This document shows, one piece after another, positions 1-34,595 of a stretch of DNA of 34,595 bases. Where the stretch lies: assembly GCA_902787185.1 (NCBI GenBank), contig CADAFP010000032.1, positions 1-34,595 on the forward strand, in the 5' to 3' direction. The notes below the pieces were generated by a model. The model was not told where the DNA came from and did not search any database. It saw nothing but the letters and a program-made list of their open reading frames with translations. The position numbers and the translations under genes were made by a program. Each line of letters opens with the position of its first letter. Position 1 is the stretch's first letter. This stretch comes from an uncultured Bacteroidales bacterium. Lineage in GTDB: Bacteria > Bacteroidota > Bacteroidia > Bacteroidales > Muribaculaceae.

Positions 1-14
1 CGTGAGCGCTCACG
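1..14. repeat. 14-nt perfect palindrome
   Basis: CGTGAGCGCTCACG equals its own reverse complement. It sits at the edge of the window, so its context is incomplete. It may be part of a hairpin or a dyad operator; no function can be assigned. Confidence 0.5.
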
Positions 15-36
15 GCCAAGGACAACACAAGACACA

Positions 37-69
37 GCGACGCGCCCTTCGTCAAGGAGGGCGCGCCGC
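37..69. terminator. GC-rich stem-loop downstream of the DUF3667 gene
   Basis: The arms GCG-A-CGCGCCC (37-47) and GGGCGCG-C-CGC (59-69) pair as a 10-bp stem with one internal A-C mismatch around an 11-nt loop. It lies just past the stop of the reverse-strand DUF3667 gene. There is no clean T-tract on either side, so intrinsic terminator activity is likely but not certain. Confidence 0.5.
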
Positions 70-93
70 TTGTTATTATTCCATCTAACGTGA

Positions 94-1200
94 TTAGCTA
101 TTGCCCATAACTATCTCAATTAAACCCTTGAAAAGAATTTTGATAGTGTTGAAAAACCTAAAATTGTTGTTTGCATCGGTCAGGATAATCATCACGGCTA
201 AAACTGCAACCAAAAGAATGATGTGTTTACGCCCCTTTATGCCCCGTTTCCACACCCCGCGATTGATATCATTAACAACAATAAGAAAGATAAAGCCCAA
301 GGCGGTCATCCCGATGATTTTGGCACCGATGGTTGCCCAATTGACATTTACACCATTCATCACTCTGTAGGCAGAAACCAGGAAGAATAATGCGAAAAAG
401 ATGAGGATGAATAACATAACAACCATGGCAATGATGCGCCACGATGTGCCCCACCAGCCATAACCGAACAGTTGATGGAAGTCTATCAGTATCACTAAAA
501 GCATGGTTGAGAACATGAATGCCGGCATGATTGCATCAACATCAGAAACTTGCAACAACTTGATTACCAGCGAACCGATAAAAATCCACAAAATGAACTG
601 GACGGTCATAAACACCTGGATGAAAAAGCCTTGAGGCAGCGTGTGGCCCGGATAGTCAGGTGCATACCGGAACACGAACCACGCGGGAACAATCAGCGAA
701 GAGAATGTGGCCAAGAATGCCCACTCGTAATGCTGAAAGAGCCAGTTTCCTATCGTTTCCAAGTAATAAAGCGCGCCGGTCTCGGTACTTGCCTCAGACC
801 CTGTATCAGCCACGTCACCCCAGAATTCCGGAAAAAACCAATCTCCAACGAAAAAGAGAACTAAAGCTACAATCACCAGCATCTTGACCGGCGGAAAACT
901 CACTTGACGCTTGCCACTGATGTAATCGCGAATCAGATAACCCGGGCGCCACAACAGTTGCCACAACGTGTAGGGCAACGAGCGGCTGCCCACGCCCCAC
1001 ATGTCCAAGATGCCCTGCCACACGCTGTGCCACGAGATGGGGCCAGATACCGCCTTCTGGCCACAACGGGGGCAGTAATTATTATCGCTCTCGGCTCCAC
1101 AGTTGCGACACACATGATGTTTATGGGCGTCGTGATACACTAACGGCTGTTGCTGCCACTGACGAAAGCGCTGATATTTTTCTTTTAAACTTCCCTTCAT
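94..1200 (-). CDS. DUF3667 family membrane protein with N-terminal zinc ribbon
   Basis: This 368-residue protein starts with a short basic stretch and then a zinc-ribbon-like motif, C31-x2-C34 and C43-x2-C46. A conserved-looking block around WRPGYLIRDYISGKRQVSFPP follows, and then about five hydrophobic membrane segments to the C-terminus. This order is characteristic of the Bacteroidetes family DUF3667, whose function is not known. The start codon overlaps the stop of the upstream reverse-strand gene by 4 nt (ATGA), so the two are probably translationally coupled in one operon. I recognise the family with good confidence, but its biochemical role cannot be stated. Confidence 0.85.
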   Translation of the reverse strand: MKGSLKEKYQRFRQWQQQPLVYHDAHKHHVCRNCGAESDNNYCPRCGQKAVSGPISWHSVWQGILDMWGVGSRSLPYTLWQLLWRPGYLIRDYISGKRQVSFPPVKMLVIVALVLFFVGDWFFPEFWGDVADTGSEASTETGALYYLETIGNWLFQHYEWAFLATFSSLIVPAWFVFRYAPDYPGHTLPQGFFIQVFMTVQFILWIFIGSLVIKLLQVSDVDAIMPAFMFSTMLLVILIDFHQLFGYGWWGTSWRIIAMVVMLFILIFFALFFLVSAYRVMNGVNVNWATIGAKIIGMTALGFIFLIVVNDINRGVWKRGIKGRKHIILLVAVLAVMIILTDANNNFRFFNTIKILFKGLIEIVMGNS

Positions 1201-1805
1201 TCAACACGGATGGTGTCGTCCTCGACAACGGGTTGAGGAGCGACAGGTTGAGACGGCTGGACGGTGGCGCGACGCACACGTCGCTCGGCCAGATATTCCT
1301 GCAGGCTGGTAAAGTTGAACAACAGCAGGCAGATGCCCGTGACAAGCACCACTGTGGAAACGCTCGAGCGCAATGCCGGCAACGCCAGCGACAGAATGCC
1401 ACACAGGATTACCATGATTGGGGCTATGTGATACCAGCCCTTGATTTTCAGGCTCTTGCTTGACAGCATCAGGTAAATGACGTGGAACAGTCCCAATACC
1501 AGCAGCAAGACACCCAGCAGCAGCTGCAGGATGCCATCGAACAAATGCGCCTTGATGATCATCACCAAGCCAAAACACAGTCCACCCACCGCGGGCAGCA
1601 CACCCAGGTAGTCAGTGCTGGTGCGGGCATCGGAATGGCGCACAGCCACCATGATGAGGTAAACCACAGCTGGCAACATGAACAATGCTCCCATCACGCG
1701 GCACCCCCACTCCAAGATGTTGGGGACTCCATGAAAGATGATGAGAATGATGCCTGCCAGCAGCAAAATCACGTTAGTAAGGAGGTTCAAACTGACTTTT
1801 CTCAT
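1197..1805 (-). CDS. DUF308/HdeD-like integral membrane protein
   Basis: This 202-residue protein has six hydrophobic helices spread from residue 8 to about 165, followed by a short polar tail ending in acidic residues (VEDDTIRVE). Paired short helices with glycine-rich turns resemble the DUF308 (HdeD) superfamily; this is a shape-based call, not a motif match. It is the first gene of a two-gene operon with the DUF3667 gene, overlapping it by 4 nt. A Bacteroidetes-type promoter lies about 45 nt upstream. Function is unknown, possibly envelope stress or membrane homeostasis by analogy with HdeD. Confidence 0.75.
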   Translation of the reverse strand: MRKVSLNLLTNVILLLAGIILIIFHGVPNILEWGCRVMGALFMLPAVVYLIMVAVRHSDARTSTDYLGVLPAVGGLCFGLVMIIKAHLFDGILQLLLGVLLLVLGLFHVIYLMLSSKSLKIKGWYHIAPIMVILCGILSLALPALRSSVSTVVLVTGICLLLFNFTSLQEYLAERRVRRATVQPSQPVAPQPVVEDDTIRVE

Positions 1806-1848
1806 TATTTTCTGTAAGGTTAAATATCACTTGTTAATAATTTTTTCA

Positions 1849-1879
1849 CAAAAATATGATAAAAACGTCTATCTTCAAA
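1849..1879 (-). promoter_or_regulatory. Bacteroidetes sigma-ABfr-type promoter for the DUF308/DUF3667 operon
   Basis: On the reverse strand TATTTTTG (complement of 1849-1856) matches the -7 consensus TAnnTTTG. TTTG (complement of 1876-1879) lies 19 nt upstream, as expected for the -33 element. The predicted start is around 1842, giving a leader of roughly 40 nt. Confidence 0.65.
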
Positions 1880-1899
1880 AAATATTCCTCAAAAAGTTG

Positions 1900-1907
1900 T
1901 ATCTTTG
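1900..1907 (+). promoter_or_regulatory. -7 promoter element of the lipid kinase gene
   Basis: TATCTTTG matches TAnnTTTG. No clear TTTG is visible 20 nt upstream. Transcription would begin about 1912-1914, leaving almost no leader before the ATG at 1917. This favours ATG 1917 over the in-frame GTG at 1911. Confidence 0.55.
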
Positions 1908-1916
1908 TGAGTGAAT

Positions 1917-2819
1917 ATGGAAAAACGCAGGCACATACTCGCCATCATTAACCCTGTGTCGGGAACCGGCAACAAGGATAAGATACCTCGCCTGATAGAT
2001 ACCGTAGTTGACCATGAAATCAATGAGGTGAGCATCATTGCGACAGAGTATGCCGGCCATGCCCGCGAAATCGCGGCCCAAGCGGTGAACGACGGCATCG
2101 ATGTCGTTGTCGCCATTGGCGGTGACGGCACCGTCAACGAGGTGGGTAGCGCTGTGGCTGGCACCGACACCGCGCTGGCCATAGTGCCCAGCGGCTCGGG
2201 CAACGGGCTGGCACGCCACCTGCGCATCTCGATGAACGCCAGCCGCGCCCTGCAGGTGCTCAATAACGGCGTCATCGGCAAGTTTGATTACTGCACGGTC
2301 AACGGCCAGCCCTTCTTCTGCACTTGCGGTATGGGCTTTGACGCGGCAGTGAGTTACAAGTTCTCTAACGAGGGCACCCGTGGCTTCATCACCTATATCA
2401 AGACCACGTTGACCGAATTTTTCAAGTATAAAGCCCAAGACTACATCATCGACATCGACGGTGTGCAAATGGAGGAGCGCGCGTTTGTCATCGCGTGCTG
2501 CAACGCGGCACAATATGGCAACAACGCCTATATCGCACCACGCGCCACCATGCAGGACGGCCTCATTGACGTGACGGTGATGCACGGCTTCAGCCTGGTC
2601 GAGAGTCCGCTGGTCGGCGCCCGCCTGTTTTTCCGTTCCCTGGACAAGGACCGCCATGTGAGCATCTACCGGGGCAAGCAGGTGGTCATCAAGCGCAAGG
2701 CCGATGATGTCATGCACATCGACGGCGACCCAGTCATGATGCCTGCCCGACTGGAGATTGAGAACGTCAGCGCGGGCATCCGCATCCTGGTACCCCCCAC
2801 ACTACCCGATGACGTGTGA
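1917..2819 (+). CDS. YegS/DgkB-type diacylglycerol/lipid kinase family protein
   Basis: The protein is about 300 residues, the usual length for this family. Its N-terminal catalytic domain carries the nucleotide-binding motif GGDGTVNEV (about residues 68-76) and, further on, PSGSGNGLARHL, both hallmarks of the DAGK_cat fold. The C-terminal half is a beta-rich domain with a typical acidic HIDGDPV segment. Family members phosphorylate diacylglycerol or related lipids at the inner membrane face, or act on sphingoid bases; the actual substrate cannot be read from sequence. Bacteroidales make sphingolipids, so a sphingoid substrate is conceivable but is inference. An in-frame GTG at 1911 is an alternative start. 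Confidence 0.9.
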   Translation: MEKRRHILAIINPVSGTGNKDKIPRLIDTVVDHEINEVSIIATEYAGHAREIAAQAVNDGIDVVVAIGGDGTVNEVGSAVAGTDTALAIVPSGSGNGLARHLRISMNASRALQVLNNGVIGKFDYCTVNGQPFFCTCGMGFDAAVSYKFSNEGTRGFITYIKTTLTEFFKYKAQDYIIDIDGVQMEERAFVIACCNAAQYGNNAYIAPRATMQDGLIDVTVMHGFSLVESPLVGARLFFRSLDKDRHVSIYRGKQVVIKRKADDVMHIDGDPVMMPARLEIENVSAGIRILVPPTLPDDV

Positions 2820-2874
2820 TACGGCATGAGAGAAAGAAATTAAAGAAAATACAACCTAATAAATTCAAGGTAAA

Positions 2875-4833
2875 ATGAGTTATCTGAAATTTGATAAAAA
2901 CCTGATGATCAACCTGGAGCAGTCACTGCCCAAGGAGATGTTGCGCACCAACCAGTCGGGGGCCTATCACTGCACCACCATTGTGGGCTGTAACACCCGC
3001 AAGCAGCATGGCCTGCTGGTTATTCCGGTGCCTGAGCTCGACGACAACAATCACGTGCTGTTGTCAACGCTCGACGAGACCGTCATCCAACACGGTGCAC
3101 CGTTCAATCTGGGCCTGCACCGGTACAAGGGCGACACTTACAGCCCCAATGGTCACAAGTACATCCGTGAATATGATTGTGAACGTGTGCCCACGACCAC
3201 TTACCGCGTGGGCGGTGTGATTCTCAAGAAGGAGAAGATCTTCATCACCCACGAGAACCGCATCCTCATCCGCTACACGCTGGTGGACGCCCACTCGGCA
3301 ACGACGCTGCAGTTCAGGCCGTTCCTGGCGTTCCGCAACGCCAACGACCTGTGCGTGGAGAACGCTGTCGCCAGCCGTGAATACCAAGAGGTTTCTAACG
3401 GTATAGCCACCTGCATGTATAACGGTTATCCCACCCTGTATATGCAGTTGAACCACAAGCCCAAATTCGTCTTTGACCCGCACTGGTACAAGAACATCGA
3501 GTACATCAAGGACCAGGAGCGCGGCATCCCCTACAGCGAGGACCTGTACGTGCCCGGCTACTTTGAGGTAGAGATCAAGAAGGGCGAGCCGCTCATCTTC
3601 TCGGCAGGCATCGAGGAGGTCAACACCCGCACCCTCACCAAGATGTATGAGGACGAGATCAAGCCGCGCACGCCGCGCACGAGCTTCTATAACTGCATGA
3701 AGAACAGCGCTAAGCAGTTCTATATCACCAACAAGGAGGGCCATTACCTGCTGGCAGGTTATCCCTGGTTCAAGATCCGTGCCCGCGACGAGTTCATCGC
3801 TCTGCCAGGCTGCACGCTGTCGGTACACCACCGCCAGGACTTCGAGCTGATCATGGACACCGCCCAGCGCGCCCTCAACGACTGGATGCGCGACGGCACG
3901 CTCGACAAGCATCTCGACGGCCTGGAGCTGCCCGACATACCCTTGTGGGCCATCTGGGCGGTACAACGCTATGCCCATGACCTGAACGTCGAGGCCGCCC
4001 GTGAGCGCTACGGCAAGCTGGTCAAGGACCTCATCAACTTCATCACCGACGGTCACCATCCCAACCTCAAGCTGGAGGAGAACGGCCTGTTGACCACCGA
4101 CGGCACCAAGCGTCCCGTCTCGTGGATGAACAGCACCCACCCCGACGGCACACCGCTTATCCCGCGCACCGGCTATCTGGTTGAATTTAACGCGCTGTGG
4201 TACAACGCCCTTCGCTTTGTCACCGACGAGCTCTTTACCGACCAGGAGGGAGAGAAGGACTTTGTGGAACACTGCAGCAAGATTGCCGAGAAGTGCAAAC
4301 CGGCCTTTATCGAAACCTTCATGACCGACTACGGTTACCTGTACGACTATGTGAACGGCAGCTATACCGACCTGAGTGTACGTCCCAACATGGTCATCGC
4401 CGCAGGTCTTGACTACAGCCCGATGGACCGTCGCCAGCGCAAACGCGTGCTCGACATCGCCACGCGCGAGCTGCTCACGCCCAAGGGATTGCGCACCTTG
4501 AGTCCCAACAGCTACGGCTACATACCCTGGTATCTGGGAACCCCCGAGGAGCGCCAGACCGCTTACTTTGCGGGCAGTGCCCGTCCCTGGCTGATGGACT
4601 TCTACAGCAAAGCCTATATCCGCGTGTTCGGCCTTAACAGCATCTCGTTTATCGAGCGCATGATGATCGGCTTTGAGGACGAGATGAAAGAAGGCTGCAT
4701 CGGCTCGCTGAGCGAACTCTTTGACGGCAACCCGCCCTTTATCGGCCGCGGCGCCGTGAGCTTCGCCCCCAATGTGGGCGGCATCCTGCGCGTGCTGCGC
4801 ACCTTCAAGAACCTGCACATCATTGACGAATAA
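2875..4833 (+). CDS. Glycogen debranching enzyme (amylo-alpha-1,6-glucosidase, GDE_N + GDE_C)
   Basis: This 652-residue protein fits the bacterial glycogen debranching family. An N-terminal beta domain (to about residue 240) contains the NQSGAYHCTTIVGCNTRK-like segment. A C-terminal (alpha/alpha)6 domain contains AGYPWFKIRARDEFIALPG (about 293-311), the family's AGYPWFxxWGRDT-like active-site block, then PRTGYLVEFNALWYNAL and a late SARPWLMDFYSKAY block. It should hydrolyse alpha-1,6 branch points during glycogen breakdown in the cytoplasm. It leads a three-gene cluster with a glycogen synthase 13 nt downstream and a GH57 amylase, a standard Bacteroides/Prevotella arrangement. The ORF is intact, unlike the next two genes. 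Confidence 0.92.
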   Translation: MSYLKFDKNLMINLEQSLPKEMLRTNQSGAYHCTTIVGCNTRKQHGLLVIPVPELDDNNHVLLSTLDETVIQHGAPFNLGLHRYKGDTYSPNGHKYIREYDCERVPTTTYRVGGVILKKEKIFITHENRILIRYTLVDAHSATTLQFRPFLAFRNANDLCVENAVASREYQEVSNGIATCMYNGYPTLYMQLNHKPKFVFDPHWYKNIEYIKDQERGIPYSEDLYVPGYFEVEIKKGEPLIFSAGIEEVNTRTLTKMYEDEIKPRTPRTSFYNCMKNSAKQFYITNKEGHYLLAGYPWFKIRARDEFIALPGCTLSVHHRQDFELIMDTAQRALNDWMRDGTLDKHLDGLELPDIPLWAIWAVQRYAHDLNVEAARERYGKLVKDLINFITDGHHPNLKLEENGLLTTDGTKRPVSWMNSTHPDGTPLIPRTGYLVEFNALWYNALRFVTDELFTDQEGEKDFVEHCSKIAEKCKPAFIETFMTDYGYLYDYVNGSYTDLSVRPNMVIAAGLDYSPMDRRQRKRVLDIATRELLTPKGLRTLSPNSYGYIPWYLGTPEERQTAYFAGSARPWLMDFYSKAYIRVFGLNSISFIERMMIGFEDEMKEGCIGSLSELFDGNPPFIGRGAVSFAPNVGGILRVLRTFKNLHIIDE

Positions 4834-4846
4834 AACCAAAAGAGAT

Positions 4847-6045
4847 ATGAAAGCATTAATGTTTGGTTGGGAATTTCCACCGCACATCCTGGGAGGACTG
4901 GGAACAGCAAGTTATGGACTCACCAAGGGCATGTGGGAAAATGGTGACATGGACATCACCTTTGTCATCCCCAAGCCCTGGGGCGACGAGCCCAAGGAAT
5001 TTGCCCATATCATCGGTGCGAACTGCACCCCGGTGGCCTGGCGCGACGTGAACGGGGACTACGTGCAGAGCCGCATCGGTGATGTGATGGACCCGCAGAT
5101 GTACTACAACCTGCGTGACCACATCTATGGCGACTTTAACTACATGAGTACCAACGACCTGGGATGCATCGAGTTTTCAGGCCGCTACCCCGAGAACCTG
5201 CTCGAGGAAATCAACAATTACAGCATCGTGGCGGGAGTCATTGCCCGCACGGTGGACTGTGACGTCATCCACAGCCACGACTGGCTTACCTACCCTGCCG
5301 GCATCCACGCCAAGCAGGTGACGGGCAAGCCGCTGGTCATTCACGTGCATGCCACCGACTTTGACCGCTCGCGTGGCAACGTCAACCCCACGGTGTTCAG
5401 CATCGAGAAGGACGGCATGAACAACGCCGACCACATCATCACCGTGAGCAACCTGACGCGCCGCACCGTCATCGAGAAATGCTCAACCTGGAGGCCCCTC
5501 CGGGCAAGACGAACAAGGTCATCACCTTCTTGGGCCGCATCACGATGCAGAAGGGTCCTGAGTACTTCGTCGAAGCCGCCGCACAGGTGCTTCACAAGGT
5601 CAACAATGCCCAATTTGTCATGGCAGGCAGTGGCGACATGATGGACAAGATGATACGCCTGGCCGCCAAGCGTGACATCGCTGACCGTTTCCACTTCACC
5701 GGCTTCCTCAAGGGCAAGCAAGTGTATGAGATGCTTGCCGCCAGCGACGTGTATATCATGCCCTCGGTGAGCGAGCCGTTCGGCATCTCGCCGCTCGAGG
5801 CGATGCAGATGGGCGTGCCGTCGATTATCAGCAAGCAGAGCGGTTGCGCCGAGATTCTGGACAACGTCATCAAGATTGACTATTGGGATATCAATGCCAT
5901 GGCCGACGCCATCTACAGCATCATCGAGTATCCCGCTATGTATAACGAGTTGCGCGAGCAGGGCCTTGCCGAGGTTAACCAGATCACCTGGGACAAGGCA
6001 GGCGCCAAGGTGATAGACATCTACCGACGCTTAATCAACCGTTAG
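4847..6045 (+). pseudogene. Glycogen/starch synthase (GT-B fold), broken by an internal out-of-frame deletion
   Basis: The N-terminal part starts at ATG 4847 with MKALMFGWEFPPHILGGLG, the ADP-glucose synthase GGLG loop, and continues through HSHDWLTYPAG to NLTRRTVIEK. There the frame changes at about 5477-5480. The second frame resumes at about 5479 with LNLEAPPGKTNKVITFLGR and runs through EPFGISPLE (the E-x7-E motif) to a normal end at 6045. The joined product would be about 399 residues against roughly 420 from memory for relatives. The missing piece is the linker that normally carries a y/t-vhNAV-like segment. The lesion is therefore a loss of about 20-25 codons that is not a multiple of three, not a simple one-base slip. 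Upstream-frame translation ends out of frame at 5641. Natural pseudogene or assembly error are both possible. Confidence 0.82.
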
Positions 6046-6060
6046 CCGATTCACAGACCA

Positions 6061-6114
6061 TCTTGATTATCTAGACCATCTAGAGTTTCTAGACTATCTA
6101 GATTATCTAGAACT
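6061..6114 (+). repeat. Six tandem copies of a degenerate 9-bp unit, TCTAGAnnn
   Basis: Units begin at 6061, 6070, 6079, 6088, 6097 and 6106. The last five have exactly TCTAGA followed by three variable bases; the first is TCTTGATTA. Each TCTAGA is itself palindromic. The array fills the spacer between the synthase stop and the GH57 gene. Confidence 0.85.
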
Positions 6115-6158
6115 GAACAAATAATAAAGAAAACAAACAATAAAACGATAATAGAGAT

Positions 6159-7946
6159 ATGAAAGCGATTTGTTTTTATTTCCAGATTCATCAGCCGTTC
6201 CGCCTGAAGCACTACCGCTTCTTTGACATCGGTAACGACCACTACTATTATGATGACTTTGCCGACGACGACATCATCACGCGCATCGCACAGCGGTCTT
6301 ATCTGCCCGCCAACGAGATGCTGCTCGACATGATTCGTGAGAACGGCAAGAAGTTCAAGGTGGCTTTCTCCATCAGCGGCACCGCATTAGAGCAACTGGA
6401 GCAGTATGTGCCCGAGTTCATCGACTCGATGAAGGAGTTGGCGGCAACAGGGTGCGTCGAGTTCCTCAGCGAGACCTATGCCCACAGCCTGTCGGCCATG
6501 TTTGACCCCGAGGAGTTCACCGCCCAGGTCAAAGCCCATGACGAGAAAATCTACCAGCTCTTCGGCCTGAAGCCCAAGGTGTTCCGCAACACCGAGCTCA
6601 TCTATGACGATGACATCGCTTCGATGGTCTATGCTATGGGATTCAAGGCCGCCATCACCGCCGACGCCAAGCACGTGCTGGGCTGGCGCTCGCCTAACTT
6701 CCTGTACAGTTCGGCTTCGGCACCCAAGCTCAAACTGCTGTTGAAGAACAGTAAGCTGAGTGACGACATCTCGTTCCGCTTCAGCAATCCCGAGTGGGCC
6801 GCCTATCCCCTCACCGCCGACAAGTATATCAACTGGATCAACGAGTTGCCCCAGGAGGAACAACTGGTGAACCTGTTTATGAACTATGACGCCTTCGGCG
6901 AGTTGCAGCCCCGCGAGAGCGGCATCTTTGAGTTCATGAAAGCGCTGCCCCGCTTTGCCGCCGAAAACGACATCCAGTTCTGGACGCCGAGTGAGGTCGT
7001 CTCCAAGTTCAAACCCGTTGCTGAATTGGCAGTGCCCTACCCCATGTCCTGGACCGACGAGGCTCGTGACACCAGCGCATGGCTGGGCAACACCTTGCAG
7101 CAGGAGGCCGTTAAGAAGCTGTACTCCATCGGTGAGCGCGTGCGCTTGTGCTCCGACCGCCGCATCAAGCAGGACTGGAACTATCTGCAAGCCAGCGACC
7201 ACTTCTTCTACATGTCCACCAAGCACAACGACGATGGCTCGGTACATAGCCACTACAGCCCCTATGACTCGCCCTACACTGCGTTCACCAACTATATGAA
7301 CGTGCTGAGCGACTTCATGACGCGTGTTGAGGAGCAGTACCCCACCAGCATCGACAACGAGGAGCTGAACTCGCTGCTGCTGACCATCCGCAACCAGGAG
7401 CAGGAAATCGAGAAACTGCACCGCGAGGTCGAGCTGATGCGCAACAACATCGTCAAGGACACCACCGGCGACTTCCCCATCGATGTGGAAGACATGCCTG
7501 CAGAGGCTCCGGTTATCGAGGCTCCTAAGCCTGAGGAGAAGCCGGCCCCCAAGAAAAAGGCGCCTGCTAAAAAGCCCGCGGCCAATGCAATAACAAGAAC
7601 CGTGGCAATAGGTCAAGTCCTGTTGTCACGGTTCCTTGTGTTATGCTGTTTCGTGATGCCGTCAATCGGGATTGGTGGGATTGAGGTAGTCACGCAGGGT
7701 CTCGACATAGTTCTCAAAGGCCTTGAGGCCTTCGGGGGTGATGCGGCACAGGGTGCAGGGGCGCTTGCCCTTGAACGTCTTTTCCACCGTGATATAGCCG
7801 GCTGTGGCAAGTTTGTCAAGTTGCACGCTCAGGTTTCCCGCCGTGGCGCCGGTCTGCTCCTTAATGAAGGGGAACTCGGCCGACTCGGCACCGATGAGCA
7901 GCGACATCACCGCCAACCGCAACTCGCTGTGCAACAATGGGTCTAA
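6159..7946 (+). CDS. GH57 family alpha-amylase with coiled-coil tail; annotated stop probably lost
   Basis: The first roughly 400 residues form a GH57 glycosidase: HQP at residues 11-13, the predicted nucleophile E146 in VFRNTELIYDDD, and the predicted acid/base D244 in FMNYDAFGE. A coiled-coil stretch (about 408-436) and a Pro/Lys/Ala-rich tail (to about 476) follow, as in Bacteroidales homologues. It likely hydrolyses or transfers alpha-1,4 glucan and belongs with the debranching enzyme and synthase. After about residue 477 the sequence loses amylase character and runs for about 118 codons across the whole reverse-strand regulator gene. An out-of-frame TAA at 7591-7593 lies exactly where the Lys/Ala tail should end, which suggests a small indel destroyed the native stop. 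The native product is probably about 478 residues. Confidence 0.88.
   Translation: MKAICFYFQIHQPFRLKHYRFFDIGNDHYYYDDFADDDIITRIAQRSYLPANEMLLDMIRENGKKFKVAFSISGTALEQLEQYVPEFIDSMKELAATGCVEFLSETYAHSLSAMFDPEEFTAQVKAHDEKIYQLFGLKPKVFRNTELIYDDDIASMVYAMGFKAAITADAKHVLGWRSPNFLYSSASAPKLKLLLKNSKLSDDISFRFSNPEWAAYPLTADKYINWINELPQEEQLVNLFMNYDAFGELQPRESGIFEFMKALPRFAAENDIQFWTPSEVVSKFKPVAELAVPYPMSWTDEARDTSAWLGNTLQQEAVKKLYSIGERVRLCSDRRIKQDWNYLQASDHFFYMSTKHNDDGSVHSHYSPYDSPYTAFTNYMNVLSDFMTRVEEQYPTSIDNEELNSLLLTIRNQEQEIEKLHREVELMRNNIVKDTTGDFPIDVEDMPAEAPVIEAPKPEEKPAPKKKAPAKKPAANAITRTVAIGQVLLSRFLVLCCFVMPSIGIGGIEVVTQGLDIVLKGLEAFGGDAAQGAGALALERLFHRDIAGCGKFVKLHAQVSRRGAGLLLNEGELGRLGTDEQRHHRQPQLAVQQWV
7594..7638. terminator. 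Stem-loop between convergent GH57 and regulator genes
   Basis: The arm starting CAAGAACCGTGGCAATAGG pairs with CCTGTTGTCACGGTTCCTTG, with one bulge and a few wobble pairs, around a 6-nt loop. It lies just after the out-of-frame TAA at 7591 and before the stop of the reverse gene, the normal place for a bidirectional terminator. No strong T-tract follows on the plus strand. Confidence 0.5.
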
Positions 7947-7958
7947 TGGCTTAAACAT
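7662..7958 (-). CDS. Winged-helix DNA-binding transcriptional regulator (HTH_34-like)
   Basis: This intact 98-residue protein is a single winged helix-turn-helix domain. LRLAVMSLLIGAESAEFPFI is followed by the recognition region TGATAGNLSVQLDKLATAGYI and the wing VEKTFKGKRPCTLCRITPEG. This pattern is typical of small MarR/ArsR/PadR-related regulators of the HTH_34 type. It is 6 nt downstream of a membrane-protein gene and almost certainly co-transcribed with it, a common pairing in Bacteroidetes. The entire gene is overlapped on the opposite strand by the abnormal 3' extension of the GH57 reading frame. Confidence 0.88.
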   Translation of the reverse strand: MFKPLDPLLHSELRLAVMSLLIGAESAEFPFIKEQTGATAGNLSVQLDKLATAGYITVEKTFKGKRPCTLCRITPEGLKAFENYVETLRDYLNPTNPD

Positions 7959-7964
7959 GGCAAC

Positions 7965-8588
7965 TTACTTTTTGCTTTGGAAATGAATGATAAGGCCCGG
8001 AATGATGAGGCCGATTACCGCCACAGCAGCCATCACATACATCTGCTGTGCAGGAAAATACAGGGCGGCAAAGAAACCTCCTAAACCTGCCACCACACCG
8101 CAAATCTGGATAGGGCGGTTCTTGAGGACAAGGCCCATAATCGTTGATGCGATACCAAAGCACAACGTGATGATGCTGGTGATGAAATTAAAGATGTGGA
8201 CATCAGGAAGCCTGCAAGCATCAGAAAGCACGCCGCTACCGATGAGACCAAGCAACAAACCGATGCCGCCACAAAAGATGCCGAACGTGCTCCACACATG
8301 TCCGATGGTCTTACCGACGAAGGTCGTGGGGACCGACTCATTCTTCCTGTCGATGACACGATTTCCGATATAGCCGACCAGCCACATCACACCCCACAGG
8401 ACATGCCACACAGGTCCGCCGTGGTTTTTCCACAAATACTCAATCAACAATGCGAATACCACCACACAAATGCCCCACCACATCAGCGGCAGGCCGGCGC
8501 TCTTGGCAATCGTGCGCTGGCTGCGCTCGATTGATTCGCGGATGATTTCCAGACTGCGCTCGGCAGTCAAATTGCTATTCTGTTCCAT
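7965..8588 (-). CDS. Integral membrane protein of unknown function, paired with winged-helix regulator
   Basis: This 207-residue protein has a charged N-terminal segment with an ERSLEIIRESIERSQRTIAKS amphipathic helix, then about five hydrophobic helices (roughly 33-50, 58-75, 97-118, 133-150 and 162-200) and a short basic end (HFQSKK). I do not recognise a named family. Its small HTH partner follows after 6 nt, which suggests the pair is a self-regulating membrane module. A good promoter lies about 110 nt upstream, leaving a leader of roughly 100 nt that includes a GC-rich patch (8638-8665). Confidence 0.8.
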   Translation of the reverse strand: MEQNSNLTAERSLEIIRESIERSQRTIAKSAGLPLMWWGICVVVFALLIEYLWKNHGGPVWHVLWGVMWLVGYIGNRVIDRKNESVPTTFVGKTIGHVWSTFGIFCGGIGLLLGLIGSGVLSDACRLPDVHIFNFITSIITLCFGIASTIMGLVLKNRPIQICGVVAGLGGFFAALYFPAQQMYVMAAVAVIGLIIPGLIIHFQSKK

Positions 8589-8698
8589 GATTTCTACTTG
8601 AATTTTTGAATTAAACGATGGTTAAAAATGCTCTTGCGGCGCGCCCCTCGCCCCTGCAGAAGGTTCGGCTTGCACCAGTTGTGTTTCGAATCACGATG

Positions 8699-8730
8699 CA
8701 AAGATAAAGTAGTTTATTTTATAAACCAAA
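8699..8730 (-). promoter_or_regulatory. Sigma-ABfr-type promoter of the membrane protein/regulator pair
   Basis: The reverse strand reads TATCTTTG (complement of 8699-8706) with TTTG (complement of 8727-8730) 20 nt upstream, an excellent match to -7 TAnnTTTG and -33 TTTG. Confidence 0.75.
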
Positions 8731-8800
8731 CAATTTTATAAATTTAATTTTCCGCAATGATATATTTAACTTTCATTAATATCTTGAGAGCGATTCTTTT

Positions 8801-9153
8801 TGACATGAATGACCACGAATGGTCACGAATTATTGGTGTCCGGGGAAACATCGCTGATGTTAGCGGTTCGAAGAACCGATTTCAATGTGAAAGACCATGC
8901 AAGAACCTCGAAGAGGTTCGCAGCTTGGTCCATGAGCAGAACTATGCAAGTGCCTCGGAGAGGAACTTTGTGATTGACAGTATTTTGAGTGATGCGGAAG
9001 TTCGTCTTCGACGCACTTTCTACTTGAGATGGCTGCCACCAAGCTGCGCTCATCTTCGATGAGCTGGCATGGTGTTTTCCATTTACCGGACACCAATGGT
9101 CGTAAATAAATTATTAATGAGCATTCATGGACATTTAATGGACATTCGTGTTC
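8801..9153. repeat. Nested inverted-repeat, hairpin-rich intergenic element (MITE-like or structured RNA)
   Basis: Outer inverted arrays of about 10-bp units lie at 8801-8830 (units ending ACGAAT) and 9123-9153 (ATTCGTG-type units). Inside them is a 12-nt perfect inverted repeat, ATTGGTGTCCGG (8832-8843) and its complement (9086-9097). Inside that is an 11-nt repeat, CGCAGCTTGGT (8919-8929) and its complement (9038-9048). Five small hairpins with 3-nt loops lie within: 8864-8878, 8903-8919, 8953-8963, 9003-9013 and 9048-9064. Loops are GAA or GGA in the left half and TTC in the right half, so the two halves are diverged inverted copies. Short ORFs across it are not convincing. No transposase or reverse transcriptase is nearby. 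Confidence 0.75.
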
Positions 9154-9258
9154 TTTGAAATATGCGACAAACGTCACGTAGATGGTATATTTTAAGGGGA
9201 TGGACGTTAATAATTGCAAAATATTGGGCTTTGGCTAGGGTTTTGCACATTATTATAT

Positions 9259-9266
9259 TAATTTTG
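9259..9266 (+). promoter_or_regulatory. -7 promoter element of the alpha-2-macroglobulin gene
   Basis: TAATTTTG matches TAnnTTTG. TTTG copies upstream (9230-9233 and 9242-9245) are not at the ideal spacing. The leader to ATG 9301 would be about 30 nt. Confidence 0.45.
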
Positions 9267-9300
9267 GAGTTATATATGACGAAACAAACACCGAGTGACT

Positions 9301-12300
9301 ATGAAACAGACAATCATTCACATCTTATCAATAGTACTACTTATTATGGCTATCCCATTCAACACATCAGGTAGCAACAAGGATATTGATTTCAATTTCC
9401 CTCAGGACGTGAGCAAACAGGCGCTCACCGATCTGGACAAGGCGCTCAAGTCGGGTGACGGCGAAATGACCGTCGATGCCTTGGTGCGTTACAGCGTTGC
9501 CCAAAGCGGTATCTCGCAAGACAACATGGCCGACATCATCTCTCGAGTAGAGGCGGTTATCGGCAAGGAGAAACAGCCCCACTTCCGTGCGCTGCTCCGT
9601 CATCTGGAAGCGATGATTTACCAGGGCTACCGCAACCGCTACGCCCGTTGGAGCGACCGCAGCAATCCTGTTGAGGAAACGCCGACCGACATCAGCGAGT
9701 GGGACCGTAAGCAGTTTGACAGAAAGATTACCGAACTCATCAAGCAATCACTTGCCGAGCCCGAGGCGCTCAAGCAGGTTGCAGTGACCTCGCTGCCCGA
9801 CATCATCAAGTGCAACGAGTTAGGGGCCACCTACGTCCCCACCCTACACGAGTTCCTGCTCATGAAAGGCCTGGAGATGACGCAGGAGATTGAACAAGAG
9901 GACGAATCCCTTGCCGAGGGCATCAAGGCCGACTGGCTTGCTACCACCGAGGGCAACGTTCCGGCCCATATCTACGCGCTCACTGAAATCAAACCATCTT
10001 TCTCCTTAGAAACCTATCAGAAGTATCAGGACAATGAGCACTGCGCCTACCTGTTGCGTCACATGGCATGGGAGAACGACAAGGTTCAATACAAGACGTT
10101 GCAGGAGTATGCGACCCGCTTCCCCAACGCCATCTACACCCCCGAGGTGAAGAATCAGATTACCCAGTTGGAGAGCAAGAATGTGCACCTCTATTACCCT
10201 GAGGTACGCTCTTCCCACGACAGTATCACGGTCACCGCCAACGTCAGGAACGCCAACACGTTTACCATCGAGGTCTATCGCGTGCCTGAGCAGGAATTCA
10301 ACAAGAACAATTACAGGATTGACAAGAAACTGCTGCAACTGGTCTCGACACACACCGTCAATGTACAGGGCAATGTGCCGTTTGATGAGAATGACATTGT
10401 CACGACATTGCCGCCACTGCCCTATGGTGCCTACATCATCAGCCCCGACCTCGAGACAGGCAAGACCGCCGATCCCGACGTTTACCGTCGTGACATCCTG
10501 CATGTGACCGACATGGCCCTGTTCACCATCAGCCGAGACGACCACAAGGACCTTATCGCCGCCGTGGATCTCAACACCGGCAAGCCACTGTCGGGCGTGA
10601 CCATCATTTCTAATAGCAAAACGAAAACGACCCTGGGCACTACTGGCACCGATGGCACACTCGCCATTACCAGCCGCACCGATGCCAAGGGCAGGAACGT
10701 CTCCGACTATCATGGGGTATTGACCGCCATCAAGGGAACCGACCGCTATAGTCAGCCCATCTACTATAACACCCTTGACCACCGCAGCTACTCCAACAAC
10801 ACAGCTGAGGTCTATACCGACTTGGGTGTTTACCGTCCAGGCGAGACCATTCACTGGGCTGCCCTCGTTTATAATGCGACTGACAAGTCGCGCAGAGTGT
10901 TGACAGGCAAGTCGATTGAGGCCATCTTCATGGACAGCAACTGCGAGCCGATTGACACGTTGACACTGACCACCGATGATTACGGACGTATCGAGGGCTC
11001 CTTCCTGGTTCCCAAGGACCGCATGAACGGCAGATTCCTTATTCAACTCCAGGAGAAAGACCGAAGGAGTAATTCTCTGGCATGGCATAGCGTGATCGTG
11101 AGTGAGTACAAGACGCCAACCTTCGAGGTCACCTTCCCCGATGCCCGCCGCAGCTATGTCGCTGGCCAGCCCGTCAAGGTGACTGGTAAAGCAATGACCT
11201 ACAGTGGCCTTCCCGTGCAGAATACCGAGGTAAAGCTGTCACTCATCAAGAACGAATGGTCCTGGTGGTGGTGGCGCATGAACAACAGAGACGGTGAGCA
11301 CCTGATGGATACCACCGTCATGACCGACGGGCAGGGCAACTTCACCATCGAATTTCCCGCCGAGATCTTCAAGGAAAACAAGGACTTCAAGCCCGGCAGA
11401 CGTTTCTATTGGGCACGCTATAACTATGAGGTCAAGGCCACTGTAACGACCGATGCCGGCGAAACCCACGAGGAGAGCACCTCGTTTATCGTGGGCACCC
11501 GCCGCGGTATTGAACTGGGCGTTGAGCACAACGACATTTACCTCAATGACAAGCCCATCAAGTTGCCGCTGAAGTACAACACCACCGACGAAGAGAATCC
11601 CAACACCTATTGCACTTGGGAAATCACCCCCATCGACGGAACGGTGCCCGTCAAGACCGGCAACCTCAACACCGCCGACCCGACCATCGACCTGACCGAC
11701 CTGCCTTCAGGTCAGTACAAGCTCAGAATCCACATCCTCGATGCCGAGGAGGGTGAGCAGGACGTGGACGTCGAGCGCGTGATCACCCTCTACCGCAAGA
11801 CCGACAAGACGGCCCCCGTCAAGGATTGCCCGCTGTGGCTCACCCCGCTGCAACAGAGCGTGGACAAGAAAAATGTGGGACATATCACCATCGGCGTTTC
11901 CACTCCCAAGGCCTACATCTACTACGTGGCATCTACTGCCGATAAGGTCATTGCTCAAGGTTGGCTCACCTACGACAAGGGAATGCATGATTTCACCGTA
12001 TTGCTGCCCAATGAGGCCGGCAAGGACGTGACTGTGACCTTCATCAGCCACTACGGCACCAAGTTGTGGCAAGAGTCCGTTACCCTGCAGAATCCTTATT
12101 TGGCCGAGGCCATCAAAATTACCGCCACTTCGTTCCGAGACAAACTCGTTCCCGGCAACATGGAGCACTGGTCCTTCACCTTGACTGACCAGAACGGAAA
12201 ACCCCACCAGGGTGCGATGTTGCTCGACATGTTTGACAAGGCCATAGCCAGCATTGAGGGCAACGACTGGACCTTCAGCAATTGGCGTCCCAGCTATTAT

Positions 12301-14922
12301 GCCGTAGCTACGAGAACCAACTCTTTGACCGGTTACCATGGCTCTTGGGCCAGCTGGACTGGACAGAGTATCCGAATTACCGACAATGTCTGGCCGTCAC
12401 TCCCCAGTCTTTACACCTACGGCCAGAAGTTCTTCGACTACGCCTTAGCCCTGGAAGAGGTGGTGGTTACAAGCTATGGAAGGACCAAATCCCTTTCGCT
12501 CAATAAGATGGCGGCTCCCATGGCTGTCAAAGTGGAGAGCAGATCGCTCAATGACATGGAATATATGGCAGCCGATGAAATGAAGGAAGAGAGGGAATTA
12601 GGAGTAGCTCAAGCTGCTGGTGCTGTCGAGGTCAACGAGAAGAATTTTGCCAAGGTGACCCTGCGTGAGAGTGACGTGAAGACCGCACTGTGGCAGCCGA
12701 TGCTCACCAGCGACGATAAGGGTAACATCAGCGTGGAGTTTGAGGCGCCCAACTTCAATACCACCTGGATTACCCAGGCCATAGCATGGGATGAGAAGAT
12801 GATTGGCTCGACCTGGATGGCAGAGGTATTGACCCAGAAGCCGCTGATGGTAAAGGCCAACATGCCGCGCTTCCTGCGTCAGGGCGACAAGGCGACGCTG
12901 GCCGCCACGGTACAGAATGCTACCAACGAGGCCGCCGCGTGTGACGCCATCATCGAGCTGTTCGATCCGCGCTCGGGCGACATCTTCGCCAGCCGCAAGT
13001 TCAATCTGCAATTGGGCGGCAACGGCAGCGAGGCGGTGACCATCGACTGGCAGGTGCCCGACACCATCGCCTTTGTGGGCTTCCGCATCAAGGCCGCCAA
13101 CGACCGCTTTGGTGACGGTGAGCAGGTGATGGTGCCCGTGCTGACGACCATTTCGCCCGTCATCGAGACCGAGCCGTTCTATATCGAGGCGGCGCAAGGG
13201 CATTACGAAGTAATGTTACCTAAGTTCCCCAAGGATGCCCGCGTGACGCTGGAATACTGCGATAACCCCGTATGGTACTGCGTGCTGGCGTTGCCCACCA
13301 TCTTCAGCGACGAGTACAACGTCGCCACCCATGCGGCACACAGCCTGTTTGCCCTGCAAGTGGCACAAGGCGTCGCCAAGTCGCAGCCTCAAATCAAGGA
13401 GGCGGTGACCTACTGGAAGCAGCACGATGAGGACAGCACCCTCGTGTCGATGCTCCAGAAGAACCAAGACCTGAAGATCGGCACCCTGCTGGCATCGCCG
13501 TGGATGCGCGAGGCCGACCGCCAGACGCTCAGGATGTCGAAGTTGAACGAACTCTTTGACGAGGCCATCGTCAAGAACGAGTACGAGAAAATCATCTCCG
13601 CCCTGCAGAATCTGCAGATGGGCGACGGCGGCTTCACCTGGTTCCGCCATCCCAGTTGCAAGTCCGACGTATGGACCACGGGCACCGTGTTGCAACTCGT
13701 GGGCGAAATCAAGCATCTTGGCTATCTGCCCGATGACGGTCGCCTGACGTCGATGATGAACCGTGCCCTCGCTTACTATGACAACGAGAATGTGCGCCTG
13801 TTCAACGAGTACAAGAAGTACTACAAGGAGCCTTACGGCAACTTCACCGAGTATGCCTACGTGCGCAGCCTCTACCCCGAAGTGAAGCAGCAATCCAAAG
13901 CCAGTGCCGACCTGTTCAAGAAGACAGTGAAGTATATGGACAAGAACTGGAACAAGGGTATCACCCTCAAGCAAAAGGCCTACTACGCCATGACGCTCAA
14001 CCGCAATGGCTACAGCAAGACCGCCCGCAGCATCGTCGAGAGCATCCGCCAGTTTGCCATCGTGAAACCGTCGCTGGGCATGTATTGGGACAACCTGCAG
14101 ACTGGTTACGGCTGGTGGGAGTTTGACAAGGTGGCTTACACCAGCACCATCCTGCAGGCCATGAACGAGGTCGATCCCCGTCAGCAGGAGATAGACCTGG
14201 TGCGCAAGTGGATGCTGCTGATGAAGCAGAGCAACGACTGGGGCTCTTGCAGCCTCGCCGCCGATGCCGTTTACAGCATCCTGAGCACTGGCAGCCAGTG
14301 GCTCGAGCGTGGCACCACTCCCGTTATCACGGTTGCCGGGCAGCCCGTCAACCTGGACAAGATGGCGCAGTGGCTGGGCTACTTCCGCACCAGCCTGCCC
14401 GCCACCACCGTTGGTAGCGTGGTTATTGACCGAACGGGCAAGGGTCCCGCCTGGGGCGCTGTCTATAGCCAGTTCAAGGCTCCGATGACCGAAATCAAGG
14501 AAAAGGCCATCGAGGAGGTGTCCATCAGCAAGGAATACTACGTCTATGCCCAAGACGGCACCCTGCATCAAGCCACGTCGTTCAAGGTGGGCGACAAGGT
14601 CAAGGTGCGTGTCGTCATCAAGACCAACAAGGACATGGACTTCGTGACCATGACCGACGAACGCGCCGCCTGCTTTGAGCCGGTAGATCAGCTCTCAGGC
14701 TACCGCAGCGAAGACAACACCTGGTTCTATCAGGAGACCAAGGACACTCAGACCAACGTGTTCATCAACAGCCTAAGTAAGGGCACGCACATCATCGGAT
14801 ATGACGTGTGGGTGACCAATCCCGGCGAGTTCACGTCGGGCATTGCCACCATCCAGTGCCAGTATGCCCCGCAATTGAGTGCCCACAGCGCCGGCAAGAC
14901 CATCTTTACTACCCAAAAGTAG
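9301..14922 (+). CDS. Alpha-2-macroglobulin family protein, thioester-less, with TonB-box-like motif
   Basis: This 1873-residue protein begins with a signal peptide (MKQTIIHILSIVLLIMAIPF). An N-terminal helical region is followed by a macroglobulin domain with the family motif TDLGVYRPGETIHW (from about 506). The A2M domain includes TSDDKGNISVEFEAPNFNTTW (about 1135-1155). An alpha/alpha toroid includes GDGGFTWFRHPS (about 1440), and a C-terminal receptor-binding-like domain ends the protein. The expected CxEQ thioester before the toroid is absent; the corresponding region reads YCDNPVWYCVLALP, so it is of the YfaS-like non-thioester type. Residues 1051-1061, LEEVVVTSYGR, resemble the SusC/TonB-box plug start. 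It probably traps proteases in the periplasm or at the surface. An in-frame GTG at 9295 is an alternative start. A strong terminator follows. Confidence 0.9.
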   Translation: MKQTIIHILSIVLLIMAIPFNTSGSNKDIDFNFPQDVSKQALTDLDKALKSGDGEMTVDALVRYSVAQSGISQDNMADIISRVEAVIGKEKQPHFRALLRHLEAMIYQGYRNRYARWSDRSNPVEETPTDISEWDRKQFDRKITELIKQSLAEPEALKQVAVTSLPDIIKCNELGATYVPTLHEFLLMKGLEMTQEIEQEDESLAEGIKADWLATTEGNVPAHIYALTEIKPSFSLETYQKYQDNEHCAYLLRHMAWENDKVQYKTLQEYATRFPNAIYTPEVKNQITQLESKNVHLYYPEVRSSHDSITVTANVRNANTFTIEVYRVPEQEFNKNNYRIDKKLLQLVSTHTVNVQGNVPFDENDIVTTLPPLPYGAYIISPDLETGKTADPDVYRRDILHVTDMALFTISRDDHKDLIAAVDLNTGKPLSGVTIISNSKTKTTLGTTGTDGTLAITSRTDAKGRNVSDYHGVLTAIKGTDRYSQPIYYNTLDHRSYSNNTAEVYTDLGVYRPGETIHWAALVYNATDKSRRVLTGKSIEAIFMDSNCEPIDTLTLTTDDYGRIEGSFLVPKDRMNGRFLIQLQEKDRRSNSLAWHSVIVSEYKTPTFEVTFPDARRSYVAGQPVKVTGKAMTYSGLPVQNTEVKLSLIKNEWSWWWWRMNNRDGEHLMDTTVMTDGQGNFTIEFPAEIFKENKDFKPGRRFYWARYNYEVKATVTTDAGETHEESTSFIVGTRRGIELGVEHNDIYLNDKPIKLPLKYNTTDEENPNTYCTWEITPIDGTVPVKTGNLNTADPTIDLTDLPSGQYKLRIHILDAEEGEQDVDVERVITLYRKTDKTAPVKDCPLWLTPLQQSVDKKNVGHITIGVSTPKAYIYYVASTADKVIAQGWLTYDKGMHDFTVLLPNEAGKDVTVTFISHYGTKLWQESVTLQNPYLAEAIKITATSFRDKLVPGNMEHWSFTLTDQNGKPHQGAMLLDMFDKAIASIEGNDWTFSNWRPSYYAVATRTNSLTGYHGSWASWTGQSIRITDNVWPSLPSLYTYGQKFFDYALALEEVVVTSYGRTKSLSLNKMAAPMAVKVESRSLNDMEYMAADEMKEERELGVAQAAGAVEVNEKNFAKVTLRESDVKTALWQPMLTSDDKGNISVEFEAPNFNTTWITQAIAWDEKMIGSTWMAEVLTQKPLMVKANMPRFLRQGDKATLAATVQNATNEAAACDAIIELFDPRSGDIFASRKFNLQLGGNGSEAVTIDWQVPDTIAFVGFRIKAANDRFGDGEQVMVPVLTTISPVIETEPFYIEAAQGHYEVMLPKFPKDARVTLEYCDNPVWYCVLALPTIFSDEYNVATHAAHSLFALQVAQGVAKSQPQIKEAVTYWKQHDEDSTLVSMLQKNQDLKIGTLLASPWMREADRQTLRMSKLNELFDEAIVKNEYEKIISALQNLQMGDGGFTWFRHPSCKSDVWTTGTVLQLVGEIKHLGYLPDDGRLTSMMNRALAYYDNENVRLFNEYKKYYKEPYGNFTEYAYVRSLYPEVKQQSKASADLFKKTVKYMDKNWNKGITLKQKAYYAMTLNRNGYSKTARSIVESIRQFAIVKPSLGMYWDNLQTGYGWWEFDKVAYTSTILQAMNEVDPRQQEIDLVRKWMLLMKQSNDWGSCSLAADAVYSILSTGSQWLERGTTPVITVAGQPVNLDKMAQWLGYFRTSLPATTVGSVVIDRTGKGPAWGAVYSQFKAPMTEIKEKAIEEVSISKEYYVYAQDGTLHQATSFKVGDKVKVRVVIKTNKDMDFVTMTDERAACFEPVDQLSGYRSEDNTWFYQETKDTQTNVFINSLSKGTHIIGYDVWVTNPGEFTSGIATIQCQYAPQLSAHSAGKTIFTTQK

Positions 14923-14937
14923 AGTTACAATAACTTG

Positions 14938-14978
14938 AAAAAAGCCTTGGACAGTTTTTTGCCCAAGGCTTTTTTTTT
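14938..14978 (+). terminator. Rho-independent terminator of the alpha-2-macroglobulin gene
   Basis: The stem AAAGCCTTGG (14941-14950) pairs with CCAAGGCTTT (14963-14972) around a 12-nt loop and is followed by a T-tract to 14978. Confidence 0.9.
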
Positions 14979-15146
14979 ACACATTTGGCCACCATCCACA
15001 ATAAATCGCATTTATATTTTTATCAAATTGACAATCAAACAATTAAAAAATACAAAGGTCATTTTTTGACAAATTCAAGGTAAAAAAAACAACAATTCTT
15101 ATAACTGAAAAAACCACTTTTTATAATACAAACAAGCGAGTGCGAG

Positions 15147-15386
15147 TAATTTTGCATCACCAAAAAAGATTCTCCGAATTATTAATACGATTATACTTAC
15201 GCGAAACCATAAACGCTGTATGCCTAAAACGCGATATTAATTATTAATAATTTTTGATGGTAGTTAATGTTGATTAAATGATTTAAAAGTAAAGCCCAAC
15301 CTTATCCTAATCCTATAACTTAGATTAACGCAAGCAATAAAACATGAGAATTTACGGTCTCTGCGCGAGCAGATGCCGTTTTTTTT
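15147..15386 (+). ncRNA. Candidate small RNA or leader between A2M and ABC-F genes
   Basis: The 440-nt spacer 14979-15417 is very AT-rich and has no credible ORF. It contains a TAnnTTTG element (TAATTTTG, 15147-15154) and, 200 nt later, a strong terminator-like hairpin with eight T residues ending at 15386. The hairpin lies before the next gene's own -7 element. A transcript of about 225 nt would fit. No -33 element is visible at the right spacing, so the start is weakly supported. The alternative is an attenuated leader of the ABC-F gene. Confidence 0.35.
15354..15386 (+). terminator. Intrinsic terminator upstream of the ABC-F gene
   Basis: ACGG-TCTCTGC (15354-15364) pairs with GCAGATG-CCGT (15369-15379), with one mismatch and a tetraloop GCGA, followed by T to 15386. 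No protein gene upstream needs it, because the A2M gene already has a terminator 380 nt earlier. Confidence 0.75.
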
Positions 15387-15387
15387 G

Positions 15388-15395
15388 TAATTTTG
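15388..15395 (+). promoter_or_regulatory. -7 promoter element of the ABC-F gene
   Basis: TAATTTTG matches TAnnTTTG immediately after the T-tract of the preceding terminator; ATG 15418 is 22 nt downstream. No TTTG is seen 20 nt upstream, where the terminator hairpin lies. Confidence 0.45.
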
Positions 15396-15417
15396 CCACC
15401 TAATTCAGAGAACAGGC

Positions 15418-17358
15418 ATGATTTCAATCCAAGGACTCAAGGTGGAATTCGGCAGTCAGGTGCTGTTTGAAAACATCAGCTACGTTGTCAATAAGCGTGA
15501 CAAAATTGCACTTGTAGGCAAGAACGGAGCCGGCAAGACCACGATGCTGAAAATCATCACTGGTGAGCAGCAGCCCACCAGTGGCACCGTCGCACGCCAG
15601 GCCGACATCACCATCGGCTACCTGCCCCAGCAGATGGTTCTCAAAGACGAGCTCACCGTCAAGCAGGAAGCGGCACGCGCATTTGAACACCTGCAGCAAA
15701 TGGATGCCGCCATCGACCACATGAATCAGCAGCTGTCGGAGCGCACCGATTATGACAGCGAGGACTACCAAGAGCTCATTGAGCGCGTCGCCGAGAAGAC
15801 CGAACTGCGTGCGCTCATGCAGAGCGAGAACATTGAGGCCGAGATTGAGAAAACATTAACCGGCTTGGGATTTGAGCGCAGTGACTTTGACCGCCCGACG
15901 AGTGAGTTCAGCGGCGGATGGCGCATGCGCATTGAGTTGGCAAAGCTGCTGTTGCGCCGCCCCGACGTCCTCCTGCTCGATGAGCCCACCAACCACCTGG
16001 ACATCGAGTCCATCCAGTGGCTGGAGAATTTCCTGAAAAGCCGCAACGGCGCCCTGCTGCTGGTGTCACACGACCGCGCCTTTATCGATAATGTGACCAA
16101 CCGCACCATCGAGATCTCGTTGGGCAAGATTTATGATTACAAGGTGAGCTATAGCCAATTTGTTGAGTTGCGCAAGGAGCGTGTCGAGCAACAGATGCGC
16201 GCCTATGAGAACCAGCAGAAGTTCATTCACGATACCGAGGACTTTATCGAGCGTTTCCGCTACAAGGCCACCAAGGCCGTACAGGTGCAGAGCCGCATCA
16301 AGATGCTTGACAAACTGGAGCGCATCGAGGTTGACGAGGTGGACCGCTCCCGCATGAGGCTTAAGTTTCCTCCCGCACCCCGCAGCGGTGACTATCCCGT
16401 TATTGCCGAGGACCTGCGCAAGGATTACGGCACGTTGAACGTGTTCCATGACGTGACCTTCACCATCAAGCGCGGCGAGAAAGTCGCCTTTGTGGGCAAG
16501 AACGGTGCGGGCAAATCGACACTTGTCAAGTGCATCATGGGCGAAATCCCCTTTGACGGCAAGCTGCAGATCGGGCACAACGTCAAGATCGGTTATTTTG
16601 CCCAAAACCAGGCGCAACTGCTGGACGAGAACCTGACGGTGCACGACACCATCGACTATGTGGCCGTGGGCGACATCCGCACACGCATCAACGACATCCT
16701 GGGCGCCTTCATGTTCGGCGGGAAGAATGCCGACAAGAAGGTCAAGGTGCTGAGTGGAGGCGAGAAAAGCCGCCTGGCGATGATACGCCTGCTGCTACAA
16801 CCCGTCAACCTGCTCATCCTCGATGAGCCGACCAACCACCTGGACATGCCCAGCAAGGACGTGCTGAAGGAGGCCATACAAGCCTTTGAAGGCACCGTCA
16901 TTGTCGTGTCGCACGACCGCGACTTCCTGAACGGCATTGTCGGCAAGGTGTATGAGTTTGGCGAGCATCGCGTGCGCGAGCACCTGGGCGGCATTTACGA
17001 TTTCCTGCAGAAGAAACAACTTGACACCCTGCAGCAATTGGAAATCAAGAGCGCCCCATCAACGCCACAAGGAGAAATCGCAGAGACCGAGCCAGTCGCC
17101 AGCCAGGGCAAAATGGACTACCAGCGGCAGAAGGAGCGCGAGCGCCGCATCCGCCAGGCTGAGAAAAAGGTGAAAACACTTGAAACCAAGATCGCCGAAC
17201 TGGAGCAACAGCTCACCGACATCGAGGACAAACTGTCAACAGCCACCAGTGAGAACTTGGACGTGTACTATACCCACTCCAAAATTTCCCGTGAACTGGA
17301 GGAGGTCATGGCGCAATGGGAAACCGCTGGCGAAGAACTCGAAAACGCAAAGAAGTAG
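15418..17358 (+). CDS. ABC-F family ATP-binding protein (Uup/YdiF-like)
   Basis: This 646-residue protein has two ABC ATPase domains and no membrane segments. Domain 1 has Walker A GKNGAGKT (34-41), signature FSGGW (164-168) and Walker B LLLDEPTNHLD. Domain 2 has Walker A GKNGAGKS (360-367), signature LSGGEKSR (445-452) and a second LILDEPTNHLD. Between them lies the charged interdomain linker (about 240-310), which in ABC-F factors reaches into the ribosomal E site. A C-terminal coiled coil (about 555-646) is of the Uup type. ABC-F proteins act on ribosomes, in translation rescue or antibiotic protection. Sequence alone does not show resistance, and the Uup-like coiled coil makes a housekeeping role more likely. 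Confidence 0.93.
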   Translation: MISIQGLKVEFGSQVLFENISYVVNKRDKIALVGKNGAGKTTMLKIITGEQQPTSGTVARQADITIGYLPQQMVLKDELTVKQEAARAFEHLQQMDAAIDHMNQQLSERTDYDSEDYQELIERVAEKTELRALMQSENIEAEIEKTLTGLGFERSDFDRPTSEFSGGWRMRIELAKLLLRRPDVLLLDEPTNHLDIESIQWLENFLKSRNGALLLVSHDRAFIDNVTNRTIEISLGKIYDYKVSYSQFVELRKERVEQQMRAYENQQKFIHDTEDFIERFRYKATKAVQVQSRIKMLDKLERIEVDEVDRSRMRLKFPPAPRSGDYPVIAEDLRKDYGTLNVFHDVTFTIKRGEKVAFVGKNGAGKSTLVKCIMGEIPFDGKLQIGHNVKIGYFAQNQAQLLDENLTVHDTIDYVAVGDIRTRINDILGAFMFGGKNADKKVKVLSGGEKSRLAMIRLLLQPVNLLILDEPTNHLDMPSKDVLKEAIQAFEGTVIVVSHDRDFLNGIVGKVYEFGEHRVREHLGGIYDFLQKKQLDTLQQLEIKSAPSTPQGEIAETEPVASQGKMDYQRQKERERRIRQAEKKVKTLETKIAELEQQLTDIEDKLSTATSENLDVYYTHSKISRELEEVMAQWETAGEELENAKK

Positions 17359-17413
17359 ACATAGAATCACAGCAATATATACCAAATAAATAACATATAA
17401 TTATTCAAAACTG

Positions 17414-18478
17414 ATGAGTGACCTTCATACTACACTTATACAGAACAAACGCATAGAATACATTGACGCCTTAAGGGGTTTTGTAATGTTTCTGGTTGTT
17501 TTCAATCATATGGCAGGGTATTGCTGGCATATTAAAGAAATGGGAATTTCTTTTCACGACCGCCTAGAAGAATTGCAGATGCCAATGTTTTTTTTCATTA
17601 GTGGCTTTGTTTCGTTCAAGCCCAACTTAGTATGGAATGGTCGTCAAGTAATCAGTTTATTGAAAAAAAAGTTCCCTTTATTAATGATTTCACCTTTCTT
17701 TTTCTTTTTACCATACTTGCAATTTGAGAAAATTGCGTTTTACGATGGCATAACTGATACTTTCAAAGTAGGATATTGGTTCACTTTTGTTTTATTTCTG
17801 TTCTTTGCTATTTATACTCTCATCAGATTCTTGTTCAGGAATCGATGGATTGCTACTGTTATATCGCTTGTTTTAGGCCTTTTCTTACACTACATCATTT
17901 ACCAGCCAATATATAATGCCATCCCGCTTTCAGCAGATGCCAAGGGTTTTCTTTCACTTTATACCTGGATATATTTTATCTATTTTGCTTTAGGAGCTAT
18001 CGCGAGAGAACATCTACTAAAATTTGAAAAACTTCTTGACAGCAAATGGCTTCTACCATCATGCATAATGATTTACTTTTTATTAATTATTTATAAGAGC
18101 TATTTTAATTCGGGCATCACAATCATACCCGTTACCATCACGGGTTTGATCGTCCTTTTTTCATTTTTCAGAATCTATCAATCTCACTTTACCAAAGAAC
18201 ATGCCCTTGGCAGAACATTACAGTTTATGGGCCGCAGGACTCTTGATATCTATTGGATACATTTCTTTTTCATACCAGTTAATTTAACCTTTGTAACGGT
18301 ATTTCGTGAGCACCCGATGCCTGTTATCGAAGCTGGAGTATCGTTTGTCATAGCCAGCATCATTATCGCTTGTAGTCTTTTCATCGGTAGTACCATCCGC
18401 CTTAGTCCTATACTTGCCCATTGGTTGTTCGGTGAAAAGATAAAACCAAAGAAATCCCAAACCACAACCAATCAGTAA
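17414..18478 (+). CDS. Acyltransferase 3 family membrane protein
   Basis: This 354-residue protein opens with RIEYIDALRGFVMFLVVFNHM (from about residue 13), the characteristic start of the acyltransferase 3 family (OafA/NodX/WecH type), and then has about ten hydrophobic helices. These enzymes transfer acetyl or other acyl groups to sugars or lipids at the membrane; the acceptor here is unknown. The C-terminal tail KIKPKKSQTTTNQ is basic and polar. The gene is visibly richer in A/T, with different codon choice from the flanking ABC-F and GNAT genes, suggesting a separate origin. The GNAT gene starts 6 nt downstream, so they may be co-transcribed. Confidence 0.88.
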   Translation: MSDLHTTLIQNKRIEYIDALRGFVMFLVVFNHMAGYCWHIKEMGISFHDRLEELQMPMFFFISGFVSFKPNLVWNGRQVISLLKKKFPLLMISPFFFFLPYLQFEKIAFYDGITDTFKVGYWFTFVLFLFFAIYTLIRFLFRNRWIATVISLVLGLFLHYIIYQPIYNAIPLSADAKGFLSLYTWIYFIYFALGAIAREHLLKFEKLLDSKWLLPSCIMIYFLLIIYKSYFNSGITIIPVTITGLIVLFSFFRIYQSHFTKEHALGRTLQFMGRRTLDIYWIHFFFIPVNLTFVTVFREHPMPVIEAGVSFVIASIIIACSLFIGSTIRLSPILAHWLFGEKIKPKKSQTTTNQ

Positions 18479-18484
18479 GGTATT

Positions 18485-19027
18485 ATGCTTAACATCGTGA
18501 CCATCAATAGTGGCAATGCCGACAATGAGGAGTTGAGGCGGCTTTATGAGACGGCTTTTCCTGAGCAGGAGCAGATACCGTATGAGGAGCTGATTGAGCT
18601 GCTGGATAAGATGGATATCGACTATACCGCCTACTATGACGATGACGTGCTGGTGGGCTTGACAATGGTGCTGCGGTTGCCTCGCTACAATTGGGCATGG
18701 TACTTTGCCGTGCGCGACGAGTTGCGCGGTAAGGGCTACGGCCAGGGCATTTTGTCAATGGTACTCGAGAAATACCGCAATGACCACCCCTTTATCATGG
18801 ACATCGAGTCGCCCTACCAGCCCGATGCGCCCAATCCCGAGCAGCGCCGTCGGCGCCATGCCTTCTACGTGCGCAACGGCTTTAAGGACACGCCGACGAG
18901 CCGCACCTGGGACGGCCTCACCTTCACCATCTTGACCCATAGCGACGAACCGTTCACCCAGCAGGATTATGACGACATCATCGCCGCTTTGCGTGCCGTT
19001 TGGGAAAAAATGCCAGGCAAACAATAA
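18485..19027 (+). CDS. GNAT family N-acetyltransferase
   Basis: This 180-residue protein has the GNAT fold signature. Beta strands around DYTAYYDDDVLVGLTMVL lead into the acetyl-CoA pyrophosphate-binding loop R81-G-K-G-Y-G86 (motif A). A later HAFYVRNGFKDT segment matches motif B, where the conserved Tyr often acts as general acid. The substrate is unknown. It follows the acyltransferase gene by 6 nt, but its codon use matches the GC-rich majority of the window. Confidence 0.88.
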   Translation: MLNIVTINSGNADNEELRRLYETAFPEQEQIPYEELIELLDKMDIDYTAYYDDDVLVGLTMVLRLPRYNWAWYFAVRDELRGKGYGQGILSMVLEKYRNDHPFIMDIESPYQPDAPNPEQRRRRHAFYVRNGFKDTPTSRTWDGLTFTILTHSDEPFTQQDYDDIIAALRAVWEKMPGKQ

Positions 19028-19046
19028 GACATTTTAACCTTTCGCG

Positions 19047-19078
19047 TTTGCTCGTTTTAGGACAATCCAGTAATTTTG
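19047..19078 (+). promoter_or_regulatory. Sigma-ABfr-type promoter with almost no leader
   Basis: TTTG (19047-19050) and TAATTTTG (19071-19078) have 20-nt spacing, a near-ideal Bacteroidetes promoter. Transcription would start at or within a few bases of ATG 19084, so the mRNA is likely leaderless or nearly so. Confidence 0.75.
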
Positions 19079-19083
19079 CGAGC

Positions 19084-20040
19084 ATGAAGCGGGCAATCCT
19101 CATATTCATGGCACTTGTCGCCCTTGTTGGGGTGGCACAGGAGAATCAGACGATCAAGCTGCAGTTTGACCAGTCCAAAATCAGTCCGCAGTTCACCATG
19201 CCCGAGCTGCCCGGCATTGCCATGCCCGCCACCAACATCAAGCCCACTTTCAACGCCAACCTGCCCACCGCCGCCGACCTCAAACTTGACTATCACAGTC
19301 AATTGCCCGACTCACTGGCCGTTTATCAGCAGGATTGGCGCACGACATCCCCGTCATTGCCTCGTTTCCATTACGACACCAGCCCCTATAGCCGTGACTG
19401 GTCGTCGAGCGGCGTGATCACAAGCGTGGGCGGAGGCTATTTGGTCGGTTCAGGCTCGCACACGACCTATCCCGGCATGGGTAATATGGCAAGCGCCAGC
19501 GTTGCCTTTACCATGCCGATGGGCGACCGCTTCCAGGTGACTGCAGGCTTGACAGGCAGCAAGTACCACTTCGACCGCGACGCCTGGAACGACTACGGCG
19601 TGTTTGCCAACGCCTCGTTCCGTCTCAACGACCGCCTGTCGCTCAACGCCTTCGGCCAGCACTATTTCAGCCAGCGGTTCCACTCGGTGGCATCGATGCC
19701 CTTCTTGGGCAGTTCGTCTTATGGCGGCACGTTAGGTTGGAAAGCCAGCGACCATTTTTCGCTTGACGTGGGAGCCCGCCGCATCTACGACCCCTACACC
19801 GGCACATGGCGCACCCTGCCCGTCGTGCAGCCCACCATCAACCTGCTGGGTGCGCCCATCTCGTTTGACGCCGGCCCGTTGATTTACCAATTCCTTGACA
19901 ACCTTCTGGGCAGCGGCAAGAAGGACCGCGACTGGGGCGACCCGCGCTACCGTCCCGTCACCATCCCCAACACCATCAGCACCCAACCCGGCTTCAACCC
20001 CAACAGCCCCGTCAGCATCCCCGACCCCTTCAGGCGCTAA
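19084..20040 (+). CDS. Secreted protein of unknown function, beta-rich, possibly outer membrane
   Basis: This 318-residue protein starts with a clear signal peptide (MKRAILIFMALVALVGVAQ). A polar, proline-rich region (about 20-115) is followed by a stretch with alternating hydrophobic/aromatic residues typical of beta strands (from about 118, SSGVITSVGGGYLVGSGS, to about 245), and a proline-rich end. I do not recognise a named domain. Strand spacing and Gly/aromatic content suggest a small outer-membrane or periplasmic beta structure; this is inference. The start at 19084 is fixed by the promoter immediately upstream and by the signal peptide; a longer in-frame start at 19000 would overlap the GNAT gene. 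Confidence 0.75.
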   Translation: MKRAILIFMALVALVGVAQENQTIKLQFDQSKISPQFTMPELPGIAMPATNIKPTFNANLPTAADLKLDYHSQLPDSLAVYQQDWRTTSPSLPRFHYDTSPYSRDWSSSGVITSVGGGYLVGSGSHTTYPGMGNMASASVAFTMPMGDRFQVTAGLTGSKYHFDRDAWNDYGVFANASFRLNDRLSLNAFGQHYFSQRFHSVASMPFLGSSSYGGTLGWKASDHFSLDVGARRIYDPYTGTWRTLPVVQPTINLLGAPISFDAGPLIYQFLDNLLGSGKKDRDWGDPRYRPVTIPNTISTQPGFNPNSPVSIPDPFRR

Positions 20041-20108
20041 AAAACCTCATTGTCAAAGCGCTTACCAGCGAAGATTTAGTGGTTTTTAATATTTTTAGGG
20101 ATATGGAT

Positions 20109-20139
20109 TTTGATAGCTGAGAAAGAAGTCGTAAATTTG
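20109..20139 (+). promoter_or_regulatory. Sigma-ABfr-type promoter of the Crp-like regulator
   Basis: TTTG (20109-20112) and TAAATTTG (20132-20139) are spaced by 19 nt. The leader to ATG 20158 would be about 13 nt. This decides the start at 20158 rather than further upstream in frame. Confidence 0.7.
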
Positions 20140-20157
20140 CAGGTTGAATTGTATCTT

Positions 20158-20859
20158 ATGGATATTAAGAGTACGATAGAGGATATTATCAGGGAAGATT
20201 TGGCCGATATTTGGTCGATTTTGAATAGCGAGGAGAAGCATCTCATCGCCAATAACTTCATTATCCACAACTATCGCAAGGGCCAAATCATCTATGCCGA
20301 GAAGGACGAGCCTGAATTCCTGTGGTGTCTGATCAAGGGCAAGGTGAAACGCTTCAAGAACGGCGTGGGCGGCAAGCAGCAAATTCTGCGTCTGTACCGC
20401 CCCATCCAGTACTTCGGCTACCGCGCCTGGTTCGCCAAGGAGCCTTACGTCGCCAGCACGATGGCGATTGAGCCGTCGCAGGTGGGCAGCATTCCCATGA
20501 CGGTGGTGAAACAGCTCATCGACGGCAACATCAATCTGGCGTGGTTCTTCATCCATGAACTCTCCAAGCACCTGGGCGGCAGCGACTCCAAAGTGGTGAC
20601 CTTGACCCAGAAGCACATCCGCGGCCGTCTGGCCGAGGCACTGTGCATGCTGGTGGACAACTATGGCTACGAGGACGACGGCAAGACGCTCAAGATCTAC
20701 ATGGCGCGTGAGGACCTTGCCAATCTGTCGAACATGACCACCGCCAATGCCATCCGCACCCTCTCGACCTTTGCCCAGGAACGCATCATCACCGTTGACG
20801 GCCGCCGCATCCGCATCGTTGACGAGCCCACCTTGCGCAACATCAGCCGCTTTGGATAA
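20158..20859 (+). CDS. Crp/Fnr family transcriptional regulator
   Basis: This 233-residue protein has an N-terminal cyclic-nucleotide-binding-like beta roll (about 20-130; NYRKGQIIYAEKDEPEFLWCLIKGKVK) and a C-terminal winged helix. The latter contains LTQKHIRGRLAEALCML and the recognition helix region LANLSNMTTANAIRTLSTFAQERII. No cysteines are arranged as an Fnr iron-sulfur site, so it is likely ligand- or redox-independent of that type. It is followed after 16 nt by DUF4924 and then rfbD and prfC, all on the same strand and closely spaced, so it may head an operon. Confidence 0.88.
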   Translation: MDIKSTIEDIIREDLADIWSILNSEEKHLIANNFIIHNYRKGQIIYAEKDEPEFLWCLIKGKVKRFKNGVGGKQQILRLYRPIQYFGYRAWFAKEPYVASTMAIEPSQVGSIPMTVVKQLIDGNINLAWFFIHELSKHLGGSDSKVVTLTQKHIRGRLAEALCMLVDNYGYEDDGKTLKIYMAREDLANLSNMTTANAIRTLSTFAQERIITVDGRRIRIVDEPTLRNISRFG

Positions 20860-20875
20860 AGCCACTCATGACGCT

Positions 20876-21436
20876 ATGATCATCGCCCAAAAGAAACGTA
20901 AGGAAAATATCGCTGAGTACCTCCTGTACCTGTGGCAGGTCGAGGACCTGTTGCGTGCCTGCAAACTGGACATCGACACGGTAGATAAAGTGGTGATTTC
21001 CCGCTATGACGTTGATGAGAAGACACGGCACGACATCCGCGAGTGGTATGAGTCGCTCATCAAGATGATGGAACTGGAGAACGTGCGTGAGAAGGGGCAT
21101 ATACGCGTGTGCCACAATGTGCTCATCCGCCTGAACGACCTGCACACGCAGCTGCTGGCAGACCAAGGCCGCTTCCCCGACTATCACGCCGACTACTACC
21201 GCACCCTGCCCCACATCGTGCAGTTGCGTGCCACATTGCCCGAGCAGGAACGTCCCAGCGAGCTGGAGACCTGCTTCAACGCCCTCTATGGCGTGATGGT
21301 GCTGCACATGCAGGGCAAAGAGATATCGCAGGACACCGCTGCCGCGATTTCCCAGATTTCGCACTTCATCGGCCTGCTCGCCGCCTATTACAAGCGCGAC
21401 GAGGAGAAACCGCTGTTTGGCGACGACATGAATTAG
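20876..21436 (+). CDS. DUF4924 family protein
   Basis: This 186-residue, mostly helical soluble protein begins MIIAQKKRKENIAEYLLYLWQ and ends FIGLLAAYYKRDEEKPLFGDDMN; it matches what I know of the Bacteroidetes-specific DUF4924 family. Function is unknown. It lies between a Crp-like regulator and rfbD, and the order DUF4924-rfbD-prfC is familiar from other Bacteroidales. The start at 20876 is chosen because the longer in-frame ORF would overlap the regulator gene. Confidence 0.82.
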   Translation: MIIAQKKRKENIAEYLLYLWQVEDLLRACKLDIDTVDKVVISRYDVDEKTRHDIREWYESLIKMMELENVREKGHIRVCHNVLIRLNDLHTQLLADQGRFPDYHADYYRTLPHIVQLRATLPEQERPSELETCFNALYGVMVLHMQGKEISQDTAAAISQISHFIGLLAAYYKRDEEKPLFGDDMN

Positions 21437-21451
21437 ACTATAGAGAAGACA

Positions 21452-22345
21452 ATGGACCAAATCAACATACTCATCACCGGCGCCAACGGCCAACTGGGCC
21501 ACGAGATGCGCAATGTGCTGTCAGGAGACCGGCGTTACAACGCCATCTTCACCGATGTGGCAGGTGACAACATCGTCAGCCTCGACATCACCGATGAGGC
21601 AGCCGTCGAGCATCTGGTGGCAGACCAGCGCATCGCGGTCATCGTCAACTGCGCTGCCTATACCGCCGTTGATGCCGCCGAAGACAATGAGCCACTGGCC
21701 GCACGCCTCAATGGCGATGCCGTGGGCATCCTCGCCCGCGTCGCCCATCGCCATGGCGCCCGTATGGTTCACGTCTCGACCGACTATGTGTTTGACGGAC
21801 AAGGGTGCATCCCTTACACCGAAGCGATGCCCACCAATCCCCAATCGGCTTACGGACGCACCAAACTTGACGGCGAACGCCAGTTGCTCGACACGATGGG
21901 CGACGATGCCGTCATCCTGCGCACGGCCTGGCTCTACTCCCCCTACGGCAAGAACTTCGTCAAGACGATGCTCATGTTGGGCAAGGACAAGCCCGCGTTG
22001 AAGGTCGTGTTTGACCAGGTGGGCAGTCCCACCTGCGCACGCGACTTGGCCCGCGCCATTGTCACCGTCATCAGTGCCGACGAGTGGCATGGCGGCATCT
22101 ACCACTTCAGTAACGAGGGCGTCATCTCGTGGTATGACTTCACCAAGGCGATTCACCGCCTGGCGGGCATCACCACCTGTGACGTGCAGCCCTGTCACAG
22201 CGACGAATTTCCCGCCAAGGCCCACCGTCCCGCCTATAGCGTGCTGGACAAGACGAAATACAAAACCACCTTTGGTGTCACTGTCCCCTATTGGCTCGAC
22301 AGCCTCAAGGACACCATCGACCAACTCCTAACTTATAACCCCTAA
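21452..22345 (+). CDS. rfbD: dTDP-4-dehydrorhamnose reductase
   Basis: This 297-residue protein is a short-chain-dehydrogenase-like reductase. TGANGQLGHEM near the N-terminus is the NADPH-binding glycine motif; NCAAYTAVDAAE and HVSTDYVFDG follow; the catalytic YxxxK is Y134-G-R-T-K138. These are the diagnostic motifs of RfbD/RmlD, which reduces dTDP-4-dehydro-L-rhamnose to dTDP-L-rhamnose for surface polysaccharide. The other three rhamnose genes are not in this window. The last seven codons, ending in LLTYNP and the stop, are written in a 7-bp repeat that continues past the stop. Confidence 0.93.
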   Translation: MDQINILITGANGQLGHEMRNVLSGDRRYNAIFTDVAGDNIVSLDITDEAAVEHLVADQRIAVIVNCAAYTAVDAAEDNEPLAARLNGDAVGILARVAHRHGARMVHVSTDYVFDGQGCIPYTEAMPTNPQSAYGRTKLDGERQLLDTMGDDAVILRTAWLYSPYGKNFVKTMLMLGKDKPALKVVFDQVGSPTCARDLARAIVTVISADEWHGGIYHFSNEGVISWYDFTKAIHRLAGITTCDVQPCHSDEFPAKAHRPAYSVLDKTKYKTTFGVTVPYWLDSLKDTIDQLLTYNP

Positions 22346-22355
22346 CTCAATAACA
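22321..22355 (+). repeat. Five degenerate 7-bp units (CTAACTC type) across the rfbD stop codon
   Basis: Units start at 22321, 22328, 22335, 22342 and 22349, with variants CCAACTC, CTAACTT, ATAACCC, CTAACTC and AATAACA. The array spans the 3' end of rfbD, its stop and most of the spacer before prfC. Confidence 0.7.
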
Positions 22356-22365
22356 AAGAAGAATA

Positions 22366-23943
22366 ATGTCATTGACAACTGAAATCACCCGCCGCCGCAC
22401 CTTTGCCATCATCTCCCACCCTGATGCCGGCAAGACAACGTTGACCGAGAAGCTGCTGCTCTTTGGTGGCGCGATTCATGTGGCAGGCGCCGTGAAATCC
22501 AATAAGATTAAGAAGACCGCCACCAGCGACTGGATGGAGATTGAGAAGCAACGCGGCATCTCGGTTGCCACCTCGGTTATGGGATTCAACTACGGCGACT
22601 ACAAGATTAATATCCTTGACACGCCTGGCCACCAGGACTTCGCCGAGGACACCTACCGCACCCTCACCGCCGTTGACAGCGTTATCATCGTGGTCGATGT
22701 CGCCAAGGGTGTGGAGACCCAGACGCGCAAGCTGATGGAGGTGTGCCGCATGCGCAACACCCCCGTCATCATCTTCGTCAACAAGCTCGACCGCGAGGGC
22801 CGCGACCCGTTCGACATCCTCGACGAGTTGGAGCAGGAGCTGAAGATTGACGTGCGCCCCCTGAGCTGGCCCATCAACATCGGTGCCCACTTCAAGGGCG
22901 TGTACAACATCTATGAGCACAACATCAGCCTGTTCAAGCCCGACAAGCAGCACGTGACCGACCGTGTAGATATCAGCGACATCAACGACCCCGCCATCGA
23001 CGCTGCCGTGGGCAAGGCCGATGCCGAGAAGTTGCGTGCCGACATCGAACTCATCGACGGCGTGTATCCCGACTTCAACACGCTCGACTACCTTGATGCC
23101 AAGGTGGCACCCGTGTTCTTTGGCTCGGCGCTCAACACCTTTGGCGTGAAGGAGTTGCTGGACTGCTTTGTGCGCATCGCCCCGTCGCCCCGTCCCGTGA
23201 GTGCCATCGAGCGCACGGTGGAGCCCGGCGAGGACAAGTTCACGGGCTTCGTGTTCAAGATCCACGCCAACATGGACCCCAATCACCGCAGTTGCATCGC
23301 CTTTGTCAAGGTGTGCTCGGGAGTGTTCCAGCGCAACGGCAACTACAAGCACGTGCGCAGCGGCAAGAGCTACCGCTTCAGCGCCCCCACCGCCTTCATG
23401 GCGCAGAAGAAGGAAATCATCGACGAGGTTTACCCCGGTGACATAGTTGGTCTGCCCGACAACGGCATCTTCAAGATTGGCGACACGCTGACCGAGGGCG
23501 AAGACCTCCACTTCCGCGGCCTGCCGAGCTTCTCGCCCGAGATGTTCAAGTACATCGAGAACACCGACCCGATGAAGACCAAACAGCTCAACAAGGGTAT
23601 TGAGCAACTGATGGACGAGGGCGTGGCCCAGATGTTCATCAACCAGTTCAACAACCGCAAGATCATCGGCACCGTGGGACAACTGCAATTCGAGGTCATC
23701 CAGTACCGCCTGCTGCACGAGTACGGAGCCCAGTGCCGTTGGGAACCCATCCACCTGTACAAGGCGTGCTGGATCGAGAGCGAGGACGAGGACGCCCTGG
23801 AAGCCTTCAAGAAACGCAAGCACCAGTTCATGGCGCTGGACCGCGAGGGTCGCGACGTTTTCCTTGCTGACAGCAACTACGTCCTGCAGATGGCACAGCA
23901 GGATTTCCCGAAAATCACCTTCCACTTCACCAGTGAATTCTAA
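22366..23943 (+). CDS. prfC: Peptide chain release factor 3 (RF3 GTPase)
   Basis: This 525-residue translational GTPase has the usual RF3 length. The G1 motif [13 protein letters not shown] lies at about 18-30. Next come the switch I region with [11 protein letters not shown]3 DTPGHQDF and G4 NKLDRE. Domain II contains [19 protein letters not shown], and the C-terminal domain contains [19 protein letters not shown], distinguishing RF3 from EF-G. RF3 recycles RF1/RF2 from the ribosome after termination. It is 20 nt downstream of rfbD and probably co-transcribed, although a repeat array fills the junction. Confidence 0.96.
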
Positions 23944-23963
23944 TACATACTAACGGCAATAGA

Positions 23964-24026
23964 ACTTGAAACTAAAGACTAGAAACTAAGGACTAAGGAC
24001 TAGGGACTAGATACTAAGGACTAAAA
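23964..24026 (+). repeat. Nine tandem degenerate 7-bp units (ACTARRR) upstream of the kinase-RapZ gene
   Basis: Units start every 7 nt from 23964 to 24020. Consensus is ACTA followed by three purines, mostly ACTAAGG, with ACTAGGG, ACTAGAA, ACTAAAA and ACTTGAA variants. The last unit ends 9 nt before ATG 24036, so it also occupies the ribosome-binding region. Confidence 0.9.
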
Positions 24027-24035
24027 ACGATAGCA

Positions 24036-25499
24036 ATGGAAAGACTCAGAAGACTATATGAACAATATGTGGGCAGTGAGCCCACCGAAATCGTCCTCAT
24101 GGACAAGGCGGGCTCTAACCGCCAGTACTACCGCCTTCACGGCGAGCGCCCCATCGTCGGCGTCATCGGCGAGGCACGCGAGGAGAACGACGCGTTCATC
24201 TACATGGCGCGCCACTTCCGCGAACGTGGATTGTCGGTGCCCGAGGTTTATGGCGTGAGCGACGACCACATGGCCTATATCCAAGAGGACCTGGGCAAAA
24301 AGCCCGAGAACATCTTGTGGAACAAGATTCGCCGCAGTTCCATCACCCATGCCTTCACCAGCGAGGAAAAGGAACTGCTGCGCCGCACCATGCGCGACCT
24401 GGTGGACATCCAGTTCCGCGGGGCAGAAGGCTTTGACTACAACAACTGCTACCCCGCCAAGTGCTTTGACGAGCGCTCCATCAAGTGGGACCTGAACTAT
24501 TTCAAATACTGTTTCCTCAAGGCCACAGGCATCATCTTTAACGAGGACAAGTTGGAGAACGACTTTGAGCGCTTGACCCATGACCTGCTGGCGGTGCCCA
24601 GCGAGACGTTCATGTACCGCGACTTCCAGTCCCGCAATGTGATGCTCGTGGGCGATGCCGACCATCCCGCCGACTGCAAACTGGCGTTCATCGACTTCCA
24701 GGGCGGGCGCAAGGGCCCGTTCTACTACGACGTGGCATCATTTGTGTGGCAATCGCGCGCCAAATATCCTGACGACCTGAAGAAAGACCTCGTCGAGGCC
24801 TACTTGCAGAAACTCAAGCAGTACTTGCCCGACCTTGACGAGAAGGAATTCTATAATAACCTGCGCCTGTTTGTGCTGTTCCGCACCTTGCAGGTGCTGG
24901 GAGCCTACGGTTTCCGCGGCTACTTTGAGAAGAAGCCCGACTTTATGAAAAACAGCATTGTTCCCGCTGTCGCCAACCTGCGCAAGCTGGTGGTGGACCA
25001 TCCGTTTACCCAGTATCCCTACCTGAGCCTCGTCATCGATGAGCTGGTGAACCTCAAGGATTTCGTCAGCGAGGACAAAGGTCTGACCGTCAGGGTGATG
25101 AGCTTTGCCTATAAGAAAGGCATTCCCCACGACCCGTCGGGCAACGGTGGCGGTTTCGTGTTCGACTGCCGCGCCCTGAACAACCCGGGCAAATATGACA
25201 AGTACAAGGCATTCACGGGCCTCGACCAGAATGTGATTGACTTCCTGAAAAAGGAGAGCACCATCGACCAATGGCTGGAGCACGTCTATGCGCTGGTCGA
25301 TGAGTCGGTGGAACGTTACAAGAAACGCAGTTTCACCGACCTGATGGTATGCTTCGGCTGTACGGGCGGCCAGCACCGTTCGGTATATGCCGCCGAGCAT
25401 TTGGCCGAGCACATCCACAAGAAATTTAACGTGCGCGTCGAGTTGTCTCACCGCGAGCAGCCCGACCACGAACGCACCCTTAATCCCATAGACCGATGA
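24036..25499 (+). CDS. APH-type sugar kinase fused to RapZ C-terminal domain (AmgK-RapZC-like)
   Basis: This 487-residue protein is a two-domain fusion. Residues about 1-330 are an aminoglycoside-phosphotransferase-like kinase: catalytic block YRDFQSRN with D196 and N201, and metal-binding D220 in IDFQGGRKGPFYYD. The His of the usual HxD motif is Tyr here. Residues about 350-487 match the RNase adapter RapZ C-terminal domain: VMSFAYKKGIPHD, FDCRALNNPGKY and the hallmark GCTGGQHRS (441-449). The N-terminal Walker-type domain of RapZ is absent. Its stop overlaps the start of a MurU-like gene by 4 nt. AmgK and MurU form the cell-wall sugar salvage route in Pseudomonas, so a MurNAc/GlcNAc anomeric kinase is the best guess; the RapZ part may sense amino sugars. 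Confidence 0.88.
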   Translation: MERLRRLYEQYVGSEPTEIVLMDKAGSNRQYYRLHGERPIVGVIGEAREENDAFIYMARHFRERGLSVPEVYGVSDDHMAYIQEDLGKKPENILWNKIRRSSITHAFTSEEKELLRRTMRDLVDIQFRGAEGFDYNNCYPAKCFDERSIKWDLNYFKYCFLKATGIIFNEDKLENDFERLTHDLLAVPSETFMYRDFQSRNVMLVGDADHPADCKLAFIDFQGGRKGPFYYDVASFVWQSRAKYPDDLKKDLVEAYLQKLKQYLPDLDEKEFYNNLRLFVLFRTLQVLGAYGFRGYFEKKPDFMKNSIVPAVANLRKLVVDHPFTQYPYLSLVIDELVNLKDFVSEDKGLTVRVMSFAYKKGIPHDPSGNGGGFVFDCRALNNPGKYDKYKAFTGLDQNVIDFLKKESTIDQWLEHVYALVDESVERYKKRSFTDLMVCFGCTGGQHRSVYAAEHLAEHIHKKFNVRVELSHREQPDHERTLNPIDR

Positions 25500-26257
25500 A
25501 AGCACTGATTTTTGCCGCAGGATTAGGCACACGCCTGCGCCCATTGACCGACGACCGTCCCAAGGCGATGGTCGAGATAGCCGGCAAGCCCATGCTGCAG
25601 CACGTCATCGAGCGTGTTGCCGCTGCTGGATTTGACGACATCACCATCAACATCCACCACTACGGGCAGATGATTATCGACTTCCTGGAGGAGCACGACA
25701 ACTTTGGCGTCAATCTGCACATCAGCGACGAGCGCGGCTTGCTGCTCGACACCGGCGGCGGCATCCTCAAGGCACGGCAGTGGCTGGATGGTGACGAGCC
25801 CTTCCTCGTACACAACACCGACATCATCAGCACGCTGGACCTGAAGGCATTCTATGACTACCATGTCGAGCATGACGCTCTGGCAACCATCCTGGTCAAG
25901 GAGCGCGAGACGCAGCGCTATTTCCTGTTCGATGAGAACGACCGCCTGTGCGGATGGACCAACAAGGCGACAGGCGAGTTCAAGCCCGATCCCGAAAAGT
26001 TGCGCGACCGCAACCTGCGCGAAATGGCATTCGGCGGGCTGCACGTCATCTCACCGCGCATCTTCCCCCACCTGGAGCGCTACCGCCGCCAGGAAGGCGA
26101 GAAATTCTCCATCACGCCGTTCTACATCAACGAGTGCAAGCACTACCTCATCCACGGCTATCATCCTGACACCGACTACCAGTGGCTCGACATCGGCAAG
26201 CCCGAGACGCTGGCTCAAGCCCAGCAATTGCTGGACACGGGCAATATCTCACGCTAA
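25496..26257 (+). CDS. Sugar nucleotidyltransferase, MurU-like
   Basis: This 253-residue protein has the nucleotidyltransferase signature AAGLGTRLRPLTDDRPKAM (residues 7-25): GxGTRxxPxT plus the conserved Lys. HNTDIIS provides the metal-binding Asp, and a C-terminal YQWLDIGKPETLAQA follows. The length fits MurU (N-acetylmuramate-1-phosphate uridylyltransferase) and not the longer GlmU, which has an acetyltransferase half. The ATG overlaps the kinase-RapZ stop (ATGA), implying coupled translation. Together they would phosphorylate and uridylylate recovered MurNAc or a related sugar; a mannose- or heptose-1-phosphate substrate remains possible. Confidence 0.88.
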   Translation: MKALIFAAGLGTRLRPLTDDRPKAMVEIAGKPMLQHVIERVAAAGFDDITINIHHYGQMIIDFLEEHDNFGVNLHISDERGLLLDTGGGILKARQWLDGDEPFLVHNTDIISTLDLKAFYDYHVEHDALATILVKERETQRYFLFDENDRLCGWTNKATGEFKPDPEKLRDRNLREMAFGGLHVISPRIFPHLERYRRQEGEKFSITPFYINECKHYLIHGYHPDTDYQWLDIGKPETLAQAQQLLDTGNISR

Positions 26258-26274
26258 GACGCCAAGGCGCAAAA
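26251..26274 (+). repeat. Three degenerate 8-bp units (ACGCYAAG) across the MurU-like stop codon
   Basis: ACGCTAAG, ACGCCAAG and GCGCAAAA are consecutive 8-bp units. The TAA stop of the nucleotidyltransferase gene lies in the first unit. Confidence 0.5.
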
Positions 26275-26335
26275 TTTTTATAACCGCTTAAACTTTTTAG
26301 CATTGATTCCATCAAAACAACAGCTAAAACCAGAA

Positions 26336-26370
26336 ACTATATATTAGGGACTAAAAACTAGAAACTAAAT
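26336..26370 (+). repeat. Five degenerate 7-bp units (ACTARRR) ending at the FMN-binding gene start
   Basis: Units at 26336, 26343, 26350, 26357 and 26364 read ACTATAT, ATTAGGG, ACTAAAA, ACTAGAA and ACTAAAT. One or two weaker copies precede them. The last unit abuts ATG 26371, so there is no separate ribosome-binding site. It is the same unit type as the array at 23964-24026, on the other side of the kinase-nucleotidyltransferase pair. Confidence 0.8.
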
Positions 26371-26871
26371 ATGAAAAAGACCATCATCATTGCAGCCATC
26401 ATGCTGCTCGTGGCAGGCACCACTTCACTCGATGCCCGCACCAAGAAATCGGCTAAGTCCAAGAAGGCCAACACCACCCAAGTCATCTACACCGGCGACA
26501 TCGCCAGCAAGGTGATTGGCTACAACGGCACCACGCCGCTCAACATCACCGTCAAGAACGGCATTATCGAGAACATCGAGGTACTCCCCAACCAGGAGTC
26601 ACCTGCCTATCTCAAGCGCGCCAAGGAGAAAGTGCTGCCTCAATACATCGGCAAGAGCGTCGCCGAGGCCAAGAAACTTAAAGCCGACATCGCCACCGGT
26701 GCCACCTACACCAGCGAGGCCCTCATCAAGAACATCCAGATGGGACTCGATCAGTCCAAGTCGGGTGTGACCAAGAAGTCTGCCACTGCCAGCAAGGCTG
26801 TTAAGGGCAAGAAAAAAGCAAGCGTAAAGGAGAACAAGGCTGTCAAGAAAGCCGCCAAGAAACGCCGCTAA
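26371..26871 (+). CDS. Exported FMN-binding domain protein with lysine-rich tail
   Basis: This 166-residue protein has a signal peptide (MKKTIIIAAIMLLVAGTTSL). A single FMN-binding-type domain (about 38-125) contains D106-I-A-T-G-A-T-Y-T114, a match to the flavinylation motif Dxx(S/T)GATxT, where T112 would carry phosphodiester-linked FMN attached by ApbE. The C-terminal 40 residues are Lys/Ala-rich, of the histone-like type, and may be unstructured or bind envelope polymers. No other electron-transfer genes are adjacent, so its redox partner is unknown. A terminator follows at 26896. Confidence 0.78.
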   Translation: MKKTIIIAAIMLLVAGTTSLDARTKKSAKSKKANTTQVIYTGDIASKVIGYNGTTPLNITVKNGIIENIEVLPNQESPAYLKRAKEKVLPQYIGKSVAEAKKLKADIATGATYTSEALIKNIQMGLDQSKSGVTKKSATASKAVKGKKKASVKENKAVKKAAKKRR

Positions 26872-26895
26872 CCTGACTCATCAAGGAAAAAAAAG

Positions 26896-26934
26896 AACCG
26901 TATGCGTCCATCGAGCGATACATGCGGTTTTTTT
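26896..26934 (+). terminator. Intrinsic terminator after the FMN-binding gene
   Basis: AACCGTATG (26896-26904) pairs with CATGCGGTT (26921-26929), with one G-T wobble. It is preceded by eight A and followed by T to 26934. Confidence 0.8.
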
Positions 26935-26996
26935 CAGGGAGTGGATGCAAGATTCCGCACACTTGCTTGTTTAGGGAGTAAACAACACAAAGTCCA

Positions 26997-27539
26997 GTGA
27001 CCGAACAACAAATCGTTGACGGCGTCAAGATCAGGGACCGGAAGGCCATGCACGAGATGTATGACCTGCTGGCAGGCTCGGTCATGTCCACCGCGGTTCG
27101 CTACTTGGGCGACCGTGACGAGAGCCGTGACGTGTTGCAGGAGTGCTTCTTGAGGGCATTCACTCACATCAATGAGTTTGCTTACCGTGGACAGGGGTCG
27201 CTACGGGCATGGATGACACGTATTGTTGCCAATGAGTCCATCAACCGCATCAAGCGGCAATCCCGCCTGACGTTCATCGACAACATGGAAATCGAGGCCA
27301 TCGATGAAGAGCCGCCAGACGTCCACAGGATTCCTCCCGAGGCCATCAACAGGATGATCGCGTCCTTGCCGTCGGGATACCGAATTGTATTCAACCAATT
27401 CGTGTTTGAAGACAAGAGCCACAAGGAGATTGCCCAATCGCTGGGCATCCAGGAGAACTCCTCGGCGTCACAACTGCTGCGAGCCAAGCGACTGCTGGCC
27501 AAAATGATTCACCAATATCAACAAAACCACGATGACTGA
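26997..27539 (+). CDS. ECF-type RNA polymerase sigma-70 factor
   Basis: This 180-residue protein has sigma region 2 at about 20-90 (YLGDRDESRDVLQECFLRAF and QGSLRAWMTRIVANESINRIKR) and region 4 at about 120-170 (LPSGYRIVFNQFVFEDKSHKEIA and the DNA-contact helix). Region 3 is absent, as in ECF sigmas. It starts with GTG 26997; no good Shine-Dalgarno and no TAnnTTTG promoter were seen. Its stop overlaps the start of the next gene by 8 nt, and that gene encodes an anti-sigma-like N-terminus, so the two form a regulatory pair. Confidence 0.9.
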   Translation: MTEQQIVDGVKIRDRKAMHEMYDLLAGSVMSTAVRYLGDRDESRDVLQECFLRAFTHINEFAYRGQGSLRAWMTRIVANESINRIKRQSRLTFIDNMEIEAIDEEPPDVHRIPPEAINRMIASLPSGYRIVFNQFVFEDKSHKEIAQSLGIQENSSASQLLRAKRLLAKMIHQYQQNHDD

Positions 27540-28719
27540 CAACGACTGGATAAAACAACTGCAATCCAAGATGGAGGGCCACCAGGAACCCGTCCCTGAC
27601 GACCTGTGGCAAGACATCGAGAAGCGCCTGCCAGGAGCGCGTCGCCCGCTGATGCCGTGGGTGCGACGTGCCGCAGCTGCCGCAGTGGTCGCTGCTGTTG
27701 TCGGCGTAGGCAGCCTGATGTGGCACAACAGCAGCAAGGACAACGAGCCAAGCATCCCATTGGCAACCACAACGGTGGTCACCACCGAGGCCAAAGCCAT
27801 TCAAGAGCAATTGGCTCAGAATGAACAGGATAGACATGACGATAATGAGCCTGCGACCACCAATCGAGTCTCCCCGTCGGCCTTGACTGCCAGCACCGGC
27901 CGAGTCATCAGCGACCGAGTCATCAGTGACCAAGCCACAGATGACGATGAGGAACAACAGGCTGTTCCAGAGGCTACAGAGACACCCCCAGCCAATCCTC
28001 CCACCGAACAAGCCCGGCAACCGAAGGAACAGCCCCATCAGGGCCGCGTCAAGGAGCCGCCAGCCACCACTTTGCCACATCAGTACCTCCCGCCAACTAC
28101 CAAGAAGGCGAACATCACTGTGGGGTTGTATGCCTCAAACAGCGTCAAGGCGGATAGGCCATCCAGCAGCAATGACTATCTTGACGGAGAAGTTCTTGCT
28201 CCTGATCCGTTCAACCCTTATATTCCCGAGGATATCTTTAGGGCTAAGCATCATGCACCGATAACGATGGGATTGAGTGTGCGCCTGCCGTTGACCGACC
28301 GCCTGGCGTTGACAAGCGGCCTGGTCTATACACGGCTCAAGTCGGACTTCACCTCGATACGCAAACATCGTGAGCAGACGCTGCACTATCTGGGCATTCC
28401 CCTGGGTGTGACCTATAATGTATGGGGCTACAAGCGGTTCAGCATCTATGCCGTCGGCGGAGTGCAAGCCGACTTCAATATCAAGGCGACTCTCAAGCAA
28501 TCCTTCCCGGAATGCAGCCTCAGCATCGACAAAGACCGCGTGCAATTCTCTGCCCTGGTGGGACCTGGCCTGCAACTCGACGTGACCAAGGAGTTTGGCA
28601 TCTACGTCGAGCCGACAGCCCGCTACTACTTCAACAACGGGAGCAATGTCGACAATTACTACAAAGATATGCCCTGGAACCTCAACTTCAATGCAGGCCT
28701 GCGCCTCACCTTGAAGTAA
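27532..28719 (+). CDS. Anti-sigma-like protein fused to a C-terminal beta-barrel domain
   Basis: This 395-residue protein has three parts. The N-terminus (1-42; MTDNDWIKQLQSKMEGHQEP, DDLWQDIEKRLPG) resembles the short cytoplasmic part of Bacteroidetes anti-sigma/barrel proteins. One transmembrane helix lies at about 43-62 (AAAAAVVAAVVGVGSLMW). A long polar Thr/Pro/Gln-rich linker (about 65-190) leads to a C-terminal domain with alternating beta strands ending in NLNFNAGLRLTLK, like an OMP_b-brl porin-type barrel. The gene overlaps the ECF sigma gene by 8 nt. It probably holds the sigma factor at the inner membrane and senses an envelope signal. Whether the C-terminal part inserts in the outer membrane or stays periplasmic is not known. 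Confidence 0.82.
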   Translation: MTDNDWIKQLQSKMEGHQEPVPDDLWQDIEKRLPGARRPLMPWVRRAAAAAVVAAVVGVGSLMWHNSSKDNEPSIPLATTTVVTTEAKAIQEQLAQNEQDRHDDNEPATTNRVSPSALTASTGRVISDRVISDQATDDDEEQQAVPEATETPPANPPTEQARQPKEQPHQGRVKEPPATTLPHQYLPPTTKKANITVGLYASNSVKADRPSSSNDYLDGEVLAPDPFNPYIPEDIFRAKHHAPITMGLSVRLPLTDRLALTSGLVYTRLKSDFTSIRKHREQTLHYLGIPLGVTYNVWGYKRFSIYAVGGVQADFNIKATLKQSFPECSLSIDKDRVQFSALVGPGLQLDVTKEFGIYVEPTARYYFNNGSNVDNYYKDMPWNLNFNAGLRLTLK

Positions 28720-28767
28720 GCGGGTAAATTCTTCCATCCAGCCCCCTCGGGTTTCAGCAAAAAAGAC

Positions 28768-28775
28768 TATCTTTG
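28768..28775 (+). promoter_or_regulatory. -7 promoter element of the 2H phosphoesterase gene
   Basis: TATCTTTG matches TAnnTTTG 23 nt before ATG 28798. No TTTG at the expected upstream spacing. Confidence 0.5.
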
Positions 28776-28797
28776 TCATCGAGATAATAATCATGCG

Positions 28798-29322
28798 ATG
28801 AAAAGTTATATAGAGATAAAAGTGCCCATCAGGTACGAGGAATCCTGGTTTGAGGAGTTGAGGGACTTGCTGGACGGCGTGGACATCCGTTGGCAACGGG
28901 GGTATTATCACATCACGATGGCGTTTCTGGATTACGCGCCCGATGGCGTGAACCTGGTGCCTGGCTTGAACGGGATTCTTGAAGATGCCGTCGCGCCCGA
29001 GATTACATTTGACATGCTCGACGCCTTTGCATCGGGCTATCACCGTCAGGTCATCCACCTCACGACCACCGATGCCCCTGAGGACTTCCTGGACCTGGTG
29101 GATGAAATCAGGCAGTATTTCCTGGCTAAAGGCTGCAGGATGCAATCCGATTTCAGGTTGCATGTCACTCTGGGCAGGGTTCAGGACCCGAGGATGAACG
29201 TGCACAAACTCAAGGACATCATCTCGCGTGTGGATCTGCCCACGATGACGATGACGATGACCGGTGTCGAGTACCGCATCTTCCGCGGCAAGACGCTCGG
29301 CCTGTGGAAATTGCCTGAGTGA
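28798..29322 (+). CDS. 2H phosphoesterase superfamily protein (2'-5' RNA ligase/CPDase-like)
   Basis: This 174-residue protein carries the two catalytic HxT motifs of the 2H superfamily: H38-I-T40 in YYHITMAFL and H122-V-T124 in LHVTLGRV. Spacing and length fit single-domain LigT/CPDase-type enzymes, which act on 2',5' or 2',3'-cyclic phosphodiester bonds in RNA or nucleotides. The specific substrate is unknown. It has its own predicted promoter, and the serpin gene begins 98 nt downstream. Confidence 0.82.
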   Translation: MKSYIEIKVPIRYEESWFEELRDLLDGVDIRWQRGYYHITMAFLDYAPDGVNLVPGLNGILEDAVAPEITFDMLDAFASGYHRQVIHLTTTDAPEDFLDLVDEIRQYFLAKGCRMQSDFRLHVTLGRVQDPRMNVHKLKDIISRVDLPTMTMTMTGVEYRIFRGKTLGLWKLPE

Positions 29323-29420
29323 TGGCATAAATATTTAGGCAAGCCATGCAAGATTTCATAGGATGGTTGTTTAAAGGACAGAAACACCAATCACAACAAC
29401 CCTTTAAACAAGACAAGACT

Positions 29421-30680
29421 ATGAAGATTTTTTGGAAACCTATCCTGATGGCCTGCATGCTACTGGGCATGCTCACGGCATGCAGCGACGACAATGGGGA
29501 AGACGTGGTCGATATGCGCCTCCCCCAGTTAAGGCCTATCACCCTCACTGCCGAACAATGCAAGATGAGGGATAACAACAACGAGTTTGCCTGCCGACTG
29601 TTCCGCACCATCAACGAACAGAAAGAGGGCGACGGCAGCGTCATCGTGTCGCCCATCAGCGTGACCTACCTACTGGGCATGCTCAACACGGGCGCCGATG
29701 GCCAGACGCGCCAGCAAATCATTGATGTCCTGGGGCTGGGCAACAGCGTCCTGGAAGTCAACGAGTACTGCAAGAAGATGATTGACGAGGCACCACGGGT
29801 TGACCCCAGCGTGACCGTCAAGATTGCCAACTGCATCGACGTGAACTCGGCTCTGGGAATCACCCTCGTGCCGCAGTTCAAGACCTACATGCAGAATTAC
29901 TACAATGCCCAAATCGAGGCGCTGAACTTCGGCAAGAAAAGCAGCCTGGACAAAATCAACAACTGGTGCAAGAAGAACACCGACGGCATGATTCCCACCA
30001 TTCTTGACAAGCTCAATGCCAATGCCGCGATGTATCTGTTGAACGCTATCTACTTCAAGGCGACGTGGACCGATAAGTTTGACCCCAAGGACACCCGCGA
30101 CATGGACTTCACCATGCCCGACGGCTCGACCCGCCAGCACAAGATGATGCACCGCAAGGCATTGGCTGCCTACGGCAAGAACGACCTGTGCGAGATGCTG
30201 TACCTGCCCTACGGCAGCGAAGGTTACGGCATGTATGTCCTGCTGCCTGTCGAGGGAAAGACCGTGGACGACGTCATCCAGGGCCTCTCGGCCGACGCAG
30301 TCAAGCAACAACTGTTTAACATGGATGACCATGTGGTGGATATCCTGATGCCACGCTTCACCACGAGCAGCGAGACCATACTCAACGAGGTCCTCTCATC
30401 GATGGGTATGCCACTGGCCTTCAGTCCCTATGCTGAATTTCCCAATATGGCCCAGGGCCAGAACCTCTGCGTGTCGATGATGAAGCAGAAAGCCAGAATC
30501 GAGGTCAATGAGGAGGGTACCAAGGCATCGGCTGTGACCATCGCCGAGATGGATGTGACCGCCCCACCACCCCAGCAATACCAGCGTGTGGACTTCCACG
30601 CCACGCGTCCCTTTGTCTATTACATCATCGAGAACAGCACCCGCTCCATCTTCTTCATGGGAACCTATTGCGGGAGTTGA
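29421..30680 (+). CDS. Serpin family protease inhibitor, predicted surface lipoprotein
   Basis: This 419-residue protein starts with a lipoprotein signal ending LTAC21, followed by SDDNGED. This acidic stretch after the lipid cysteine resembles the Bacteroidetes signal for export to the cell surface. The serpin body follows, including FACRLFRTINEQ, NAIYFKATWTDKF and the terminal FVYYIIENSTRSIFFMG. The hinge EEGTKASAVT (about 364-373) has the small residues of inhibitory serpins, so it probably traps a protease by loop insertion. Standard numbering puts P1 near Thr-380 (EMDVTAPPP); the target is unknown. Relatives in gut bacteria inhibit host or bacterial proteases. The start at 29421 gives the lipoprotein signal; an upstream in-frame start at 29346 is less likely. 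Confidence 0.93.
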   Translation: MKIFWKPILMACMLLGMLTACSDDNGEDVVDMRLPQLRPITLTAEQCKMRDNNNEFACRLFRTINEQKEGDGSVIVSPISVTYLLGMLNTGADGQTRQQIIDVLGLGNSVLEVNEYCKKMIDEAPRVDPSVTVKIANCIDVNSALGITLVPQFKTYMQNYYNAQIEALNFGKKSSLDKINNWCKKNTDGMIPTILDKLNANAAMYLLNAIYFKATWTDKFDPKDTRDMDFTMPDGSTRQHKMMHRKALAAYGKNDLCEMLYLPYGSEGYGMYVLLPVEGKTVDDVIQGLSADAVKQQLFNMDDHVVDILMPRFTTSSETILNEVLSSMGMPLAFSPYAEFPNMAQGQNLCVSMMKQKARIEVNEEGTKASAVTIAEMDVTAPPPQQYQRVDFHATRPFVYYIIENSTRSIFFMGTYCGS

Positions 30681-30724
30681 CAGGGAACAGGGAACAGTGA
30701 ATAGTTAACAGTTAACAGTTAACA
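30676..30724 (+). repeat. Seven degenerate 7-bp units (GTTAACA) starting at the serpin stop codon
   Basis: Units begin at 30676 (GTTGACA, containing the TGA stop), then GGGAACA twice, GTGAATA, and GTTAACA three times, ending at 30724. Positions 30697-30717 form a perfect 21-nt inverted repeat with 30815-30835. Confidence 0.9.
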
Positions 30725-30745
30725 GGCAGTAGATGATATGAATTA

Positions 30746-30777
30746 AAAAGTAGCCGAGGGAATCCTTGGCTACTTTT
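30746..30777. terminator. Bidirectional terminator between serpin and adhesin-E-like genes
   Basis: AAAAGTAGCC (30746-30755) and GGCTACTTTT (30768-30777) pair perfectly. The stem extends inward through four more pairs (one G-T wobble) to a GAAT loop, with A and T tracts serving both strands. Inverted heptad arrays flank it. Confidence 0.92.
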
Positions 30778-30786
30778 CTATTTAAC

Positions 30787-30842
30787 TTATATCTGTTATC
30801 TATTAACTATTCACTGTTAACTGTTAACTATTCACTGTTAAC
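30787..30842 (-). repeat. Eight degenerate 7-bp units (GTTAACA on the reverse strand)
   Basis: On the plus strand, units start at 30787, 30794, 30801, 30808, 30815, 30822, 30829 and 30836, with TGTTAAC, TATTCAC, TATTAAC, TGTTATC and TTATATC variants. The array abuts the stop codon of the reverse-strand gene at 30843. It is the same unit as the array at 30676-30724, in opposite orientation. Confidence 0.9.
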
Positions 30843-31292
30843 TTATTCGGGGTTGGTGGTGATCTCGTAGATGACTTTGGCATTCTCGGCAATCATTTCG
30901 ATGGGAGAGCCTGGGGTGACATAGCTCTCGGTCGCTGCCATGTCGGTATTGGTGTATTGGTCGATGGGCACACCGTCCTCACCATAGACCGCCACCTGAA
31001 CGATATTGAATTTTTTCCACTTCTCTGTGAATTTATAAAGCGTCAGCTTATAGGCCACGGGCTTGTCGTAACCGCGGTCACGGGAATACTCTGCCCGAGA
31101 CTCAGGCAGGTCAAATGAATTGCGCACCCACACCAGGTAGCTCGCGCCGTTGTCGGTCATCGAGATGTCTTGATTCACAGCGATGGATTCACCACCGGTT
31201 GACAGGACGGTAAACCAGTCGTTTGCATGAGCGCCAGGGGCGGCAAACAGTAACGCCACAAGCGCTACCAGCGTCAAAAACAGTCTTTTCAT
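30843..31292 (-). CDS. Small secreted protein, surface-adhesin E-like fold
   Basis: This 149-residue protein has a signal peptide (MKRLFLTLVALVALLFAAPGAHA). The mature part starts with DWFTVLSTGGESIAVNQDI, continues with YLVWVRNSF and a YKLTLYKFTEKWKKFNIVQ stretch, and ends with VTPGSPIEMIAENAKVIYE. This layout resembles the adhesin_E family (Haemophilus protein E): Trp near the start, a vWv strand and a terminal PGS-x-xE motif. The cysteines of that family are missing. I make the family call tentatively; the role is unknown. The promoter at 31324-31355 supports the start at 31292. Confidence 0.65.
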   Translation of the reverse strand: MKRLFLTLVALVALLFAAPGAHANDWFTVLSTGGESIAVNQDISMTDNGASYLVWVRNSFDLPESRAEYSRDRGYDKPVAYKLTLYKFTEKWKKFNIVQVAVYGEDGVPIDQYTNTDMAATESYVTPGSPIEMIAENAKVIYEITTNPE

Positions 31293-31323
31293 TGTCTTTT
31301 TATCATTTATTGAAATATGCCCG

Positions 31324-31355
31324 CAAAGGTAGTGCAAGCCATGTGAAATGCCAAA
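31324..31355 (-). promoter_or_regulatory. Sigma-ABfr-type promoter of the adhesin-E-like gene
   Basis: The reverse strand reads TACCTTTG (complement of 31324-31331) with TTTG (complement of 31352-31355) 20 nt upstream, a close match to consensus. The leader is about 26 nt. Confidence 0.75.
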
Positions 31356-31434
31356 TATATTGTGTGAAATCATGCTGATTTTGATAATTTTTTGCCCCCC
31401 AAACACCTCTTTTTCTCAAAAAAGATACAAAAAA

Positions 31435-31466
31435 TTTGCATAATACGCTAAAGGTTCTTACCTTTG
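31435..31466 (+). promoter_or_regulatory. Orphan sigma-ABfr-type promoter
   Basis: TTTG (31435-31438) and TACCTTTG (31459-31466) are spaced by 20 nt, near-consensus. The only thing downstream before the next promoter is a short stretch ending in an intrinsic terminator. Confidence 0.7.
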
Positions 31467-31471
31467 CAGCA

Positions 31472-31529
31472 ATATGATACTTTTTTCCTAGCAAGGCTGC
31501 TTCGTCGTGAGACGAGGCGCTTTTTTTTT
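31472..31529 (+). ncRNA. Candidate about 58-nt RNA between an orphan promoter and terminator
   Basis: It begins a few bases after the -7 element at 31459-31466 and ends in a 9-bp hairpin (31498-31506 with 31511-31519, loop GTGA) followed by nine T (31521-31529). A five-codon ORF (ATG 31474, peptide MILFS, stop TAG ending 31491) lies within it. It could therefore be a leader-peptide attenuator remnant or a very short sRNA. The downstream DUF362 gene has a separate promoter after the terminator. Confidence 0.5.
31498..31529 (+). terminator. Intrinsic terminator of the short RNA unit
   Basis: TGCTTCGTC pairs with GACGAGGCG (two wobbles), tetraloop GTGA, then nine T. Confidence 0.85.
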
Positions 31530-31546
31530 ATACAATTGTCCCATAT

Positions 31547-31578
31547 TTTGGATATGTGAATTATTTTGTATATCTTTG
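31547..31578 (+). promoter_or_regulatory. Sigma-ABfr-type promoter of the DUF362 lipoprotein gene
   Basis: TTTG (31547-31550) and TATCTTTG (31571-31578) have 20-nt spacing, a consensus match. The leader to ATG 31608 is about 25 nt. Confidence 0.8.
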
Positions 31579-31607
31579 CTTGCCAAATAACTATCATCTT
31601 TAGCATT

Positions 31608-32699
31608 ATGAAACTCAAACATTTATTCACTGCACTGTTCATCGGTGTGCTGATGGCCAGTTGCTCCACTCAACCACAAGAAGGCAAACAAGACATGAAA
31701 CAGAAACCAGTAGCCGGCACCGACGGTAACAAGTATGTCCCCTATGACCAGCGCACTGGCGACGAGGCGGTGGTGTATTTCACACGCAACCTGAGCGCCG
31801 AGGGCCTGATTATGGCCTACGAGCAGGTTAACAAGATGATCGAGGGACGCGTGGGCGTGAAACTGCACACAGGCGAGCAGAACGGCCCCAACATCATTCC
31901 GCGCGAATGGGTCAAGGCTCTCATCGAAAAAGACCTGAAAGGTGCCCACATCATCGAGACCAACACCTATTACGAGGGCGACCGCTACACTACCGACCTG
32001 CACCGCAAGACGCTGCAGGTCAACGGCTGGACATTCTGTCCTGTGGACATTCTTGACGAGGAGGACACCGTGACGCTGCCCGTCGTTGGCGGCAAATGGT
32101 TCGACAAGATGTCGATGGGTAGCCACATCACGAACTACGACTCGATGGTGGCACTCACCCACTTCAAGGGCCACACCCAAGGCGGATTCGGCGGCTCGAA
32201 CAAGAACATCGGCATCGGATGTGCCGACGGCCGCATCGGCAAGGCATGGATTCACACCACTCCTGGCCAGGACGACCAGTGGGACATCAAGGAGGAAGAG
32301 TTCATGGAGCGCATGACCGAATCGACCAAGGCATCGATTGACTACTTCGGCCAGCACGTGACCTATGTCAACGTGATGCGCAACATGTCGGTATCCTGTG
32401 ACTGCGAGGGCCTTGAGGCAGAGCCCGTGGTGACACCCGACGTGGGCATCCTCTCCTCGACCGACCTGCTCGCCATCGACCAGGCCTGCGTGGACATCAT
32501 CTACGCCATGACTGCTGAAGAGCACCATGACATGCTGGAGCGCATCGAGAGCCGCCACGGCCTGCGCCAGCTTTCCTACATGAAGGAACTGGGCATGGGC
32601 CATGACCGCTACATCCTCATCGACCTCGACAACGGCGGCAAGCGCATCACCGCCGCCGAGGCCGCCAAGGGCCTCAAGCCTTTCGTCCAAAAGAAATAA
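31608..32699 (+). CDS. DUF362 domain lipoprotein
   Basis: This 363-residue protein has a lipoprotein signal (FIGVLMASC19). The body matches the DUF362 pattern: EAVVYFTRNLSAEGLI, VGVKLHTGEQNGPNIIPREWVKAL, IIETNTYYEGDR, the core SMVALTHFKGHTQGGFGGSNKNIGIGCADGRIGK, and DLLAIDQACVDIIY near the end. The family is poorly characterised; some members sit beside ferredoxin domains, but none is present here. Anchoring by lipid suggests action in the periplasm or at the surface. The start at 31608 gives the lipobox and fits the promoter. Its end is only 12 nt from the convergent GNAT gene. Confidence 0.87.
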   Translation: MKLKHLFTALFIGVLMASCSTQPQEGKQDMKQKPVAGTDGNKYVPYDQRTGDEAVVYFTRNLSAEGLIMAYEQVNKMIEGRVGVKLHTGEQNGPNIIPREWVKALIEKDLKGAHIIETNTYYEGDRYTTDLHRKTLQVNGWTFCPVDILDEEDTVTLPVVGGKWFDKMSMGSHITNYDSMVALTHFKGHTQGGFGGSNKNIGIGCADGRIGKAWIHTTPGQDDQWDIKEEEFMERMTESTKASIDYFGQHVTYVNVMRNMSVSCDCEGLEAEPVVTPDVGILSSTDLLAIDQACVDIIYAMTAEEHHDMLERIESRHGLRQLSYMKELGMGHDRYILIDLDNGGKRITAAEAAKGLKPFVQKK

Positions 32700-32711
32700 A
32701 TGAAGTGAAAT

Positions 32712-33230
32712 TCAGTCAATGACCAGCCTCAGCACTCTGATGGGGCGGTCTTTGCCCTGATACTGGTTTTCATCAATGACGGTTTCGCCGGTAGCGGCGA
32801 AACCGCATTTTTCCATCACACGGCCCGAGGCGGGATTGTCGATGAAATGGCCGCTGATGAGTGACGGGATGTCGGTCGTCTCGCGGATATAGTCAAGCAT
32901 CAACGACAAGGCTTCGGTACAGATACCCTGATTCCAGTAGGGTTTGGCAATCCAATACCCTGTAATGGGCTCTCCATCACGGGCGGGAAGGTTGCAGTCA
33001 CATGAGGGGCCATAACCAATCGCTCCGATGGCCTCGCCCGTCTCTTTCAATTCGATAGCCCAAGTGGTATCGTTATTGAAGACAGTACGGATAATCTCCA
33101 AACTCTCTTCCACACTCTGATGCGGCGGCCAGCCGGCGCGGGTCCCCACATCCGGGTCCGAAGCATACTTGTAGAGAGCTTCGGCATCGCTCTCTCGCCA
33201 CGGGCGCAACACTATTCTCTCATTTTCCAT
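32712..33230 (-). CDS. GNAT acetyltransferase, RimJ/RimL-like
   Basis: This protein of about 172 residues starts ENERIVLRPWRESDAEALYKYASDP, the classic opening of the RimJ/RimL branch of GNAT enzymes (Acetyltransf_3). GYWIAKPYWNQGICTEALSLML forms the acetyl-CoA-binding region and NPASGRVMEKCGF the late helix. Substrates in this branch include ribosomal protein N-termini, but most members are uncharacterised. Starts at 33239, 33233 and 33230 are possible; the last is chosen because ENERIVLRPW aligns with usual starts. The MITE-like element lies upstream, 176 nt away, and no promoter was recognised. Confidence 0.87.
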   Translation of the reverse strand: MENERIVLRPWRESDAEALYKYASDPDVGTRAGWPPHQSVEESLEIIRTVFNNDTTWAIELKETGEAIGAIGYGPSCDCNLPARDGEPITGYWIAKPYWNQGICTEALSLMLDYIRETTDIPSLISGHFIDNPASGRVMEKCGFAATGETVIDENQYQGKDRPIRVLRLVID

Positions 33231-33405
33231 CATTGTCATGATTCATTATTCATTGGTGTATGTACATTCTCGACAGATAGGCCTCACAGGGCGCGTGCCA
33301 CTTGGAATGGAACCAAGTTGCTGCTTCTTCCATTATCTCGGGCTTCTCTCGCAGTGTTATGTACTTGTAGTCACACATCTGTCGTTTACTGTATGGTTTT
33401 TCTAT

Positions 33406-33585
33406 GAGGGTGCGTCATAATTGCAACTCGGTAATATAACCGTGCTATCGCACGGGAAATTAAACAAATTTTTAAATTAAAATTGGCATTATTGTCATAT
33501 TAATAAAATTTTTATAATTAATTTGCTTTAATTTCCCGCCCACAGGGCGGTTATAGTTCTAGCCTTTGAATTATGACACACCTCC
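33406..33585. mobile_element. 180-bp MITE-like element with imperfect terminal inverted repeats
   Basis: The ends at 33406-33422 and 33569-33585 are 17-nt inverted repeats with only three mismatches; the inner 13 nt differ once (GTGCGTCATAATT against GTGTGTCATAATT). Inside each end is a hairpin: CCGTGC-TATC-GCACGG (33440-33455) and CCGCCC-ACA-GGGCGG (33536-33550). GAAATTAAA and TTTAATTTC arms lie on the inner side of each. The core is AT-rich and non-coding. No clear target-site duplication was found. The arrangement suggests a non-autonomous transposable element or a cruciform regulatory/terminator unit. Confidence 0.75.
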
Positions 33586-33596
33586 ATAACTGATAA

Positions 33597-34424
33597 TTAT
33601 TCTATCGGGATTTGGATAATTGAGAGCCATTTTTCGGGGTCTTCCTGATTCCATGCACCATCAACGTAGCATGTGCGAGGATGACCAGCGATTTTGTAGT
33701 CCTGCTCCTCCAAATAGCAGAAGGCTTCGGTGTAGGACTCATAGAAACGCTCATAGGGACCGATATGCTTCATGCAGAGCGCCTTGGGTATGGCTGGCAG
33801 GCGTTTAAACTGGATGATGTCGCTGCTGATGCCCATTTCTTCGACCTGTTCGCAATACTCGATGTCGATGTCTGTCGGTTTGAATTCCTTGTTGTGCTCG
33901 ATGGTGAAGCAGTAGCCAGGAGGCGGGCACTTGCAGCCCAGGCGTTGCATCTCGGGAGCTATCTTGTTGACACACAAAGGCCCCAGGGCAGCGTAATCAG
34001 GGATTTCTTCACGATGACTTGCCACAATGATTTCTGGCAATGACTGAATGCTGAATTTTTCCATTGTCTTCATTTCTTTGCGAGAGTTCCTCCAGTCGAG
34101 CAGTCGTTCACGACGGGCTACCAGTTGCTGCAACCGCGCTTCCGTGTCCTTGATCTTCGTGTCAAGTTGGCAGATGCTGGGGGTATGCGAATCGTCTTGG
34201 TACAGTTCCTTAATCTCGTCCAGCGTGAATCCGAGCCGTTGCAGATCGCGGATGGCTTGCAGTTTCTGCATCTGGTCGATGCTGTAGTAGCGATATCCCG
34301 TCCACTCGTCCACCTCATCAGGTAGGAGTAATCCCTTCTGCTCATAGTGACGCAAAGTCTTTACAGTAACCTGCATCAGCCTTGAGAACTCTCCTATTTT
34401 TAATTTTGTTTTCTTACTTATCAT
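33597..34424 (-). CDS. MerR family regulator with GyrI-like effector-binding domain
   Basis: This 275-residue protein has an N-terminal MerR helix-turn-helix (KIGEFSRLMQVTVKTLRHYEQKGLL, then WTGYRYYSIDQM) and a dimerisation coiled coil (about 85-115). The C-terminal GyrI/BmrR-like effector-binding domain (about 125-275) includes HIGPYERFYESYTEAFCYLEEQ. Such proteins are activated by small hydrophobic or cationic drugs and usually control a transporter gene. No transporter is adjacent within the window, so the target is unknown. The promoter at 34450-34482 fits the start. Confidence 0.92.
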   Translation of the reverse strand: MISKKTKLKIGEFSRLMQVTVKTLRHYEQKGLLLPDEVDEWTGYRYYSIDQMQKLQAIRDLQRLGFTLDEIKELYQDDSHTPSICQLDTKIKDTEARLQQLVARRERLLDWRNSRKEMKTMEKFSIQSLPEIIVASHREEIPDYAALGPLCVNKIAPEMQRLGCKCPPPGYCFTIEHNKEFKPTDIDIEYCEQVEEMGISSDIIQFKRLPAIPKALCMKHIGPYERFYESYTEAFCYLEEQDYKIAGHPRTCYVDGAWNQEDPEKWLSIIQIPIE

Positions 34425-34449
34425 CGTACGACATTTTGCTAAGCGACCA

Positions 34450-34482
34450 CAAAATTATGGTATGCCCTAAGGGACGAGTCAA
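34450..34482 (-). promoter_or_regulatory. Sigma-ABfr-type promoter of the MerR regulator
   Basis: The reverse strand reads TAATTTTG (complement of 34450-34457) with TTG (complement of 34480-34482) about 22 nt upstream. The leader would be about 20 nt. Confidence 0.6.
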
Positions 34483-34519
34483 GTATCAACAATGGATTTA
34501 ACACAAGTTTAACAGTTGT

Positions 34520-34595
34520 CTAATTCTTCATTCGCTGCTGCGCTTCCTTGCCTGCTCCTGTGCCTTTATACTTGCTGCGGGTGGCATTCAGGCGG
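34520..34595 (-). CDS. 3' end of an unidentified gene (partial)
   Basis: On the reverse strand an open frame enters from the right edge and ends at TAG 34520-34522, encoding a basic, polar C-terminus: RLNATRSKYKGTG, then AGKEAQQRMKN. It has the codon use of neighbouring genes. The family cannot be identified from 24 residues. Confidence 0.5.
   Translation of the reverse strand, partial: RLNATRSKYKGTGAGKEAQQRMKN

Follow-up and report, generated by a model that had tools for sequence, protein, structure and literature searches.

Mirrored heptad arrays around a terminator-like hairpin as probable arms of a dispersed AT-rich repeat family in a Muribaculaceae genome

The gap between a serpin-family gene and its convergent neighbor in an uncultured Bacteroidales bacterium (Muribaculaceae; contig CADAFP010000032.1, positions 1 to 34,595, the whole stretch analyzed and hereafter "the window") contained two opposed arrays of 7-bp units on either side of a hairpin. 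Analyses of this genome and of its relatives indicated that these arrays are real and orderly, but are not a device special to the terminator in this gap. Arrays of this kind were dispersed through the genome, with units almost always reading TTA-first away from the nearer gene boundary, and the inverted arrangement at the window junction follows from this rule, with nothing special to convergent genes. We consider it fairly likely that the two arrays are the arms of one copy of an AT-rich heptad family that occupies presumably transcribed gaps in a mirror layout, and that these arms were added around an older terminator.

The serpin-family gene (29346..30680, + strand; an ORF matching Pfam PF00079, E 4.7e-94) ended in a TGA codon (30678-30680) that, as read directly from the sequence, was inside the first unit of the left array (30676..30724, + strand). 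The seven units of this array were of the GTTAACA type, pointed away from the serpin stop and had the order GTTGACA, GGGAACA, GGGAACA, GTGAATA and three exact copies of GTTAACA. The right array (30787..30842, − strand) had eight units with the same polarity relative to the stop of its own gene. Its units, read on the minus strand from 30842 to 30787 and starting at the stop of the convergent gene (30843-30845), were GTTAACA, GTGAATA, GTTAACA twice, GTGAATA, GTTAATA, GATAACA and GATATAA. An earlier, sequence-only reading of the window had described these seven and eight opposed units, and both direct reading and Tandem Repeats Finder confirmed them. It had also reported exact complementarity between the arms over 21 nt, which was correct but an understatement, as the longest exact match between the arms was 27 nt (30693..30719, + strand, with 30813..30839, − strand). 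Matches of that length were reached by 3 of 89 unrelated pairs of GTTAACA-class arrays (both at least 35 nt) and, because the unit vocabulary is small, the match was just moderately unusual.

Between the arrays was an inverted repeat (30741..30782) whose arms (30741-30759 and 30764-30782) formed 18 pairs in the best local fold, with a hairpin energy of −22.4 kcal/mol. T-rich stretches were visible by eye beyond the stem on both strands (CTACTTTTCTATTT on the plus strand, CTACTTTTTAATT on the minus strand); the terminator pattern scan did not list the hairpin. We interpret this structure as a probable bidirectional intrinsic terminator, which is what the sequence-only reading had taken it for. 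The convergent gene (30843..31406, − strand) is an ORF whose first listed start gives a product of 187 aa, and searches of Pfam and NCBIfam identified no family match for it. Of 36 congeners, 17 had a match to it (a weak one in the genome G028, E 1.7e-4), whereas 24 other genomes had none. Because most relatives match from about residue 33-37 onward, the actual protein could be approximately 150 aa long.

To place the junction within its genome (G000; the other genomes carry further G-numbers), we sampled 40 stretches of 20 kb at preset round positions which, together with the window, amounted to 834,595 bp with 611 called genes, drawn from contigs C1-C20 and the window rather than from the whole genome. 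Genes were called with our own dicodon-model caller, which uses no start-site evidence, so distances to start codons are approximate; it missed a 354-aa ORF at 17414-18478 of the window. Three consecutive GTTAACA units with up to two mismatches were matched 121 times in the genome versus once in a reversed control. In a lag scan of the sample, arrays of period 7 were found in 98 intergenic and 2 coding locations, and the other lags from 4 to 13 gave at most 30 intergenic arrays each, with 88 at lag 14, the double of 7. The window junction thus has the features of a heptanucleotide simple-sequence repeat of the STRR/LSSR kind: head-to-tail 7-bp units, many genomic sites and a mainly intergenic location. 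Several unit classes coexisted, namely GTTAACA/GTTAATA/GTGAACA, GTTAGGA/GTTAGAA, TTTAGGC/ATTAGGC, GATTAGT and GATATTA, and before start codons ACTAAGG/ACTAGGG/ACTAGAA and CCTAAAA.

The arrays were mostly between co-directional genes and were rare between divergent ones, and samples of two congeners agreed with this. Arrays made up 6.7% of the gap bases in co-directional gaps of the genome, 4.1% in convergent gaps and 0.5% in divergent gaps. When gaps of at least 25 bp from G000, G009 and G033 were combined, 5 of 128 divergent gaps held an array versus 127 of 724 co-directional and convergent gaps (Fisher p 1.6e-5). Both arms were present in 32 gaps of the own-genome sample: 25 co-directional, 4 convergent (the window junction included; the sample had 60 convergent gaps that were 25 bp or longer) and 3 divergent. 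The 25 co-directional gaps with both arms show that the symmetric placement is not special to convergent genes.

The polarity of the arrays was largely consistent near stop and start codons. With unit classes defined by hand, the co-directional arrays near a stop codon in the own-genome sample included 31 in the TTA sense, none in the TAA sense and one tie; those near a start codon were TAA in 16 cases and TTA in one, with one tie; and convergent arrays were TTA in nine cases and TAA in none, again with one tie. Co-directional arrays close to both genes were divided (8 TTA, 8 TAA, 1 tie), and those close to neither were 4 TTA and 10 TAA. A leave-one-out k-mer score, which needs no hand-defined classes, placed near-stop arrays in one sense in 40 of 40 cases in G000, 14 of 14 in G009 and 10 of 11 in G033, and near-start arrays in the opposite sense in 12 of 18, 7 of 7 and 5 of 6, respectively; near-stop arrays therefore outnumbered near-start arrays in G000 by 40 to 18. 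The weaker near-start figure for G000 is probably due to the ACTAAGG class, which was common before starts and was not the reverse complement of any post-stop class. In co-directional gaps the ACTAAGG/ACTAGGG/ACTAGAA class was sense-oriented before start codons, unlike the mirror classes; it was seen once with the core (described below) reversed (locus L179, 19625-19770), and its reverse complement began a convergent array in locus L171.

Matches to four TTAG-type units numbered 384 in G000 (9 in its reversed control), with at least one in 24 of 36 congeners. Three GTTAACA-type units were matched in 19 of the 36 congeners and in one genome among 24 others. The reversed controls for these scans were not always empty: the TTAG scan of G004 gave 12 control and 0 real matches, and reversed controls of the GTTAACA scan gave 10 matches in G052 and 2 in G005. 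The array load across the 37 genomes of this one genus ranged from 0 to 384 matches. All 13 genomes with at least 55 matches carried an SbcC-like protein at least 42% identical to that of G000; five further genomes with such a protein had 0-6 matches, and G028, with 50 matches, had a distant SbcC-like protein.

The serpin and convergent genes were neighbors in ten congeners, and comparison of these orthologous junctions indicated that the hairpin and the arms have had different histories. A strong hairpin of differing sequence was present in the gap at 10 of 10 orthologous junctions (−19.7 to −34.5 kcal/mol; 11 of 11 when the window is included). Arrays were detected at 2 of the 10, on both sides in G009 and on one side in G002; short array remnants were visible by eye in G026 and G035, and none in the six others. 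G009 was the closest of the ten to G000, based on the identity of the serpin and of its partner. Its two arms differed from each other in their units, with GATATTA-type units on the serpin side and mostly GATTAGA-type units on the other, and next to the hairpin they were partly complementary (15 nt exact). As hairpins were found at all ten junctions and arrays at two, and as the units of G009 differed, we conclude that the arms turn over while the terminator-like hairpin stays. At the window junction, the central hairpin is therefore likely to be a bidirectional terminator of some age, to which arms that can be replaced were added recently.

Some arm sequence may nonetheless be older. The right arm and adjoining stem of G000 matched the left arm and stem of G009 over 20 nt, about half of which was hairpin stem, and the remaining combinations of G000 and G009 arms matched over 8-12 nt. 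Based on the 20-nt match, the arm sequence beside the hairpin may predate the split of G000 and G009. The hairpins of the two genomes aligned with a higher score in reverse complement (119.1 vs 99.6; core 57.5 vs 53.1), which would be explained equally well by the entire hairpin having been inverted in one genome relative to the other or by a palindromic ancestor.

In this family, TTA-type units (GTTAACA, GTTAGGA, TTTAGGC, GATTAGT) start from the gene boundary and point inward, and at the window junction the center of the gap would be the older bidirectional terminator hairpin. Based on these observations, we favor a course of events in which the arms would have grown later on both sides of this hairpin by gain, loss and slippage of 7-bp units, in gaps that are presumably transcribed, with template switching from arm to arm contributing. 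Such copying is likely at the window junction, where the arms are identical over 27 nt and the own partner was the best match among 32 right arms. The mirror polarity itself may have come from hairpin-based growth or from a palindromic seed, and growth would be limited by coding regions and, in divergent gaps, by promoters. We saw no transposition or slippage event directly. The arms would have at most a weak effect, on spacing or on RNA 3'-end structure, and are most likely tolerated rather than required; the arrays probably have no function or a minor one. At single loci, the window junction among them, they may act on RNA 3' ends, although the data do not call for such a role.

An alternative is that the mirrored arms are a functional RNA device, forming a long stem around a terminator or between cistrons that stabilizes 3' ends or blocks read-through, a role that has been proposed for other intercistronic palindromes; we consider this unlikely. 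The sequence-only reading had suggested that RNA from either strand could form a long stem around the terminator and had proposed folding of the region. When this was done, the RNA of the window junction folded into one long stem at −80.3 kcal/mol (shuffles −34.2 ± 3.8 kcal/mol; z −12.2; a fold this stable in 0 of 200 shuffles). Against mononucleotide-shuffled arms, the z-scores were −9.7 and −10.0 for the window gap on its two strands and −6.4 for the gap of G009. The avoidance of divergent gaps by the arrays would also suit such a device. However, in array gaps of 60-260 bp, own halves did not pair significantly better than swapped halves in any of three species (G000, n = 49, −14.77 own vs −13.31 swapped, p 0.06; G009, n = 21, −11.65 vs −12.45, p 0.73; G033, n = 15, −15.95 vs −14.62, p 0.17). 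Swapping the right half made the fold of the whole gap weaker in 26 of 49, 10 of 21 and 12 of 15 cases, respectively, of which the G033 figure favors a device. The same test can detect hairpins, since array-free gaps (80, 80 and 79) did pair better with their own partner in the three species (p 0.03, <0.0005 and <0.0005).

Direct alignment of the arms gave own partners only a slight advantage. Over all paired gaps, including the 3 divergent ones among the 32, the arm-to-arm alignment score was 409 for own partners and 353.8 ± 30.6 for permuted partners (p 0.043), and the window was one of three loci whose own partner was its best match. General RNA pairing of the arms was thus not supported by the swapped-arm controls in three species. 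Further points against a device are the arms having gone undetected at 8 of 10 orthologous junctions and the position of the second arm beyond the terminator, since a long arm-arm stem would then need read-through of that terminator. The strong stem at the window junction is partly a by-product of mirror polarity and a common unit vocabulary, with perhaps some arm copying.

A second alternative, which we regard as quite unlikely, is that a mobile palindromic REP/MITE-like element, with a core of GCGGATGCC and heptad arms, is spread by a Y1 transposase and seeds the arrays. Such a palindrome would automatically yield the mirror layout. The core GCGGATGCC was found 60 times in the sample versus approximately 6.4 expected, an expectation that assumes equal base frequencies and ignores codon bias; 33 of the 60 copies were intergenic and 20 were within 40 bp of an array. 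In addition, TGGCGGATGCCA occurred 22 times in G000 versus 0 in the reversed control. However, the window junction and many other loci had no core, the array-rich G035 had no TGGCGGATGCCA at all, and one palindromic element does not explain everything because the ACTAAGG class was not the reverse complement of the post-stop classes. A Y1 transposase (Y1_Tnp) was encoded in 35 of 37 genomes, and its relation to the number of arrays was weak (rho 0.34, p 0.037, uncorrected), which makes it a weak candidate for the driver. REP and BIME elements are intercistronic palindromes that are located in gaps between genes and are rare in divergent gaps. The AT-rich family is like them in this general description, but its arms are heptad arrays and it had no clear link to a transposase. 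The units GTTAGGC/GCCTAAC may resemble the core sites of integron attC sites, in which the inverse core comes before the core and which go together with an integron integrase, but the order of the units is opposite and they are tandem.

The core GCGGATGCC/GGCATCCGC was observed mid-array in both orientations at a number of paired arrays (e.g., L180 809-820 and L160 4395-4406), and the same or similar cores were seen in contigs of other MAGs, including L052 and L081. In the gap between the ExbB/TolQ-family and ExbD/TolR-family genes, the analysis covered 18 genomes out of 30 retrieved loci and detected arrays in 10 of them; array-like sequence that the detector missed was visible by eye in G023. 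The shared layout in this gap was TTAG-type units after the stop followed by AACTRA-type units up to the start codon, in some genomes with a core such as GCGGATGCC between them; the units differed by species and array-free gaps were 16-85 bp. The same layout in the same gap across many species could also reflect function. A further paired array in the own genome separated sbcD-like and sbcC-like genes, as a long palindromic heptad array with core GTTGGCGGATGCCAAC (L168, G000:C18:10001-30000, at 13432-13573). The SbcCD product cuts long hairpins.

The sequence-only reading had proposed that the two arrays at the window junction are an inverted duplication, that is, a one-off copying of one array across the hairpin. 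The 27-nt exact match, with the variant unit in order and a length reached by few unrelated pairs, and the own partner ranking first of 32 are consistent with this. The duplication is not needed to account for the layout, however, since polarity relative to gene ends is genome-wide, and the same polarity was found at loci with one arm or with unmatched arms. The different units in the two arms of G009, the nearest relative with the junction, and the 20-nt match between opposite arms of the two genomes also argue against it, and we regard a one-off event as very unlikely. Other convergent junctions with paired arrays, whose absence from related genomes the sequence-only reading had named as a refuting result, were found in the four sample gaps (window included), in the G009 ortholog and in L053, an unclassified and unrelated MAG. 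Lastly, we regard it as highly improbable, and reject it as the main cause, that the heptads, which give a stop in each frame every 21 nt, are kept as a ladder of back-up translation terminators, since, despite 0.89 sense stops per unit after stop codons versus 0.55 in shuffled arrays, antisense stops exceeded sense stops before start codons (0.90 vs 0.75), so sense stops are not what is kept, and many orthologous gaps had no arrays.

The dispersed heptad family is best called an AT-rich version of the known mirror-polarized heptad repeats of Xanthomonas and Nostoc, with the TAACTGA repeats alongside. Rehm et al. 2015 (PMC4692102) describe G-rich heptads, GGGAATC in Xanthomonas and GGGGA(C/T)T in Nostoc. 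The GGGAATC-type heptads were on the sense strand where they followed a stop at no more than 50 bp and on the antisense strand where they preceded an ORF, were under-represented between divergent ORFs and formed 70 and 75 inverted pairs in two Xanthomonas genomes. Both they and the AT-rich family comprise dispersed intergenic 7-bp arrays with mirror polarity, scarcity in divergent gaps, many inverted pairs and length and sequence that vary between species. In the AT-rich family we found mirror polarity (weakest near starts in G000) and divergent scarcity, but no GGG in each unit. The Rehm heptads are G-rich and form quadruplexes, whereas the AT-rich units mostly have no GGG. As described there, the Rehm heptads are mostly between the same genes in both species, at stabler loci, whereas the presence of AT-rich arrays at orthologous gaps changes fast, several of their unit classes coexist, and their arms often flank a hairpin core or terminator.

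The commonest near-stop units, TTTAGGC, TTTAGGT, ATTAGGA, GTTAACA and GTTAGGA, had no GGG; it was present, by exception, in both GGGAACA units of the window and in ACTAGGG, a unit of some pre-start arrays. As near-stop units mostly have no GGG tracts, quadruplexes are an unlikely cause of the polarity, and their formation seems not to be needed for it. AT-rich arrays having the polarity reported for G-rich ones makes G-quadruplexes unlikely as a general cause. The genus has orthologous gaps with and without arrays, and array birth and turnover can thus be traced species by species.

TAACTGA is a direct repeat described by MacGregor 2015 (PMC4679880), who reports AT-rich heptads in five Bacteroidetes. 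It is one base away from TAACTGT, which is GTTAACA complemented and rotated; the unit at the window junction is TAACTGT and its variants, not TAACTGA. In that report the sets are TAACTGA-forward before start codons, and one F. litoralis set directly behind a stop has the reverse orientation, in keeping with the polarity of the AT-rich family. The TAACTGA sets are mostly pre-start and, in that account, related heptamers are rarely repeated in the main genome; the AT-rich family differs in having dominant post-stop arrays, several classes and common paired arms. The same source cites Mrazek 2007 for the finding that, among long simple repeats, heptads are the most abundant class in most of the surveyed genomes. 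A literature search on such arrays and on the GTTAACA unit identified no description of this family among its best matches by title and abstract opening.

Exact (GTTAACA)3 was also found in named genome contigs, in at least 114 stretches. Among the matches listed, 83 were cyanobacterial by record title and the others were mainly Bacteroidota, Poribacteria, Bacillota and Gammaproteobacteria. The polarity count left out 21 arrays located at the end of a stretch (12 cyanobacterial, 9 other). STRR is the name given to cyanobacterial heptanucleotide repeats. These are likewise intergenic arrays of 7-bp units, and in the cyanobacterial stretches among the matches listed polarity was absent, with 29 TTA and 30 TAA arrays between co-directional genes. 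Hairpins between genes in STRR are noted in PMC2670836. Among the matches listed, 31 stretches were not cyanobacterial, and with the 9 end arrays dropped, 23 of their arrays were classified. A stop was no more than 30 bp away from 10 TTA arrays and 1 TAA array, and a start from 4 TAA and 0 TTA arrays. At L053, mirrored arrays adjoined the two stops of a convergent gene pair on either side of a central hairpin, the same arrangement that the window has. L052 and L074 were convergent in one gene calling and co-directional in the other, and their polarity fitted the rule both ways.

The AT-rich arrays reported here, this small non-cyanobacterial set and the reported G-rich arrays of Xanthomonas and Nostoc offer some support for a general, sequence-independent process, active in several phyla, by which gene boundaries set the polarity of heptad arrays, which we put forward tentatively and consider rather doubtful. 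If it were true, the polarity rule would come from growth of 7-bp arrays in hairpin-bearing gaps or from a common mobile seed, and not from quadruplexes or one regulator.

The window itself contained two more heptad arrays, at 23964-24028 and 26326-26369, which were found by Tandem Repeats Finder and are of the ACTAAGG/ACTAGAA class. The first stopped 7 bp short of a start codon at 24036 and the second 1 bp short of one at 26371, and both resemble the pre-start arrays found across the genome. Period 9 was the commonest intergenic period apart from 7 and 14, with 30 intergenic and 17 coding arrays, and a nine-base array of the AGACTATCT type was present at 6055-6111 of the window, after a gene that ends at 6045 and before one that starts at 6159.
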